Shown here piece by piece: positions 1 through 64,000 of a DNA stretch of 64,000 bases. The notes beneath the pieces are model-generated. The model searched no databases, was not told the origin of the DNA, and was given only the letters and a program-made list of their open reading frames with translations. This DNA is from an uncultured Marinococcus sp. (lineage in GTDB: Bacteria; Bacillota; Bacilli; Bacillales; Marinococcaceae). The translations under genes were made by a program, and so were the position numbers. Location: NCBI RefSeq assembly GCF_947493875.1, contig NZ_CANLSU010000006.1, positions 124,001 to 188,000 on the forward strand, in the 5' to 3' direction. Within the stretch, counting starts at the first letter, position 1; each line of letters starts with the position of its first letter.

Positions 1-74
1 TGGACCCTGTAGGACTCGAACCTACGACCGGACGGTTATGAGCCGTCTGCTCTAACCAACTGAGCTAAGGGTCC
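1..74 (-). tRNA. tRNA with CAU anticodon, probably tRNA-Ile2 (lysidine-modified)
   Basis: The reverse strand folds as a full cloverleaf with acceptor GGACCCT, a D-arm AGCTCAGTTGGTTAGAGC, anticodon stem GACGG/CCGTC with loop CTCATAA, and T-arm GGTTCGAGTCC. The anticodon is CAT. A second, different CAT tRNA at 196-272 matches the Bacillus elongator tRNA-Met as I remember it, so this one is most likely the AUA-reading tRNA-Ile2 whose C34 is changed to lysidine by TilS. It could instead be annotated as Met. The window begins at the discriminator base, so a 3' CCA cannot be checked. Confidence 0.9.
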
Positions 75-98
75 TTAACAGTATTGCAGACAAAAAAA

Positions 99-175
99 TG
101 GGGCGGTTGATGGGAATTGAACCCACGAATGCCGGAACCACAATCCGGTGCGTTAACCACTTCGCCACAACCGCC
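99..175 (-). tRNA. tRNA-His (GTG)
   Basis: The reverse strand gives a cloverleaf with anticodon loop ATTGTGGT (anticodon GTG). The gene encodes the extra G-1 opposite C73 that is diagnostic of tRNA-His, and a 3' CCA is encoded at 99-101. It lies in a four-gene tRNA cluster read Asn, Met, His, CAU tRNA. Confidence 0.95.
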
Positions 176-195
176 GTATGAGTATGTAAATATAT

Positions 196-272
196 TGGTA
201 GCGGCGGAGGGGATCGAACCCCCGACCTCACGGGTATGAACCGTACGCTCTAGCCAGCTGAGCTACGCCGCC
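196..272 (-). tRNA. tRNA-Met (CAT), elongator type
   Basis: Cloverleaf on the reverse strand with acceptor GGCGGCG, D-arm AGCTCAGCTGGCTAGAGC, anticodon loop TTCATAC and T-arm GGGGGTTCGATCCCC. A 3' CCA is encoded at 196-198. The sequence resembles the Bacillus elongator tRNA-Met, not the initiator, which would have a C1:A72 mismatch. Confidence 0.92.
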
Positions 273-273
273 A

Positions 274-348
274 TGGCTCCGCAGGCAGGATTCGAACCTG
301 CGACCAATCGGTTAACAGCCGATTGCTCTACCACTGAGCTACTGCGGA
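274..348 (-). tRNA. tRNA-Asn (GTT)
   Basis: Cloverleaf on the reverse strand with acceptor TCCGCAG, anticodon stem ATCGG/CCGAT, loop CTGTTAA (anticodon GTT) and T-arm GCAGGTTCGAATCCTGC. A 3' CCA is encoded at 274-276. It is the first gene of the tRNA cluster in the direction of transcription and lies one base from tRNA-Met. Confidence 0.95.
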
Positions 349-426
349 ATGTGTTACTGCCGTTTTTACGACAGTAATTACTATATCATTTCCCTAAAAA
401 CGCGTCAAACAGAATTTTGTATTTCT

Positions 427-909
427 TTAAACAAGAATTATTATAATATAAATGGCGTTCACTAGCAATATACCGCCCTTTATAACAACGCTTGCGATAA
501 ACCCGCCAACAGATCCCACTCCAATTTTACCAAGCTGTTTCCACGATTTCTGTCCACCAATTAACTCTCCAATAACGGCTCCGGCAAGCGCGCCGATCAG
601 AATACCGGCGACCGGAATAATAAACGGGCCGACGACCAGTCCGATCAGACTCCCCCAAATGCCGTATTTGGTGCCACCGCTCCGCTGGATTCCATAATAG
701 TTAGCCGCGTAATCAATTACAAACAGCAGCACAGCAATAACCGCCTGTATCATCCAGTATACAACACCGATATCCGTAAATCCGTAGCCCAGTGCAAACA
801 AAAGCGCAGCTGCTGCGTGAAAAATCCCGCCCGGCAGAATCGGATAAACAACCGCGACAAGCGCCAGCGCGTAGCAGGCAATCCCCAGCAAATACCAGAT
901 AAATTCCAT
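427..909 (-). CDS. yqgC: DUF456 domain membrane protein (YqgC-like)
   Basis: A 160-residue, very hydrophobic protein with about four to five membrane segments. Gly/Ala-rich stretches such as PVAGILIGALAGAVIGELIGG are characteristic of DUF456. The function of the family is not established. The ATG at 909 follows a good ribosome binding site (AAAAGGAGGAACGT). In B. subtilis a DUF456 gene, yqgC, lies next to this chromosomal block, which supports the name by position; the sodA gene that accompanies it there is not in this window. Antisense open frames across it are shadows. Confidence 0.8.
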   Translation of the reverse strand: MEFIWYLLGIACYALALVAVVYPILPGGIFHAAAALLFALGYGFTDIGVVYWMIQAVIAVLLFVIDYAANYYGIQRSGGTKYGIWGSLIGLVVGPFIIPVAGILIGALAGAVIGELIGGQKSWKQLGKIGVGSVGGFIASVVIKGGILLVNAIYIIIILV

Positions 910-971
910 ACGTTCCTCCTTTTGCAGCCATAATGGTATTCTATAGCCGCTTTTCTCTTTATATAATCAAT

Positions 972-1003
972 AAAAAAGAAGGAGGCGGTCCTCCTTCTTT
1001 TTT
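972..1003. terminator. Bidirectional intrinsic terminator after the Na/Pi cotransporter gene
   Basis: A 14-bp perfect inverted repeat (AAAAAAGAAGGAGG / CCTCCTTCTTTTTT) around a CGGT loop. The A and T tails make it work in either direction. It overlaps the stop codon of the cotransporter gene. Confidence 0.9.
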
Positions 1004-2633
1004 ATGACACTTCCCGGTCATCCAGTACCGTTTCAGCAATATTCACTGAATGGTCGCCGATCCGTTCAAGATTACTGATCATGTCCACAAACACAATACC
1101 TGCAGAGCCGGAGCATCGTCCTTCATTCAGGCGGAGTATGTGTTTTTTACGCAGTTTCCGCTCCATTTTATCGATGTCTTCTTCCTGCCTGGCAACCTGC
1201 TGGGCAATTTCATAATCATCTTTTTCAAGTGCTTCAACTGCACGGTTAAATGTGCTGATCGTCAGCGTGAACATTTCATTTAAATCCTTGTACGCTTCTT
1301 CTGAAAGCGTCACTTTGTTGGTCAGCTGATAGTCCACAAGCTCCATCACGTTTTCCATATGGTCGCCGACGCGTTCAATATCACGTACGGTGTCCATCAC
1401 TACGGAGTGCTTGCGTGAATTTTCTTTAGACAGGGAACGCGCGGAAATACCGATCAAATAATCCGTAATATCTTTATCCAGGTTGTTGATTGCTTCTTCA
1501 TACCGCACAATCTTTTCAGCATCTTTTTTATTTTTTGTTTCCAGATAGCTTTCACTTTTCCTTAAGCCTCTTCCCGCATAATCGGCCATCCGGAGTGTTT
1601 CGAGCTTCGCCTGGTCCAAAGCGATCGCCGGAGACTGGTAAATAAAGCTTGGATCCAGATGCTTCGGCTTATATTCAATCTCTTCGTCACTTCCAGGGAC
1701 GAGCTTGGTCACTATATACGCAAGAGCCCCTACAAACGGCAGCTGGATAATTACGTTTGAGATGTTAAATATACCGTGAGCAAACGCAATCGTCATCGGC
1801 TGGTTTAAATTGAGCGCATCCTGCAAAAAACTAATAAAAGCCGTATACGGAACAAGCAGAATGAGTACGATCGTCGCCCCGATCAGGTTAAAGATAACGT
1901 GCGTCAAGGCTGTACGCTTTGCTGCCACGGAAGCTCCAATAGCTGCAATAACCGCCGTTACAGTTGTACCTATATTATCCCCGAACAGGATTGGAAGTGC
2001 GGCGTCGAGCGATATAGCATTCTGGGTATACAGCTCCTGAAGCAGTCCGATCGTCGCCGAGGAACTCTGCAGTCCTACTGTAAAGATGACCCCTACCAAT
2101 AATCCCAACAGCGGATTGTTACTCATGCTGATGGTTAAATCGTTAAATGCCGGCAGTTCTTCGAGCGGTGCCACTCCGTCCCCCATAAGTGAAAGTCCGA
2201 AAAACAGGGAACCAAAGCCGAAAAAGGTTTGTCCTATGTTGCTTACTTTTTTGTTTTTAAAGAAAAAGATCATTACTGTACCAATAAATATGATTGGAAG
2301 AGCATATTCTTCGAGTTTAATCCCGATAATAAATGCCGTTACCGTTGTTCCGACGTTTGCCCCCATAATAACGCCGATTGCCTGCCGCAGTGTCATAAAG
2401 CCTGCGCTGACAAGACCGACTGTAAGTACTGTAGTTCCAGAGCTTGATTGAATAAGTATAGTTACGATAATCCCAACCAGCACGCCCATAAATGGGTTGG
2501 AAGTGAATTTATCCAGAAGATCCCGGAGCCTGTCGCCAGCAATTTTCTGCAGGCCGTCGCCCATGTATTTGATTCCGAACAGGAATATCCCCAAACCACC
2601 AAAAAAAGTAAACAAAATCGTTTGAATATCCAA
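1002..2633 (-). CDS. Na+/phosphate cotransporter family protein with C-terminal PhoU-like domain
   Basis: A 543-residue protein of the NptA/YjbB family (Na/Pi cotransporter II related), predicted to import phosphate with sodium across the cell membrane. The N-terminal 310 residues hold two inverted repeats, each with the hallmark QSSS (ILIQSSSGTT and VGLQSSSATI). Residues after about 340 are helical, acidic and PhoU-like, with two similar segments containing ERVGDH and ERIGDH. The start is TTG at 2633, preceded by AAGGGG. In B. subtilis the related gene yqeW sits between mtaB and rpsU; that position here is held by deoC, so this copy looks relocated. A possible Pho-box array overlaps its promoter. 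Confidence 0.88.
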   Translation of the reverse strand: MDIQTILFTFFGGLGIFLFGIKYMGDGLQKIAGDRLRDLLDKFTSNPFMGVLVGIIVTILIQSSSGTTVLTVGLVSAGFMTLRQAIGVIMGANVGTTVTAFIIGIKLEEYALPIIFIGTVMIFFFKNKKVSNIGQTFFGFGSLFFGLSLMGDGVAPLEELPAFNDLTISMSNNPLLGLLVGVIFTVGLQSSSATIGLLQELYTQNAISLDAALPILFGDNIGTTVTAVIAAIGASVAAKRTALTHVIFNLIGATIVLILLVPYTAFISFLQDALNLNQPMTIAFAHGIFNISNVIIQLPFVGALAYIVTKLVPGSDEEIEYKPKHLDPSFIYQSPAIALDQAKLETLRMADYAGRGLRKSESYLETKNKKDAEKIVRYEEAINNLDKDITDYLIGISARSLSKENSRKHSVVMDTVRDIERVGDHMENVMELVDYQLTNKVTLSEEAYKDLNEMFTLTISTFNRAVEALEKDDYEIAQQVARQEEDIDKMERKLRKKHILRLNEGRCSGSAGIVFVDMISNLERIGDHSVNIAETVLDDREVS

Positions 2634-2693
2634 ACTCTACATCCCCTTAGTCGCTTTATGAATTTTGGCAGTTTTTTTGCCGCACCCAATCTA

Positions 2694-2722
2694 TTTTTAA
2701 AGTAAATTGAATGGTTTGTAAA
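2694..2722 (-). promoter_or_regulatory. Promoter of the Na/Pi cotransporter gene with Pho-box-like repeats
   Basis: On the reverse strand there is TTTACA-N17-TAAAAA, about 60 bases before the TTG start. The same stretch reads as three hexamers at regular 5-base intervals (TTTACA, TTCAAT, TTAAAA; 2722 down to 2695). This resembles the B. subtilis PhoP direct repeats TT(A/T)ACA. The promoter is plausible; the PhoP assignment is inference. Confidence 0.45.
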
Positions 2723-2771
2723 GGAAATATTATGTTTTTCCAAAGTTATTTAACTTTTGATTTTCTCCCGT

Positions 2772-2803
2772 AAAAAAAGAGAAAGCCGCAGCTTCCTCTT
2801 TTT
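2772..2803 (-). terminator. Intrinsic terminator after the short nfeD gene
   Basis: On the reverse strand, stem AGAGGAAGC / GCTTTCTCT (one G-T pair) with loop TGCG, followed by a T7 run. It lies just after the stop codon of the NfeD gene. Confidence 0.85.
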
Positions 2804-2828
2804 CGATAAACAACCTTTAATATGGAAA

Positions 2829-3476
2829 TTACTGTTCTTTCACAGCCTTTTCAAGGCGCTTGACCCGGATACGCGTACCATCCACAGACATTACTTCAAT
2901 TTCCTCTTCAGCATTCAGCCACTGATCGCCGCTTGTAGCACTGTAACGCTCTCCCTCAATCTCAACCGTACCAGTCGGGCGGAAGGGAGTAACGGTGGTC
3001 CCCGTTTTACCGACCAGTCCTCCGTATGTCTGGTTCATTGAGTTATAGCCCTGTTCGCTCGTCAAACTGTCCTTTAGCATCAGCTTTGACCACAGGTCCC
3101 GCCGCGGGAAAACCTTGAGGAAAAACATCGCTGCAATGGCACCGGCCAAAAAGCCGAAAATAACGAGTACCCCGTATATAATAGTGGGTGTTGGTACAGC
3201 GATGGATACTCCCATTAACAGGAGCCCTACAATAGAGACAGTCCCGTCTCCAATAAGCTTGCCGTCAAGCAGGATCAGCCCAAGCCCGGCTGCATACAGT
3301 ACAAGCACCCAGATGCCGGCTGCCCCTTCAAGATGGTAGGAAAAGAATAAGACCATAAAAGCTGTTCCCAGAATAAAAAATAAGCTTTTGGACTTCACAA
3401 GAAATTCCGAGATTAAAAACATCGTCCCAAGAAAAACGACAATAAAGCCTATACTCGGGTTCGCTAACCATTCCAT
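2829..3476 (-). CDS. Short NfeD-family membrane protein with C-terminal OB-fold domain
   Basis: A 215-residue protein with about four to five membrane helices (residues 5-130) and a C-terminal beta-rich NfeD domain (PTGTVEIEGERY, then GTRIRVKRLE). It lacks the N-terminal ClpP-like protease part seen in YqeZ (32774-34126) but its last 80 residues align by eye with the YqeZ C-terminus. NfeD proteins usually partner SPFH/flotillin proteins and shape membrane order. No flotillin gene is next to this copy, so it may work with FloA at 31762. The start is the ATG at 3476 with AAGGGAG seven bases ahead; a longer frame to 3545 exists but lacks a ribosome binding site. A sigma-W-like promoter lies upstream. 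Confidence 0.82.
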   Translation of the reverse strand: MEWLANPSIGFIVVFLGTMFLISEFLVKSKSLFFILGTAFMVLFFSYHLEGAAGIWVLVLYAAGLGLILLDGKLIGDGTVSIVGLLLMGVSIAVPTPTIIYGVLVIFGFLAGAIAAMFFLKVFPRRDLWSKLMLKDSLTSEQGYNSMNQTYGGLVGKTGTTVTPFRPTGTVEIEGERYSATSGDQWLNAEEEIEVMSVDGTRIRVKRLEKAVKEQ

Positions 3477-3546
3477 TGTATATACTCCCTTCCATAAACT
3501 TCTGTATTCATTAAGCAATACGGCCCCTAAACGCCTGATTATCATA

Positions 3547-3575
3547 TATACGCGTAAACTCTCGTAATCGTTTCA
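3547..3575 (-). promoter_or_regulatory. ECF sigma-W-like promoter upstream of short nfeD
   Basis: The reverse strand reads TGAAAC-N17-CGTATA, about 70 bases before the start codon. TGAAAC and CGTA are the -35 and -10 elements of Bacillus sigma-W promoters (usual spacing 16-17). In B. subtilis, sigma-W drives both flotillin/NfeD operons. Confidence 0.7.
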
Positions 3576-3631
3576 CATTTATTGTAACTCTTTTGTCTGC
3601 CAGCTGTCAGCTGAAAGCGTCTTCTCTGCAT

Positions 3632-3663
3632 AAAAAAGAGGCCCTTCGGCCCCTTCTCTTTTA
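3632..3663 (-). terminator. Intrinsic terminator after the ypuA-like gene
   Basis: On the reverse strand an imperfect hairpin (AAAAGAG..GGCC GAA GGCC..TCTTTTTT, with a bulge on the 5' side) ends in a T6 run, eight bases after the stop codon of the DUF1002 gene. Confidence 0.7.
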
Positions 3664-3671
3664 TACTAATA

Positions 3672-4571
3672 TTATGCCGATTCCCCGGAGTCGCTGTTAA
3701 ACCATCCCTGGACAGAATCAAGCATCTGCTCGAGGAAAGCAACCACGCGCGAAAGGAAATTCTGCGTATCTTCACTGTTTACAAAGCTGTCGATGTTTTC
3801 CGAAGCTTTATCAAGCTGCTTCTCCATCTGTGACCAGTCAATATTTAAGTTCTGCATCCGGTCGAATAAGGATACAAGCTCATCTGTCTGCTCTTCGCTC
3901 AGTTCAATATTCATATCGCCTGAAACATTTTGCACAATGACCCGGATATCCTCCGTGTTATTGATCTCTGTGTTGTTTATTTCCTGCTTGATTTGTGTAA
4001 TCAGTGTTGTTGCTTCTTCTTTTCCAATATCTTCGCCGAGCTCAGATGTTTTGGCAATCTCTTCATTTGCCACCTGCTTTTGATCCTCGGATATGTTCAC
4101 ATTGTTCTGCTGTTCGTAGGCCTTTAAAATCCCGGTCAGCGCGGCCGTCCCGGATACCTCAAACGGAGCCGTCACGTAAACCTCTGCGTCCTCTACGCCC
4201 GCTGTTGCCAGCGCATTTGCATACATTCCTTCTGTAACCGTATCTATTTTATTCGTTTCAATATCGATACCCCCGCCGTTTTCAACTGCGGTAATTTTCG
4301 CAGAGGAGAGAGCGCGCGAACCGATTTCAGAGCTGCTTAAATAATCTCCGAGATATTGGTATTCTTCTTCGTTTGTAACCTCGACCACCGGTACTTCCCC
4401 TTCAGTTACATCCATTTCTTCAAGCAGCGAACTTCTTTGCTCTGAAGACAGATCCTGGCCGAGTGTCACTGTTACATCTCCTGCTGCAGCGTCTGCAGAC
4501 GCCTCCTGGCTCACCCCAAGAACCCCTAACGTAACTACCCCGGCTGCTAATGTCTGCTGCCACCACTTCAT
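3672..4571 (-). CDS. ypuA: DUF1002 secreted protein (YpuA-like)
   Basis: A 299-residue exported protein. After a signal peptide (about residues 1-27, cut near ASADA) come two similar DUF1002 segments and a helical Gln/Glu-rich tail. The domain is recognised from VTVTLGQDLSSEQRSSLLEEM and from the later VTAPFEVSGTAALTGILKAYE. The family is widespread in Firmicutes and its role is unknown; B. subtilis ypuA is induced by cell-envelope stress. The start is the ATG at 4571 with AAGGAGAG nine bases ahead; a TTG three codons upstream touches the ribosome binding site and is unlikely to be used. Its neighbour ispG is divergent. Confidence 0.82.
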   Translation of the reverse strand: MKWWQQTLAAGVVTLGVLGVSQEASADAAAGDVTVTLGQDLSSEQRSSLLEEMDVTEGEVPVVEVTNEEEYQYLGDYLSSSEIGSRALSSAKITAVENGGGIDIETNKIDTVTEGMYANALATAGVEDAEVYVTAPFEVSGTAALTGILKAYEQQNNVNISEDQKQVANEEIAKTSELGEDIGKEEATTLITQIKQEINNTEINNTEDIRVIVQNVSGDMNIELSEEQTDELVSLFDRMQNLNIDWSQMEKQLDKASENIDSFVNSEDTQNFLSRVVAFLEQMLDSVQGWFNSDSGESA

Positions 4572-4886
4572 TATGCTCAACTCTCCTTCTTATGCCCTTT
4601 CATTTCCAACCCTATTCCTTCATGACCAATATATTTATATTCGTCGCATCTATAGTCGTAAGCCCCGGAAAAAAGTTACACTGCCCGCACTCTTTTGTTA
4701 GTTTCTCATCATTTTACAAAATGGCGGCTTCTGCATTTCTGATTTTCGCTCTCTGGAAGCAACTGCTTGCCAAGAGTATACACCCACTGATACAATTACG
4801 ATGTGTTATAGACCACTATCAACCATTGTTGTTGCATTAGACGAGGCACGAAATAAATTCACCAATATAAAGGGGCGAATGGATAC
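4572..4886. other. Divergent intergenic region between ypuA and ispG
   Basis: There is no credible gene here. A candidate promoter for ypuA on the reverse strand is TTACGA-N16-TATAAA at 4634-4661 (weak). The ispG promoter at 4767-4796 is listed separately. The rest shows no further structure that I can support. Confidence 0.5.
4767..4796 (+). promoter_or_regulatory. Candidate sigma-A promoter of ispG
   Basis: TTGCCA-N18-TACAAT, giving a leader of roughly 80 bases before the ispG start codon. The spacing is one base longer than ideal. Confidence 0.5.
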
Positions 4887-6014
4887 ATGAGCCAAATAAC
4901 CCACCGCAGCGAAACCCGAGCAGTCAAAGTAGGTAATGTGACGATCGGTGGAAGTAACGAAGTAGTAGTACAAAGCATGACCACAACAAAAACTCACGAT
5001 GTGGAAGCGACCGTCGCGGAAATCCACCGCCTTGAAGAAGCCGGATGCCAGATTGTCCGTGTCGCATGCCCACAGATGAGAGATGCTGAAGCAATTCCGA
5101 AAATTAAACAGCGCATTAACATTCCGCTCGTTGTCGATATTCACTTCGACTATAAGATGGCCTTAAAAGCCATTGAAGGCGGCGCCGATAAAATCCGGAT
5201 CAATCCCGGTAACATCGGAAAGCGGGAAAAAGTAGAAGAGGTTGTTGAGGCAGCCAAAGCCAAGGGTATTCCAATCCGTATCGGCGTAAACGCCGGATCC
5301 CTCGAAAAACGGATCCTTGATAAATACGGATATCCAACTGCAGACGGAATGGTCGAAAGTGCTCTCTACCATATTTCTATCCTTGAAGAGCTCGGCTTTT
5401 ACGATATTATCGTTTCGATGAAGGCCTCAGACGTGCATCTAGCTATTGAAGCTTATGAAAAAGCGGCCCAGGCATTCAGCTACCCGCTTCACCTGGGAAT
5501 CACTGAATCGGGCACTCAATTCGCAGGCACAGTCAAAAGCTCCGCCGGTCTCGGCGCTATACTAAGTAAAGGAATTGGAAGCACGCTTCGTATTTCGCTC
5601 AGTGCGGACCCGGTAGAGGAAGTGAAGGTTGGACGCGAGCTGCTGAAAACATTCGGCCTTGCCTCCAACGCCGCGACGCTTATCTCATGCCCGACATGCG
5701 GACGTATTGAAATTGATCTGATCAGCATCGCCAATGATGTGGAGGAATATATTTCCACCATCAAAGCTCCGATTAAAGTAGCCGTGCTCGGCTGCGCAGT
5801 TAACGGTCCCGGCGAAGCAAGAGAGGCCGATATCGGTATTGCCGGTGCAAAGGGTGAAGGTCTTCTTTTCCGCCACGGGGAAATCATCCGGAAGGTTCCG
5901 GAGGAAACCATGGTGGAGGAACTGAAGATTGAAGTCGATAAAATTGCTGAAGAGCATTATGCTAAAGAAGCAGAAAAAGAACGGGAAGCTAAAGAAAAAG
6001 AGCTGACAAACTAA
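4887..6014 (+). CDS. ispG: 4-hydroxy-3-methylbut-2-enyl diphosphate synthase (flavodoxin) IspG/GcpE
   Basis: A 375-residue iron-sulfur enzyme of the MEP isoprenoid pathway. It reductively opens MEcPP to HMBPP, which IspH (15636-16580) then converts to IPP and DMAPP. The 4Fe-4S ligands are visible as C268, C271 (SCPTCGR) and C303 in GCAVNGPGE, with E310 the likely fourth ligand. The N-terminal TIM barrel contains [12 protein letters not shown] and [11 protein letters not shown]. The C-terminus adds a lysine/glutamate-rich tail. The ATG follows AAAGGGGCG. The gene stands alone on the plus strand between a promoter and a strong terminator. Confidence 0.97.
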
Positions 6015-6025
6015 GCATTCGATGC

Positions 6026-6066
6026 AAAAGAGCTCCACCCATCATTTACGGGTGGAGCTCTTTTTT
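6026..6066 (+). terminator. Intrinsic terminator of ispG
   Basis: A long perfect stem (AAAAGAGCTCCACCC / GGGTGGAGCTCTTTT) with a short loop and a T-run. Transcription of zur on the opposite strand may also end here. Confidence 0.93.
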
Positions 6067-6091
6067 GTTTATCCTGCTGCAGATCCTTTGA

Positions 6092-6535
6092 TTATGCCGG
6101 CGCTGCTTCCTTTTGTTTCGCCTTTTTACATTCGGCACAAAGTCCGTAAATTTCAAATTTATGCCCCGTCACTTCAAAGCCGCCATCGACATTTTCATTG
6201 AGCCAGTCCATCGGGCACGTTTCAATTTCTCTCGTTTTTCCGCACTCAAGACAGATAAGATGATGATGGTGGGCCGTGGTCGAACAGGAAAAACGAAAAT
6301 GCATTTCTCCCTCAAGCTCTGTCATTTCGAGAATGTCCATTTCTTCAAACAGAGAGAGGTTGCGGTAGACGGTATCCACGCTCATTCCCGGATAATTTGT
6401 CTGCAGGGAGTGGAGTACTTCCTTTGCAGTCAGATAGCGTCTTTCATCTGAAAAAAGCTGAAGCAGTTCTTCACGCTTGGCTGTATATTTAAATCCCTGT
6501 TCCTTCATCATATTAAGCGCTTTGGTGACGTTCAT
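6092..6535 (-). CDS. zur: Fur-family zinc uptake regulator Zur
   Basis: A 147-residue Fur-family repressor. A winged helix covers residues 1-85 (YTAKREELLQLF, SVDTVYRNL). The dimerisation domain has HHHH and two structural-zinc CxxC pairs (CLEC, CAEC). As last gene of the zinc transporter operon it most likely senses Zn2+ and represses that operon, including itself. The ATG at 6535 has AGGAGG seven bases ahead and overlaps the end of the upstream permease by 23 bases, so translation is coupled. The place in the gene order (ispG, zur, nfo) matches B. subtilis zur (yqfV), but there the znu genes lie elsewhere. Fur or PerR are less likely in this context. Confidence 0.92.
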   Translation of the reverse strand: MNVTKALNMMKEQGFKYTAKREELLQLFSDERRYLTAKEVLHSLQTNYPGMSVDTVYRNLSLFEEMDILEMTELEGEMHFRFSCSTTAHHHHLICLECGKTREIETCPMDWLNENVDGGFEVTGHKFEIYGLCAECKKAKQKEAAPA

Positions 6536-7373
6536 ATTTTAGCCTCCTGTTTCTTTTCCAGTTGATCCAAGTTCTGAGAGCTAAAGTAACAAAAAGTATA
6601 AGAGCGGCTGTCACTACAGTGCCTCCGCCAGAAGCAATGCCAAAAAAGATGGACCCGGTCACCCCGGCTGCCACGGAGGCTTCCCCAATGATAACAGCAA
6701 TCAGAAGCATCCGTTTAAAGCCGGAGGCCCACTGCATCGCGGCCGCTGCCGGAAGCGTAATCAACGCCCCGGCAAGCAGTACACCGACCACCTGCATCGA
6801 CGCTGAAATAACAATCGCCAGCAGAACGGCAAGCAGCACATTTAGCATTTTAACCGGAATTCCGGCTGCTGCTGCCATTTCTTCATCGAAGGAAAGAAAC
6901 ATCAATTCCCTGCCAAATGCTGCAAGCAGCCCGAGGGCAGCAATCGTCATTAATCCGATAAACCAGAGATCCTCCATCTGTACGGAAACGACGCTTCCAA
7001 ACAGATAGCCGTACCATTCCGTCACCCCGTCAGCGGATACAGACATAAATACGGCGCTAAGCCCTACCGCTGCTGCCATTAAAATCGGGGCAGCAAGCTC
7101 CTGGAAGCCTCCGTAGGTATGGCGCACCCGTTCGATGATCAACGAGCCGGCAAACGCAAATAAAAAGCCGGTATATAAAGGATTGATATCCCAAAAAGCC
7201 TGCAGATTACCGGCAAGCACTCCTGCTGTCACTCCGGCAAGCGTGACGTGAGCGAGAGAATCTGCTATCAGTGAGGACCGGCGCACGACTAAAAACGAGC
7301 CGATCAAAGGTGCCGTCAGGCCAATCAACACTGCTGCTATAATGCTTCGTTCCACAAAATTCATATCAAACAT
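6513..7373 (-). CDS. znuB: Zinc ABC transporter permease, ZnuB/AdcB type (second copy)
   Basis: A 286-residue ABC-3 family permease with about eight membrane helices. Family marks are VVRRSSLIADSLAHVTLAGV near the N-terminus and LLAGALITLPAAAA before the C-terminus. It is predicted to form the membrane channel with ZnuC and the permease at 7422-8300; the two share the same motifs but differ clearly along their length, so they may form a heterodimer. The ATG at 7373 has GAGAG eight bases ahead; a GTG three codons earlier is possible. It overlaps zur by 23 bases. Confidence 0.88.
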   Translation of the reverse strand: MFDMNFVERSIIAAVLIGLTAPLIGSFLVVRRSSLIADSLAHVTLAGVTAGVLAGNLQAFWDINPLYTGFLFAFAGSLIIERVRHTYGGFQELAAPILMAAAVGLSAVFMSVSADGVTEWYGYLFGSVVSVQMEDLWFIGLMTIAALGLLAAFGRELMFLSFDEEMAAAAGIPVKMLNVLLAVLLAIVISASMQVVGVLLAGALITLPAAAAMQWASGFKRMLLIAVIIGEASVAAGVTGSIFFGIASGGGTVVTAALILFVTLALRTWINWKRNRRLKYERHQSA

Positions 7374-7421
7374 AGCCGTCACTCTCTATTCTTTATTTTA
7401 CACAAGGGTTGCTTTTCTTTG

Positions 7422-8300
7422 CTATTGATTTGCTTTGTCCACCCATTCCGCTTCCTTCCATGAACGCTGACGCAGCCGTCCGGCGACTTTTTCAGCCAGC
7501 ACAACGACCGCCCATATAAGAAATGAAAGGACTGCAATCGTGCCGCCTGAGCTCAGATCAAAATAATAAGATATCAGAAATCCGGCTATCACGGCTGTTT
7601 CCCCAAAAATCACGGCATATACAAACATGCTTTTGAAGGTGGAGGCGACCCGGAGCGCCGCTGCTGCCGGCAGAGTAATTAAAGCGGAAACGAGCAGTAC
7701 TCCCAAAATGGAGATGGAAGAAGCAACTATGACCGCCGCGATGCCCGCAAATAATAAATTCACTCTCTGCACCGGGATGCCGTTTACCGTGGCCTGCTCT
7801 TCGTCGAAGGCCAGAAATAATAATTCTTTATAAAACAGCACAAACAACAGCAGCGATACGACAGATATAACACCAATCACCACTGCGTCTGCGGCATTTA
7901 CCGTAAGAATGCTTCCAAATAAATAGTTAAACAAATCATTATTAAAGCCATCCGCCAGGGAAATAAATACAACTCCGAGCCCAATGGCTGAAGCCATTAC
8001 TACCGGAATAGAAAGCTCCTGAAACGCTTGAAACCTCCGGCGCAGATATTCAATTACAAACGATACGATGAACGTAAATAAAATACCGGTATAAAGAGGA
8101 TTCCATTCGCTGAGCCATACCCAGAACGACGCGAGCCAAAGATGAAAAGCGATGCCGGTCAGTGCTGTGTGCGACATCGCATCGGCAATCATCGGTGTCT
8201 TTCTAACCACCACAAACACGCCTGCAGCCGGAGCGACCACCCCGAGCATGAGCCCGATGATAAGCGCATATCTTAGAAAGTCAAATTCCAGAAAAACCAT
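7422..8300 (-). CDS. znuB: Zinc ABC transporter permease, ZnuB/AdcB type (first copy)
   Basis: A 292-residue ABC-3 permease with about eight membrane helices. Signatures are VVVRKTPMIADAMSHTAL and LLVSALITLPAAAALRVAS. Its ATG overlaps the TGA of znuC (TGATG), showing translational coupling and one operon. Substrate is inferred as Zn2+ from the co-transcribed zur and the Zur-like operator; manganese is the main alternative for this family. No substrate-binding lipoprotein is encoded nearby, so a ZnuA/AdcA must come from elsewhere. Confidence 0.9.
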   Translation of the reverse strand: MVFLEFDFLRYALIIGLMLGVVAPAAGVFVVVRKTPMIADAMSHTALTGIAFHLWLASFWVWLSEWNPLYTGILFTFIVSFVIEYLRRRFQAFQELSIPVVMASAIGLGVVFISLADGFNNDLFNYLFGSILTVNAADAVVIGVISVVSLLLFVLFYKELLFLAFDEEQATVNGIPVQRVNLLFAGIAAVIVASSISILGVLLVSALITLPAAAALRVASTFKSMFVYAVIFGETAVIAGFLISYYFDLSSGGTIAVLSFLIWAVVVLAEKVAGRLRQRSWKEAEWVDKANQ

Positions 8301-9076
8301 CAGGCGCCCCCTGCATGGTGATCGTGCTCGTGATGGATAATATGCACGTCATGTCCATATGCGCCGGCAAGATCACTTTCTTCAAACTCCCGCGTCGTAC
8401 CGTGAAAATGAAGCTGCTGATTCAGGCAGGCTACTTTCGTCACGTATTTTGTCATTGCTCCTACATCATGGGTAACAAGGATAAGAGTAATCCCCTTCTC
8501 CCTGTTCCAGTGGCTCAGCCGCTCATAAAACGCCTGGGCGGAGGAAGCATCCACCCCGACGGTCGGTTCGTCCAGAATGAGCACCTCAGGATCGCTCACA
8601 AGAGCACGTGCAATAAATACCCGCTGCTGCTGTCCTCCGGAAAGCCTTCCCATATTTTTCTTTTTAAAGCCGAGCATATCCACCTGCTCGAGCGCTTCGT
8701 GAATGCGCTGCCTGTCTTTACGGTTCAAAAACCGGAGCAGGCCCTTTTTGCCGTACAGCCCCATAGCTACGACTTCATATACAGTTACCGGAAATCCAGC
8801 ATTAAAACGATTTGCTTTTTGGGAAACATAGCCGATCTTCGGCCATTGGTGAAATTGGCGCACCGGCGTCCCAAACCAGCGCACTTCTCCTTTGTAGTGC
8901 TTGTGCAGGCCTAAAAGAATCCGGACGAGCGTGGATTTTCCCGACCCGTTCGGACCGACCAGACCTACAAAATCTCCGTAGTTTATCTTCATATTGACAT
9001 CGTCAAGCACGAGCTCTGACTCGTAGCGAAACGAAAGATGATTCACTTCAAGCAGCGTATTCGTTGAATCTTCCAC
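8300..9076 (-). CDS. znuC: Zinc ABC transporter ATP-binding protein ZnuC/AdcC
   Basis: A 258-residue ABC ATPase. Walker A is GPNGSGKST, the Q-loop follows in VSQKANR, the signature is LSGGQQQR, Walker B is VLILDEP and the switch His is in LVTHD. The C-terminus is His-rich (HDVHIIHHEHDHHAGGA), a typical metal-binding tail for this family. It starts with GTG at 9076, with AAGGAGG seven bases ahead. It is the first gene of the znuC-znuB-znuB-zur operon; a Zur-like palindrome lies 34 bases upstream. Confidence 0.93.
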   Translation of the reverse strand: MEDSTNTLLEVNHLSFRYESELVLDDVNMKINYGDFVGLVGPNGSGKSTLVRILLGLHKHYKGEVRWFGTPVRQFHQWPKIGYVSQKANRFNAGFPVTVYEVVAMGLYGKKGLLRFLNRKDRQRIHEALEQVDMLGFKKKNMGRLSGGQQQRVFIARALVSDPEVLILDEPTVGVDASSAQAFYERLSHWNREKGITLILVTHDVGAMTKYVTKVACLNQQLHFHGTTREFEESDLAGAYGHDVHIIHHEHDHHAGGA

Positions 9077-9109
9077 CAGGAAGCCTCCTTCTTTCCAAAA
9101 ACAATTAAG

Positions 9110-9122
9110 AATCGTTACGATT
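9110..9122. promoter_or_regulatory. Probable Zur operator before znuC
   Basis: The palindrome AATCGT-T-ACGATT; read on the reverse strand it starts AAATCGTAA, which matches one half of the B. subtilis Zur box (AAATCGTAATNATTACGATTT). The second half is degenerate. Its place just ahead of an operon that ends in zur supports the call. Confidence 0.55.
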
Positions 9123-9268
9123 TATCGATAGGAAAAGTATACAAAACCTTTTTGCTTCTGTAAATCTTCTTTGCTTAATCGTGTATACAATTCATGGTTA
9201 TTCTTTGTATGATAGTTAGTAGTAAAGCAGGTCAACGAAATCAAATCCAATTCTAAGGAATGATGAAG

Positions 9269-10846
9269 ATGTTTCAAGCGAAAGAAAAAGTCGCCGTTAT
9301 TGATATAGGCTCCAACTCGATCCGGCTCGTAATTAATGAGGTCGACGAAAAACGGGGATACCGCGAGCTTCATAATTTAAAAACCGTTGCCCGCCTGAGC
9401 AATCATATTGACGATCAGAATGCGCTTACCCAGGAAGGACGGAATATTCTGCTGCATACCCTTCAGCAGTTTGAAGAAGTTCTCCGCTTTCACGACGTTC
9501 AGACTACTCATGCCGTGGCCACCGCAGCTGTGCGCGGTGCCTCCAACCGCGAAGAAGTTCTCCAGTATATTGAAGAACGCATCGATTTTCCCATCCGTGT
9601 TCTTTCCGGCGAGGAAGAAGCCTCCTACGGGTATCTTGCGGTAGTGAATTCGACCAGCCTGTCTGAAGGCATCACAATTGATATCGGGGGCGGCAGTACA
9701 GAGGTAACCATGTTTAAAAACAGGGAGCTCGTGCGCACCCACAGCTTTCCTTTCGGCGCCCTGACATTAAAGCAGAAGTTTCTTCCAGACGATGACAAAA
9801 TTACCTCCAGCAACCTGAAGCAGATGAATAAATGGATTGAAAAACAATTTCAAAAAGTGTCCTGGCTGAAGGAAGAAGGAGAAAACTTTCCGGTTGTCGG
9901 TATCGGCGGCAGCTCCCGGAATATGGTTCTGGTTCACCAGTCTTCCATCAACTACCCTCTTGCCGGCCTGCATCAGTATTCCATGACCGGTGACGATATT
10001 GCCGAAACGATGGAGCTGCTTGAAAAATCGAGCTTATCCGAACGGGAAAATATCGAAGGGCTTTCCAAAGACCGGGCGGACGTTATTATTCCGGCGGTCC
10101 GGATCATTTCCCAGCTTTATAAACATATCGATGCCTCCTACTATTTGATCAGCAATAAGGGCCTTCGCGACGGACTGCTGTTTGAAGAGCTGCTCCGGGA
10201 TAAAATGTACCCTCATTTTCCGGACGTAATCGAGGAAAGCTTTTACCAGCTGAACCGGGAGTTTGAGATTAACCCGGATTACGTGGATGAAGTTGGGAAC
10301 ATTGCTTCTTCGATGTATAACAGCCTTGAGCCCTATATTCCAAAATCATACCTGCATGAAGATAACCAGCGTCTGCTGAACCGTGCAGCCCAGGTTCTTT
10401 ATATCGGGGAATACATCAGCTCCGAGGCAAGCAGCCAGCATACCTTTTACATTTTGACCAACCGTTCCATCGACGGGATTACGCATGAGGAACGGATCGC
10501 CATGTCACTGGTCTCTTCCTTTAAATCTAAATCGATGTTCAAACAGTTTGTGAAACCGTTCCGGCCGTATATGCAGAAAAACAGCTTGAAGCGTCTCGAA
10601 TTTCTCGGAAGTATTTTAAAGTTCTCGTACTCACTCAACCGCACGCGTCGCAATATCGTTTCCGGGCTGGGCGTTGAAAGGAACGGCAAAGAGCTTCATT
10701 TCCATATATACTGCCGCGAGGGCATGAATTCCACCTTTGAAGAAGCCAAAGCTGATAAGTATAAAAAACATCTGGAAAAAATGATTAACCGCGAGATCGT
10801 GCTTCATTTCCACGAACAGTCGCCGGTTTCTGCTTTTTCCAGCTGA
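9269..10846 (+). CDS. ppx: Exopolyphosphatase, Ppx/GppA family
   Basis: A 525-residue protein of the ASKHA fold. The phosphate-binding motifs are IDIGSNSIRLVI at the N-terminus and IDIGGGSTEVTMF near residue 135; between them is the family stretch ATAAVRGASN..VLSGEEEASYGYL. The C-terminal part (about 300-520) is helical, as in long Ppx enzymes with an HD-like domain. It degrades polyphosphate and/or pppGpp. The start is the third ATG of a cluster (9269), nine bases after AAGGA; those at 9260 and 9263 are too close. It sits 96 bases before ppk1, so one locus encodes polyphosphate synthesis and breakdown. The pair is not part of the B. subtilis block and looks inserted between the zinc operon and nfo. 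Confidence 0.9.
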   Translation: MFQAKEKVAVIDIGSNSIRLVINEVDEKRGYRELHNLKTVARLSNHIDDQNALTQEGRNILLHTLQQFEEVLRFHDVQTTHAVATAAVRGASNREEVLQYIEERIDFPIRVLSGEEEASYGYLAVVNSTSLSEGITIDIGGGSTEVTMFKNRELVRTHSFPFGALTLKQKFLPDDDKITSSNLKQMNKWIEKQFQKVSWLKEEGENFPVVGIGGSSRNMVLVHQSSINYPLAGLHQYSMTGDDIAETMELLEKSSLSERENIEGLSKDRADVIIPAVRIISQLYKHIDASYYLISNKGLRDGLLFEELLRDKMYPHFPDVIEESFYQLNREFEINPDYVDEVGNIASSMYNSLEPYIPKSYLHEDNQRLLNRAAQVLYIGEYISSEASSQHTFYILTNRSIDGITHEERIAMSLVSSFKSKSMFKQFVKPFRPYMQKNSLKRLEFLGSILKFSYSLNRTRRNIVSGLGVERNGKELHFHIYCREGMNSTFEEAKADKYKKHLEKMINREIVLHFHEQSPVSAFSS

Positions 10847-10942
10847 ACAATGCTTTTTTCGTGAATCTTTACATGCACTTAACATTTCGTTGATACAATT
10901 GGCCCAGGAGTGACCAGGGTGTAAAGAAAGGCGGATTCTACC

Positions 10943-13051
10943 ATGACCGAAACGACTCAGACAAATATTGACCTTGAAAATCCAGCATACTATAACAACC
11001 GTGAGATCAGCTGGCTTGCATTTAATGAGCGGGTGCTCGAGGAGGCGCTTGATGAGACCAATCCGCTCCTTGAACGCCTGCGGTTTTTAGGTATCTTCAG
11101 CTCCAATCTGGACGAATTTTTCATGGTCCGGGTGGCGGGGTTAAAAGACCAGGTGAAAGCAGGATTTAATAAGCCGGAAAACAAAGCCGGACTTACTCCG
11201 AAGCAGCAGCTCTCAGCCATCACCAAAAAAAATTCAGAGCTCGTGCGGCTGCAGGATCATTTTTTTACGGAAACGGCTGTTCCGCTGTTAGCCTCGGAAA
11301 ATATTCGTTTTCTTTCGACGCTTGAATTAAACAGCGACCAGTATAAATATGTCCAGGAGTATTTCATGTCCAATATTATGCCGGTGCTGACCCCAATGGC
11401 TGTGGATGCCTATCGTCCGTTTCCCATGCTATTAAACAAATCCCTGAACCTGGCCGTCCGGCTGCAGAAGGACGCTGGGGATGAAAAAGAGAGCATCGCC
11501 ATTGTACAGGTGCCCGGGGTGCTCCCCCGCTTCCTTGTGCTTCCGTCATCCGACGGCAGCCGGGAGTATATTCTCCTTGAACAGGTGCTCGCGGAATTTA
11601 TCCATATGCTTTTCAAAGGGTTTACTGTCGTAAGTGCTTCTCCGTTCCGAATCACCCGGAATGCGGATTTAACCATTCATGAGGAAGGTGCCCGCGATCT
11701 GCTCCGGGAAATTGAAAAGGAATTAAAAAAACGTAAATGGGGAGCCGCCGTTCGTCTGGAATGCCAGCACGGCATGATGGATGACTATATTCTCGAGTTT
11801 CTGCTTGAAGCCCTCGAGGTTCATCCGGATGACGTGTATACACTGAAGGGGCCGATTGATTTAACCTTTTTATTTCCGCTCTGCGATGAACTCGCGCCGG
11901 AATGGGAGCATCTCGTGTACGAAACGCTTATTCCCCAGCCACCGGAGGATTTGATTGCCGAGGCCGATGTGTTTGACGCTGCTGACGACCGTGATGTTTT
12001 GCTGCATCACCCTTACGAATCGTTCCAGCCTGTTATCGACTTTATTTCCACAGCTGCCGACGATCCGGACGTTTTAGCCATAAAGCAGACCCTCTACCGG
12101 GTCAGTGGAGACTCCCCCATCATTGCTGCACTGGCAAGAGCGGCAGAGCAGGGTAAACAGGTGACGGTCCTTGTGGAGCTGAAGGCCCGCTTTGATGAAG
12201 AAAATAATATTCAATGGGCAAAAACCCTCGAGAAATCCGGGGTGCATGTCATTTATGGCATTACGTCGCTGAAAACCCACAGTAAAATTGTACTGGTTGT
12301 CAAGAAGACAGCAGGCGGCATCAAGCGGTATGTACACCTTGGTACCGGCAACTATAACGATTCCACTGCTAAAGTGTATACCGATATGGGAATGATTACG
12401 ACCCGCCCCTCCTTCGGTGAAGATGCCACTAACTTTTTCAATCATTTAAGCGGCTTTTCCCAGCAGCCGTCCTGGAATGAAATCAGCACTTCTCCGGACG
12501 GTATACGCGATGAACTCCTCCACCTGATCCAGCAGGAAATTGACTGCCACAATCGGAATGGGAGCGGCCACATCATCGCCAAAATGAATTCGTTAACAGA
12601 TAAAGAGCTCATTATTAAACTTTATGAAGCCTCTCAGGCCGGTGTCCGCATTGAACTCATTGTGCGCGGTATCTGCTGCCTGAAGCCAGGCATTCCCGGA
12701 GTAAGCGAAAGCATCACCGTGCGAAGCATCGTCGGTCGTTTCCTAGAGCATACCCGTATCTTTTACTTTGCCAACAGCGGCCGTGATGACTATTATTTGT
12801 CCTCGGCTGACTGGATGACAAGAAACATGGAAAAACGAATCGAAATTATGTTTCCCGTCTACGAGCCCATTTTAAAAAAGCGGCTCCACGCTATTTTACA
12901 GCTGATTCTGCAGGACAATGTGAAGGCACGGGAGCAGGACAGCAGCGGCTATTATCATTACGTCGAGCCTGCGGCCGGAGAGCCCGCCGTTAACAGCCAG
13001 CTGGTGTTGTTTGAATGGGCATCGAGATTTCTTGATATGAATAACGAATAA
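10943..13051 (+). CDS. ppk1: Polyphosphate kinase 1
   Basis: A 702-residue PPK1, which reversibly transfers the gamma-phosphate of ATP to inorganic polyphosphate. Domain order is N-terminal helical (ISWLAFNERVLEEA), head domain, then two phospholipase-D-like C domains. The phospho-accepting histidine is H446 in LKTHSK, followed by HLGTGNYND; the second C domain carries SADWMTRNMEKR. Length is normal. ATG with AAAGGCGG upstream. It forms a probable operon with ppx. Confidence 0.96.
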   Translation: MTETTQTNIDLENPAYYNNREISWLAFNERVLEEALDETNPLLERLRFLGIFSSNLDEFFMVRVAGLKDQVKAGFNKPENKAGLTPKQQLSAITKKNSELVRLQDHFFTETAVPLLASENIRFLSTLELNSDQYKYVQEYFMSNIMPVLTPMAVDAYRPFPMLLNKSLNLAVRLQKDAGDEKESIAIVQVPGVLPRFLVLPSSDGSREYILLEQVLAEFIHMLFKGFTVVSASPFRITRNADLTIHEEGARDLLREIEKELKKRKWGAAVRLECQHGMMDDYILEFLLEALEVHPDDVYTLKGPIDLTFLFPLCDELAPEWEHLVYETLIPQPPEDLIAEADVFDAADDRDVLLHHPYESFQPVIDFISTAADDPDVLAIKQTLYRVSGDSPIIAALARAAEQGKQVTVLVELKARFDEENNIQWAKTLEKSGVHVIYGITSLKTHSKIVLVVKKTAGGIKRYVHLGTGNYNDSTAKVYTDMGMITTRPSFGEDATNFFNHLSGFSQQPSWNEISTSPDGIRDELLHLIQQEIDCHNRNGSGHIIAKMNSLTDKELIIKLYEASQAGVRIELIVRGICCLKPGIPGVSESITVRSIVGRFLEHTRIFYFANSGRDDYYLSSADWMTRNMEKRIEIMFPVYEPILKKRLHAILQLILQDNVKAREQDSSGYYHYVEPAAGEPAVNSQLVLFEWASRFLDMNNE

Positions 13052-13054
13052 AAC

Positions 13055-13096
13055 AAGCACGCCCTGCACATAGGATTCATGCGGGGCGTGCTTTTA
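13055..13096 (+). terminator. Intrinsic terminator of ppk1
   Basis: Stem AAGCACGCCC.GCA / TGC.GGGCGTGCTT followed by TT, directly after the ppk1 stop codon. Confidence 0.85.
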
Positions 13097-13133
13097 TCAT
13101 CTTTATACGGAAATACTTTGTTTTTGCATCTGC

Positions 13134-13165
13134 AAAAAAAGCATGAACGCGTCACACATTCATGC
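13134..13165 (-). terminator. Intrinsic terminator of nfo
   Basis: On the reverse strand, stem GCATGAA / TTCATGC around an 11-base loop, followed by T7. Ten bases after the nfo stop codon and back to back with the ppk1 terminator. Confidence 0.88.
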
Positions 13166-13174
13166 AATTGATAT

Positions 13175-14071
13175 TTATACTTCGGCCGGCATTAATTCGT
13201 CCCGCCAGTTCGCTTTCCATTCTTTTTGTCTGAGCATCGCAATTTCATGCTTGTACGGTGGTTTTTTGTTTTTCTTGTCCGTGCCTACATAAGGTGTTTC
13301 CAGTATTTTAGGCACAGAAGCAAACGCCTCGTGGTGCACAATTTCTGCCAGCGTGTTATAGCCGATATAGCCGTAGCCAATATTTTCGTGACGGTCTTTG
13401 CCTGCCCCGCGTTCGTTTTTGCTGTCGTTAATATGAAGCACCTTCAGCCGGTCGAGCCCGACGTAATGGTCGAATGATTCCAGAACGCCGTCCAGGTTCC
13501 CCACAATATCGTAGCCCGCATCATGCGTGTGGCATGTATCAAAGCAGACACTCAGTTTATCATTGTGAGTCACTCCACTGATAATCTCTGAGAGCTCTTC
13601 AAAGCTTATTCCGCATTCCGATCCTTTTCCCGCCATTGTTTCAAGCGCGATCTGAACCTTCTGGTCCGGGTGAATGACTTCATTTAAGCCTTCAATAATT
13701 TTCTTAATGCCCGCTTCTGTTCCGGCGCCGACGTGCGCGCCCGGGTGAAGAACAATCTGCTTTGCCCCAAGGGACTCGGATCTGCTGATTTCATTGCGCA
13801 GAAAATCGACGCCCAGCTGAAATGTTTCCGGTTTGGTCGTATTGCCGATATTGATAATATACGGCGCATGGACCACTACCTCTTCGATGCCGTTTTCCTT
13901 CATGTGGGCGTGCCCGTCTTCGATATTTAATTCTTCGATAGGCTTACGCCGGGTATTCTGCGGCGCTCCTGTATAGATCATCATCGCTGTCGCTCCGTAT
14001 GAAGCCGCTTCTTCGCTTGAACCAAGAAGCATTTTCTTTCCGTTCATGGATACGTGTGAGCCTAAAAGCAC
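13175..14071 (-). CDS. nfo: Endonuclease IV (Nfo), AP endonuclease
   Basis: A 298-residue TIM-barrel enzyme of base-excision repair that cuts 5' of abasic sites using three zinc ions. Motifs: GSHVSM at the N-terminus, [41 protein letters not shown] and [21 protein letters not shown]. The best start is GTG at 14071 (MLLGSHVSM), eight bases after GAGG and matching the family N-terminus; the GTG and ATG just upstream overlap the ribosome binding site. It follows cshB after 17 bases, as in B. subtilis. Confidence 0.95.
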
Positions 14072-14088
14072 AGTCATCACCTCAGTTA

Positions 14089-15378
14089 TTATTTTCGTTT
14101 GTGCCGGCGGGAGGCCGTCTGGTCTGCCATCGCTTTTTTCTTGTAGCCCGGCTTCACTTTTTTCGGCTTTTTCACCGGCATGGAATCAGGAGCAGGTGCG
14201 GGCTTTCGCTTCGTCTGTTTGGAGGCAAACAGCGGTTTGGACAGCTCGGTCCATGCTCCTTTACGAAAGTCCATGAACGTAAAGCGGATACCCTGCTTCT
14301 GAAGAGAAAGAACGGCTTTGCGGTCTTCTTCTCCCATCAGAGTATAAGACTCCCCTGTCAGTCCGGCTCTTCCCGCACGGCCCGTCCGGTGAATAAAGTA
14401 TTCCAATTCCTTCGGCAGGCTGTAGTTAATAATGTGAGAAATGCCCGGAATATCCATACCACGGGCAGCAAGATCGGTAGCTACCAGATACTGGACCTCA
14501 AGATTCTGAATCCGTTTCATAACCTGTTTGCGCTGCCGCGAAGGCAGACCGCCGTGCAGAACCTCTACCGGATATTGTTTTTTAAACATCTCTCCGGCCA
14601 GTTCATCCGCTTCGTCCTTTGTGCTTGCGAATATGATGGCGAGAAACGGCTGCAGCCGGTCCACAAGCTCCATCGTCACATCAAGACGGCTGCGGTGCCT
14701 GAGAGCGATACCGTAGTGCGTCATTTCTTTCGGCGTCGCATGCTCCGGCTTTACGTGTACATGCTTGGGATTGTTCATATATTTTCTTAAGAAGGGCTGC
14801 AGGCTCTCCGGCACTGTGGCAGAGAATACCATCATCTGCAGGTTATCTGCCATTTTGCCGGCCACCGGATCAATTTCTTCCAGAAAGCCCATATCAAGCA
14901 TCTGGTCCGCTTCATCAATGACGAGCATGCTGACTGTGTGTACATTGATAACATTTTCTCCTACCATGTCCTTCAGGCGGCCCGGTGTAGCTACAATAAT
15001 ATGCGGCGGGTTGCGGAGCTGTTCCATTACTCTTGAACGATCCGTCCCCCCCGACACCTGCTTGGCACGTACCGAAGACGTTTCATCTTCCTCCGTAAGT
15101 TCCTTCAGGACACCGAAAATCTGGCCGGCAAGCTCCCGGGTAGGGGCTGTTATGACTGCCTGCACCTCCGCTTTGGAGGTGTCTATTCTGCTAAGGATCG
15201 GCAGCAGATACGCAAGCGTCTTGCCTGAACCGGTCTGCGACTGGCCGATAACATCCTTTCCGTTAATCGCAGAAGGGATCAGCCGTTCCTGAATATCCGT
15301 TGGTTTTTGAATTCGTTTTTTATCCAGCAGCCTGAGGGCGTATGCCGGAATATTGTATTGTTTAAAGCGATTTTCCAC
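14089..15378 (-). CDS. cshB: DEAD-box ATP-dependent RNA helicase CshB
   Basis: A 429-residue RNA helicase. The Q motif region is [13 protein letters not shown], motif I is SQTGSGKT, motif Ia PTRELA, motif II DEAD, motif III SAT, motif [13 protein letters not shown] and motif [13 protein letters not shown] Lys/Arg-rich tail ([13 protein letters not shown]) follows. By position next to nfo it is the counterpart of B. subtilis cshB (yqfR), a cold-shock helicase acting on RNA folding. The likely start is GTG at 15378, eight bases after AGG; the GTG at 15387 overlaps the ribosome binding site. Confidence 0.92.
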
Positions 15379-15516
15379 GCTGTTCACCTAACTCTCTTTT
15401 CATTTACGCATTTTTTGCATCTCCATATTTTATCATAGTTAAAATAGAAACCATAGCTTCTCTGCTGCTTCTGTTCACAAAATATTAAAGGACTGCATTC
15501 AGCCAGCCGTCCTTTC

Positions 15517-15545
15517 TTTTCAACCAGGCACTTAGGTAGTATAAT
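15517..15545 (+). promoter_or_regulatory. Candidate promoter of ispH
   Basis: A perfect TATAAT at 15540-15545 with a poor -35 (TTTTCA, 17 bases upstream), 90 bases before the ispH start. The 15388-15635 gap is the divergent cshB/ispH promoter region and holds no gene. Confidence 0.45.
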
Positions 15546-15635
15546 GAATCCAGAATCGTTTTACATGACTGCATACGTAAAGTCAGCGCGTACACGCAAG
15601 ACCTCACGGTTCAAATTATGAAACAGGAGGCCTTT

Positions 15636-16580
15636 ATGGAAGTAACGAAAATTTCACCACGTGGATACTGCTACGGCGTTGTCGATGCGATGGTAATGGC
15701 GAAAAAAGCCGCCGGTAACCAGGAGCTTCCGCGCCCAATCTATATTTTAGGCATGATCGTACACAACAAGCACGTGACTGACGCATTTGAAGAAGAAGGG
15801 GTCATATCCCTCGACGGGCCCAACCGGCTTGAAATACTCCGGCAGGTGGATAAAGGTACAGTCGTATTTACAGCTCACGGCGTTTCTCCGGAAGTACGCG
15901 AGCTTGCCGAAGAAAAAGGACTGACGACCATTGATGCCACCTGCCCCGATGTTACCGTCACCCACGACTTAATACGGCAAAAGCGGGATCAGGGCTATGA
16001 GTTTATCTATGTCGGCAAAAAAGGGCATCCGGAGCCGGAAGGCGCTGTCGGTGTCGCTCCGGACATTGTGCATTTAGTGGAAACGCTCGATGATCTTGAA
16101 AGCTTAAACATTCGGTCGGAACGGATTATTATGACTAACCAGACGACCATGAGCCAGTGGGACGTATCCGACATTATGGATCGGGCGAGAGAAATTTATC
16201 CACACGCAGAGGTGCACAATGAAATCTGTAATGCCACCCAGGTCCGCCAGGAAGCGGTAGCTGAACAGGCGAAGGATGTAGATCTTGTGCTCGTTGTCGG
16301 CGATCCGAAAAGCAACAACTCCAACCGGCTGGCCCAGGTGTCCGAGCAGGTGGCAGGTACCATAGCGTACCGGATCAGCAACTTAACCGAGCTGGATTTA
16401 AGCTGGCTTGAAAATGTTAACTCTGTAGGGGTAACAGCAGGTGCCTCCACGCCGACATTAATCACAAAGGAAGTCATCCTGTTTATCGACCAGTACGATC
16501 CAAACGATTCATCCACATGGGACACTGAGTCTCATATTGATAAATCAAAAATTCTTCCAAAAATCAAAGCAAAATCATAA
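15636..16580 (+). CDS. ispH: 4-hydroxy-3-methylbut-2-enyl diphosphate reductase IspH/LytB
   Basis: A 314-residue 4Fe-4S enzyme, the last step of the MEP pathway, converting HMBPP to IPP and DMAPP. Cluster cysteines are C12 (RGYCYGV), C103 (ATCPDVT) and C198 (NEICNATQ); substrate histidines H43 and H81 are in place, as is SNNSNRL. Start ATG 15636 follows AGGAGG with five bases between; the ATG at 15618 has no ribosome binding site and gives a non-family extension. It stands alone between a promoter and terminator, 10 kb from ispG. Confidence 0.97.
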
Positions 16581-16616
16581 AAAAATCCCTCCGCTTGAGC
16601 GCGGAGGGATTTTTTC
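16579..16616. terminator. Bidirectional intrinsic terminator between ispH and yqfO
   Basis: Stem AAAAATCCCTCCGC / GCGGAGGGATTTTT with A and T tails on both sides. It ends ispH on the plus strand and yqfO on the minus strand. Confidence 0.93.
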
Positions 16617-16618
16617 TA

Positions 16619-17728
16619 TTATGCCAGCCGGAATGGTTCAGTGGACAAAGCAGAAGCCACCCATTCCACCTGCAGCCGGTCCTGACTGCGGTGCTGCATT
16701 TCCTTCTGCACACCCTTTTTCATGATTTTTTCCACATGGTGGCCGGGATCCATCATCGTAAGGCCATCCATCGCCGCATCCTGGGCTGTATGGAAATAAA
16801 TATCGCCGGTAATGTACACATCCGCCTGCTTCGAAAGCGCCTGCTTCCAGTATTTGTTGCCATCGCCTCCGAGTAGGGCCACGCGTTTGACCCGGTCGGC
16901 TTTTCCGTCCACCACGCGGACAAACGGCACGTCATAGCTTTTTTTTACCTGCTCCACAAACGCTTCAAGCGTCATTTCCTCCGGAAGGTCTCCCACTCTG
17001 CCGAGTCCGTAAGGCTCTCCTGGAAGGGCCAGTGGATACATATCATACGCCGGTTCTTCATACGGATGGGCTGCAGTTAAAGCAGCTTCCACAGACTGCC
17101 GGAGTGAGGCCGGCACGATCGTTTCCATCCGCTTTTCGTCCGCGAATTCCATTTTTCCCTGCTCGCCTAAAAAAGGATCCGTGCCGTCCCCGGGGATAAA
17201 TGTTCCAGTCCCCGAAGCGGAAAATGTACAGTGACTATACCCACCGATATAGCCGGCGCCCGCGTCCCCTACTGCCTGTCTTACTTCTTCCGTGTGAGAC
17301 TCCGGTACAAAGGCCACCAGCTTATACAGCTGGTCTTCGCCTGTCACAGCCAGCACCTCCGTGTTCGTTAAACCGAGCGCTTCTGCCATCATGTCATTCA
17401 CGCCCCCTGGAGCAATGTCGAGGTTTGTATGAGCAGCATAGACAGTTAAATCATGCTTAATGCACTTTTCAATTACCGGCCCCTGGCCATTTGCCACATC
17501 AAGTGATTTTATAGGACGAAACAGCAGCGGGTGATGGGCAATGATTAACTCCACCCCTGTTTTAACAGCTTCATCCACCACCTCTTCGGATACGTCAAGG
17601 GTCGTGAGCACCTTTGTCACCGGCTGGTTCCAGTCCCCGATCATCAGCCCCACCCGGTCGCCTTCCACAGCAAGCGACGGCGGCGCCCATTCTTCAAACA
17701 CCCGGATAACATCACGTACAGTATTCAT
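16619..17728 (-). CDS. yqfO: Nif3-like dinuclear metal centre protein YqfO
   Basis: A 369-residue member of the NIF3/DUF34 family. Conserved metal-site residues are seen in ELIIAHHPLLFRP, YAAHTNLD and, near the C-terminus, TGDIYFHTAQDA and DPGHHVEK. A central insert of about 100 residues (LYKLVAFVPESHTEEV) resembles the CutA/PII-like domain typical of the longer Bacillus form. The function is uncertain; a GTP cyclohydrolase-like role has been proposed for the family. It overlaps trmK by four bases (ATGA), and the trmK-yqfO pairing is conserved in Bacillus. Confidence 0.93.
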   Translation of the reverse strand: MNTVRDVIRVFEEWAPPSLAVEGDRVGLMIGDWNQPVTKVLTTLDVSEEVVDEAVKTGVELIIAHHPLLFRPIKSLDVANGQGPVIEKCIKHDLTVYAAHTNLDIAPGGVNDMMAEALGLTNTEVLAVTGEDQLYKLVAFVPESHTEEVRQAVGDAGAGYIGGYSHCTFSASGTGTFIPGDGTDPFLGEQGKMEFADEKRMETIVPASLRQSVEAALTAAHPYEEPAYDMYPLALPGEPYGLGRVGDLPEEMTLEAFVEQVKKSYDVPFVRVVDGKADRVKRVALLGGDGNKYWKQALSKQADVYITGDIYFHTAQDAAMDGLTMMDPGHHVEKIMKKGVQKEMQHRSQDRLQVEWVASALSTEPFRLA

Positions 17729-18444
17729 GTGATAACCTCCTCAGCCCATGCAATATATTGGTTTAATTTTCGTTTCTTTGCCGTTGTCTGTTCTGTCGGA
17801 ACGGCATTTGCCAGCTGGTTTAAAATTTGCTGCCAGTTATCTTTTTCCCTCATCCATTTATCCTTAAAAGCATTGTTCCGCTCCTCAAGCAGATATGGGC
17901 CGAACAGCAGCTGTTTTTCGAGCGGCTCCTGATGAACCCGGTACGGCGCTTCCGCTTCTCCCGGCACCGCCGTCAGTATTTCATACACATGACGATCCTC
18001 CTTCAGGATTCGCTCATCGGTAAGCAGCCAGCCGTTGTCGAGCAGCCACTGGCGGATCCGGCCCGCGGAAACGTTAGGCTGCAGGATCAGCTTCTGCACG
18101 GAGCACAGCTGCATCTTCCCCTGCTCTAAAATCTCAGTGATCAGCGTGCCGCCCATTCCGGCAATAACTACTGTATCAATACGATCATTTTCTGTCAGTA
18201 CCGTGAGCCCGCTCCCGAGACGGGTATCAATTTTACCTGTTAATCCGCAGGCCGCAATGTAGTCCGAGGCAGCCTGAAGCGGGCCTGCATTCACATCTGC
18301 TGCTACTGCATGCTCCGCGCCCCGGCGCACGATTGCTTCCACCGGGACAAGCCCGTGGTCCGTCCCAATATCTGCAACCACTCCCCCCCGGTCAATTTGT
18401 TCTACGATGCCAGCCAGTCTGTCCGGCAATACAGCTTTTTTCAT
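17725..18444 (-). CDS. trmK: tRNA (adenine(22)-N1)-methyltransferase TrmK
   Basis: A 239-residue SAM-dependent methyltransferase of the COG2384 family that forms m1A22 in tRNA. The Rossmann SAM motif is VADIGTDHGLVPV and the catalytic-region motif is VVIAGMGGTLI, followed by LILQPNVS. The C-terminal part is a coiled coil. ATG with AGAGAGGAAAAC upstream. Stop overlaps the start of yqfO. The cccA cytochrome gene found between trmK and sigA in B. subtilis is not present. Confidence 0.94.
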   Translation of the reverse strand: MKKAVLPDRLAGIVEQIDRGGVVADIGTDHGLVPVEAIVRRGAEHAVAADVNAGPLQAASDYIAACGLTGKIDTRLGSGLTVLTENDRIDTVVIAGMGGTLITEILEQGKMQLCSVQKLILQPNVSAGRIRQWLLDNGWLLTDERILKEDRHVYEILTAVPGEAEAPYRVHQEPLEKQLLFGPYLLEERNNAFKDKWMREKDNWQQILNQLANAVPTEQTTAKKRKLNQYIAWAEEVIT

Positions 18445-18470
18445 GTTTTCCTCTCTCTTCTATGTAAAAT

Positions 18471-18512
18471 AAAAAAAGGGGACACCTGCTTATTAGAAGC
18501 ATGCGTCCCCTT
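18471..18512 (-). terminator. Intrinsic terminator of sigA
   Basis: On the reverse strand, stem AAGGGGAC / GTCCCCTT with an inner GCTT/AAGC pairing, then TTTTTTT. It closes the dnaG-sigA unit ahead of trmK. Confidence 0.9.
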
Positions 18513-18530
18513 GTATCTATGATGAATTCA

Positions 18531-19646
18531 TTAGTCCATGAAATCCTTTAATCGCTTGCTGCGGCTCGGGTGACGAAGCTTTCTCAGTGCTTTGGCTTCA
18601 ATCTGACGAATACGTTCTCTTGTCACACCAAACACTTTCCCTACTTCCTCAAGGGTGCGGGTGCGTCCGTCATCAAGGCCAAACCGGAGACGGAGAACGT
18701 TTTCCTCGCGGTCCGTCAGCGTATCAAGCACATCTTCGAGCTGCTCCTTCAGCAGTTCATAGGCAGCTGCATCCGATGGCGCCATCGCTTCCTGGTCTTC
18801 AATAAAGTCACCAAGATGGGAGTCATCTTCTTCCCCGATAGGAGTTTCGAGCGATACCGGCTCCTGGGCAATTTTAAGAATTTCCCTTACTTTATCCGGA
18901 GTCAGGTCCATTTCTTTGGCAACTTCTTCCGGAAGCGGTTCACGGCCAAGGTCCTGCAGCAGCTGACGCTGCACGCGGATCAGCTTGTTGATCGTTTCCA
19001 CCATGTGCACCGGAATACGGATTGTTCTCGCCTGGTCGGCAATAGCACGGGTGATTGCCTGACGGATCCACCACGTAGCATACGTACTGAATTTGAACCC
19101 TTTGCTGTGGTCAAACTTTTCCACCGCTTTGATAAGACCCATGTTGCCTTCCTGAATTAAATCGAGGAAAAGCATACCGCGCCCGACGTAACGTTTTGCG
19201 ATTGAAACAACCAGACGGAGGTTGGCCTCTGCAAGACGGCGTTTTGCTTCTTCGTCGCCCTCTTCAATTTTGGTGGCAAGATTAATTTCTTCTTCCGCAG
19301 AAAGAAGTGGCACACGGCCGATTTCTTTTAAATACATCCGGACTGGATCGTTAATTTTAATTCCTGGAGGGACGCTTAAATCATTCAAATCAAGGGTGTC
19401 TTCTTTTTCCACCTGTTCCATGCTTGGAACTTCTTCACCCTCGTTGATAATATCAACGCCTTGTTCACCAAGGTATTCAAAAAACTCATCCATTTGCTCA
19501 GAATCCTGGTCGTAACTGGAGAGTTTTTCTGTTATTTCTGCATACGTTAACGTTCCACGCTTTTTGCCCGTTTCGAGCAATTGTTCTTTTACCTGATCGA
19601 CCGACATTTCACCTTCCGCCAGCGGACGGCTTGGTTTTTCCGCCAT
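18531..19646 (-). CDS. sigA: RNA polymerase primary sigma factor SigA/RpoD
   Basis: A 371-residue sigma-70. Region 1.1-like acidic N-terminus, region 1.2 ([21 protein letters not shown]), region 2.3-2.4 ([17 protein letters not shown]), region 3 and region 4.2 helix-turn-helix ([33 protein letters not shown]). The length and sequence are typical of the B. subtilis housekeeping sigma factor. ATG with GGAAGGAGGGAGATCGA. It lies downstream of dnaG with its own candidate promoter in the 222-base gap. Confidence 0.98.
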
Positions 19647-19824
19647 TCGATCTCCCTCCTTCCAAGCTTCACACCTTGAATCCTACCCTGTCTCTTTACA
19701 TGCCCGCAATTGTCTGTGCCGACGATTTCTTTTCCTGGTATTTTCTTAGCTGGTTGAAAGGACGGCAGGCACATAGAAAGAGCGTGCACATCAAACTGGC
19801 ACGCTTCCCTTCTATCGTGATCAT

Positions 19825-19853
19825 ATCTTATCAACCACAAAGGAAAAGCGCAA
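19825..19853 (-). promoter_or_regulatory. Candidate sigma-A promoter of sigA
   Basis: On the reverse strand TTGCGC-N17-TAAGAT, between the dnaG stop codon and sigA. It would allow sigA to be transcribed apart from yqxD-dnaG. B. subtilis sigA also has internal promoters in this operon. Confidence 0.55.
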
Positions 19854-19868
19854 GCAAATTGCTTCAGG

Positions 19869-21695
19869 CTAGTTTTTCTTCAGCTGCATCATCAATTCCA
19901 TGATTCTTGTCAGCAACTGTCGCTGATTTGTATCCGAATCACCATTTCTTTCAGCGTCTTTAAGCTGTTTCTGCCTTTGCAGTAATTCTTCCCGTTTTGG
20001 TCGAATTTTAATCTGTTCAACATAGTCAGACATTTCATTATCTGATATTTCTGCTGGAATGTCAAGGTGCATCAGCTCCGATACCAGGTTTACAAGCTCC
20101 TGCTCCTCGACGTATTCCATAAACCGGCTTACATCAGGCTCATGGTCGTCATCATAATAAGCATATAAATATGCTGCGAGCGCTGTATGGGCATCAATGT
20201 TAAATTCTCCGCCAATACGCTCTTTGACCTCCTCAGCCACTTCCCGGTTCTGAAGCATAAACGCAAGGAGCGTCCGTTCAGCATTTTCATAGGCTGAGCG
20301 CATCGAAACCTGCTTTTTTGGAAGCGCTCCGCTCCGCCAACGTTTTCCCGTTTGCTCAGACGAAGGAGCCTTAGCTGCCTGTTCCCGTTTTTCCTTTTTT
20401 TGTACCTTGCGTTCTTCTTCCCGAAGAGCGTCCATCGACAGGTCAAATTCTTCTGCCAGCTGCTTCATGTAAAATTCACGTTCTACAGCACTGCTGATCA
20501 TGGATGTTTCCCGGAGTACTTCTTCGATATAGGCAAGGCGGTCTCCTTCATTTTGAAGGTTTTTATTTTTACGCAGCTCCTGAACTTTAAAGGACATAAA
20601 AGGAACTGCACGCTCCGACAGCTGTGCATTAAATGCTTCTGCCCCGTAAGCCTGAATATAGTCGTCCGGGTCCATATCCGCCGGAAATTGTGCCACCCGT
20701 ACATCGATGTCCTGCTTTTCAAGAATATCTCCGGTTTTCCACGCCGCTGTCCGTCCGGCATTGTCCCCGTCATAAGCAATTACCGCTTTGTCTGTTGCTT
20801 TTCGGATCTGTTCGGCCTGCCGCTTAGAAAAAGCCGTGCCAAGACCCGCAACCCCGTTTTTCACCCCTGCTTTCCACGCAGCAATAACATCCATATAGCC
20901 TTCGAACAGGACAGCTTCATCCTGTTTGCGGATCGCCTGGCGGGCTTTGGAAAACGAGTAGAGCGTTTCATGCTTTAAAAAGATGGGCGTTTCCGGGCTG
21001 TTTAAGTATTTCGGCGCACCTTCCCCAAGCGCGCGGCCACCAAAGGCAATAATCTGACCGCGCTGATTATGAATAGGAAACATCACCCGCCCCCGAAAAC
21101 GGTCATTCCACTGCCAGCTGGATTCCTGGCGGAGAATCAGGCCGGCTTCTTCCATTTCTTCAAGGTCGTAATCCCTTTTTTCAAGAAGCTGGACGAGCAT
21201 GTTGTTTCTCTCGGGTGCGTAACCAAGCTGAAATTCTTCAATAATCTCTTCACTGATGCCCCGGGCGGTTAAATAATCATACGCTTCTTTCCCCTGTTCC
21301 GTATTCATCAGCAGATGATGATAAAACTTGGCCGCCATTTGATGCGCATCCTTTTTGGCCTGGTGCTGTTCCCGTTCGCCTGGGTATTGATCTTCGAGCT
21401 CGGGCAGCTCTGTACCCGTTTTGGCTGCAAGGGACTGGATGGCTTCCACAAATGTCAGGCCGTCGTGCTCCATCAAAAAAGTTATGGCATTGCCGCCTGC
21501 ACCGCAGCCAAAACAGTGATACAGCTGCCGCTCCGGTGAAACAGAAAATGACGGGGTGTTCTCCCCATGAAAAGGACACAGGCCAAGATAATGCCTGCCC
21601 TGTTTTTTCAGCTGTACGTAATCATTGATGACTTCAACAATATCTGTCTTTTCCCGAACCTCAGCAACTTTTTCTTCTGGAATAAACGCTGCCAC
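19869..21695 (-). CDS. dnaG: DNA primase DnaG
   Basis: A 608-residue primase. The N-terminal zinc domain is CPFHGENTPSFSV..YHCFGCGAGG; the TOPRIM domain carries VLFEGYMDVIAA and VIAYDGDNAGRTAAWK; the C-terminal 150 residues are the DnaB-helicase interaction domain. Starts with GTG at 21695 with GGGAGG upstream. It lies between yqxD and sigA, the conserved macromolecular-synthesis operon. Confidence 0.97.
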   Translation of the reverse strand: MAAFIPEEKVAEVREKTDIVEVINDYVQLKKQGRHYLGLCPFHGENTPSFSVSPERQLYHCFGCGAGGNAITFLMEHDGLTFVEAIQSLAAKTGTELPELEDQYPGEREQHQAKKDAHQMAAKFYHHLLMNTEQGKEAYDYLTARGISEEIIEEFQLGYAPERNNMLVQLLEKRDYDLEEMEEAGLILRQESSWQWNDRFRGRVMFPIHNQRGQIIAFGGRALGEGAPKYLNSPETPIFLKHETLYSFSKARQAIRKQDEAVLFEGYMDVIAAWKAGVKNGVAGLGTAFSKRQAEQIRKATDKAVIAYDGDNAGRTAAWKTGDILEKQDIDVRVAQFPADMDPDDYIQAYGAEAFNAQLSERAVPFMSFKVQELRKNKNLQNEGDRLAYIEEVLRETSMISSAVEREFYMKQLAEEFDLSMDALREEERKVQKKEKREQAAKAPSSEQTGKRWRSGALPKKQVSMRSAYENAERTLLAFMLQNREVAEEVKERIGGEFNIDAHTALAAYLYAYYDDDHEPDVSRFMEYVEEQELVNLVSELMHLDIPAEISDNEMSDYVEQIKIRPKREELLQRQKQLKDAERNGDSDTNQRQLLTRIMELMMQLKKN

Positions 21696-21719
21696 TTTGT
21701 TTCCTCCCTGATGGGCCTA

Positions 21720-22187
21720 TTACCAATTGGACTCACTGCCGCCTGCTTCAAAAATCTCCAGGCCCTCAAAAAAACGTTGGCGCTCTTCAAGTGATATTGC
21801 TTTAGGGCCTTTAACTCTGTGCTTCCCCTGTTTGGCCAGCACGCCGGCATACCGGCCGGCAAGCAGCCACTCCTCGTCGCCTTTTTTCCAGCGCTTTCCC
21901 CGGAAAGAAAGAACCGCTGCTCCTTTTTCCAGAGCAATCGCTGCCAGGCCATGATCATCGGCGATGACCAGATCACCGGCAGAAACATGGTTCCAAATAT
22001 ACATATCCGCCGCTTCGGGTTCATTTTCCACCATCACGGTTTCTGCTTCATACAGTTTATTTGAAACGTGGGCGCTGCTCGCCACAAAAACGACCCGCAC
22101 GCTTTTGTCTGTCCCCCACGTGTCGATCGTTTCTTTGTGCGGGCATGCGTCCGCGTCCACATACACTGTGGCTTCTTTTTTTGCCAT
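21720..22187 (-). CDS. yqxD: YaiI/YqxD family protein (DUF188)
   Basis: A 155-residue PIN-like protein. Conserved motifs: YVDADACP at the N-terminus, VIADDHGLAAIALEKGA and SFRGKRW. The fold suggests a nuclease, but no activity is known to me. ATG 22187 with AGGAGAGAATAAGC. It is the first gene of the yqxD-dnaG-sigA group, exactly as in B. subtilis. Confidence 0.93.
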   Translation of the reverse strand: MAKKEATVYVDADACPHKETIDTWGTDKSVRVVFVASSAHVSNKLYEAETVMVENEPEAADMYIWNHVSAGDLVIADDHGLAAIALEKGAAVLSFRGKRWKKGDEEWLLAGRYAGVLAKQGKHRVKGPKAISLEERQRFFEGLEIFEAGGSESNW

Positions 22188-22199
22188 GCTTATTCTCTC

Positions 22200-23015
22200 C
22201 TAGCGCTGCTGAAACATATTGGAGATAATATTGGCTGTTTCCTCAACAGCTTTATTGGACACATCAATCACCGTACAGCCAATTTTATTCATCAGCTCTT
22301 CCGAGTAGTCGAGCTCTTCCTGGATACGCTCCATACTCGCATAGTTTGCTTCCGGCCTCAGCCCAAGCGCCTTCAGCCGCTCGGAACGGATCCGGTTTAA
22401 TTTATCGGCGCTGATCCGAAGCCCGATGCATTTCTCACTCGGAATATTAAACAATTCCTCCGGCGGGTCCACTTCCGGCACGAGCGGCACGTTTGCCACC
22501 TTCAGACGCTTATGGGCCAGGTACTGGGAAAGAGGTGTTTTCGAGGTTCGCGAGACACCGATCAGCACAATGTCCGCCCGGACAATGCCTCTCGGGTCAC
22601 GGCCGTCATCGTATTTAACCGCAAATTCGATCGCCTCCACCTTACGGAAATAATCCTCATCAAGGCGGTACACAAGACCAGGCTCATATCTTGGCTGCTG
22701 GTTCGTGAGCGTCACCATTTTATCGAGTACAGGTCCCATAATGTCAACGGAATCCACACCTGCCTCTTCCGCATGCTCCCGGAGATACTGATTGATTTCG
22801 GGGATTACCAGCGTGAACGCAATCATTGCCTTGGCTTCCTTGGCGAGCTGAATGACCTCTTCGACCGTGCCCTCATCTTCAACGTACGGAATACGGCGTA
22901 CTTCCATCCCGTCCTCCCCAAACTGACTCGCAGCGGCTTTTACTACCAGTTCAGCTGTTTCTCCTACCGAATCGGACACTACGTATACTACTGGGCGCTC
23001 TTGTTTTGTGGTCAT
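22200..23015 (-). CDS. yqfL: Pyruvate, water/orthophosphate dikinase regulatory protein YqfL (DUF299)
   Basis: A 271-residue bifunctional kinase/pyrophosphorylase of the PPDK/PEP-synthase regulator family, with ADP-dependent Thr kinase and Pi-dependent dephosphorylation activity in characterised members. Motifs: [12 protein letters not shown] at the N-terminus, the P-loop-like [15 protein letters not shown] and [16 protein letters not shown]. It directly follows ccpN, the regulator of gluconeogenic genes; in B. subtilis the homologue YqfL modulates CcpN-dependent repression. ATG with GAGGAGG upstream, 15 bases after ccpN. Confidence 0.93.
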
Positions 23016-23030
23016 GTCTGCCTCCTCGGG

Positions 23031-23663
23031 TTAAAATAATTGGTTATTGGCCAGATCCACCAATACTTTAGTAATATTTGTCTTTGTGACCCTTCCGACC
23101 ACCTCATACTTTCCGCCGCCGGCGTCTTTCACTACCGGCAGCGCGTCAATCTGACGCTCGATCAGCTTGGTCGCTGCATAAACAACCAGATCCTCTTTTT
23201 TGCAGATCGTGATGTTAGGCATCCTTGTCATAATAATACTTACAGGGATTACTTCGGTATCCTGGCGGCCGAGGCTCGCCCGAAGCAGATCTTTTCTTGA
23301 AAGGACGCCGGCCAGGTGGCTTTGTTTATCCACCACAAAGAGAGTACCGACATCTTCAAGAAACATGGTGCAGATGGCATCGTACACACTGTCCGATTCA
23401 GAGACTACCACTGCGATCGACTGGTAATGTTTGACCGTTAACTTCTGCAGCTGATTATTCAGCTCTTCGGTATCCGTTTTTCCGGTATAATAATATCCTA
23501 CTCTCGGTCTTGCTTCTAAAAATCCTGACATTGTGAGAATGGCCAGATCCGGGCGCAGAGTGGCTCTCGTCAGTGAAAGTCTGTCTGCAATGTGCTCCCC
23601 GGTGATCGGCCCGTTGTCTTTAACAATCTGCAGGATAGTTTCCTGACGCTCTGTTAATTCGAT
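23031..23663 (-). CDS. ccpN: CcpN, CBS-domain repressor of gluconeogenic genes (non-standard start codon)
   Basis: The reading frame gives an N-terminal winged helix (IELTERQETILQIV, ITGEHIADRLSLTRATLRPDLAILTMSG) and two CBS domains (ICTMFLEDVGTLFVVD, QIDALPVVKD), about 210 residues, matching CcpN closely. However, upstream of the internal ATG at 23531 there is no in-frame ATG, GTG or TTG before the stop at 23679-23681. The ribosome binding site GGTGGGG lies seven bases before an ATC (23661-23663), so I place the start there. GTC at 23667-23669 is the alternative. Starting at 23531 would remove the DNA-binding domain. In B. subtilis CcpN represses gapB and pckA; yqfL is its partner gene, as here. 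Confidence 0.8.
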   Translation of the reverse strand: MELTERQETILQIVKDNGPITGEHIADRLSLTRATLRPDLAILTMSGFLEARPRVGYYYTGKTDTEELNNQLQKLTVKHYQSIAVVVSESDSVYDAICTMFLEDVGTLFVVDKQSHLAGVLSRKDLLRASLGRQDTEVIPVSIIMTRMPNITICKKEDLVVYAATKLIERQIDALPVVKDAGGGKYEVVGRVTKTNITKVLVDLANNQLF

Positions 23664-23706
23664 AGTGACTCCCCACCTTCATCGGCGCTTCGCACGGAGG
23701 CATTAT

Positions 23707-25791
23707 TTACGATGAAAAAACAATGCTCCGAAAGCGGGCGAACCGTTCAATTTCCCTGGATAACAGTGCCATCTGCTGCAGCCTGTTCTGCTTTACCTGC
23801 TCGTCCTCAGCCATGACCATGACATGATCAAAGTAGGCATTGATAGCCGGCGTAACTGCCTGAAGCGCTTGGTACGCACCGGCAACCTCCGCCTGCACCA
23901 GCGTTTCATCGAGTTGCTGATTCAAGGTTTTGCTTTTTTCGTAAAGCTCTCTTTCCTCTTCAGCCTGGAAAAGCTCTGTCTGAATATCCGAACCACTGTC
24001 TGTGTTTTTTGCGATATTGGTCACCCGGCTGAGTGCCTCCACCGTTTCTTTAAAGTCTGCTTCCTCGGCACGTGCCTGAATAAATACAGCTTTTTCTGTC
24101 ACTACGTCAATTCTTTCTCCAAGGTGAAGCAGCACGGCATCCGCGATGTCATGACGGATACCTTCATCATGCAGCTTTTGGCGGACACGCTGGGTAAAGA
24201 ATTCTTCGAGGTCCTTCAGGACATCCGCTTCTTCCCGCTGAAGAAGTGAACGCTCGTTGATTTCATCCATCACCAGAGCGATCAGCTGCTGAATAGTCAG
24301 CGGGAACCGGTGCCCGGTGATTGTCTGAACAATACCTGCTGCCTGTCTTCTCAATCCGTGAGGGTCCTGCGATCCGGTAGGAACCATGCCTACACCAAAG
24401 CTCGAAACAATAGTGTCCATTTTATCCACTACGCTGATAACCGCGCCCTCAACATTTTCCGCAGGAGTATCCCCGGCGGACTTTGGTTTATAATGTTCTG
24501 CAATAGCTTCGGCAACTTCGGTGTTTTCTCCTGCCATACGGGCATATTCTCTTCCCATAATTCCCTGGAGCTCGGTGAATTCGTCCACCATTAATGTCAC
24601 GAGGTCGAATTTGGAAATGTGAGCAGCTCGCTTAACATTTTGCACCTTCGCACTGTCGAGCTGCAGATATTCTGCAAGCCGGGTGCTGACAGCCTCCACC
24701 CGCATTACCTTTTCACCGACTGTGCCGAGGTTTTCCTGATAAATAACGTGATTTAATTTTTCCACTGCTTCGTCCGGCGATATTTTCCGGTCTTCGTCAT
24801 AGAAAAACTGGGCATCTGCCAGACGGGCACGAAGCACCTTCTCATTCCCTTTTCGCACCTGGTCAAGGTGCCGAGCATTACCGTTACGTACTGTAATAAA
24901 ATACGAAAGAAGACTGCCTTCGTCATTTTCCACCGGGAAATACCGCTGGTGTTCTTTCATCGAGGTAACAAGCACCTCCCGCGGAATGTCCAAATACGCT
25001 TCATCAAATGATCCATGCAGCGCGGTTGGGTATTCCACGAGCTGATTCACTTCAGCAAGCAGCCCCTGGTCAATCGGAATATGCCAGCTGTTCTCTGCTT
25101 CAATCTCTTCAATCTGGCTGCGAATCAGTTCAGTTCTTTCAGAAGCGTCTGCAATCACGTACTCTTCTTTCAGCTGCTGCTCATACGTTTCCGGCTTATG
25201 AATCGTAATGGCATTTCCCAAAAACCGGTGTCCATAGGAAATATTTCCGGCTGTCCGGTCTGTAATCGTAAAGGGGATCACTGTTTCTCCGTACAATGCC
25301 ACAAGCCATTGGATCGGTCGCACAAAGCGAAGCTCGTGACTTCCCCAGCGCATGTTTTTCGGAAAAGTGAGCGATGTAATAATTGCTTTCATCTCCTGGA
25401 GCATTTCTGAAGTCGGCCGACCCTTGTGTTCTTTTTCCACAAAAACGTACTCGGTGCCTTTCACCTCTTTAAAGTACAACTCCTGGGCCTCGACCTGCTG
25501 GCCTCTGGCAAAGCCTAAAGCAGCCTTGCTCCATTCCCCGTCGTCTGTGAGAGCGATCTTTTTAGCTGGGCCGCGGGCCTCCTCCACCATATCCTCCTGA
25601 TAATCAGCCAGATCCTCCACCCGGAGTGCAAGCCGTCTCGGAGTGGAAAACATATGAACAGCGCTATAGCTTAAGCGCTGCTCCTGCAGCCAGGTTTCCG
25701 TTTTTTCCTTCAGCTGCTTGACTGCCCCCTCCACAAAACGGGCTGGCATTTCTTCCACGCCGATTTCAAGTAAAAAGTGATTAGCTGCCAT
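23707..25791 (-). CDS. glyS: Glycyl-tRNA synthetase beta subunit
   Basis: A 694-residue beta subunit of the alpha2beta2 bacterial GlyRS. Family marks: [14 protein letters not shown] at the N-terminus, [21 protein letters not shown] and, centrally, [18 protein letters not shown] and [10 protein letters not shown] (HD-like domain), then a C-terminal DALR-type anticodon-binding domain. ATG at 25791 with AGGAGG eight bases ahead, overlapping the glyQ stop by 11 bases. Controlled by the glycine T-box upstream of glyQ. Confidence 0.97.
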
Positions 25792-26677
25792 AATTCATCG
25801 CCTCCTGCTTCTGTAGCGGAAATCCTAGTTTTTCCCGTTCTTCGTAATACGCCTTCCCGCACTTTCTTGCCAGATTGCGCACCCGCGCAATATATCCGGT
25901 TCTCTCCGTCACTGAAATCGCCCCGCGGGCATCGAGCAGATTAAACAAATGCGAGCATTTTAACACGTGATCGTAGGCAGGCAGCACGAGCTTTTCTTCA
26001 ATGGCCCGCTCTGCTTCCTTTTCGCTTGCGGCAAACTGATTCAACAGCAGCTCTTTATCCGCAATTTCAAAGGAATACTTCGAATGCTCGTATTCCGCCT
26101 GTAAAAACATATCGCCGTACGAAACGCCCTGCACCCATTCCAGGTCAAACACATTTTCTTTATCCTGAATATACGACGCCAGCCGTTCGATGCCGTATGT
26201 AATCTCAGCTGTCACCGGGTGGGCGTCCATGCCGCCGACGTGCTGGAAATATGTGAACTGGGTGATTTCCATGCCGTCAATCCAGACTTCCCATCCGAGG
26301 CCCCAGGCACTCAGCGTCGGAGCTTCCCAATTGTCCTCCACAAAGCGGATGTCGTGGGCAAGCGGGTCAATGCCTATCGCTTCCAGGCTTTTTAAATAAA
26401 GCTCCTGGATGTTGTCCGGCGACGGCTTCATAACTACCTGAAACTGATGGTGCTGATACAAACGGTTCGGGTTCTCCCCGTAGCGTCCGTCCCCCGGCCG
26501 CCTCGACGGCTCTACATATGCTGCGTTCCACGGCTCTGGCCCGATGCTGCGCAGAAACGTCATCGGGTTCATCGTGCCCGCTCCCTTTTCCACGTCGTAG
26601 GCCTGCATAATAATACAATTCTGATCAGCCCAGTAGTTCTGCAATGTTAAAATCATTTCCTGTATATTCATTGCCAT
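25781..26677 (-). CDS. glyQ: Glycyl-tRNA synthetase alpha subunit
   Basis: A 298-residue class II catalytic subunit that charges tRNA-Gly together with GlyS. Motifs: [43 protein letters not shown] and TYGIERLA. The start is ATG 26677 (MAMNIQEM) with AAGGGG eight bases ahead; the GTG at 26686 overlaps that site. It heads the glyQS operon and is preceded by the T-box leader. Confidence 0.97.
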
Positions 26678-26712
26678 GTTAAACACCCCTTCTGCTTTTC
26701 GTTTATTTCATT

Positions 26713-26930
26713 AAAAAAGTCCCTATACCTGTCACTCAGGTATAGGGACGGTTATCACCGCGGTTCCACCCTACTTGCTTTTTGGGCACTATAGCCGAAA
26801 AGCCGCTTTATCCATTCCGCGCTCCAGAACGCCTTCACAACCGGTCAGCGTGCAGCTCTCACTATCCTGCACTCGCTAAGACTGAAGAAGATTGCTACTA
26901 CTTTCCTTCCCTGCGCATCGTTATGATTGT
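26713..26930 (-). promoter_or_regulatory. Glycine T-box riboswitch leader of glyQS
   Basis: The leader runs from about 26930 down to the terminator. The T-box sequence AGGGTGGAACCGCG is at 26759-26772 (reverse strand). The terminator is a 12-bp stem (GTCCCTATACCT / AGGTATAGGGAC) followed by T6 at 26713-26749. Stem I carries GAAGGCG, with GGC at 26831-26833 the likely specifier for glycine, and the apical GAGTGCAGGATAGTG / AGAGCTGCAC region. Uncharged tRNA-Gly should stabilise the antiterminator and switch on glyQS. Confidence 0.95.
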
Positions 26931-26936
26931 ATTGAA

Positions 26937-26965
26937 ATAGTACTTAACATTTGCGAGTGTGTCAA
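26937..26965 (-). promoter_or_regulatory. Sigma-A promoter of the glyQS T-box
   Basis: TTGACA-N17-TACTAT on the reverse strand, just after the recO stop codon, placing the transcript start near 26930. Confidence 0.85.
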
Positions 26966-26969
26966 GTAC

Positions 26970-27719
26970 TCATTCGACGTTCCACTTTTCCATCTGCTCC
27001 AAAAAACGCCTCGCCTTTAAATGAATACCCGCGTACGAATCATAATAGCTGTTCAGGACATCCTTCAGCTCTTTTTTCGTTTCGGCTGATACAGAAACAG
27101 AACCGATCCGGTGCACATCAATATAGAAAAACGTCCGTAAGAGCCGCACCGTTTTCGGCTGAATGCGGAACCGGTACGGATCCATCTCCCAGCACAGATG
27201 ACAGAGAAATCCCGCTTCGCGGATGGAAAAATGAAAGGTGCCCTCCTGCCGGCCGCAGTTCACACAGCGGTCGATCACAGGCTGAATGCCTGCCACGGCA
27301 GTCATTTTCACTTCAAAGAGCCGGATGAGCACTTCAGCGTCCTCCCCTTCGTCAATGCGCCGCAGAAGCTGCCAGAACAGCTCAAATAAATAAGGATTTC
27401 GTTCCTGGTCCACCGTCACTTTATCAAGAAGCTCGGACAAATAGGAGGCGTAGGAAGTGAGAACGATATCTTCACGCACACTGCGGAATGAATCTGTGAC
27501 ATCCCCCTGGCTGAGCGTTCTCATTCCTTTGCCCGGATAGTACACAAACGTTCCGTAAACAAAGGGCTGGGAGATCGAGCGCAGGCGGCTGCTTGGTTTC
27601 TTTGCCCCTTTGGCCATCATCGCCATTTTCCCGTGCTCTCTTGTATACACCGTTAACACTACGTTGGATTCCCCGTAGGAAGCAGTCCGCAAAACAATTC
27701 CTTCTGTTTTCTGAATCAT
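26970..27719 (-). CDS. recO: DNA repair protein RecO
   Basis: A 249-residue recombination mediator that helps load RecA at gaps. N-terminal OB fold (MIQKTEGIVLRTASYGESN, FVYYPGKGMRTLSQGDV), helical C-terminal domain with a zinc-binding CVNCG..CHLC. ATG with CGGAGGAACAGC upstream. Between era and the glyQS promoter, as in B. subtilis; the tiny yqzL gene found there is not seen. Confidence 0.95.
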   Translation of the reverse strand: MIQKTEGIVLRTASYGESNVVLTVYTREHGKMAMMAKGAKKPSSRLRSISQPFVYGTFVYYPGKGMRTLSQGDVTDSFRSVREDIVLTSYASYLSELLDKVTVDQERNPYLFELFWQLLRRIDEGEDAEVLIRLFEVKMTAVAGIQPVIDRCVNCGRQEGTFHFSIREAGFLCHLCWEMDPYRFRIQPKTVRLLRTFFYIDVHRIGSVSVSAETKKELKDVLNSYYDSYAGIHLKARRFLEQMEKWNVE

Positions 27720-27746
27720 GCTGTTCCTCCGCTCACAGGCGATTTC

Positions 27747-28649
27747 TTAATATTCGTCCTCGCGATATCCGTTCTCCCGAAGCAGATACGCACTGTTTCT
27801 CCAGTCTTTTTCCACCTTCACCCAAAGCTCTACAAACACCTTTGAGCCAAGCATTGACTCAATATCTGCCCGGGCCCGCTGCCCGATTTCCTTGAGCATC
27901 GACCCCTGCTTGCCGATAATAATGCCTTTTTGAGTCGGGCGTTCAACAACAATAGTAGCTGCCACATACACCGCACCGTTTTCCCGTTCCTTCATTTCAT
28001 CGATAACGACGGCGAGCGAATGCGGAACTTCTTCGCGAGTCAGCTGCAGGGCTTTTTCGCGGATCAGTTCACTCACGATAAACCGTTCCGGGTGATCGGT
28101 GACCTGATCTTCCGGATAAAACTGCGGTCCCTCCTCGAGGTATTTGGTAAGTTCTTCGAGAAGCGTCGTCACGTTATTTCCGTTCAACGCAGAAACTGGC
28201 ACGACCTCGGCAAAATTATACCGTTCGGAATAGCTTGCAATCACCTTGAGCAGCTCGTCCGGATGGACTTTATCGATTTTATTAACGATTAAAAATACCG
28301 GCGTGTCTGTCCGCTTCAGTTTTTCAATAATATATTCCTCACCGGGGCCATATGATTCTGACGCATCGATCAGGTATAAAATAATATCAACATCGTTCAG
28401 TGTCTGCAGAGCAGCACGAACCATAAAATCGCCCAGCTTGTGCTTTGGTTTATGAATGCCCGGAGTATCGATAAAAACAATCTGGGAATCTTCTGTCGTG
28501 TAGACTCCCTGGATTTTATTTCTTGTTGTCTGTGCTTTATCACTCATGATCGCAATCTTTTGGCCAAGCACCTGATTCATTAATGTGGACTTTCCCGCAT
28601 TGGGCCGCCCGATTAGGGCGGCAAAACCGGAATGATACTCTTCACTCAT
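27747..28649 (-). CDS. era: GTPase Era
   Basis: A 300-residue GTPase that binds the 3' end of 16S rRNA in 30S assembly. G1 [10 protein letters not shown]2 TTRNKIQG, G3 DTPG ([15 protein letters not shown]), G4 NKID, and a C-terminal KH domain ([22 protein letters not shown]). Length is normal. ATG with AAGAGGGAAAATA. It is transcribed with cdd, dgkA and ybeY, the conserved Bacillus order. Confidence 0.97.
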
Positions 28650-28678
28650 TATTTTCCCTCTTCTTTCCTGCTTTCATA

Positions 28679-29074
28679 CTATAAATCATCCGGGCCGAAT
28701 GCTCCCGGGAGCAGCTCTTCCATCGTCGTTACTTTTATGTCCCCCTGCAGGTTACCTAAAACAATCCGGGCGTCCTTCGGCAGAAACTCAGAAAGCACCT
28801 GCCGGCAGGCGCCGCACGGAGCGACCGGTCCTTTCGTATCGGCGATGACAGCTACCATTTTTCCGCTTCGCATGCCTGTACGCAGCGCACTGAATACGGC
28901 TGTCCGTTCTGCACAGTTGCTTAACCCATACGAGGAGTTCTCAATATTACATCCTTCGTACCACTCACCGTCCTCTCCTACAAAGACCGCTCCTACCGGA
29001 AAGTTGGAATACGGGACGTACGCTTGTTCTCTCGCCTGTTTAGCCCGTTCAAGCAGTTCGTTTTCTATAGCCAA
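28679..29074 (-). CDS. cdd: Cytidine deaminase
   Basis: A 131-residue tetrameric-type cytidine deaminase of pyrimidine salvage. The zinc site is seen in NCAERTAVFSAL and PCGACRQVLSEF; substrate residues are in NFPVGAVF and GCNIENSSYGLSNC. The start is TTG at 29074 (MAIENELL) with AAGGGGG seven bases ahead. Between dgkA and era in one operon. Confidence 0.96.
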   Translation of the reverse strand: MAIENELLERAKQAREQAYVPYSNFPVGAVFVGEDGEWYEGCNIENSSYGLSNCAERTAVFSALRTGMRSGKMVAVIADTKGPVAPCGACRQVLSEFLPKDARIVLGNLQGDIKVTTMEELLPGAFGPDDL

Positions 29075-29090
29075 TGTATTTCCCCCTTTG

Positions 29091-29474
29091 TCAGCTCAGC
29101 CATTCCCATAGGAAAGGCATAAAAATCATCACACCGATGATAACAGCAAATACAGCATAAATGAGCACCGCGCCGGCAGCAATGTCCTTGACTTCTCCCG
29201 CGGTTTTATTCCATTCCGGAGACACCAGATTTACCAGGCGCTCGAGCGCGGAATTGACCATTTCGAGTACGAGCATGCCGGCAATTGCCAGCAATAGAAC
29301 GGTCCACTGCCATAAAGCGAGCCCGCACAGCCAGCCCAGAAGGACAGCTGCGAGGCCAAAAAAGACATGGAAGCGCATATGACGCTCCTCCCGAAAGGCA
29401 AGGCGGATGCCTTTTCCGGCAAACACAAACCCGTCCCTCCAGCGCCTGGGCAGCGATTTATCGCGGTAATCCAT
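29091..29474 (-). CDS. dgkA: Diacylglycerol/undecaprenol kinase family protein
   Basis: A 127-residue integral membrane kinase with three helices. The family signature is EMVNSALERLVNL..PEWNKTAGEVKDIAAGAVL, with the catalytic glutamates and Asp in place. In Gram-positive bacteria this family phosphorylates undecaprenol, feeding the lipid carrier of cell-wall synthesis. It overlaps the end of ybeY by 17 bases. Confidence 0.93.
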   Translation of the reverse strand: MDYRDKSLPRRWRDGFVFAGKGIRLAFREERHMRFHVFFGLAAVLLGWLCGLALWQWTVLLLAIAGMLVLEMVNSALERLVNLVSPEWNKTAGEVKDIAAGAVLIYAVFAVIIGVMIFMPFLWEWLS

Positions 29475-29919
29475 ACGCTTCCAGGATCCTTTCCTGACGC
29501 GAAAACATTGTTTGTTCTTCTTCTTTATTCATATGATCATAACCAAGCAGATGCAGCAGGCCGTGAACGGCCAGAAAGCCCAGCTCTCTTTCAAACGAAT
29601 GACCATACTCCTCTGCCTGCTCCCGGGCTTTAGGAACGCTTATAATAATGTCTCCGAGCAGATTCGGAATGCCTTCGGCCTGCGGCTGAATCTCATCGTC
29701 ATTCAACGCAAATGAAATCACATCAGTCGGCCGGTCGATTTCCCGGTATTCCCTGTTGACCGCCTGAATCATCTCGTTGTCCACAAAACTCACAGATACC
29801 TCCGAGCCGTCTACGACTCCTTCTTCTTCACATGCGAACTGCAGGATGTTCTGCACCAGCTCCCAATGCTTCGGTTCCACTTGTTCCGTTTCGTCTACCA
29901 TATCCACTTCAATACTCAC
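29458..29919 (-). CDS. ybeY: Endoribonuclease YbeY (16S rRNA maturation)
   Basis: A 153-residue zinc-dependent rRNA endonuclease. The H-x3-H-x5-H metal motif is HGLLHLLGYDH near the C-terminus; upstream are VDNEMIQAVNREYREIDRPTDV and GDIIIS. Starts with GTG 29919 after GGGGTGGACAGGC. It follows phoH after 16 bases; the pgpH (yqfF) gene that separates phoH and ybeY in B. subtilis is absent. Confidence 0.95.
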   Translation of the reverse strand: MSIEVDMVDETEQVEPKHWELVQNILQFACEEEGVVDGSEVSVSFVDNEMIQAVNREYREIDRPTDVISFALNDDEIQPQAEGIPNLLGDIIISVPKAREQAEEYGHSFERELGFLAVHGLLHLLGYDHMNKEEEQTMFSRQERILEAYGLPR

Positions 29920-29935
29920 GCCTGTCCACCCCTGA

Positions 29936-30940
29936 CTAGTTGTTTGTTGGTTTGTCCGGCCGGTTCAACGTACGCTTTGGATCGCCTTCCTCCTGTTCGT
30001 ACGCATCAAGAATCTGCTGCACCAGTGTATGCCGCACAACATCCGTGGCCTCCAGGTAAACGAATCCAATATGATCGATGTTTTTTAATATACGCGCCGC
30101 CACCTTCAGACCTGACTGCTGGCCTTTTGGAAGATCAATCTGGGTAAGATCCCCATTAACGATCATTTTTGAACCAAACCCGAGCCGTGTTAAAAACATC
30201 TTAATTTGTTCTTTCGTCGTATTCTGTGCTTCATCAAGAATAACAAAAGCATCGTCGAGCGTCCGGCCTCTCATATAGGCAAGGGGAGCTACTTCGATCG
30301 TGCCTCTCTCCATGAGCCGCTGTGTATGCTCCGCCCCAAAAATATTATGCAGAGCGTCATACAGCGGACGCAGGTATGGGTCCACTTTTTCTTTCAGGTC
30401 GCCCGGAAGAAACCCGAGGCTTTCTCCAGCCTCTACCGCTGGACGGGTCAGCACAATCCGCTTTACCCGTCCCTCCTTTAAAGCATTGACCGCCATCACA
30501 ACTGCCAGATAGGTTTTACCTGTACCTGCCGGACCAACGCCAAATATCATATCTTTACGGCGGATCTGGTCGATATATTCCTTCTGCCCTAAGGTTTTAA
30601 TCATGACCGGCTTGCCTTCGGCGTTTACAGCAATCTGCTCCTGGAATAAATCTTCAAGCTTTTCAAGCTTTCCTTCTTCGGCCAGCTGCGCTGCATAGAC
30701 AACGTCCCGTTCAGAGATCCGCACCCGTTTTTTCAAAAGCCTGGCCAAAGCCTCAATCACTTCTTCCACCAGTGCTGCCTGCTTTTCATTTCCTTCCACG
30801 ATCAGTGAGCCGCCTCTGGTAATGATCGAAACGTCCAGCTTTTCTTCAAGCCGCTCAATGTGCACATCATTCGGACCAAACAGCTGCTGTATGTCATTCA
30901 TTTCATTCACTTGTAATTCTAGCGTTTTCTTTTCGGTCAA
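29936..30940 (-). CDS. phoH: PhoH family ATPase
   Basis: A 334-residue protein with an N-terminal KH-like domain (GGSLIVEGNEKQAALVEEVIEAL) and a PhoH P-loop ATPase domain: Walker A GPAGTGKTYLAVVMAV, then TRPAVEAGESLGFLPGDLKEK, Walker B FVILDEAQNTT and MIVNGDLTQIDLP. Thought to act on RNA together with YbeY, which it adjoins. The start is TTG at 30940, with AAGGAG eleven bases ahead (spacing slightly long). Its upstream gap holds the terminator of the previous gene. Confidence 0.94.
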   Translation of the reverse strand: MTEKKTLELQVNEMNDIQQLFGPNDVHIERLEEKLDVSIITRGGSLIVEGNEKQAALVEEVIEALARLLKKRVRISERDVVYAAQLAEEGKLEKLEDLFQEQIAVNAEGKPVMIKTLGQKEYIDQIRRKDMIFGVGPAGTGKTYLAVVMAVNALKEGRVKRIVLTRPAVEAGESLGFLPGDLKEKVDPYLRPLYDALHNIFGAEHTQRLMERGTIEVAPLAYMRGRTLDDAFVILDEAQNTTKEQIKMFLTRLGFGSKMIVNGDLTQIDLPKGQQSGLKVAARILKNIDHIGFVYLEATDVVRHTLVQQILDAYEQEEGDPKRTLNRPDKPTNN

Positions 30941-31071
30941 TATAGCTCAGTCTCCTTGAGTATAATATCATATCCTTGCTGTTATCAGTTTTTTCGTTAG
31001 TATGCTAATTCTACTCTACCACCACGCTGAGGGTGTTGCAAAAAATAGCAGACATTTTAAACATTTAAGGC

Positions 31072-31103
31072 AAAAAAAGAACCTGATCCGAAGATCAGGC
31101 TCA
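31072..31103 (-). terminator. Intrinsic terminator after the yqeZ-floA-yqfB-like operon
   Basis: On the reverse strand, stem GAGCCTGATC / GATCAGGTTC with a TTCG tetraloop and T7. It overlaps the stop codon of the 209-residue gene and separates this operon from phoH. Confidence 0.93.
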
Positions 31104-31727
31104 CTCATTACTGCTTTTTTTAGTGGAACGATGCGGCTCAATTCTCTCACGCGACATTGTTGACTGCCGCTGGTAAGGATAACCGCTGCGCCTTGTGACC
31201 GGTGGGCTTAGTACCTCTGCCCATACGAGCCCGTTGGCTGCTTCTTTTTTGTTTATCGACCGCGGGTTTCTCCGCGCTCCGCCAATTTCTCCGTCTGACG
31301 TGATGCTTCCACGTTCAGCAGACTGCCGCGAAGCACGCTCAAGACGCTGACTTGCATTTTTCTTTTGCTTTTGAAGCTCTTCACGGCGCTTTTCATATTC
31401 CTTTAAAGCACTGCTTTTATTCTGAGGCTCATCTGACTCTTCCTTGTACAGCTCTGACTCTGCTTCCGGCACCCGGCGCGTTGGATGATTGCCAGGGCTT
31501 TCGGAGGGATCATTCTGAGGACGATTCGGCGTGTTTTCCTTGCGGGCATTTTCAAACTCTTCAAACAGGTCCTCAAGCTTTCCGAACGCTCCGCGCCGTC
31601 TCGAATCGCTGTCGCTGCCCTCCTGCTGCTGGCTGCTGTCCCCCCGGCCGAGAAACGTAATCAAACCACCGAAGAGCAGCAGTAAAATCCACAGGTTATT
31701 AAACACTAGTTCAAACAGCTGCTCCAT
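31101..31727 (-). CDS. Small membrane-anchored hydrophilic protein of unknown function (yqfB position)
   Basis: A 208-residue protein I do not recognise by sequence. One membrane helix lies near residues 10-28 (LWILLLLFGGLITFLG); the rest is charged, low in order and rich in Ser, Arg, Glu and Asn, with a helical stretch at about 105-140. A Trp-containing segment close to the C-terminus (NGLVWAEVLSPPV) stands out as a likely conserved docking element. It is the third gene of the sigma-W-like operon yqeZ-floA, the place of B. subtilis yqfB. The start is the ATG at 31727, nine bases after AAGGTG; the GTG at 31739 overlaps that site. Confidence 0.7.
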   Translation of the reverse strand: MEQLFELVFNNLWILLLLFGGLITFLGRGDSSQQQEGSDSDSRRRGAFGKLEDLFEEFENARKENTPNRPQNDPSESPGNHPTRRVPEAESELYKEESDEPQNKSSALKEYEKRREELQKQKKNASQRLERASRQSAERGSITSDGEIGGARRNPRSINKKEAANGLVWAEVLSPPVTRRSGYPYQRQSTMSRERIEPHRSTKKSSNE

Positions 31728-31761
31728 CGCTTCATTCACCTTCTTCTACGGACAAAGTCCC

Positions 31762-32772
31762 TTATTTATCGGTGTGTGGACGGTTGTAAGGCCCGTTTTG
31801 ATCGTCGTCTTTACCGGATTTACTGATCGACTCACGCATATCCGTATCAGACATTACGTTCTGGATATTCATATAATCCATGACCCCAAGGTTTCCGGAG
31901 CGCAGTGCTTCTGCCATTGCCATTGGCACTTCTGCTTCGGACTCGGTAACTTTCGCACGCATTTCTTCTACGCGTGCTTTCATTTCCTGTTCCTGGGCTA
32001 CAGCCATGGCACGGCGTTCTTCGGCCTTCGCCTGGGCGATGTTTTTGTCTGCTTCCGCCTGGTCTGTCTGCAGTTCTGCACCAATGTTTTTGCCAATGTC
32101 AATATCGGCAATATCGATGGATAAAATCTCAAAGGCCGTACCTGAATCCAGGCCTTTGGAAAGCACTGTCTGCGAGATGCTATCCGGATTTTCCAACACT
32201 TTTTTATGGTTTTGAGAAGAACCAATCGTCGAAACAATACCTTCACCTACACGGGCGATAACGGTATCTTCACCGGCACCCCCGACCAGGCGGTCTATGT
32301 TTGCCCGCACGGTGATTCTTGCTTTTGCTTTTACTTCAATGCCGTCCATTGCGACACCGGCAATAAACGGTGTTTCAATAACTTTCGGGTTAACACTCAT
32401 CTGTACAGCTTCCAATACATCACGCCCGGCAAGGTCAATAGCCGCACAACGCTCAAATGTAAGTTCAATATTGGCACGCTGGGCAGCGATTAGTGCGTTG
32501 ACCACACGGTCTACGTTACCGCCAGCCAGATAGTGGCCTTCAAGCTTGTTCAACTCAATATCGAGTCCGGCTTTTTCTGCTTTGATCATCGGATTTACTA
32601 CTCTCGACGGAATAACCCTCCGGAGCCGCATACCGACAAGCTGGAAAATACCTACTTTCACCCCTGCGGCAAGCGCCGAAATCCAAAGCGCAACCGGAAC
32701 AAAGGTGAATAAAATAACGAGCGCTATTAAAATAATAGCTAATACAATAACGAGGCCTATATCAATTCCCAT
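31762..32772 (-). CDS. floA: Flotillin-like protein FloA
   Basis: A 336-residue SPFH-domain scaffold of functional membrane microdomains. N-terminal membrane helix (residues 5-28), SPFH domain (about 30-210, [24 protein letters not shown]), then a coiled coil rich in Ala and Glu ([28 protein letters not shown]). The ATG is one base from the end of yqeZ, its NfeD partner, in one operon. In B. subtilis FloA affects membrane fluidity, signalling and cell-wall synthesis. Confidence 0.96.
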
Positions 32773-32773
32773 G

Positions 32774-34126
32774 TCATGATTCCCTTCTTTCTTTGTTAGA
32801 ATAAGGCTTTACTACAACACGCGTGCCTTCTACACGCACTACCTGCACAGCGTCTCCGCGGTCGAGGTAGCGGCCGTCTGAAACAACATCAATTTTTTCC
32901 CCGTCAATTTCTGCCGCACCGGTCGGATGCAATGGGGTTAATGCCGTTCCTTCTCTGCCCAATAAGTCCGTTCTGCCTTCATTTGATACATATCCATCCT
33001 TTGAAGAAAAAGTGTCCTGCAGCACCAGCTTTTTCATCGGCCCCCGTTTTCCAAAGCCCACCACCATGACTGCTGCTGCGATGATGGCGGCTACAGCTGC
33101 CAGTACAACGGAAATCGCCATGACGGAAATAGAAAACGAGGACATAAACAGGCTGCCAACGACTGCCCCTATACCTAATATACCAAAAATTCCAAAACCA
33201 GGAACAAAGAATTCTATCAGCAGCAGGAGCAGGCCGACGCCAAACAACAGCAGGCCTTCGAAACCAGCAAAGCCGGCAATCATATGACCGAAAAAGAAAA
33301 GTCCTAAGGATGCGAGACCGATACCTCCGAAAATTCCAAATCCCGGTGAAAATACTTCAAGTATTAGGCCGATCATGCCAACGCTGAGTAAAATCGGAAT
33401 CACGTAAGGACTCGTCACCCACCTTGCGACCTGCTCGGCTGCGCTGATATCTGCTTCTTCCACTGCAGCACCGCCCAGGTTCATCTGACTGAGAAGATCA
33501 TCCCTGCTGTCGGCAATGTACTCCGCATAGCCCACCTCATCAGAGGCTGCTTCCGATGCCGTAAGCGTTAACAGTTCACCTTCTCCGGCACGATAATCCG
33601 GCAGTTTAACTCCAGGATCCGCCATTGCTTCTGCATACACCGGGTCTCTGTCATTTGATTCAGCTGCATTGACCATATTAGACACCCAGGCCGACTGAGC
33701 CTTGTCGGATGCTGCATTCCCTGATCCGTCAATAACCTGGGCAGCTCCCATTTCTGTTTCAGGCGCCATGGCAATTTCGTCAGCGCTCAAGGCCAGAAAC
33801 GCTCCTGCTGACATGGCCTGATCCGTTACATATGCTGTAGTTGGAATAGATGTGCCGTTGATAATTGAAGCAATCTCCCCTGCGGCATCCACTGCGCCTC
33901 CAGGTGTGTCCAGTTCAAAAATAATCCTATCGGCATCAGCTTCTTCCGCCTCCTGAACCGACCGTTCCAAAAATGCAGCCATTCCCTGCTCCACAGTCTG
34001 TTCAACCGGGATAACATATACGGTTTGATTTTCACCGGCCCCCTCCACAGACGCGGGAAGCCAGGCAGCTGTCATGAAAAGCACGGCAAGAAAAACGGAC
34101 AACCATCTGCTTTTTCTTTGCTCCAC
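32774..34126 (-). CDS. yqeZ: NfeD-family membrane-bound serine protease-like protein YqeZ
   Basis: A 450-residue long NfeD protein. Order: signal peptide (residues 1-30), ClpP-like serine protease domain ([35 protein letters not shown], with the Ser of the S-K dyad in MSAGA), four to five membrane helices (about 240-360) and a C-terminal OB-fold NfeD domain. It pairs with FloA. Starts with GTG at 34126 after GGGAGGGGGG. The sigma-W-like promoter at 34173-34199 lies just upstream. A shorter paralogue without the protease part is at 2829-3476. Confidence 0.93.
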
Positions 34127-34172
34127 CTCTATCCCCCCTCCCGTTCATTAGTTATATGTCTATACTCTTATG

Positions 34173-34199
34173 TACGAGGATAAAGATAAAAGCGTTTCA
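34173..34199 (-). promoter_or_regulatory. ECF sigma-W-like promoter of yqeZ-floA
   Basis: The reverse strand reads TGAAAC-N17-CGTACA, about 50 bases before yqeZ. It has the same elements and spacing as the promoter at 3547-3575 before the short nfeD gene. Known biology: yqeZ-yqfA-yqfB is a sigma-W operon in B. subtilis. Confidence 0.72.
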
Positions 34200-34241
34200 A
34201 TTTTTTCCCGTTTATTTCAGCAGGAAGACTCGCTTATGTTT

Positions 34242-34284
34242 AAAAAAAGAGACCGAACCGGAACTAAACCCTGATTCGATCTCT
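34242..34284 (-). terminator. Intrinsic terminator after yqeY
   Basis: On the reverse strand a 15-bp stem with G-T pairs and one mismatch (AGAGATCGAATCAGG paired with TTCCGGTTCGGTCTCT), then T7. It closes the rpsU-yqeY unit. Confidence 0.85.
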
Positions 34285-34297
34285 AGCTTTCTTATTA

Positions 34298-34744
34298 TCA
34301 AGAAGATAAATGCTTTTTCACTAATTGATTTACCTGGGAACCGTCCGCTTTTCCGCTGATTTTAGGCATCACCGCAGACATCACCGTTCCCATATCTTTC
34401 ATCGAAGATGCATTCTCCTCCTGAATGGTTTCTTTCACAATCGATTCCAGTTCTTCATTCGATAAAGGAGCAGGAAGATATTCAGATATGACGTCCATTT
34501 CGAACCTGGTCTGTTCTGCTAAATCTTCCCGTCCTGCGCTTTCAAACTCATGGAGGGAATCTTTTCTTTGTTTCATTTCGCGGTTTAAAACCGCTGTTGC
34601 TTCGCTTTCATCAAGCTCTTTATTGAGCTTGATGGCTTCATTCTGCATCGATGCCCGCAGGCCTCTGATGACATTTAAACGCTGTTTTTCCTTGTTTTTC
34701 ATTGCTGACTTCATGTCACTGCTTAAACGATCCATGAGTTCCAA
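34298..34744 (-). CDS. yqeY: GatB/YqeY domain protein
   Basis: A 148-residue helical protein related to the tRNA-binding tail of the amidotransferase subunit GatB. Marks: SDMKSAMKNKEKQRLNVIRGL at the N-terminus and VMSAVMPKISGKADGSQVNQLV at the C-terminus. The function of the free-standing form is unsettled. The start is TTG at 34744, eight bases after AAGGTG; the alignment with the family (MELMDRLSSDM) favours it over the ATG at 34735. Downstream of rpsU, the usual pair. Confidence 0.93.
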   Translation of the reverse strand: MELMDRLSSDMKSAMKNKEKQRLNVIRGLRASMQNEAIKLNKELDESEATAVLNREMKQRKDSLHEFESAGREDLAEQTRFEMDVISEYLPAPLSNEELESIVKETIQEENASSMKDMGTVMSAVMPKISGKADGSQVNQLVKKHLSS

Positions 34745-34764
34745 GGATGCAGCACCTTCTTTAC

Positions 34765-34938
34765 TTAAAACTTACGTTTTCTAGCTTCTTCGCTTTTCTT
34801 CTTACGACGAACACTAGGTTTTTCGTAGTGTTTGCGTTTTTTCACTTCAGCCATTGTCCCTTCTTTGGAAAGGCTACGCTTAAAACGGCGAAGAGCGGCA
34901 TCAATATCTTCATTCTTTTTCTTTCTTGTCTCTGCCAT
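34765..34938 (-). CDS. rpsU: 30S ribosomal protein S21
   Basis: A 57-residue basic protein read directly from the reverse strand: begins [19 protein letters not shown], includes [16 protein letters not shown] and ends RKRKF. It matches ribosomal protein S21 in length and charge. ATG with GGAGGGAATCAC upstream. It lies 20 bases before yqeY and behind a strong promoter at 35019-35047. Confidence 0.96.
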
Positions 34939-35018
34939 GTGATTCCCTCCCTCCGAACAACCAATCTAACTAATATATGAATAAAGACTATTACTCAAAT
35001 ACTAGCCATTTGGTAAAT

Positions 35019-35047
35019 AGTATAAAGCATCTATGCCAAAAAATCAA
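35019..35047 (-). promoter_or_regulatory. Sigma-A promoter of rpsU-yqeY
   Basis: TTGATT-N17-TATACT on the reverse strand, 80 bases before rpsU and between it and deoC. Confidence 0.75.
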
Positions 35048-35068
35048 CGAGCGCGCAGGCAGAGATTG

Positions 35069-35737
35069 TCAGTAGTTTTCACTTGAGGTTTCGCCCTGCA
35101 GGATTTTCACCCCAGAGCTTGCACCGAGCCGGGAAGCTCCGGCCTCAATTAATGCAAGAGCAGTCTGGCGGTCCCTGACTCCACCGCTCGCTTTTACGCC
35201 GGCACGGTCGCCTACCGTCTCTTTCATCAGACGCACATCTTCAATCGTAGCTCCTCCCCCGTTGAACCCGGTGGATGTTTTCACAAAATCCGCTCCGGCT
35301 TCAACGGCAAGGCTGCAGGCCGTCTTCTTCTCTTCATCCGTTAACAGCGCTGTTTCTATTATCACTTTCACCAGCGCCTCCTGATTTGCAGCCTGTACGA
35401 CCGCTTCAATGTCTGCCCGGACCAGATCATCTTCCCCGCTTTTTAAGGCGCCAATGTTAATAACCATATCAACTTCCTTCGCTCCGTTGGCGATGGCATT
35501 TTTCACTTCAAATGCTTTTGTTTCAGGATTTGTGGCACCGAGCGGAAAACCAATCACTGTGCAGACAAGCACCTCGGAGCCTTCCAGCTCTTTAGCTGCA
35601 AACGGCACCATCGCCGGGTTAATGCATACAGACTTGAAATGATTATCTTTGGCTTCCGTAGTGATACGTTTTATATCTTCAAATGTGGTTTCCGGCTTCA
35701 GCAGGGTGTGATCAATATATTGCGCGAGATCAGCCAT
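35069..35737 (-). CDS. deoC: Deoxyribose-phosphate aldolase
   Basis: A 222-residue class I TIM-barrel aldolase of nucleoside catabolism, splitting deoxyribose 5-phosphate into glyceraldehyde 3-phosphate and acetaldehyde. The Schiff-base lysine is in VKVIIET and the second lysine in [24 protein letters not shown] also fits. ATG with GGAGGAGAAAGT. It is last in the gene string after mtaB, at the site where B. subtilis has yqeW. The cytidine deaminase gene is 6 kb away. Confidence 0.95.
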
Positions 35738-35765
35738 ACTTTCTCCTCCAGTTCAACTGTTATAG

Positions 35766-37100
35766 TTATACAAGCGTTGCTGTATCATGGTCGAGCACGC
35801 GTACAAACTCCCCTTCGTTCAATGGATAGCCTGCGTTCGTAATTTTCACACGCACAATTTCACCACGCCATTCCGGATTCGCAGGGAAACGTACCTTTAT
35901 ATAATTCGTCGAATAGCCGACAAAGTAGCCAGGTTTTTCTTTGTCTTCTTCTTCCGGGATTACTTCCACAACTTCATTTTCAAAACGCGAAGCATACTCT
36001 TTTGCGAGTTGATTGGAAAGCTCAATCAGACGGTGCACCCGGTCATTTTTTTCTTCATCCTCAACCTGATCACTCATTTTAGCAGCCGGGGTGCCGGTAC
36101 GTTTCGAATACGGAAACACGTGCAGCTCTGAGAAACGCTGGTCCCGGATAAAATCGTATGTCTGCTGAAATTCTTCCTTCGTTTCTCCCGGGAAGCCTAC
36201 AATCACATCTGTGGTGATGGCGCATTCCGGCAGGGCTTCGCGCAGTTTTTCCAGACGCTCCGCATAAAATTCCACGCTGTATTTTCTTCTCATTCTTTTA
36301 AGCACGGTATTCGAGCCAGCCTGAAGCGGCACGTGCAGATGATTTACTACTTTGTTCGAGCTTCGGAGCACGTCAATTACTTCATCGGTAATCTGACTTG
36401 CTTCTATGGAAGAAATACGGATCCGTTTTAATCCATCAATAGTTTCAAGGTCCCGGAGCAGCCCTGCGAGATTGTAGTCTTTCAAATCTTCACCGTAGCC
36501 GCCTGTATGAATGCCTGTAAGCACCAGTTCCTTGTAGCCTTTGTCAACCAGCTGTTCCGCCTGGTGCATGACCTCTTCCGGATTTCTCGAACGGAGCAGG
36601 CCGCGGGCCCACGGGATGATGCAGAAGGTACAGAAATTATTGCACCCTTCCTGAATTTTCAGCGACGCTCTCGTGCGATCGGTAAACTCCGGTACATCGA
36701 GTTCTTCGTACACACGGTTTTTCATAATGTTGCTTACACCGTTAATCGGTTCCCGGGAGACCGTGTATTCTTCAATATAGTCGAGCATTTTTTTGCGGTC
36801 CTGCGTGCCGACAACAATGTCGACGCCGGGGATATCCATGATCTCTCCCGGGGAGGTCTGGGCATAGCAGCCGGTGACGCATATGATCGCATCCGGATTT
36901 TTACGCACCGCGCGCCGGATCACCTGACGGCTTTTTTTATCTCCGGTGTTGGTCACCGTACAGGTGTTGATGACATAGACGTCTGCGGTCTGATCGAATT
37001 CCTTTCTTTCATAGCCGTCATTTTTAAACAACTGCCATATGGCTTCCGTTTCGTAATGGTTTACTTTACAGCCAAGAGTATGAAACGCCACTGCTCTCAT
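35766..37100 (-). CDS. mtaB: tRNA (t6A37)-C2 methylthiotransferase MtaB
   Basis: A 444-residue radical-SAM methylthiotransferase that makes ms2t6A37. Order: N-terminal UPF0004 domain with cluster cysteines (TLGCKVNHYET, INTCTVTN, VTGCYAQT), radical-SAM CNNFCTFC, and a C-terminal TRAM domain. The start overlaps the rsmE stop by four bases. Part of the string dnaJ-prmA-rsmE-mtaB seen in Bacillus. Confidence 0.95.
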   Translation of the reverse strand: MRAVAFHTLGCKVNHYETEAIWQLFKNDGYERKEFDQTADVYVINTCTVTNTGDKKSRQVIRRAVRKNPDAIICVTGCYAQTSPGEIMDIPGVDIVVGTQDRKKMLDYIEEYTVSREPINGVSNIMKNRVYEELDVPEFTDRTRASLKIQEGCNNFCTFCIIPWARGLLRSRNPEEVMHQAEQLVDKGYKELVLTGIHTGGYGEDLKDYNLAGLLRDLETIDGLKRIRISSIEASQITDEVIDVLRSSNKVVNHLHVPLQAGSNTVLKRMRRKYSVEFYAERLEKLREALPECAITTDVIVGFPGETKEEFQQTYDFIRDQRFSELHVFPYSKRTGTPAAKMSDQVEDEEKNDRVHRLIELSNQLAKEYASRFENEVVEVIPEEEDKEKPGYFVGYSTNYIKVRFPANPEWRGEIVRVKITNAGYPLNEGEFVRVLDHDTATLV

Positions 37101-37855
37101 TGTATGTTCCCCTCCTGAATTTCATAATAATATGTCACTGCTCCAAGCAGCAGCAGAGAAGCGGTTTCACTTCGGACAATTCTCTTTCCCAGGGACGTCG
37201 ACGGAATGCTCTGTTCCTCAAACAGGGCAAGCTCGTTACGGGAAAACCCGCCCTCCGGCCCGATAAATGCAAGCAGCGTTTCCGGACGCCGGCTGAACAC
37301 GTCAGGGAGCTTTGCGGGCTGTTCCGTCCTTGCCTCTGCTTCCGATAAAACGACCCGGTTCTCAATGGAAGCCGTGCCTTCTATAACCTTACGTGCTGAG
37401 GAAAAATAAACAACTTCCGGTATATACATCCGCTCTGACTGCTCTGCTGCTTCTTTAGCAATTCGGTTTAAACGATCAATTTTCTTTTGCCGTTTATTCG
37501 CATCCCATTTTACCACAGAATGGTCCCCTTCATAAAAATAAATCGCCGCGGCTCCCAGTTCTGTTGCTTTTTGCACGACGGTGTCCATTTTTTCGCCTTT
37601 AATCAGCGCCTGAGCCGCGATGATGTTTACAGGAAGCTCTGCTCCACCTGTCCATTCGCTGATTATTTTCACGTGAATACTTTTTTCCCCCACGCTTTCA
37701 ATTTTAGTTACAAAGGCACGTCCCTGGTTGTCTTTACATATAATTTCTTCTCCTGGGCCCATACGCATAACACGGGCAATGTGCTTTGCATCATTACCCG
37801 TGATTTCTATATATTCATGCTGTATGGAGGAGGGATCCACAAAATAATGCTGCAT
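37097..37855 (-). CDS. rsmE: 16S rRNA (uracil(1498)-N3)-methyltransferase RsmE
   Basis: A 252-residue SPOUT methyltransferase with an N-terminal PUA-like domain (DAKHIARVMRMGPGEEIICKD). The SPOUT knot is LLAFIGPEGGFSRNELALF and LGKRIVRSETASLLLL. The start is ATG 37855 (MQHYFVDPSS) with AAAGGAGAG upstream; a longer frame reaches into prmA and is not supported. Between prmA and mtaB. Confidence 0.95.
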   Translation of the reverse strand: MQHYFVDPSSIQHEYIEITGNDAKHIARVMRMGPGEEIICKDNQGRAFVTKIESVGEKSIHVKIISEWTGGAELPVNIIAAQALIKGEKMDTVVQKATELGAAAIYFYEGDHSVVKWDANKRQKKIDRLNRIAKEAAEQSERMYIPEVVYFSSARKVIEGTASIENRVVLSEAEARTEQPAKLPDVFSRRPETLLAFIGPEGGFSRNELALFEEQSIPSTSLGKRIVRSETASLLLLGAVTYYYEIQEGNIQ

Positions 37856-37866
37856 ATTCCTCTCCT

Positions 37867-38811
37867 TTACAGTGTCTGTGGCCGGCGGGCGATAATGCAC
37901 AGCCAGTCTTCGACTGCGCGCACATCCTCAATAACAAATCCCGCTTCTGTCAGAGCCTGTTCAACATCCGTACGTTTGCTTTCAATGATGCCTGAAGTTA
38001 TAAACACACCATCCGGCTGAAGGGAATTAAACGCGTCTTCCGCAAGGCGGATAATAATCGGAGCTAAAATATTAGCCACAATAATATCTGCCTGCATCGA
38101 CTGGTATTCCAGCAGGTCCGATTGGGCCACAGTAATTTTTTCTGCCATCCCGTTTCGGCTGATATTTTCTTTAGCGCTTCTGACGGCTACTTCATCGAGG
38201 TCGAGCGCAAGAATTTCTCCTGCTTCGAACAGGGATGCGCCTATAGCGAGCACGCCGGACCCGGTGCCCACATCCAGCACTGCATGACCTGGACGAACGT
38301 ACTCTTCCAGCGCCTGCATGCTGAGCACGGTTGTCGGGTGCGTGCCGGTGCCAAAAGCCATGCCCGGATCAAGTGTAATGATTTTTTCACTGCTCTTTTT
38401 TTCGTACTCTTCCCAGGAGGGCACAATAGTGACCTTGTTCGTGATCTGGACAGGCTTGTAGTACTTTTTCCAGGCCTCTGCCCAGTCCTCCTCGGCAATC
38501 TCTTTGAGCACCACCTGGTTTCGTCCTAAATCAATATCGTAAAGGAGCAGTTCATTAATGGATTGCTTAATTTCCTCCACAGTATCGGTGACGTAGCTTG
38601 TCATCGGGAGATAGGCTTTTACAAGCGTGCCTTCATCCGGATAATTATCTTCAGAAAGCATGAACCATTCGTCTTCTGCCTCCTCCCATTCCCGCTCCAG
38701 ATCGGCCGAATCTTCAATCACAACCCCGCTCGCACCTGCTTCCTGAAGTACAAATGATACAGGGTCAATCGCCTCCTGGGTGGTGTGGACAGAAATTTCA
38801 ATCCAATTCAT
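37867..38811 (-). CDS. prmA: Ribosomal protein L11 methyltransferase PrmA
   Basis: A 314-residue enzyme that trimethylates ribosomal protein L11. Substrate-recognition domain at residues 1-110 (MNWIEISVHTTQEA), then the SAM domain: GMAFGTGTHPTT, LDVGTGSGVLAIGA, NILAPII. ATG with AGAGGAGCAGGTAT. It lies 18 bases after dnaJ. Confidence 0.95.
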   Translation of the reverse strand: MNWIEISVHTTQEAIDPVSFVLQEAGASGVVIEDSADLEREWEEAEDEWFMLSEDNYPDEGTLVKAYLPMTSYVTDTVEEIKQSINELLLYDIDLGRNQVVLKEIAEEDWAEAWKKYYKPVQITNKVTIVPSWEEYEKKSSEKIITLDPGMAFGTGTHPTTVLSMQALEEYVRPGHAVLDVGTGSGVLAIGASLFEAGEILALDLDEVAVRSAKENISRNGMAEKITVAQSDLLEYQSMQADIIVANILAPIIIRLAEDAFNSLQPDGVFITSGIIESKRTDVEQALTEAGFVIEDVRAVEDWLCIIARRPQTL

Positions 38812-38829
38812 ATACCTGCTCCTCTCTTT

Positions 38830-39951
38830 TTACTCTCCACGAAACGCCCGTTTCACCCGGTCAAAGAAGTTTCCGTGCTGTTCATCGGTTTCTTCATCAC
38901 CGCTGATTTCTGCGAATTCCCGCAGCAGTTCCTTCTGGCGGTCCGTCAATTTCTTCGGTGTCACAACCTGAACTTTGACGTGCTGATCGCCCTGGCCTCG
39001 TCCGTGTACGTTATTAATACCTTTATTGCGGAGACGGAATTTTGTCCCGGACTGGGTACCAGCCGGTATTTTCAATTTGACTTTACCGCGCAGTGTCGGC
39101 ACTTCGATTTCATCACCAAGTGTTACCTGCACAAATGTAAGCGGCATTTCGCAGTAGACGTCATCTCCGTCACGTTCAAAGAATTCATGCGGCTGTACGT
39201 TGAAAACAACGAACAGATCGCCCGGGGGTCCACCGTTTGCGCCGGGTTCACCCTGACCGCTCACGCGGATCTGCTGACCGTGGTCGACGCCTTCCGGAAT
39301 GTGGATATTGATCTTTTTGTTCCGGCGGATGCGTCCGTTTCCGTTACACGTAGGACATTTTTCTTCCACTTCAACACCGGAGCCGCTGCAGCGGTCACAT
39401 ACGCGCCGATTCACGACACGGCCAAACGGTGTATTCTGTTCTACGTTCATCTGGCCCTGCCCGCCACACTGGCGGCACGTTCTTTTTTCTGTACCCGGCT
39501 TTGCACCGTCGCCCCCGCATGTCTCACAGTTTTCTTCTTTTGGAATTTCGATTTCTGTATCTTTACCGAAGGCTGCTTCTTTGAAGGTAAGCGTCATCGT
39601 ATACTGCAGATCCGCGCCCTGTCTCGGAGCGTTCGGATCTCTTGAAGCACCGCCACCGAAAAACATATCGAAAATATCGCCAAAGCCGCCGAAGCCGCCA
39701 GCTCCGGCTCCGCCGCCGCCAAATCCCTGGTTCGGATCTTCGTGACCGAAACGATCGTAATTCGAACGCTTTTGAGGATCACTTAATGTATCGTAGGCAT
39801 CTTTGATTTCAATAAATTTTTCTTCGGCGTCATCTTCTTTGTTGACGTCCGGGTGATACTGGCGTGCCAGTTTTCTATATGCTTTTTTTATTTCCTGCTC
39901 ATCTGCGTCTTTGCTGACGCCAAGCACGTCATAATAATCGCGTTTACTCAT
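38830..39951 (-). CDS. dnaJ: Chaperone DnaJ
   Basis: A 373-residue type I Hsp40. J domain (residues 1-70) with HPD in RQYHPDVN; Gly/Phe-rich linker; zinc domain with four CxxCxGxG-type repeats ([32 protein letters not shown]); C-terminal substrate domain. It stimulates the DnaK ATPase. Separated from dnaK by 171 bases containing a large hairpin that may lower its transcription. Confidence 0.97.
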
Positions 39952-40047
39952 CGTTCATCTTCACTCCTCGCTCTTGTCCATACGTGTTATCTTATCATTT
40001 TACAAGAAGACGCTTCAATCTGAAAAACATATTCATTACAGAAAGAA

Positions 40048-40101
40048 GGGGCCATCCCCTTGAATAGAAGCAGTCAAGTGACCACTATTCGGGACAGCCC
40101 C
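40048..40101 (-). terminator. Large hairpin between dnaK and dnaJ (terminator, attenuator or processing site)
   Basis: On the reverse strand GGGGC..CCC..AATAG pairs with CTATT..GGG..GCCCC around a 17-base loop, followed by TTCTTTCTG, a weak U-tract. It lies 22 bases after the dnaK stop. It could reduce read-through or stabilise the dnaK 3' end; a complete stop is unlikely because dnaJ has no clear promoter of its own. Confidence 0.65.
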
Positions 40102-40122
40102 ATTCATCAGCGCTACAGATCG

Positions 40123-41970
40123 TTAGCTGTTTTTGTTGTTATCACTGTTATCATTGTCATCTTTAACGTCTTCATAGTCAGCGTCTACAGTATCGTCACT
40201 GCTTTCGCCGCCGGCTTCGCCCTGCTCCTGCTGAGCCTGCTGCGCTGCCTGTTCATACATTTTTGTTGTCAGCTGCTGAACGATTTCCTGAAGCTCGTCC
40301 TTCGCTGTACGGATGGCTTCAATATCCTCGCCCTCAAGTGCTGTTTTCACTTTTTCTTTTGCGTCCTCAGCCTGCTGCTTTTCTTCTTCTGTTACATTTT
40401 CGCCGAGGTCGTTCAACGTTTTTTCTGTAGTGAAGACAAGCTGATCCGCTTCATTGCGCACTTCTACTTCTTCCTTACGCTTTTTGTCTGCTTCAGCGTT
40501 CTCTTCAGCGTCTTTGACCATTTGTTCAATGTCTTCTTCAGAGAGACCGGAAGAAGAAGTGATGGTAATGGACTGCTCTTTGTTTGTGCCAAGATCCTTC
40601 GCACGCACATTTACAATACCGTTGGCATCAATATCGAAGGTTACTTCGATTTGAGGTACGCCGCGCGGAGCTGGTGGAATATCCGTCAGCTGAAAACGGC
40701 CGAGCGTTTTGTTGTCTGCGGCCATTTCACGCTCGCCCTGCAGCACATGAATGTCCACAGAAGGCTGGTTGTCAGCCGCTGTTGAGAATGTTTGGGATTT
40801 ACTTGTCGGAATTGTTGTATTCCGGTCAATTAATTTGGTTGTTACGCCGCCCATGGTTTCGATACCAAGAGAAAGTGGTGTAACGTCAAGCAGTACCACG
40901 TCTTTTACATCGCCAGTGAGTACGCCGGCCTGAACAGCAGCACCTACGGCTACCACTTCGTCCGGGTTAACACCTTTGTGTGGTTCTTTACCGGTTAAGT
41001 TTTTAATACCTTCCTGTACAGCCGGAATACGTGTGGAACCACCAACAAGGATAACCTTATCCACTTCAGAAGCGCTGAGACCGGCGTCTTTCATTGCCTG
41101 TCTTGTAGGTCCCATTGTACGTTCAACCAGCTTCGAGGAAAGCTCATCAAACTTAGCACGTGTCAGTGTAAGCTCAAGGTGCTTCGGTCCGCTTTGGTCT
41201 GCTGTAATAAACGGAAGAGAAATCTGGGTCTGCGTTACGCCGGAAAGGTCCTTCTTCGCTTTCTCTGCTGCATCCTTCAAGCGCTGCACAGCCATTTTGT
41301 CCTGTGAAAGGTCAATGCCGTTTTCCTTGCGGAACTCATCCACCAAATGATCGATGATTACCTGGTCGAAGTCGTCGCCGCCAAGCTTGTTGTCGCCGGA
41401 TGTGGAACGTACTTCAAAAAAGCCGTCGCCAAGCTCAAGAATGGAAACGTCAAACGTACCGCCGCCGAGGTCAAATACGAGGATCGTCTGGTCCTCTTCT
41501 TTTTCAAGACCGTACGCAAGTGCTGCTGCGGTCGGCTCGTTTACAATACGGTCTACTTCAAGACCTGCAACGCGGCCGGCGTCTTTTGTTGCCTGACGCT
41601 GGGAGTCGTTAAAGTACGCCGGTACTGTGATAACTGCGTTTGTAACGGTCTCGCCAAGATAGCTTTCAGCGTCCGACTTTAATTTCTGGAGAATAATCGC
41701 AGAAACTTCCTGCGGATTGTATTCTTTGCCTTCGATTTCCACAGTGTAATCTGTACCCATATGACGCTTGATGGAACTGATCGTGTTAGGGTTTGTGATG
41801 GACTGGCGCTTTGCCACTTCCCCAACCTGGCGTTCCCCGTCTTTGAATGCTACAACTGAAGGAGTTGTGCGGTTACCTTCCGGGTTCGGAATAACCTGTG
41901 CCTCGCCGCCTTCCATAACGGCTACACAAGAGTTTGTTGTACCTAAGTCAATACCAATTGTTCTACTCAT
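40123..41970 (-). CDS. dnaK: Chaperone DnaK (Hsp70)
   Basis: A 615-residue Hsp70. ATPase domain: [17 protein letters not shown], the Gram-positive-type gap in subdomain [18 protein letters not shown] and [11 protein letters not shown]. Linker [15 protein letters not shown], then the substrate-binding domain and an acidic tail ([20 protein letters not shown]). ATG with GAGGAAGAAAA. In the CIRCE-controlled hrcA-grpE-dnaK-dnaJ operon. Confidence 0.98.
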
Positions 41971-42007
41971 TTTTCTTCCTCCTATACAGTACTCTATATC
42001 TGAATTA

Positions 42008-42592
42008 TTAGTTGTTCACTTTTACCATTGAAGGGCGCAGCACACGATCTTTCAGTCTGTATCCCTTCTGCATTTCTTCCACAATCTGATTGGACTCAAA
42101 CCCTTCTTCGTCAGCCTGCATGACAGCCTGATGAATGGTTGGGTCAAAGTATTCGCCCTGTGCCGGGATTTCTTCCACACCCTGCTGTTCGAGTGCGGAT
42201 CTGAACTGATTGTAGACCATGGCCATACCGTCAATAAATGACTGGGCACTTTCGTTATCCGGCTGGGTCTGCATCGCTCTTTCAAAGTTATCCATTACCG
42301 GCAGAAGATCCTCGGCGAGAGGCTGGACCCGGTATTTGGCATCCTCTTCTTTTTCCGCTTTCGCTCTGCGGCGCACATTTTCCAAGTCTGCCTGGGTACG
42401 CAAAGCACGGTTTTTCCATTCTTCTATTTCTTTTTCAAGCTCTGCTTCGCGCGAGCCTGATTCCTCTTCAAGTTCATCCTCTTCAACATCTTCCGGCCCG
42501 AGAATTTCAACGTCTTCTTCGGTTAATTCTTCTTCATTTGGTGCCTGCTGTTCTTTTTTTTCCTCTTCCTGCTGCTTGTTCTTTTCGCTCAC
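42008..42592 (-). CDS. grpE: Nucleotide exchange factor GrpE
   Basis: A 194-residue GrpE with a very acidic N-terminal tail (residues 1-50), a long coiled coil ([36 protein letters not shown]) and the C-terminal beta-domain ([13 protein letters not shown]). The start is best placed at GTG 42592 (MSEKNKQQ) six bases after GGAGGTG; the ATG at 42607 lies upstream of that ribosome binding site. Works with DnaK and DnaJ. Confidence 0.95.
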
Positions 42593-42686
42593 CTGCGCCA
42601 CCTCCATAAATGCTGTTGCTATCGTTTAAAAGCCATATTTTACCGGACTCTTTATTAAGTTCATCAACCAATAACAAATACTATCA

Positions 42687-43721
42687 TTAAGAGTCTCTCC
42701 GGTACAAGTCATCCAACACATTTGAAAGTCCGTAGGAAAGATGATTAACCAGGCTGATGACTTTTTGATATTCCATTCTTGTGGGCCCAACAATGCCAAT
42801 GGTCCCAACCGGCTTACCGGCCAGAGAGTACGTAGCAGAAATGATGCTGCAGTGCTCAAACGCTTCATTCGTGTTTTCCTGGCCAATTCTAATTGTCATG
42901 CCGTTAATGGTTGGTTTTAAGAGCTCATGAATCAAATGCTCCTCCTCCATTAATTCGAGCAGTGCCCGCACACGGTCTACGTCTTTGAATTCCGGCTGGT
43001 TGAGCAAGTTAGTTTTGCCTCCGTAAAAGATCTTTTCATGCCGTGACTTTCGAAGAGCCTCCTCGGTAAACGAAAGAGCGGCTTCGTAGTTGAGCACGTA
43101 TCTTTTTAAAACATCTCTTACTTCAGAAAACAGGGCCCGCTGCAGCTGATAAAGTGGAATCCCCCGCAGCCGCTCGTTTAAAATGTTCGTAATTTGTTCG
43201 AGTTCCCCTGCTTCAAGCGTTGGCGGAAGAGCCACCGTATGGTTTTCCACATATCCTGTATCCGTCACGATGACGGCTACAGCTGCTTCTTTTCCGATAG
43301 GAACAATTTGAATCTGTCTGAGTCTTGATTCAAACATTTCCGGGCCGAGCACAATAGAGGCATAGCTCGTCAATTCAGACAAAATGCCGGCTGTTTCTTT
43401 TACAGCTTCTTCAGCCTCGAGTATTTTACCGGCAAAAAGCGATTGAATGTTATTCATCTCAGGTTCACTGAAACGGTACGGCAGCAGCAGATGGTCCACA
43501 TACAGCCGGTAAGCTTTCTGGGAAGGAATGCGTCCGGACGAGCTGTGGGTTTTTTCGAGAAAACCGAGCTCCTCCAAATCCGCCATATCGTTACGGATGG
43601 TGGCCGGACTGAACGTAATGCTGTTTTTTTTGGAGATGCTTCTTGAACCTACAGGTTCGGCCGATTGAATATAATCTTCAATGATCGATTGCAAAATGAG
43701 TAATTGTCGATCGGTAAGCAT
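42687..43721 (-). CDS. hrcA: Heat-inducible transcription repressor HrcA
   Basis: A 344-residue repressor that binds CIRCE. N-terminal winged helix (LTDRQLLILQSIIEDYIQSAEPVGSR, SPATIRNDMADLEELGFLEKTHSSSGRIPS) followed by GAF-like dimerisation domains. ATG with GAGGAGAATGTGTA. The operator lies 16 bases upstream. First gene of the heat-shock operon. Confidence 0.97.
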   Translation of the reverse strand: MLTDRQLLILQSIIEDYIQSAEPVGSRSISKKNSITFSPATIRNDMADLEELGFLEKTHSSSGRIPSQKAYRLYVDHLLLPYRFSEPEMNNIQSLFAGKILEAEEAVKETAGILSELTSYASIVLGPEMFESRLRQIQIVPIGKEAAVAVIVTDTGYVENHTVALPPTLEAGELEQITNILNERLRGIPLYQLQRALFSEVRDVLKRYVLNYEAALSFTEEALRKSRHEKIFYGGKTNLLNQPEFKDVDRVRALLELMEEEHLIHELLKPTINGMTIRIGQENTNEAFEHCSIISATYSLAGKPVGTIGIVGPTRMEYQKVISLVNHLSYGLSNVLDDLYRRDS

Positions 43722-43737
43722 TACACATTCTCCTCTG

Positions 43738-43764
43738 TTAGCACTCGTTTTATCCGAGTGCTAA
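43738..43764. promoter_or_regulatory. CIRCE operator
   Basis: TTAGCACTC-N9-GAGTGCTAA, a perfect match to the CIRCE element, in the leader of hrcA. Confidence 0.98.
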
Positions 43765-43775
43765 ATCTATTTTAT

Positions 43776-43804
43776 AAGCTATCAAAGGATTTTTGCTTTG
43801 TCAA
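43776..43804 (-). promoter_or_regulatory. Candidate promoter of the hrcA operon
   Basis: TTGACA-N17-TAGCTT on the reverse strand, 12 bases before CIRCE. The TTGACA contains the TGA stop codon of hemW. The -10 is poor; TATAAA five bases further is an alternative with long spacing. Confidence 0.5.
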
Positions 43805-44943
43805 TTGTTTTCAGGCTCATCATCCAATAAAAATAAAGCAAATACTTCATTACCGAGCAGCTTCCCTTCCTCTGTTAGAAACAAGCGGCCGTCTGCTTCT
43901 GTGAGCCACTCCTTCTGCTTCGCTTCCTGAATGCTTTCCGGGTAGATGTCTTCCACGGCACAGCCGTATTTCTGATAAAAACGCTCCGTAGATACACCTT
44001 CATATAAACGAAGCCCGAGAAACATCTCCTCTTCGATCTGTTCTTTTCTCGTTACCGGATGCGTCGTCTGGACCGGGTCCCCTTTTTCCTGAACCGCCTG
44101 GATGTAGTGGTTCAACGGTTTAATGTTGGCATATCGCACGCCGTCGGTGTAACCGTGAGCGCCGGCCCCAGCACCGATATATTCTTCATTCTGCCAGTAT
44201 ATCCGGTTGTGACGGCTGCTGTGCCCGGCACGTGCAAAATTGCTGATTTCATAAGCATGAAGACCATGGCTTTCGAGACGTTCCACAAGCAGCTCATACA
44301 TGTCCGCTTCCTCTTCCTCCGGCAGCGGAGCAATCTTTCCTTCCCTCCACCAGTTATAAAACCGGGTCTGCTTTTCGATTTTCAGGGAATAAGCAGACAC
44401 ATGCGGGGGCTCAAGCGCCATCGCTTCATCAAGCGTCTCTTCCCAGTCCTTCATCGTCTGGCCCGGCAGCCCGAACATTAGATCAATCGAAATATTATCA
44501 AAGCCAGCCTGTCTGGCAGCCTGGACTGTTTCTTTTGCTTCGTCCGCCGAATGCCCCCGGCCGATACTGTTTAACTGGGAATCGTGAAACGTCTGAACAC
44601 CAATGCTCAGCCGGTCAACTCCACCTGCCTTCAGCAACGAAAGCTTCTCTTCCCCCACATCTCCCGGATTTACCTCCACAGTATATTCCTTGAGCTGTGC
44701 CACCGGAACGTGCCGGTCCATGATCTGCATCAGCTTTTCCACCTGAACGGCCGAAAGAGCCGTAGGTGTGCCGCCTCCGATATAAACCGTCTGCAGCTGG
44801 TCCATCGTATAGGAATCGAGCTCCCGTTCCAGCGCTTCTAAATATTCATCCACCGGCTGATTGTTAATGAGAAATTTATTAAAATCACAATAATAACAAA
44901 TGTATTCGCAAAAAGGGATGTGGACGTACAATCCTTTGGCCAC
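43801..44943 (-). CDS. hemW: HemW, radical-SAM heme chaperone
   Basis: A 380-residue radical-SAM protein of the HemN/HemW family. The cluster motif is CEYICYYC (Cx3Cx2C) in VHIPFCEYICYYCDFNK; GGGTPTAL and SIGVQTFHD also fit. The short N-terminus is typical of HemW, a heme-delivery protein, as opposed to the coproporphyrinogen oxidase HemN. Between lepA and hrcA. Confidence 0.93.
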   Translation of the reverse strand: MAKGLYVHIPFCEYICYYCDFNKFLINNQPVDEYLEALERELDSYTMDQLQTVYIGGGTPTALSAVQVEKLMQIMDRHVPVAQLKEYTVEVNPGDVGEEKLSLLKAGGVDRLSIGVQTFHDSQLNSIGRGHSADEAKETVQAARQAGFDNISIDLMFGLPGQTMKDWEETLDEAMALEPPHVSAYSLKIEKQTRFYNWWREGKIAPLPEEEEADMYELLVERLESHGLHAYEISNFARAGHSSRHNRIYWQNEEYIGAGAGAHGYTDGVRYANIKPLNHYIQAVQEKGDPVQTTHPVTRKEQIEEEMFLGLRLYEGVSTERFYQKYGCAVEDIYPESIQEAKQKEWLTEADGRLFLTEEGKLLGNEVFALFLLDDEPENN

Positions 44944-44965
44944 GCTTTTCTCTCCTTCTTTATGG

Positions 44966-45005
44966 AAAAAGCAAAGGCCGCCCGGAAGGCAGCCCGCTTT
45001 GCTTA
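44966..45005 (-). terminator. Intrinsic terminator after lepA
   Basis: On the reverse strand AAGCAAAG..GGGC / GCCC-like..CTTTGCTT with a TTCC loop, then TTT, overlapping the lepA stop codon. hemW begins 22 bases later, so it depends on read-through or a weak promoter. Confidence 0.75.
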
Positions 45006-46826
45006 GTCTTTATCCATCTTTAATACAGACATAAATGCTTCCTGCGGAACATCTACTTTACCAACGCTTTTCATCCGCTTTTTACCTTCCTTCTGCTTTT
45101 CAAGCAGCTTACGCTTCCGCGTAATGTCGCCGCCATAGCATTTGGACAAAACGTTTTTTCTCATGGCTTTGATCGTCGAGCGGGCAATAACGCTTTTTCC
45201 AATGGTTGCCTGCACCGGCACTTCAAACTGCTGGCGCGGAATTAAATCCTTTAATTTTTCAACAATAGCTTTCCCGCGTTCATAGGCTACGTCCCGGTGG
45301 ACAATAACGGACAGCGCATCCACGCTTTCTCCGTTTAACAAAATATCCATCTTCACGAGATTGCTTTCTTTAAAGCCGATAAACTCATAATCAAATGAGG
45401 CATACCCTTTCGTCTGCGACTTCAGCTGGTCGAAAAAGTCGTAGACAATTTCGGTTAACGGAAGGTCGTAGACGATATTCACACGCGTATCATCCATATA
45501 CTTCATGTCTTTAAATTCCCCGCGCTTAGCCTGGCAGAGCTCCATGACGGCACCCACGTAATCATTTGGCACCATGACGGTCGCTTTTACGAACGGCTCT
45601 TCCACCCATTCCACCTGCTGGGCGTCCGGCATATTGGAAGGGTTATCGATCTCTTTCATTTCCCCGTCCACCATTTGCACGTGATAAATAACGCTCGGTG
45701 CAGTGGTGATCAGCTCGATATTATACTCACGCTCGATGCGCTCCTGAATAATTTCCATATGAAGCAGGCCAAGAAACCCGCAGCGGAAGCCGAAGCCGAG
45801 TGCCTGGGAGGTCTCTGCTTCAAACTGCAGCGAGCTGTCGTTAAGCTCCAGCCGTTCAAGTGCATCCCGGAGGGCGTTATACTTACTTGCATCTGTCGGG
45901 AACAGGCCGCAGAAAACCATCGGATTCATGCGTTTGTAGCCCGGCAGCGGCTCTGAAGCCGGATTGTGAGCGTTTGTAATCGTATCACCGACTCTCGAAT
46001 CGCCGACGTTTTTAATGCCGGCAATCAAAAATCCAACGTCTCCCACTGTCAGTTCATCGCAGGAGACTGGCTTCGGGTTAAATACGCCCACGTCCGATAC
46101 TTCGAATTCCTTTCCGGTCTGCATCATCCGGATTTTTTCTCCCGGCTTGACCGTTCCTTCTTTAATCCGGATATAGGCGATAACTCCCCGGTACGTATCA
46201 TATACAGAGTCGAAAATCATCCCCTGCAGAGGAGCCGAAGGGTCGCCCTGCGGAGGCGGCACCTTTTCAACGATCTGTCTTAAAATTTCGTCTGTGCCTA
46301 TCCCATCCTTCGCGGAAGCAAGCACTGCCTCCGAAGCGTCCAGGCCGATAACGTCTTCGACTTCCTGTTTCACCCGCTCAGGCTCTGCGCTCGGCAGATC
46401 CACTTTATTGATGATAGGCAGAATTTCCAGATCGTTATCGAGGGCAAGATACACATTGGCGAGCGTTTGGGCTTCAATGCCCTGAGCGGCGTCTACAATC
46501 AGCAGAGCTCCCTCACAGGCTGCCAGGCTCCGCGACACTTCATAGGAAAAGTCGACGTGCCCCGGAGTGTCAATCAGGTGAAAAATGTACTCCACTCCGT
46601 CTGTATGTGTGTATTTCAGCTGTACAGAATTAAGTTTAATCGTAATACCGCGTTCTCTTTCTAAATCCATCGCGTCCAGCATCTGGTCTTTCATTTCACG
46701 CTGGGTCAACGCACTGGTCGATTCTAAAATCCGGTCAGCAAGCGTCGATTTCCCGTGATCAATATGGGCGATGATCGAAAAGTTACGAATGCGCTTCTGG
46801 CGCTCAAGTTTTTCCTGCTCTTTCAT
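45003..46826 (-). CDS. lepA: Elongation factor 4 (LepA)
   Basis: A 607-residue translational GTPase. G1 [10 protein letters not shown]3 DTPGHVD, G4 [11 protein letters not shown]-like domains II, III and V, and the LepA-specific C-terminal domain ([24 protein letters not shown]). The start is ATG 46826 ([10 protein letters not shown]), with AGGAG eleven bases ahead; the GTG at 46838 overlaps that site. In B. subtilis spoIIP and gpr separate lepA from rpsT; here there is only a divergent promoter region. Confidence 0.96.
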
Positions 46827-46888
46827 TGATTCGATCACTCCTGTTATTACTACTTTGCCGTGCGTTCCGTTCGCAGAGACTAACGTCT

Positions 46889-46917
46889 ATTATAGCAATG
46901 CCCTGCTCTTCCTTCAA
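46889..46917 (-). promoter_or_regulatory. Sigma-A promoter of lepA
   Basis: TTGAAG-N17-TATAAT on the reverse strand, 63 bases before lepA. Confidence 0.8.
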
Positions 46918-46980
46918 TGTTCGCGTTCGCTTCGCTTTAATTCTGAAAATTTCCTCCATTTAACTCTTTCCTGCTGAATC

Positions 46981-47009
46981 TTGCGCTCGGCCGTGATTTT
47001 TGATAGAAT
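46981..47009 (+). promoter_or_regulatory. Sigma-A promoter of rpsT
   Basis: TTGCGC-N17-TAGAAT, about 50 bases before rpsT. A second match, TTGATA-N17-TAAAAG, overlaps it at 47001-47029. Confidence 0.75.
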
Positions 47010-47059
47010 CCTTTTGTGCTGATAAAAGAAATGACCGGTAACTAAAGGAGGTGACCACC

Positions 47060-47326
47060 ATGGCAAATATCAAATCCGCAAAAAAGCGCGTGATTATTAA
47101 CGAAAATCAACGCGTGAAGCAGCAGGCTTTCCGTTCTTCCATGCGTTCGGCTATTAAAGAATTCGACAAAAACATCGATGCAAACAACGTTGATGCTGCG
47201 AAGAATTCCTACGCGCTCGCGATGAAGAAAGTAGACAAAGCAGCCAGCAAAAACATGATTCACAAAAACGCGGCCAACCGCGCTAAATCCAGAATGCACA
47301 AGCGCCTAAGCGCAGTAGCACAATAA
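47060..47326 (+). CDS. rpsT: 30S ribosomal protein S20
   Basis: An 88-residue basic helical protein, MANIKSAKKRVIINENQ at the N-terminus and AANRAKSRMHKRLSAVAQ at the end, typical S20. The ATG at 47060 follows AAAGGAGGTG with six bases between; the ATG at 47051 overlaps it. Single-gene unit with its own promoter and terminator. Confidence 0.97.
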   Translation: MANIKSAKKRVIINENQRVKQQAFRSSMRSAIKEFDKNIDANNVDAAKNSYALAMKKVDKAASKNMIHKNAANRAKSRMHKRLSAVAQ

Positions 47327-47330
47327 GGAT

Positions 47331-47359
47331 AAAACGACTCGGGCCCGAGTCGTTTTTTT
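47331..47359. terminator. Bidirectional intrinsic terminator of rpsT and holA
   Basis: AAAACGACTCGGG / CCCGAGTCGTTTT, then TTT. It also overlaps the holA stop codon on the other strand. Confidence 0.93.
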
Positions 47360-48392
47360 ATTGTCCAATTTTCTGTCCCGAGACAAGCTTCATAAAACAG
47401 AGCTCGAGGGCAAGCTGCTTGTCCATTTTCCCGGCCTTCATCTGATAATCTGTGGTGCTGAGCAGCTTCAGGGCTTCCTGCAGATACGAATGCGAAAATG
47501 CCGCCGCTGGCTTTTCAGCCAGCTGCACTGCATACGGATGGACTTTGATCGAACCGGCCATGCGTTTTCGCGAATAGCCCTGCTGCTTGAGGTTTTTTAC
47601 ATGATAAATAATACGGATCTGACGGGCAAGCAGCGCCAGAATTTTGATTGGCTCTTCTCCCTGCTTAAGCAGGTCGTAATATATGCGGAGCATCATTTTT
47701 GCCTGCCCTTTAACTACGGCATCCACCAGTTCGAACACGTTGTCCTCCAGCGAGCGCGGCACCAGTTTATCCACTGTTTCCATCGTTACTTCTCCGCTGC
47801 CCGTATACAGCTGCAGTTTTTTTGCCTCTTCGGCAAGCATCAGAAGGTCTTTGCCGGCAAGTGCAATAAAACGGTCCATGACTTCACGGCTCATTGTGAG
47901 CTGATGGGTCTGATTAAACTGCTGCATCCATTTTTTCATCGTCTCTTCGCCAGCGGCGGCGGCTTCGAGCACAACAGCCTGCTTTTTAATTTCTTTAACT
48001 ACCTTTTTCCGGGCGTCAAGCTTTTCATACGGCGCGGATAGTATTAACACGGTAGTCGGGTTCGGCTGCCTGGCATATGTTTCAAGCGCTTCGATTTTAT
48101 GCTCCACCTTCTCTTTTTCCCTTGCCCCCGTTAAAAAATAGCAGTTTTTAAGCACTATCACCCGCCGCTCCCCGAAAAAAGGAAGGGTTTCCGCTTCCTC
48201 CACAGCAATTTCCACCGGCGTTTCGCGCATATCGAATGTAGACAGGTTGAATTCTCTTTCCTCTTCCGCCAATGCTTTTCCGATAATTTTCTGCTGAATA
48301 TCCTGAATCATATAGCCTTCTTCACCCTGCAAAAGATAGAATGGCTGCACGTCCTCCTGCTGTATCTGCTTTTCCATCGTTATATAATCCAT
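47358..48392 (-). CDS. holA: DNA polymerase III delta subunit
   Basis: A 344-residue clamp-loader subunit. N-terminal AAA+-like fold without a working Walker A (PFYLLQGEEGYMIQDI), LSTFDMRETPVEIAVEEAETLPFFGERRVIVLKN, and a helical C-terminal collar domain (LLARQIRIIYHVKNLKQQG). Opens the sliding clamp ring. By position equals B. subtilis yqeN/holA next to rpsT and comEC. The ribosome binding site is weak; the ATG at 48377 is an alternative start. Confidence 0.93.
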   Translation of the reverse strand: MDYITMEKQIQQEDVQPFYLLQGEEGYMIQDIQQKIIGKALAEEEREFNLSTFDMRETPVEIAVEEAETLPFFGERRVIVLKNCYFLTGAREKEKVEHKIEALETYARQPNPTTVLILSAPYEKLDARKKVVKEIKKQAVVLEAAAAGEETMKKWMQQFNQTHQLTMSREVMDRFIALAGKDLLMLAEEAKKLQLYTGSGEVTMETVDKLVPRSLEDNVFELVDAVVKGQAKMMLRIYYDLLKQGEEPIKILALLARQIRIIYHVKNLKQQGYSRKRMAGSIKVHPYAVQLAEKPAAAFSHSYLQEALKLLSTTDYQMKAGKMDKQLALELCFMKLVSGQKIGQ

Positions 48393-48467
48393 CTGCTCAC
48401 ACTTTCCGAACGTATTCTCCTTCTATTTTATCGTATTTTCTTTCTCATTCCTACGAGAAACACTGAC

Positions 48468-50801
48468 TTAATTGCACGCTGGAAGCATTTCCTCTCTTGC
48501 CGTACGTATACCGGGCTTCTCCCGGGAAGAGGTAATAAACTGAATGGCTCCCTGAAGATCCGTACGCCATACGTTCACTCCCGCTTCTTCCAGTATTTCG
48601 AGAGGCTCTGGATGAGGATGGCCAAAGCGGTTGCAGTAGCCCGCTGATATAACCGCATGCTCCGGCTGCACCGCTGCCACGAAATCTTCGTCTGTGGACG
48701 TGCTGCTGCCATGATGGCCTGTTTTTAAAACATCAACCTGGAGTCCGGGATAAGTCTGCATTATCCGTTTCTCCTGTTCAGTGGAAACGTCCCCGGTCAG
48801 CAGCCACCGTTTTCCCCCCAGCTCAAAATACAGGACAACAGAACGATCGTTTTTATCCTCCCACTCCCCCTTGGGATGCAGCACATAAAAAGGGGTCCCC
48901 CCGATATGGTAGCTTTCCCCGCCTCCGACGAGCCTGATATCTGTGTTCTCGTCAAACGCTGCCAAAAGCTCCTGTTCCCCGTCCTCGTAATGGGCACTTC
49001 TGCCGTACCAGAGTTCATCTGTCGGTACATGCTCCACCACGTATTTCAGACCATTCACATGATCGGCGTCACCGTGCGTCGCCACTACTGTGTTCAATTT
49101 TCGTATTCCCCGGTATTTTAAGTATTCCGCGACGACTGCCTTACCGGGATCAAAGGGAGACTCCTGCTCCTGCCACTCTTCGTCGTTAAAGCTTACCCGC
49201 CCGCCTCCGTCAACAACAATCACCCCCTGCCGGTAAGGCAGTTCGATTACTGTGCTGTCCCCCTGCCCGACGTCAAGGTATGTTACTCTTCCCCGGCCGT
49301 CCATGTAAGGAGCTGTCCACTGCCAGACTGCTGCCGCAAGCATGACTGCTGCTGACAGACACACAGCTGCCTTTCGCATATTTTTATTCCACGCCGTAAT
49401 AAACACTGTGCATCCCGCCGCGTATACAACGGTAAAAACAAGCCCCGGTTTTCCGAGAAGCACCGTCGACCAGGACATACCCGCCAGATAGATAAAAAGC
49501 TCGTGCATCCAATCGATTCCTGAAAACACTAAAGAAAAGATTTCGGGAGGAGAAGCAATAAAAAAGGAGAGAAGATAATTCAAAAATAAAAAGGGGAGGA
49601 CGAGGAATAAAAGAATCGGAGTGAATAGAAAATTAATAAGTACATTCCAAAGAGAAAATTGATAAAAATTCCATAGAATTACAGGGAGAGAGACAAGCAT
49701 CGATGAACCGGCGACCCAGATCATATTCATCCATTTCCCGGTGGCTGCCATTCTTTTTCTGCAAAGAAGCAGATGCCCGCTTAATAAAAAGGAAAGCTGA
49801 AAACCGATATGAAAAAGATAGCCCGGATTAAGGACAAGCATAGTCCCCATCACCGTCAAAAGAATAATTACCGGATCCATGCGCCGTCCGCGAGGCCCCC
49901 ATTTCTGCCATCCAATGAACAATCCCGCAGCAAGGGCCGCACGAAGCACCGAGGGAGCCCCTCCGGTCAGAACAGCATATACAGGGAGAAGGCAGAGGAC
50001 CACCGTATAGGAGCGTTCTTTCGTCACGCCGATTCGTTTCAGCAAAAAAAATACAGCTCCGCTGACAATGGCAACATGCATGCCGGAAACGACGAGCACA
50101 TGCACAAGACCGAGCGAGCGGTATGCTTCCTCCACCTCCCCGGCCATTGACGTGCGGTCTCCAAACAGCAGAGAAACCGCCAGCCCACCGGCCTGTTCGG
50201 GAAAGAACCCTTCAATCCGCTGCATCTGAAGGGCACGGAACCGCTCGAGGTTGTCCACAGCTCCCCCCGATCGTGCAAAGCATTCCACGTTCTGACTGTT
50301 TTCCACCGTAAACAGCCAATGCATTTTTTCCCAGTACAGATAAGTCTGATAGCTGAACCCGCCGGGATTGCCAGCAGCCGATGGTCCCTTCATTTCCCCG
50401 CTCCATCGGCACTGCTCTCCCGGGAGGAGATTTTTGCTCTGCTGCAGTTCTTCTTCAGTGTCAAACCACCACGTAACCGGCACAGTCTCTCCTTGATCCG
50501 TCCGCAGATCAAAACGGGCTCTGCCGCCGTCATACATTAAAGGCGAAGCTATGGTGCCGGTAATTTCAGTCTCGGTGCCGTCAAAAAAAGAATCGTTGTG
50601 TTCCACCCAGTACCAGGAGCTTCCGGCAAAAACGAGCATCAGCGCTGTACCGGCAGCAAATATCCCAAAGCGCCGAAGCATTATCCATCCAGCGCCGAAG
50701 CAAAACCAAATAATCCCCCACACCCAGAAGTCTCCGCGGAGCAGCATTCCGACCGGGGCTGTCATAGATATAAGTATCCAAAGGACGGGGATCGTTTTCA
50801 C
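48468..50801 (-). CDS. comEC: ComEC/Rec2 DNA uptake channel
   Basis: A 777-residue membrane protein that takes transformed DNA across the cell membrane. N-terminal helices and OB-like domain (DUF4131), central competence helices (HVLVVSGMHVAIVSG, GGAPSVLRA) and C-terminal metallo-beta-lactamase domain (YLDVGQGDSTVIELPYRQ, VVATHGDADHVNGLKYV, LKTGHHGSSTSTDE). The gene is full length. GTG 50801 overlaps its poor ribosome binding site (AGGGGGTG), so the start may be a few codons later. comEB is missing and a metY gene lies between comEA and this gene. Confidence 0.95.
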   Translation of the reverse strand: MKTIPVLWILISMTAPVGMLLRGDFWVWGIIWFCFGAGWIMLRRFGIFAAGTALMLVFAGSSWYWVEHNDSFFDGTETEITGTIASPLMYDGGRARFDLRTDQGETVPVTWWFDTEEELQQSKNLLPGEQCRWSGEMKGPSAAGNPGGFSYQTYLYWEKMHWLFTVENSQNVECFARSGGAVDNLERFRALQMQRIEGFFPEQAGGLAVSLLFGDRTSMAGEVEEAYRSLGLVHVLVVSGMHVAIVSGAVFFLLKRIGVTKERSYTVVLCLLPVYAVLTGGAPSVLRAALAAGLFIGWQKWGPRGRRMDPVIILLTVMGTMLVLNPGYLFHIGFQLSFLLSGHLLLCRKRMAATGKWMNMIWVAGSSMLVSLPVILWNFYQFSLWNVLINFLFTPILLFLVLPFLFLNYLLSFFIASPPEIFSLVFSGIDWMHELFIYLAGMSWSTVLLGKPGLVFTVVYAAGCTVFITAWNKNMRKAAVCLSAAVMLAAAVWQWTAPYMDGRGRVTYLDVGQGDSTVIELPYRQGVIVVDGGGRVSFNDEEWQEQESPFDPGKAVVAEYLKYRGIRKLNTVVATHGDADHVNGLKYVVEHVPTDELWYGRSAHYEDGEQELLAAFDENTDIRLVGGGESYHIGGTPFYVLHPKGEWEDKNDRSVVLYFELGGKRWLLTGDVSTEQEKRIMQTYPGLQVDVLKTGHHGSSTSTDEDFVAAVQPEHAVISAGYCNRFGHPHPEPLEILEEAGVNVWRTDLQGAIQFITSSREKPGIRTAREEMLPACN

Positions 50802-50830
50802 CCCCTATTTGTTACATACTAGAATAGAAA

Positions 50831-50874
50831 AAAGGAAAAAAAGAAAGGGCCTGCCCCGCGAGGCAGGCTTTGTC
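50831..50874 (-). terminator. Intrinsic terminator after the metY-like gene
   Basis: On the reverse strand GCCTGCC / GGCAGGC around TCGCG(G), then CCTTTCTTTTTTT. It separates the sulfhydrylase gene from comEC. Confidence 0.85.
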
Positions 50875-50883
50875 GTTCGTGGT

Positions 50884-52212
<1,329 letters not shown>

Positions 52213-52245
52213 TTAACTTTATCAGACTATTTCGAAAAGTAAATA

Positions 52246-52878
52246 TTAGAGAGAAATGTAATCCCGCAGCTGTTCCACTGTCTTTTCCCCAATTCCGCTC
52301 ACATTGGACAATTCTTCTATCGTTTCAAAGGAACCGTTTTCTTCCCGATAGCTTAAAATAGCTGCGGCTTTTGCCGGGCCGATCCCTGGTACGGTTTCCA
52401 AATCCACCTGCTCCGCCTCATTCACATTGACCAGAGCCCCTTCACCACTGCTTTCTTCAACCGGGCCGGTAATTGCTTCTTCCCCTTCTCCGGGTATGTG
52501 AATGACCATCTCATCCTCTATTCTTTCTGCAAGATTCACCTGAAGCATATCCGCCCTGTCAGTGATTCCGCCTGCCTTCTGAATCGCTTCTTCCACTCTC
52601 TCATCTGCCTGAAGGGTATAAACACCCGGGGCATGCACTTCGCCTTTTACATCGACACGGACTTCTATGTCGGGATCTTCGGTTTCTTTATCAGAATCAC
52701 TTCCTGATGTCTTTTCCTGCTCGTTTTCATCCAATTGATTTTCCCACGGAACAGCTTCCTGCGTTTCCGCCTGTTCCCTGGGTATTCCACTCCAGAATAA
52801 TAGAAACATAATTCCAAGGCACACGGCTCCGCCGGCGCTGACTGCAATTAATTTCCAACGGCTCGTCAAAGAAAGCAT
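52246..52878 (-). CDS. comEA: ComEA, DNA receptor for transformation
   Basis: A 210-residue protein: N-terminal membrane anchor (about residues 8-28), acidic linker (NEQEKTSGSDSDKETEDPD), SLBB-like domain (VDVKGEVHAPGVYTLQADERVEEAI) and a C-terminal double helix-hairpin-helix for DNA binding (VNVNEAEQVDLETVPGIGPAKAAAILSYREENG). Feeds DNA to ComEC. ATG 52878 has GGAG only three bases ahead, so the start is uncertain by a codon or two. Confidence 0.94.
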   Translation of the reverse strand: MLSLTSRWKLIAVSAGGAVCLGIMFLLFWSGIPREQAETQEAVPWENQLDENEQEKTSGSDSDKETEDPDIEVRVDVKGEVHAPGVYTLQADERVEEAIQKAGGITDRADMLQVNLAERIEDEMVIHIPGEGEEAITGPVEESSGEGALVNVNEAEQVDLETVPGIGPAKAAAILSYREENGSFETIEELSNVSGIGEKTVEQLRDYISL

Positions 52879-52935
52879 CAACTCCAGATTCTTTTTATTT
52901 GTTCAATGGGTAAAGGGAAAATCGGGAAGGGGGAA

Positions 52936-52950
52936 GGGAGCAGGGCTCCC
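52936..52950 (-). terminator. Possible weak terminator after yqeM
   Basis: GGGAGC-AGG-GCTCCC, followed on the reverse strand by TTCCCCCTT. The stem is good but the T-tract is poor. Confidence 0.35.
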
Positions 52951-52997
52951 ATAATACAGAGGAGAGTAGTTGCTTCTATATATTACAATATTTTACA

Positions 52998-53735
52998 CTA
53001 TTTGTCTGTTTTTTTCGCCAAAAAGAATATGCGCTCGCTTTCTTCCTCTGGAAAATCAGCTGTAAAGTCGGCTGTAATACGAACATTCGAAAAGCCAGCT
53101 TCCTCGAGCCACTCTTTGTATTCATTAACAGCAAACGTCCGCTGAACATGATCTTCATCATACCGACTGTAGGTGCCGTCTGCATTTTTTGAAAAGATAG
53201 TCAGCTCATGCTCGACTTCCCAGGTTTGTTCCGAGGGATACACATCCCATATAAAAGACACCTCTTCATCGTTGTCCGCAAAAGAGACCTCAGACAAAAT
53301 ATCCTCTATGTAGTGAATGGAATGGACGTCAAACATAAAAATCCCGCCTGCTTCGAGATGGTTATAAACACCGGTAAAGGTGGATTTAACATCCTCCGGC
53401 GCCGTTAAATAGTTCAGGGAATCACAAAAACAAAAAATAAGCTGATACATATTTGGCGTATCCAGAAACCTCATATCCTGCTGAAACAATACAGGTCTTT
53501 CTCCTGAAGCATTCCATTTCTGCGCTGCCACTGCAAGCATGTCTGCTGAAAGATCCATGCCGTCGGCCCGGAAGCCTTCGCTGTAAAGACGTTTCACGAT
53601 CTCGCCTGTACCACATCCAAGCTCAAGCATCCTTGCGCTCCTCGCCGGAGCTTCTTTTAATACAGCCTCTTTCCAGGCATCGTACGGAGCCTCTGCCATC
53701 AGCCGGTCATACACTTCGGCAAAGCCGTTATACAT
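52998..53735 (-). CDS. yqeM: Class I SAM-dependent methyltransferase YqeM
   Basis: A 245-residue putative methyltransferase. SAM-binding motif I is MLELGCGTGEIVKRL, then GMDLSADMLAVA and LIFCFCDSLNYL. The substrate is unknown. Start most likely ATG 53735 (MYNGFAEVYDRLM), matching the family N-terminus, with AGGA about ten bases ahead; the ATG at 53747 is the alternative. It follows rsfS as in B. subtilis; comER, which comes next there, is absent. Confidence 0.88.
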   Translation of the reverse strand: MYNGFAEVYDRLMAEAPYDAWKEAVLKEAPARSARMLELGCGTGEIVKRLYSEGFRADGMDLSADMLAVAAQKWNASGERPVLFQQDMRFLDTPNMYQLIFCFCDSLNYLTAPEDVKSTFTGVYNHLEAGGIFMFDVHSIHYIEDILSEVSFADNDEEVSFIWDVYPSEQTWEVEHELTIFSKNADGTYSRYDEDHVQRTFAVNEYKEWLEEAGFSNVRITADFTADFPEEESERIFFLAKKTDK

Positions 53736-53773
53736 TGAGTGAGTCATCCTGCACTTCCCTTCGTTTAAATTAG

Positions 53774-53799
53774 AAAAAGGCCTGATTTTTCAGGCCTTT
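53774..53799 (-). terminator. Intrinsic terminator after rsfS
   Basis: AAAGGCCTGA-AAAA-TCAGGCCTTT on the reverse strand, then TT. It separates the yqeG-to-rsfS operon from yqeM. Confidence 0.88.
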
Positions 53800-53812
53800 C
53801 AGGCGTTTATTG

Positions 53813-54169
53813 TTACTGGGAAAGTACCGTTCCGAGTTCCACGTAGACAGCATCGCCCCATAATTTTTCAAGGTTGTAATAATCTCTTTCGTCTTCATGA
53901 AAAATGTGCACGACGACGTCCCCGAGATCGATCAGCACCCACTTTGCTTCGTTATATCCTTCAAGCCTCTGGACGTCGAGGCCCTGCTTGTGTGCAGCCT
54001 TTTTCAATTCTGTGGCAATTGCCTGGACCTGCTTTTCTGATGTGCCGTGTCCGATAACAAAATAATCTGCGACCGGCGAAACACCTCTCATGTCCAGTGC
54101 AACGATACCATGTGCATTCTTGCTGTCAGCAGTTTGTACCGCTAATTCAAGCAGTTCTTTTTCGTTCAT
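53813..54169 (-). CDS. rsfS: Ribosomal silencing factor RsfS
   Basis: A 118-residue protein that binds uL14 and blocks subunit joining in starvation. Motifs: DMRGVSPVADYFVIGHGTSEKQVQAIA, EGYNEAKWVLIDLGDVVVHIFHEDERDYYNLEKLWGDA. ATG with GGAGGTCTGTAG. Downstream of yqeK. Confidence 0.96.
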   Translation of the reverse strand: MNEKELLELAVQTADSKNAHGIVALDMRGVSPVADYFVIGHGTSEKQVQAIATELKKAAHKQGLDVQRLEGYNEAKWVLIDLGDVVVHIFHEDERDYYNLEKLWGDAVYVELGTVLSQ

Positions 54170-54182
54170 CTACAGACCTCCA

Positions 54183-54746
54183 TTATTTGCGTTCCATCAC
54201 CAGATCGTTGTATGCGGCAAGCGTATCTGGAAATACAGGAACATTTTTTGAAATTAAAAATTGAATCGTGTTTCCAAGAGCCATCACGATGGCAGCATCT
54301 ATATCTGATTCTGCCGCCTCCCGGACTTCTTCCACACCAGGAAATGTCCGGTTTGGTTCTATATAATCCGCTAAAAACAGCACCTTTTCATAAGCGGTCA
54401 TGTCTGGTTTTCCGGTTGTATGCCAATAAATAGAAGAAACAATATCCGCGTCTGCAATCCCGGCTTCTGTCTGAATGAAGTAAGCTCCAGCCGGGGCATG
54501 AAGCAGTTCGTCCCCATAGGCGATAAACCTGCCGGCTTCTTCTTTCCCGCGGAGCAGCTCACGCATCTCATCGACAGGACGGTATTTAGCATAGTCATGC
54601 AAAATAGCTGCTATCTCTACTTTATTATAATCGATATCAAACCGTTCTGCCAAATATAAAGCGGCCTCCCGGACACCGAGCGTGTGCTTGTATCTGCTTT
54701 CTGTCAATTGTTCTTTAACGATTTGAAGGGCTTCATTTTTGTCCAT
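54183..54746 (-). CDS. yqeK: YqeK, HD-domain dinucleoside polyphosphate hydrolase
   Basis: A 187-residue HD-domain protein. Metal ligands: H in YKHTLGVREAALYL, HD in AAILHDYAKY, HAPAGAYFI and YWHTTGKPDM, then LADYIEPNRTFPGVEEVR. Members hydrolyse Ap4A symmetrically to two ADP. The start is ATG 54746 (MDKNEALQIV), which overlaps nadD by 14 bases; the upstream ATG lies deep in nadD. Confidence 0.92.
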   Translation of the reverse strand: MDKNEALQIVKEQLTESRYKHTLGVREAALYLAERFDIDYNKVEIAAILHDYAKYRPVDEMRELLRGKEEAGRFIAYGDELLHAPAGAYFIQTEAGIADADIVSSIYWHTTGKPDMTAYEKVLFLADYIEPNRTFPGVEEVREAAESDIDAAIVMALGNTIQFLISKNVPVFPDTLAAYNDLVMERK

Positions 54747-55308
54747 ACAGTTTTTTCCTCTCAATCTCTTTTAATACATTACCCGGCACAATATAGCGGA
54801 CAGTTTCGCCGTCCCTGAGCCGGCGGCGTATCATCGAAGAAGAAACGTGCATCGTAGGAGCTTCCACCTGAGTCAGCCACGAAGGCTTATGACCGTTGTA
54901 GCCGGGGCGGTTCACAAATACAAATTCGACCAGCCTGCGCAGCTTCTCGATGTCCTTCCACTTATCCATCTGATCTGCCATATCGCCACCGATCAAAAAG
55001 AAAAACTCCGTTCCCGGTGCCTGCTCTTTAAAGTAACGTACTGTATCGATTGTATACGAGGGCCCGCCGCGTTCAATCTCCACGGAGGAGGTGCGAAACC
55101 CGGCGTTATCTTCAATTGCTGCTTCTACAAGCATCAGACGCTCTTCCCCGGCAATCATATTCTCTCTTTGCTTATGCGGTGGTGTGTGAACTGGGATAAA
55201 CCAGACTTCATCCAGATTTAATGCATTTTTTGCCTCTTCCGCCATAATCAGATGAGCTAAATGCGGCGGGTCAAATGTGCCTCCGAACAGGCCGATACGT
55301 TCACTCAT
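54733..55308 (-). CDS. nadD: Nicotinate-nucleotide adenylyltransferase
   Basis: A 191-residue NAD-synthesis enzyme. Nucleotidyltransferase HxGH-like motif in LFGGTFDPPHLAHL, later VSSSMIRRRL. ATG 55308 (MSERIGLFGG) with AAGGAGAGCCTATT; a longer frame to 55389 has no ribosome binding site and runs into yqeI. Overlaps yqeK by 14 bases. Confidence 0.96.
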   Translation of the reverse strand: MSERIGLFGGTFDPPHLAHLIMAEEAKNALNLDEVWFIPVHTPPHKQRENMIAGEERLMLVEAAIEDNAGFRTSSVEIERGGPSYTIDTVRYFKEQAPGTEFFFLIGGDMADQMDKWKDIEKLRRLVEFVFVNRPGYNGHKPSWLTQVEAPTMHVSSSMIRRRLRDGETVRYIVPGNVLKEIERKKLYGQK

Positions 55309-55324
55309 AATAGGCTCTCCTTGT

Positions 55325-55618
55325 TTACTTTGGAAGTTCAATCCCAGGATTGTCTTTCGATCTACGGTACAGTACGATCGTGTTTCCAATCACCTGCACG
55401 ACTTCGGCTCCTGTACCTTCGGCAAGCTCAGATGCCACTTCATGCTTATCCTCCATGCAGTTCTGCAGAAGGTTTACTTTCAAAATTTCTCTTTTTTCAA
55501 TCGCTTCGTCCACGTGTGTAATAATTTGTTCATTCATGCCTTCTTTTCCAATTTGAAAAAGCGGCTTTAACGAATGTGCTTCTCTGCGCAATGTACGCTT
55601 TTGTTTATTATTAAGCAT
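55325..55618 (-). CDS. yqeI: YhbY-family RNA-binding protein (YqeI)
   Basis: A 97-residue CRM-domain protein (GKEGMNEQIITHVDEAIEKREILKVNLLQN, VVQVIGNTIVLYRRS), associated with pre-50S ribosomes in bacteria. ATG with AAAGGAG, overlapping the aroE stop by eight bases. Confidence 0.94.
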   Translation of the reverse strand: MLNNKQKRTLRREAHSLKPLFQIGKEGMNEQIITHVDEAIEKREILKVNLLQNCMEDKHEVASELAEGTGAEVVQVIGNTIVLYRRSKDNPGIELPK

Positions 55619-56462
55619 TATTTTCTCCTTTTAGATGATCTTCAACAAGCGCCTGCATTGCTTGACGGTCCGGTTCTTTTCCTGTCCAGTACTTAAACGC
55701 AAGCGCTCCCTGATTAACAAACATTCCACTTCCATTCAATGTATCGAGTCCGGCCTCCCGGGCATCCTTTAACCATCTGGTTTCCCACGGGTTATAGATG
55801 AGGTCGCTGCACAATGCAGAAGCTTTTACATTTTCGAGAGACCAGGGGGACTTATTGATCTCAGGGCTCATCCCAATCGAAGTCGTGTTAATCAGTATAT
55901 CGAATTCATGATTTCTGCTTTCTGCTTCTTCTTTCGCTGCTACCCTGACAGCGGCTGCATTTTTCAGATGGCTTTTCAGCTGTTCTGCCTTTTCCTGCGT
56001 GCGGTTCACGATAGTAATACTTTCAGGATCCCGCAGGCTTAAGGCATAGCATACTGCCCGCGCTGCCCCGCCCGCTCCAATCACGAGGATCCTGGCATTT
56101 TTTATTTGATCCAATGAACGTATGGCCAGTAAAGATTCAAGATAGCCTTCCCCGTCCGTATTATAGCCGACAAGGGCATCCTTTTCTCTTACGACAGTGT
56201 TCACCGCGCCGATTTTTTCGGCCGAGGGATCAAGCCTGTCGATATAGTTCATCACATTCACTTTGTGGGGGATGGTAATGTTAAAGCCGGCAGCGCCGAG
56301 CTGCCGAAGGGCCTGTACGCCTTTCTCCAGCTCTTCTTCTTGTATATCAAACAAATGGTAGTACCCGTCGATACCGAGCCTCCCAAACTGCTCATTATGC
56401 ATTTGCGGGGACAGCGAATGCCCGAGCGGATGGCCGATTAAGCCGAGCAGCGTTTTTGGCAA
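55611..56462 (-). CDS. aroE: Shikimate dehydrogenase (NADP+)
   Basis: A 283-residue enzyme of the shikimate pathway. Substrate site: GHPLGHSLSPQMHN and NITIPHKVNVM (catalytic Lys); NTDGEGYL; NADP motif VIGAGGAARAVCYAL and NRTQEKA. The start is TTG at 56462 with GGGAGG upstream, two bases after the yqeH stop codon begins to end. In the yqeG-to-rsfS operon. Confidence 0.96.
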   Translation of the reverse strand: MPKTLLGLIGHPLGHSLSPQMHNEQFGRLGIDGYYHLFDIQEEELEKGVQALRQLGAAGFNITIPHKVNVMNYIDRLDPSAEKIGAVNTVVREKDALVGYNTDGEGYLESLLAIRSLDQIKNARILVIGAGGAARAVCYALSLRDPESITIVNRTQEKAEQLKSHLKNAAAVRVAAKEEAESRNHEFDILINTTSIGMSPEINKSPWSLENVKASALCSDLIYNPWETRWLKDAREAGLDTLNGSGMFVNQGALAFKYWTGKEPDRQAMQALVEDHLKGENNA

Positions 56463-57566
56463 TTAAATCACCGCCTCCCGTTTTGATACTCCTGTGCCGA
56501 CCGGCACGTAAATATCTACGGAAGCACGGGGGTTTGTTACCGTAATCCACCCGAGCCCCTGCACCACAATGTCTGTCTTTTCCTCTTTAATTTCAATCCG
56601 GTGCTTCGTTAATTCCGGCGCGTCCTCCACGCGGTACGGCGGCGTTAATACATCCCCGACTCTGTCCGGATGGAGGCGGTCAGCGTTATCCTGCTTGGTG
56701 CGGTGCACCGGAAGCCGGTTGGACATAAACACCACAAATGAATTAGGGTCACCTTCGACAAAATCCATTCGTACGTAACCGCCGACAAATATTGTCTGTC
56801 CGCTTTCAAGCTGGTACACTTTCGGCTTTAATTCCTTTTCCGGAATGAATTCTTTTCGCTCCTTGAGGCTCCGTTTGCGCCCGAACTGCTTATCATTGAT
56901 AAGGCCGGGAGTATCATACAGACTCGTCTGCTCGTCTAAAGGGACTTCAATCATATCAAGCGTCGTTCCCGGAAAATGAGAAGTGGTGATATCCTGCTCT
57001 TCATTTTCGCCGAATTCAGCAATCAGTGCGTTAATAAATGTCGATTTACCAACATTTGTACATCCGGTGACATACACGTCCCGGCCGTTTCTCAGCTCTT
57101 CAATACTTGAAGCGGCTTCCTGGATACCCTGTTTATTTTTGGCACTCAGCAAAACAACGTCCTTCGGCTTTAACCCCTGCTGCTTTGCCTGGCGGCGAAT
57201 CCAGTGGAGAAGCTTATTTTCATTTAAAGAGTGCGGCAGCAGATCCGTTTTGTTCACCATCAGCAGCACTGGGTTATCTCCGACGTATCTTTGAAAGCCG
57301 GGAATCCAGCTGCCTTCAAAATCAAACACATCAACGATTTTTACAATAAGCGCCTTTTTTCTGCCAAGCTCATGCAGTTTATCACGGAAATCCTGATCCT
57401 CCATGTCCACATCCTGGACTTCGTTATAATGCTTCAAACGAAAACAACGCTGGCAGATCACTGTCGCTCTGTCTACTAGCGCTGATGTCGGGACATACCC
57501 GGCTTTATTTTTATCCTCATTTTGAATAGGCGCCCCGCATCCGGCGCAGTGCAGCTCTTCGGTCAT
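56463..57566 (-). CDS. yqeH: YqeH, circularly permuted ribosome-assembly GTPase
   Basis: A 367-residue GTPase for 30S assembly. N-terminal zinc finger (CAGCG..CQRCF), then permuted G motifs: G4 NKTDL, G1 GCTNVGKSTFIN, G2/G3 PGTTLD and YDTPGLIN; C-terminal domain after 210. ATG 57566 (MTEELHCAGC) with GGGAGG seven bases ahead. Confidence 0.96.
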   Translation of the reverse strand: MTEELHCAGCGAPIQNEDKNKAGYVPTSALVDRATVICQRCFRLKHYNEVQDVDMEDQDFRDKLHELGRKKALIVKIVDVFDFEGSWIPGFQRYVGDNPVLLMVNKTDLLPHSLNENKLLHWIRRQAKQQGLKPKDVVLLSAKNKQGIQEAASSIEELRNGRDVYVTGCTNVGKSTFINALIAEFGENEEQDITTSHFPGTTLDMIEVPLDEQTSLYDTPGLINDKQFGRKRSLKERKEFIPEKELKPKVYQLESGQTIFVGGYVRMDFVEGDPNSFVVFMSNRLPVHRTKQDNADRLHPDRVGDVLTPPYRVEDAPELTKHRIEIKEEKTDIVVQGLGWITVTNPRASVDIYVPVGTGVSKREAVI

Positions 57567-58084
57567 TGTGTATCCTCCCATTGAATTAATCCTCTGTCTT
57601 TTAACCGCTTCATTACCAGTCGTTCTACCTTCCGGTTGATTTTTGTCAGGAAGCCGTCGTTTTGAGCTACCGGAACGACCAGCACTGTATAAAATCCAGC
57701 CCGGTTTCCCCCGAACACGTCCGTCAGGACCTGGTCTCCTACTACCACCACTTCACGCTTTTTAAGTCCCATCCGCCTGGTCGCTTTTCGAAACGCCCGG
57801 CCCATGGGCTTTTTAGCCGAATGGATGAAATGAATACCGTTTGGCTCTGAAAATGAGCGGACACGGTGCTCGGAATTGTTGGAAACAATAGTTACCTGAA
57901 AACCCTGCTCCTGTAAAAAGAAAAACCAATCATCAAGCTCGCTTGTTATATCCGGCCGGTCCCATTCTACCAGAGTATTATCCAAATCAGTGATAATACC
58001 TTTTATATTATTCTCACGCAGATGTTCCAGATCGAGATCTAAAACACTCGGCAGGTATTCATTTGGCATAAATCGCTTAATCAA
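57563..58084 (-). CDS. yqeG: YqeG, HAD-superfamily (subclass IIIA) phosphatase
   Basis: A 173-residue HAD phosphatase. Motif I is ITDLDNTLVEWDRP, motif II VSNN, motif III KKPMGRAFRKATRRMG and motif IV VGDQVLTDVFGGNRAG. The substrate is not established; plant and yeast relatives dephosphorylate phosphatidylglycerophosphate. The start is TTG 58084 (MIKRFMPNEYLP) about eight bases after AAGGGGG, matching family length; the ATG at 58066 is the alternative. Overlaps yqeH by four bases. Confidence 0.9.
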   Translation of the reverse strand: MIKRFMPNEYLPSVLDLDLEHLRENNIKGIITDLDNTLVEWDRPDITSELDDWFFFLQEQGFQVTIVSNNSEHRVRSFSEPNGIHFIHSAKKPMGRAFRKATRRMGLKKREVVVVGDQVLTDVFGGNRAGFYTVLVVPVAQNDGFLTKINRKVERLVMKRLKDRGLIQWEDTQ

Positions 58085-58445
58085 AATCCCGTCCCCCTTC
58101 GAGCAGGCCTGCTTTAACTTCCGGCCTGCAGCTGACTGTAATATTAGACGCACCTATTTCTTCTATTTTAACAAATCCTTATCCAAATATCGCAATAACT
58201 TAACGCCGTTTCCGTCATATGCCGTACAAACAGCAAGTATAACCGTCAGAAGCTTTTTTTTCAATTTTCTTTAGACATGGTAATACGATATTGAAAAAAA
58301 TTGTGAAATACGCCCCTGTCTCTTCCTATATATATGTTTGAAATGATTGCTGTTTCCGGGATTCGCTTCTAATGCAAGGCGTTTAGATATACGCTATAAT
58401 GTGAAAAGAATTCAGTGGCGACCGAAACTAACAAGGAGGTTCTTC
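58085..58445. other. Divergent intergenic region between yqeG and mrpA
   Basis: No gene found. For yqeG the reverse strand has TTGCGA-N18-TTAAAA (58166-58195). For mrpA there is TATAAT at 58395-58400 with no convincing -35, about 45 bases before the start codon. Remaining sequence is A/T-rich and without clear repeats. Confidence 0.45.
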
Positions 58446-60851
58446 ATGTTTACTATTTTACATCTTGCCATCATTGCGCCGTTTCTGGCTGCTGTGCTGG
58501 TGCCTCTTCTGTATAAATTTATTCCGCGTATACATACAGGATGGTTCGTACTCATCATTCCTATTATTCTTTTCAGCTATTTTTTGAGCTACCTTCCGGA
58601 TGTTTCCGGCACGGGCTCCGTCATGAAAACATTCGAATGGATTCCCTCCTTAGGTGTCAATTACATTGCCTATGTGGACGGTCTCGGTCTTTTATTTGCG
58701 CTCCTGATTACAGGAATCGGAGCTCTCGTTGTTTTGTATTCCATCTATTATCTGGATAAGCATAAGGAACAGTTGAATAATTTCTATACATATCTGCTTC
58801 TTTTTATGGGTGCTATGCTCGGCCTTACGTTGTCAGATAATTTAATCGTTTTGTATACCTTTTGGGAAATTACCAGTATTTCATCGTTTCTGCTGATTTC
58901 TTATTGGTATACAAAAGAAAAATCACGCTACGGTGCGTTGAAATCACTGCTTATTACCGTTATGGGCGGCTTTGCCCTTTTAGTTGGTTTTGTACTGATC
59001 GCTTCTGTAACCGGCACCTACAGCATACGCGGCATTCTTGATGCTTCCGACCAGCTTGCCGACAGTCCGCTGTTTCTTCCGGCCATGCTTTTAATTCTGC
59101 TCGGGGCGTTTACAAAGTCTGCCCAGTTTCCATTTCACATCTGGCTGCCGGATGCGATGGAAGCCCCGACGCCGGTCAGTGCCTATCTGCACTCTGCGAC
59201 AATGGTAAAGGCGGGCATTTATTTGGTGGCCCGCATGACGCCATTGTTTGCGGTCAGTGCCTATTGGTTCTGGCTTGTCACCGGCTTTGGGCTTCTTACT
59301 CTCATATGGGGATCGCTTTCTGCCATACGTCAGACCGATTTAAAAGGCATCCTCGCGTACTCTACGGTCAGTCAGCTCGGTATGATTTTGTCGATGCTCG
59401 GCGCCGGGGCTGCAGCGCTCCACTATGACAGTGTCGATAACAACGCCTATACGCTTGCGGTGGCAGCTGCTGTTTTTCATTTAATTAACCATGCCACCTA
59501 CAAAGGAAGCCTGTTTATGATGGTGGGTATTATTGATCACGAAACAGGCACACGGGATATACGGCGGCTTGGAGGACTCATGACGCTGATGCCGATTTCC
59601 TTTACAATCGCCGTAATTGGCGGCTTTTCCATGGCCGGCCTGCCGCCGTTCAATGGATTTTTAAGTAAAGAAATGTTTTTCATGTCGATGGTGGAAATTA
59701 CGCACTTTCCGCAGTACGGCGCAGAATCCATTGGTATTCTGCTTCCGATTGTCGCCTGGACAGCCAGTGTTTTCACCTTTGTTTACTGTATGATGATCGT
59801 TTTCCGGACCTTTACCGGAAAAATTCAAAAGGAAAAGCTTCCAGCCAAGCCACACGAAGCTCCGTTTGGCATGCTTTTGTCTCCCCTCATTCTCGTAGCG
59901 CTTGTCGTGTTCATCGGCTTTTTCCCGAATACGCTCGTGCCTACGATTATTGAACCGGCCATGGCATCGATTATGCCTGAGCTTGCCCAGACAGGGTCGT
60001 TTGGGGTGGATATTTATTTCTGGCACGGCTTTACTCCTGAACTGTTTATGACTATCGGTGTCGTTCTGCTTGGTACGGGCATTTTCCTGGCGCTGCAGAA
60101 ATGGAATAAAATGCACGCTGTCTTTCCGGAAAACCGTCTGTTTAACCAGGCGTATAACCGCTCTCTTGAAGGACTCGACCGTTCTTCTCACGCCTTAATG
60201 TCCTGGCACATGACCGGGCTCGTGAGAGATTACTTTATATATATTTTCTCTTTCACTGTGGTACTGCTCCTTTTCTCTCTTTTCGGCACTGGGGCATTTA
60301 CCATCGATGTTGAAAATATGGTTCCGGTGAGCCCGTATGAAGCAGTACTCTCTCTTGTGCTGGTGGGGTCTTCCCTCATTCTTATGTTCACCCGCTCCCG
60401 GTTGAAGGCGGTCATTTCTCTGGGCGTGCTCGGCTATACGGTAGCATTGTTCTTCGTATTGTTCCGTGCCCCGGACCTTGCCCTGACACAATTGACGATT
60501 GAGACCGTCTCGGTGACACTCTTTTTGCTTTGTTTCTACCATTTTCCGCAGATTTTCGATGCTTTGAAGGAAACGAAATTTCATGCGGCCAATTTTGTCA
60601 TCTCCGTTGCAGTCGGACTCACCGTCACTCTCATCGGACTTTCTGCCAGCGGCACCAGGCTGTTTCCGGCTATTTCTGATTACTTTTTGGAAAACAGCTA
60701 TAAGGAAGCAGGCGGCAATAACGTCGTAAACGTTATCTTAGTAGACTTCCGGGGCTTTGATACCCTGCTTGAAATTCTCGTATTAGGTATTGCTTCCCTC
60801 GGAGTGTACTCCTTAATTAAATTACGGCTCGCAGGAGGTGAGAATAAATGA
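58446..60851 (+). CDS. mrpA: Mrp Na+/H+ antiporter subunit A
   Basis: An 801-residue membrane subunit related to NuoL of complex I. Proton-path features: FWEITSISSFLLISYWYTKE, SAQFPFHIWLPDAMEAPTPVSAYLHSATMVKAGIYL and LINHATYKGSLFM. The C-terminal 200 residues form the MrpA-specific extension (ending PAISDYFLENSYKEAGGNNVVNVILVDFRGFDTLLEI, here in shortened quotation). ATG 58446 with AAGGAGG six bases ahead; the frame continues upstream but lacks a start signal. First gene of a seven-gene operon that exports Na+ in exchange for H+, needed at high pH or salt. Confidence 0.97.
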   Translation: MFTILHLAIIAPFLAAVLVPLLYKFIPRIHTGWFVLIIPIILFSYFLSYLPDVSGTGSVMKTFEWIPSLGVNYIAYVDGLGLLFALLITGIGALVVLYSIYYLDKHKEQLNNFYTYLLLFMGAMLGLTLSDNLIVLYTFWEITSISSFLLISYWYTKEKSRYGALKSLLITVMGGFALLVGFVLIASVTGTYSIRGILDASDQLADSPLFLPAMLLILLGAFTKSAQFPFHIWLPDAMEAPTPVSAYLHSATMVKAGIYLVARMTPLFAVSAYWFWLVTGFGLLTLIWGSLSAIRQTDLKGILAYSTVSQLGMILSMLGAGAAALHYDSVDNNAYTLAVAAAVFHLINHATYKGSLFMMVGIIDHETGTRDIRRLGGLMTLMPISFTIAVIGGFSMAGLPPFNGFLSKEMFFMSMVEITHFPQYGAESIGILLPIVAWTASVFTFVYCMMIVFRTFTGKIQKEKLPAKPHEAPFGMLLSPLILVALVVFIGFFPNTLVPTIIEPAMASIMPELAQTGSFGVDIYFWHGFTPELFMTIGVVLLGTGIFLALQKWNKMHAVFPENRLFNQAYNRSLEGLDRSSHALMSWHMTGLVRDYFIYIFSFTVVLLLFSLFGTGAFTIDVENMVPVSPYEAVLSLVLVGSSLILMFTRSRLKAVISLGVLGYTVALFFVLFRAPDLALTQLTIETVSVTLFLLCFYHFPQIFDALKETKFHAANFVISVAVGLTVTLIGLSASGTRLFPAISDYFLENSYKEAGGNNVVNVILVDFRGFDTLLEILVLGIASLGVYSLIKLRLAGGENK

Positions 60852-61270
60852 AGTACAACGACATTATCCTGCAGACAGTAACAAAATTCATTTCATTTCT
60901 CATCTTTCTGTTTGCAATCTATATCTTTTTCAACGGCCATCAGGAGCCCGGTGGCGGCTTTATCGGGGGATTGATGACAAGTGCTGCTTTAGTTCTTCTC
61001 CTTCTCGCCTTTGATATGGAAACCGTCCACCGGGCCCTGCCGATTGATTACAAAATCATGACAGCTATTGGCCTGGTATTCGCTGTTGGTACAGGCGTAG
61101 GCTCGTTCTTTTTCTCAGCACCGTTTCTTTCACAGACCTTCGGTTATTTTCATTTTCCCGTACTGGGTGAGCTGGGGCTGACGACAACCCTTGCCTTCGA
61201 CTTAGGAGTTTATCTGGTTGTTATCGGCACGGCTATGACTATTATTCAAACGATCGGAGAGGATAAATAG
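60848..61270 (+). CDS. mrpB: Mrp Na+/H+ antiporter subunit B
   Basis: A 140-residue membrane subunit with four helices; ILQTVTKFISFLIFLFAIY and GHQEPGGGFIGGLM are diagnostic. The ATG overlaps the mrpA stop (ATGA), with GGAGGTGAGAATAA ahead. Confidence 0.97.
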   Translation: MKYNDIILQTVTKFISFLIFLFAIYIFFNGHQEPGGGFIGGLMTSAALVLLLLAFDMETVHRALPIDYKIMTAIGLVFAVGTGVGSFFFSAPFLSQTFGYFHFPVLGELGLTTTLAFDLGVYLVVIGTAMTIIQTIGEDK

Positions 61271-61611
61271 TGGAAATAATTATGTCTATCCTTGCCGGCT
61301 TCTTATTTACTGTCGGTTTGTATTTAATACTGACGAAAAATTTAATCCGCATTATTATTGGCAGCTCAGTTTTAAGCCACGGCGCCCATCTGCTGCTTTT
61401 GACCATGGCGGGGCTGAAGACAGGGGCCCCTCCGCTGCTCGGCCTTGAAGCTGACACTTATGTAGACCCGCTTCCCCAGGCGCTGATACTGACAGCTATC
61501 GTTATCAGCTTTGGAGTAACGTCTTTTATTCTTGTTTTAGGATACCGTACGTACAAAGTGACCGGAGCGGCTGAGACTGACCAACTGAGAGGAACTGATA
61601 CTGATGAGTAA
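61270..61611 (+). CDS. mrpC: Mrp Na+/H+ antiporter subunit C
   Basis: A 113-residue NuoK-like subunit with three helices (LYLILTKNLIRIIIGSSVLSHGAHLLL; DPLPQALILTAIVISFGVTSF). GTG start at 61270, seven bases after GGAGAGG and overlapping the mrpB stop by one base; matches the B. subtilis N-terminus MEI. ATG at 61282 is the alternative. Confidence 0.96.
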   Translation: MEIIMSILAGFLFTVGLYLILTKNLIRIIIGSSVLSHGAHLLLLTMAGLKTGAPPLLGLEADTYVDPLPQALILTAIVISFGVTSFILVLGYRTYKVTGAAETDQLRGTDTDE

Positions 61612-63091
61612 TTGGCTGATCCTTCCGGTCCTTATCCCTCTCATCGCAGGGATCGTGGCATTGTTTTTCCCAAAGCATGTCACCGCGCAGCGCATCTGGG
61701 CATTTATTACGAGCCTGATTCTGATTGGCGTCAATATCTTTTTGCTTACGTACATATTGTCCAATGGAATCATGACTCTTGAACTCGGCGGCTGGGAAGC
61801 TCCATTTGGCATTGTGTTTGTGGGAGATTCATTAGCAGTGCTTTTAACAACAACTACTTCCTTTGTCGCTATGCCTATTATTTATTTTTCCTTCAGCACC
61901 ATCGGAGTGGAGCGGGAAAAATATTACTACTACTCCTTTTTCCAGTTTTTAATCGCCGGTGTGTCCGGAGCCTTTCTGACTGGTGATATTTTCAACCTGT
62001 TCGTCTGCTTCGAGGTTCTTCTTTTAGCCTCTTACGCTCTGATCGGCCACGGCGGTACAAAAACACAGCTGAAGGAATCGTTTAACTACGTTATTGTAAA
62101 CGTTGTTTCTTCCGCCTTTTTCGTTATTGGTGTTGCATATCTGTACGCCGTAACGGGCACGCTGAACATGGCCCAGCTCAGTGAACGTGTCAGTGAAGCC
62201 GGCTCTGAACCGATCATTACGGTTATTGCCATTTTGTTTTTGATCGTGTTTGGGTTAAAAGGAGCATTATTTCCTCTTTATTTCTGGCTGCCTGGATCAT
62301 ACTCGGTGCCTCCGACAGCCATCGGGGCGATATTTGCTGCTCTTTTGACCAAGGTCGGCATCTACAGCATTTTTAGAACCTACTCTGTTATCTTCAATGA
62401 AGATACAGCCATTACACACACCATCCTTCTCGTCCTTTCAGCGGTGACAATGATTGTTGGTGTTATCGGCGCGATTGCTTACAGAGATGTGAAATTGATT
62501 TTAGTATACAATGTTATTGTAGCTGTCGGATTTATCCTATTTGGTGTCGCTTCACTGAACAGCGATGCGTTTATAGGTGCCATATACTACTTGCTTCATG
62601 ATATTGTCATTAAAGCAGCCTTGTTTCTGATTATTGGGGCGCTGATTACTGTAGCCGGCACCAGTAAGCTCTCAGGTATGGGCGGAATTATTAAGCACCA
62701 CCCGCTTCTCACCTGGATGTTTTTCATTTCCGCCCTCGCTCTTGCCGGTATTCCGCCCCTCGGCGGCTTTCCCGGCAAGCTGATGCTTGTGGTCGGCGGT
62801 GCCGAAGCCGGTCATTATATTGTCGTAGCAGTCATGATGGTTGCAAGTCTGCTTGTATTGTATTCCGTCATACGAATTTTCCTGCAGGGGTTTTTGGGAG
62901 AACCGACGCTTACCCATGCAGAACAGCATGGCAGCATTAAAGCGCAGATGCCTCCCATCGTATTTCTTGTAGCGCTCTCTGCATTCATGGGCTTCGGTGC
63001 CGAAATCATGTATCCATTGGTGGAAAGTGCAGCAGAAACGCTGATCAATCCCCACGCCTATATTGAAGCTGTGTTAGGGGGGAATTCATAA
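61604..63091 (+). CDS. mrpD: Mrp Na+/H+ antiporter subunit D
   Basis: A 495-residue NuoM/N-like subunit with about 14 helices. Marks: DIFNLFVCFEVLLLASYALI, conserved lysine region GLKGALFPLYFWLPGSYSVPPTAIGAIFAALLTKVGIYS (given only as landmarks) and HDIVIKAALFLIIGA. The ATG overlaps the mrpC end by eight bases. Confidence 0.97.
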   Translation: MSNWLILPVLIPLIAGIVALFFPKHVTAQRIWAFITSLILIGVNIFLLTYILSNGIMTLELGGWEAPFGIVFVGDSLAVLLTTTTSFVAMPIIYFSFSTIGVEREKYYYYSFFQFLIAGVSGAFLTGDIFNLFVCFEVLLLASYALIGHGGTKTQLKESFNYVIVNVVSSAFFVIGVAYLYAVTGTLNMAQLSERVSEAGSEPIITVIAILFLIVFGLKGALFPLYFWLPGSYSVPPTAIGAIFAALLTKVGIYSIFRTYSVIFNEDTAITHTILLVLSAVTMIVGVIGAIAYRDVKLILVYNVIVAVGFILFGVASLNSDAFIGAIYYLLHDIVIKAALFLIIGALITVAGTSKLSGMGGIIKHHPLLTWMFFISALALAGIPPLGGFPGKLMLVVGGAEAGHYIVVAVMMVASLLVLYSVIRIFLQGFLGEPTLTHAEQHGSIKAQMPPIVFLVALSAFMGFGAEIMYPLVESAAETLINPHAYIEAVLGGNS

Positions 63092-63567
63092 TGGCTTTTC
63101 AGGTTATGATCAATCTTGCCATGGCTCTGCTTTGGATGATTATCAATGATGCCTGGTCGTTTGCATCCTTTATCAGCGGATTTTTCCTCGGCCTGCTAGT
63201 CCTGTATTTTATGAGAGGATTTTTCCGGGAGAGGCTTTATTTTCACCGGGTCTATGCAGCCCTGGTGCTGATGCTTATCTTCTTTAAAGAATTAATACTG
63301 TCCAGCTTCTCTGTTGCCCGGCAGATACTTAGTCCTAAATTAAACATCAGTCCAGGCATCTTTGAAATGGAAACCACTCTTGAAAAAGAATGGGAAGTCA
63401 CGCTGCTGTCGCTTTTAATCACTCTTACACCGGGGACCCTGGTAGTAGAAGTAGCCCCGGACAACCGCTCGCTGTTTATCCATGCGATGGACCTGCAGAG
63501 TGTGGAAGCGGCTGAAAAGGAAATCCGCAATTCATTTGAAAAAGCGATTAGGGAGGTCAGCAGATAA
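63091..63567 (+). CDS. mrpE: Mrp Na+/H+ antiporter subunit E
   Basis: A 158-residue subunit with two to three N-terminal helices and a cytoplasmic domain (LSLLITLTPGTLVVEVAPDNRSLFIHAMD). The ATG shares its A with the mrpD stop (TAATG). Confidence 0.96.
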   Translation: MAFQVMINLAMALLWMIINDAWSFASFISGFFLGLLVLYFMRGFFRERLYFHRVYAALVLMLIFFKELILSSFSVARQILSPKLNISPGIFEMETTLEKEWEVTLLSLLITLTPGTLVVEVAPDNRSLFIHAMDLQSVEAAEKEIRNSFEKAIREVSR

Positions 63568-63854
63568 TGATATTAAATATAATTTATATCACAGCAGCAA
63601 CGCTTGTTTCGATATCCATCCTGCTCACGCTGTACCGTGTATTTCAAGGTCCGTCGATGCCGGACCGTGTTATTGCCCTCGACGTTATTGGCATCCAGCT
63701 TATTAGTTTAATAGCTCTCTTCTGTATTATTTTAAATACGAGCGCGTTCATTGAAGTTATGCTGCTGCTTGCGATACTGGCCTTCATTGGCACGGTAGCC
63801 TTCGCTAAATATATCGAAAAGGGTGTTGTGATTGAGCATGACCGAGATCGTTGA
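63567..63854 (+). CDS. mrpF: Mrp Na+/H+ antiporter subunit F
   Basis: A 95-residue subunit with three helices; LYRVFQGPSMPDRVIALDVIG is the family signature. The ATG overlaps the mrpE stop (TAATG). Confidence 0.97.
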   Translation: MILNIIYITAATLVSISILLTLYRVFQGPSMPDRVIALDVIGIQLISLIALFCIILNTSAFIEVMLLLAILAFIGTVAFAKYIEKGVVIEHDRDR

Positions 63855-64000
63855 TTGGATTGTAGCACTGCTTGCCCTTTTTGGAGCAGCTTTCAGCATC
63901 ATAAGCGCTGTCGGTCTGCTTCGTCTTCCGGATATTTTCACACGTTCTCATGCTGCCACGAAGGCGGCTACTCTGGGAGTACTGTGTGTTGTGCTTGCCG
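63838..64000 (+). CDS. mrpG: Mrp Na+/H+ antiporter subunit G (5' part, cut by window end)
   Basis: The first 54 codons are present: begins MTEIVDWIVALLALFGAAF and includes SAVGLLRLPDIFTRSHAATKAAT, the MrpG signature. It overlaps the end of mrpF by 17 bases in another frame. The gene continues past the window. Confidence 0.95.
   Translation, partial: MTEIVDWIVALLALFGAAFSIISAVGLLRLPDIFTRSHAATKAATLGVLCVVLA

What the first reader, a model, noticed from the sequence alone, without database searches (positions are those of the whole stretch)
31101..31727. Unknown third gene of the flotillin operon with a conserved-looking C-terminal Trp motif
A single-helix membrane protein with a long disordered charged region and an ordered-looking NGLVWAEVLSPPV element near the C-terminus. 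Co-transcription with FloA and an NfeD protein suggests a client or adaptor of membrane microdomains. Disordered linker plus short hydrophobic motif is a common docking design.
Basis: inference. Interest (0 to 1): 0.5.

Follow-up and report, generated by a model that had tools for sequence, protein, structure and literature searches.

The report
YqfB, a FloA flotillin companion gene
This small membrane protein is the window's version of YqfB, an unstudied protein whose gene sits right behind that of the bacterial flotillin FloA in most of the FloA-bearing Bacillota genomes examined here and which shares one short motif near its C-terminal end, suggesting an overlooked third part of the flotillin machine.

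Summary
The ORF (ATG 31727, 208 aa) follows nfeD and floA and has an N-terminal membrane helix, a variable linker and the conserved C-terminal element. The operon has an exact sigma-W-type promoter element (34173-34199) and a terminator (31079-31102). By synteny and motif it is YqfB, third gene of the B. subtilis yqeZ-floA-yqfB operon, reported to protect against sublancin. In 61 genomes (own plus 60 relatives) a 28-residue motif profile finds one strong match in each of the 59 with floA, always just behind floA, and none in the two without (22 of the 59 supplied profile rows). It extends to same-phylum genomes outside the class. The Trp is not the conserved part (125 of 241 sequences); the core is (G/A)hhx(S/A/K)E(I/V)L(G/D)xP(R/K). 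Some lineages keep only a 52-73 aa ORF without membrane helix, so the motif looks like the essential part. The 52 members scanned fit no Pfam or NCBIfam family convincingly. Motif divergence tracks the FloA tail and NfeD C-terminus: weak, post-hoc evidence for docking on the cytosolic FloA-NfeD assembly; AlphaFold gave none. The gene is known but uncharacterised; its wide conservation was not found in the papers searched.

The parts
31101..31727 (-). YqfB orthologue, 208 aa, third gene of the nfeD-floA-yqfB operon (alternative GTG start at 31739)
31647..31715 (-). predicted single transmembrane helix (FELVFNNLWILLLLFGGLITFLG); charged residues follow it, so the tail is probably cytosolic (inference)
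   Evidence: sequence; hydrophobicity scan of 279 unique family ORFs; AF2 of the B. inaquosorum homologue, helix 8-27
31323..31415 (-). charged linker segment SSALKEYEKRREELQKQKKNASQRLERASRQ, probable helix by analogy with the homologue
   Evidence: alignment; coordinates; AF2 of the homologue, helix 61-102
31182..31259 (-). conserved C-terminal motif SINKKEAANGLVWAEVLSPPVTRRSG (profile A2, E 4.9e-8; this sequence is one of the 62 profile rows)
31762..32772 (-). floA, flotillin-like protein FloA
   Evidence: Pfam PF12127 550.5 bits, NCBIfam PRK13665.1 575.5 bits
32774..34126 (-). nfeD, long NfeD1b type (NfeD1b N-terminal domain, membrane domain, C-terminal partner-binding domain)
   Evidence: Pfam PF25145, PF24961, PF01957
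34173..34199 (-). sigma-W-type promoter element TGAAAC-N17-CGTA, 46 nt before the nfeD start
   Evidence: same element in 57 of 63 named operons with usable starts, 0 of 63 and 0 of 78 in control stretches
31079..31102 (-). terminator-like stem-loop and T run after the third gene

Best explanation
The ORF is YqfB, the third product of a sigma-W-type nfeD-floA-yqfB operon (orthology about 0.97). It is a near-constant companion of FloA in Bacillota (about 0.9). Most likely mechanism (about 0.5): the N-terminal helix anchors it in the membrane, the flexible linker spans the cytosolic face, and the C-terminal helix-plus-PPR motif docks on the cytosolic end of the FloA-NfeD assembly (FloA coiled coil and C-terminal tail, NfeD OB domain). 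There it would stabilise, gate or tether the assembly during envelope stress such as antimicrobial peptides. Shown here: synteny, motif conservation, linkage to floA, the promoter element, purifying selection. Inferred: topology, docking site, effect.
For: Motif profile: 59 of 61 genomes have one strong match, E 6.1e-5 or better, all 59 behind floA on the same strand; the two without are the two without floA (22 of the 59 are profile rows). Class: motif at E 0.01 or better in 185 of 210 floA genomes and in 1 of 89 without floA, that one a 15-residue partial match. Phylum sample (7 genomes shared with the class sample): 112 of 139 floA genomes have a match, 111 of 115 places lie behind floA, and one genome with two floA genes has a motif behind each. 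Read directly: 309 of 314 floA loci have some profile match behind floA, 17 of them weak (E above 1e-3) and 5 of those with E of 1 or worse. Operon in B. inaquosorum: nfeD, floA, yqfB, then YqfC-, YqfD- and PhoH-like ORFs, the B. subtilis order given in PMC3498285. Sigma-W element shared. Short forms without a membrane helix keep the motif. In 120 independent pairs motif divergence tracks the FloA tail (partial r 0.33, p 2e-4) and the NfeD C-terminus (0.28, p 0.002), not the FloA N-terminus (0.10, p 0.26) or body (0.07, p 0.42).
Against: AF2 of a FloA-YqfB read-through chain gave the motif helix less confidence (about 79) than YqfB alone (about 90); FloA itself was poorly modelled (pTM 0.37). 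The Bacteroides FloA keeps the conserved C-terminal tail without a motif gene behind it, so the tail is not conserved for YqfB alone. The covariation is weak, rate-sensitive, and the tail window was chosen after seeing the top pairs; in the raw coupling list the NfeD columns are richer in top pairs (40 of 1680) than FloA columns (56 of 7920). 25 of 210 class and 27 of 139 phylum floA genomes miss the profile: 7 of the 25 and 10 of the 27 were read by eye, and most of these show a divergent motif, but L313 shows none and L263 only part. Forms without a membrane helix contradict a strict membrane-tether role.
Confidence: 0.55

Rival explanations
1. YqfB is a co-regulated client or adaptor: the motif binds another envelope-stress protein, and FloA only provides the location and the operon.
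For: No binding to FloA was shown here; AF2 gave no docking; a floA mutant alone is cited as more sublancin-sensitive (PMC4409396, passages), so the operon phenotype need not involve YqfB.
Against: Linkage is to floA itself across a phylum sample, also where the following genes differ (YqfD absent in the window's genus) and where a second floA exists (G437). No second motif match with E below 0.15 in 61 genomes.
Confidence: 0.25
2. The motif is an amphipathic or lipid-binding segment: the C-terminus returns to the membrane at ordered domains and marks or shapes them.
For: Hydrophobic GIIW-EIL stretch with basic residues after it; Trp in 125 of 241.
Against: Pro in 238 of 241, Glu in 225 of 241 and the exchange of Trp for L, M, F or Y fit a protein groove better than an interfacial Trp (inference); the partial correlation with FloA tail and NfeD is not expected.
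Confidence: 0.12
3. The gene is a sporulation accessory kept with yqfC/yqfD.
For: In many relatives YqfC- and YqfD-like genes follow directly.
Against: The window's genus and one sister genus lack YqfD (0 of 5 genomes; 16 of the 16 other genomes searched have it) yet keep the motif gene. A Listeria record has the motif gene too (that Listeria does not sporulate is recalled).
Confidence: 0.03

Closest known systems
Bacillus subtilis YqfB (sigma-W operon yqeZ-floA-yqfB)
   Same: Same position behind nfeD and floA, same sigma-W-type promoter element, N-terminal membrane helix, linker and C-terminal motif, as compared with Bacillus inaquosorum L179 (VVQGIVLGEVFGPPRAKKPHH).
   Different: The window protein is longer (208 vs 138 aa), has W where L179 has L, and has 31 residues after the quoted element; yqfC and yqfD do not follow. 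The B. subtilis 168 sequence itself was not seen.
FloA-NfeD flotillin complex of Staphylococcus aureus (PMC11222466, passages read)
   Same: The same first two operon genes; a Staphylococcus-like genome read here (L106; identification by inference from genome size and protein, no name given) has the motif ORF behind floA, ending in NGVIWQEILNKPKQL.
   Different: The passages read describe a FloA/NfeD system with NfeD as first and flotillin as second gene; 'yqfB', 'third gene' and 'hypothetical' do not occur in the main text.
SPFH5-NfeD1b operons (PMC2636767, passages read)
   Same: FloA (YqfA) with a ClpP-motif NfeD; the paper mentions a gene of unknown function in the Thermus operon.
   Different: No family, motif or conservation of that third gene is described in the passages read.

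Membership tests
YqfB (third gene of the FloA operon) | Directly behind floA on the same strand, after nfeD | tested here: met
YqfB (third gene of the FloA operon) | C-terminal motif (G/A)hhx(S/A/K)E(I/V)L(G/D)xP(R/K); the window has V for the last R/K and S for G/D | tested here: met
   profile hit E 4.9e-8 at 31182-31259 (this sequence is one of the 62 profile rows)
YqfB (third gene of the FloA operon) | N-terminal membrane helix and variable linker | tested here: met
   Window sequence and alignment; 259 of 279 unique family ORFs pass a Kyte-Doolittle threshold in the first 60 residues
YqfB (third gene of the FloA operon) | Sigma-W control of the operon | tested here: inconclusive
   Exact sigma-W-type element at the right place; no expression data for this organism
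YqfB (third gene of the FloA operon) | Role in sublancin resistance | not testable with these tools
   Operon-level reports in PMC3498285 and PMC8144471 (passages)
Any Pfam or NCBIfam family | Score above the curated cut-off | tested here: not met
   Window protein below every cut-off; 52 members scanned as alignment A4, window included, gave only scattered weak matches, best E 1.6e-4 (cut-offs are shown only for the first member)
FloA-NfeD complex subunit | Physical binding to FloA or NfeD | tested here: inconclusive
   Covariation weakly for; AF2 no support

The most novel reading that the evidence does not exclude
Bacterial flotillin FloA in Bacillota is a three-component machine. YqfB is its overlooked third subunit, and a motif of about 20 residues, docking where the FloA tail and the NfeD OB domain meet, is the only part that is not lost; membrane helix and linker are optional.
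Probability: 0.5. Interest if true: 0.7.

Novelty: new member of a known kind. Interest (0 to 1): 0.52.

Why it matters
In the papers whose passages were read, FloA-NfeD is treated as a two-gene system for membrane microdomains and protein stabilisation, and the cryo-EM work of PMC11222466 co-produced FloA and NfeD. A third gene that stays with floA through a phylum sample, under the same promoter, and is reduced in places to little more than one motif, is a strong genetic hint of a missing component. It turns the open question of how flotillins are assembled or recruited into point-mutant and pull-down experiments in B. subtilis.

Tried and rejected
Rejected: sporulation role (YqfD absent from the window's genus while the motif gene stays). 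Rejected: Trp as the key residue (125 of 241). Rejected: weak Pfam/NCBIfam matches (Nuf2, OAD_gamma, RNase Y, TraI relaxase and the like); they are below cut-off where a cut-off is shown, and I take them for coiled-coil or membrane-helix noise. No Rfam match at gathering score in 28600-36000. No Protein Data Bank sequence matches the motif profile up to E = 1.

Led nowhere: the two AlphaFold jobs. Motif confidence is not raised by adding FloA, FloA was poorly modelled, and no model coordinates were in the Python box. FloA outside Bacillota could not be sampled beyond one Bacteroides record whose downstream stretch was read (L253); a Parabacteroides hit was not opened.

Paper searches: yqfB+yqeZ, QmcA+YbbJ, FloA+NfeD+operon+flotillin, sublancin/sigW/yqeZ (two of three), floA+yqfB, four S. 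aureus locus tags (any of them; the tags are recalled), flotillin+FloA+sublancin, NfeD+flotillin+'third gene'. None of the passages read in the eight papers opened (PMC3498285, PMC8144471, PMC11222466, PMC5718613, PMC8581546, PMC2636767, PMC4409396, PMC12563154) describes the motif or its conservation; the other listed papers were seen as listings only, and the library lacks most subscription journals. The paper cited for sublancin resistance (Butcher and Helmann 2006) was not read.

Full report
Observation. The ORF at 31101-31727 (minus strand, ATG, 208 aa) lies directly behind floA (31762-32772) and a long-type nfeD (32774-34126). An AAGGTG 9 nt before the ATG favours that start over the GTG at 31739 (read). 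An exact sigma-W-type element TGAAAC-N17-CGTA lies 46 nt before the nfeD start, and a terminator-like stem directly follows the ORF, so the three genes look like one transcription unit. Among the four genus members dN/dS is below 0.15 in all six pairs, and dN in the motif stretch is 0 to 0.018.

Identity. The window protein matches no Pfam or NCBIfam family above its cut-off. A scan of 52 members (alignment A4, window protein included) found only scattered weak matches, best E 1.6e-4; cut-offs are shown only for the first member. A single-sequence search of 61 genomes (own plus 60 relatives) found matches at E 0.1 or better in 42; in the 30 matched loci taken further the ORF follows floA directly. 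A Bacillus FloA query fetched 80 named loci, the best 80 of 580 confirmed. In Bacillus inaquosorum (a close relative of B. subtilis; recalled) the order is nfeD, floA, a 138-aa motif protein, then ORFs that look like YqfC, YqfD and PhoH (the last three names are given by resemblance). This is the yqeZ-yqfA-yqfB-yqfC-yqfD operon of B. subtilis, a core sigma-W operon whose first three genes are labelled 'resistance against sublancin' in PMC3498285 (passages read); PMC8144471 cites the same for yqeZ-floA-yqfB (passages read), and PMC4409396 cites higher sublancin sensitivity of a floA mutant (passages read). A 2025 paper still lists yqfB among conserved proteins of unknown function (PMC12563154, passages read). 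Of the 80 named loci, 63 have usable nfeD and floA starts; 57 of these carry the same promoter element within 350 nt before nfeD, against 0 of 63 stretches inside floA and 0 of 78 after yqfB.

Anatomy. The parts are an N-terminal hydrophobic helix, a variable charged linker with a predicted long helix, and a C-terminal motif. In 241 non-redundant sequences the motif columns are G or A (236), two hydrophobic residues, W (125) or L, M, F, Y (109 together), S, A or K (216), E (225), I or V (239), L (206), then after two columns P (238), R or K (213). Rows dropped before that count: 314 loci, less those with no match or motif E above 1 (298 kept), less those without a found NfeD C-terminus (286 kept), less near-identical FloA (241). 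Part of the divergent variant seen in one family (such as EGMKWALIFSPPRAKMPY) is lost in this way, so conservation is somewhat overstated. The window itself has S and V where most have G and R or K. Of 279 unique ORFs, 259 pass a fixed hydrophobicity threshold at the N-terminus; several of the other 20 are borderline, and some may have a wrong start. Clear exceptions are ORFs of 52-73 aa with the motif and no membrane helix (L111, L135, L146, L124, L285); in L111, L135 and L146 the start codon overlaps the floA stop codon.

Linkage to floA. A profile of 62 motif segments, 28 positions, was run on three sets. Relatives: 59 of 61 genomes have one strong match each (E 6.1e-5 or better), all 59 behind floA on the same strand; the other 16 matches have E of 0.156 or worse; the two genomes without a match are the two without floA. 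Twenty-two of the 59 supplied profile rows, 37 did not. Class: floA in 210 of 299, motif at E 0.01 or better in 186, both in 185; the one motif-only genome has a 15-residue partial match in a 40-codon frame. The 25 floA-only genomes are 24 from two families plus one other; the seven of them read by eye carry a divergent motif. Adjacency in the class set was read from loci, not counted for all 185. Phylum (7 genomes shared with the class set): floA in 139 of 199, motif in 113, of which 112 have floA; 111 of 115 places lie behind floA. Of the four others one is on a different contig of a fragmented genome and three are matches to 11-15 profile positions. Twenty-seven floA genomes have no match; ten of these were read by eye, and all but L313 (none) and L263 (part) show a motif-like segment. 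G437 has two floA genes, each with its own motif gene.

Direct reading. Of 314 floA loci (60 fetched through the third gene itself and one more placed by it; the other 253 chosen by floA; several genomes occur more than once), 309 have a profile match behind floA, 17 of them weak (E above 1e-3, five of these with E of 1 or worse), and 5 have none (L263, L279, L298, L313, L253). L279 and L298 look motif-like by eye. The Bacteroides record has a nucleoside phosphorylase gene instead.

Mechanism. In 286 paired operons (effective number 160) the top couplings between motif and FloA fall mostly in the FloA C-terminal tail. In the window FloA 305-322, chosen after seeing that list, ten columns of entropy 0.8 or more couple more strongly with the motif than 74 others (p 9e-5), while the same columns show no excess with NfeD (p 0.40). 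In the raw list the NfeD C-terminal columns hold 40 of 1680 and the FloA columns 56 of 7920 of the top 1% pairs, so NfeD is at least as good a candidate. In 120 disjoint closest pairs, motif divergence keeps a partial rank correlation with the FloA tail (0.33, p 2e-4) and with the NfeD C-terminus (0.28, p 0.002), but not with the FloA N-terminus (0.10, p 0.26) or body (0.07, p 0.42); NfeD against tail gives 0.17, p 0.056. These are weak, rate-sensitive signals. Against the reading, the Bacteroides FloA keeps the same conserved tail without a motif gene behind it, and AlphaFold gave the motif helix no extra confidence when FloA was present (about 79 against about 90 alone). Passages of PMC11222466 describe NfeD binding to the flotillin tentacles. 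If YqfB docks there, it would be a third part of that assembly. I hold docking at about 0.5.

Novelty. The gene is known by name in B. subtilis. Its wide conservation, its motif and the short forms were not found in the passages read or the listings of the searches named under Tried and rejected, in a library that lacks most subscription journals.

Noticed in passing
window 29936-31101 and G000-G004: The sporulation gene yqfD is absent from the window's genus and one sister genus (0 of 5 genomes) while the 16 other genomes searched have it; phoH follows the floA operon directly, which hints at loss of sporulation in this lineage.
   Followed up: partly
window 3549-3575, minus strand: A second exact sigma-W-type element TGAAAC-N17-CGTA; the gene behind it was not examined.
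   Followed up: no
G437:C17:446036-447479 and G437:C18:281897-283320: A genome with two floA genes, one with an internal stop, each followed by its own motif gene.
   Followed up: partly
L111, L135, L146, L124, L285: YqfB reduced to 52-73 aa, without a membrane helix; in L111, L135 and L146 the start codon overlaps the floA stop codon.
   Followed up: partly
L109 (G127): The motif ORF starts about 350 nt behind floA, after a stretch without an obvious gene.
   Followed up: no
L252 (NZ_CP154629.1): A 2.63 Mb record labelled as an Acetoanaerobium plasmid carries the floA operon and has only 4 annotated features in this collection; it looks like a mislabelled chromosome.
   Followed up: no
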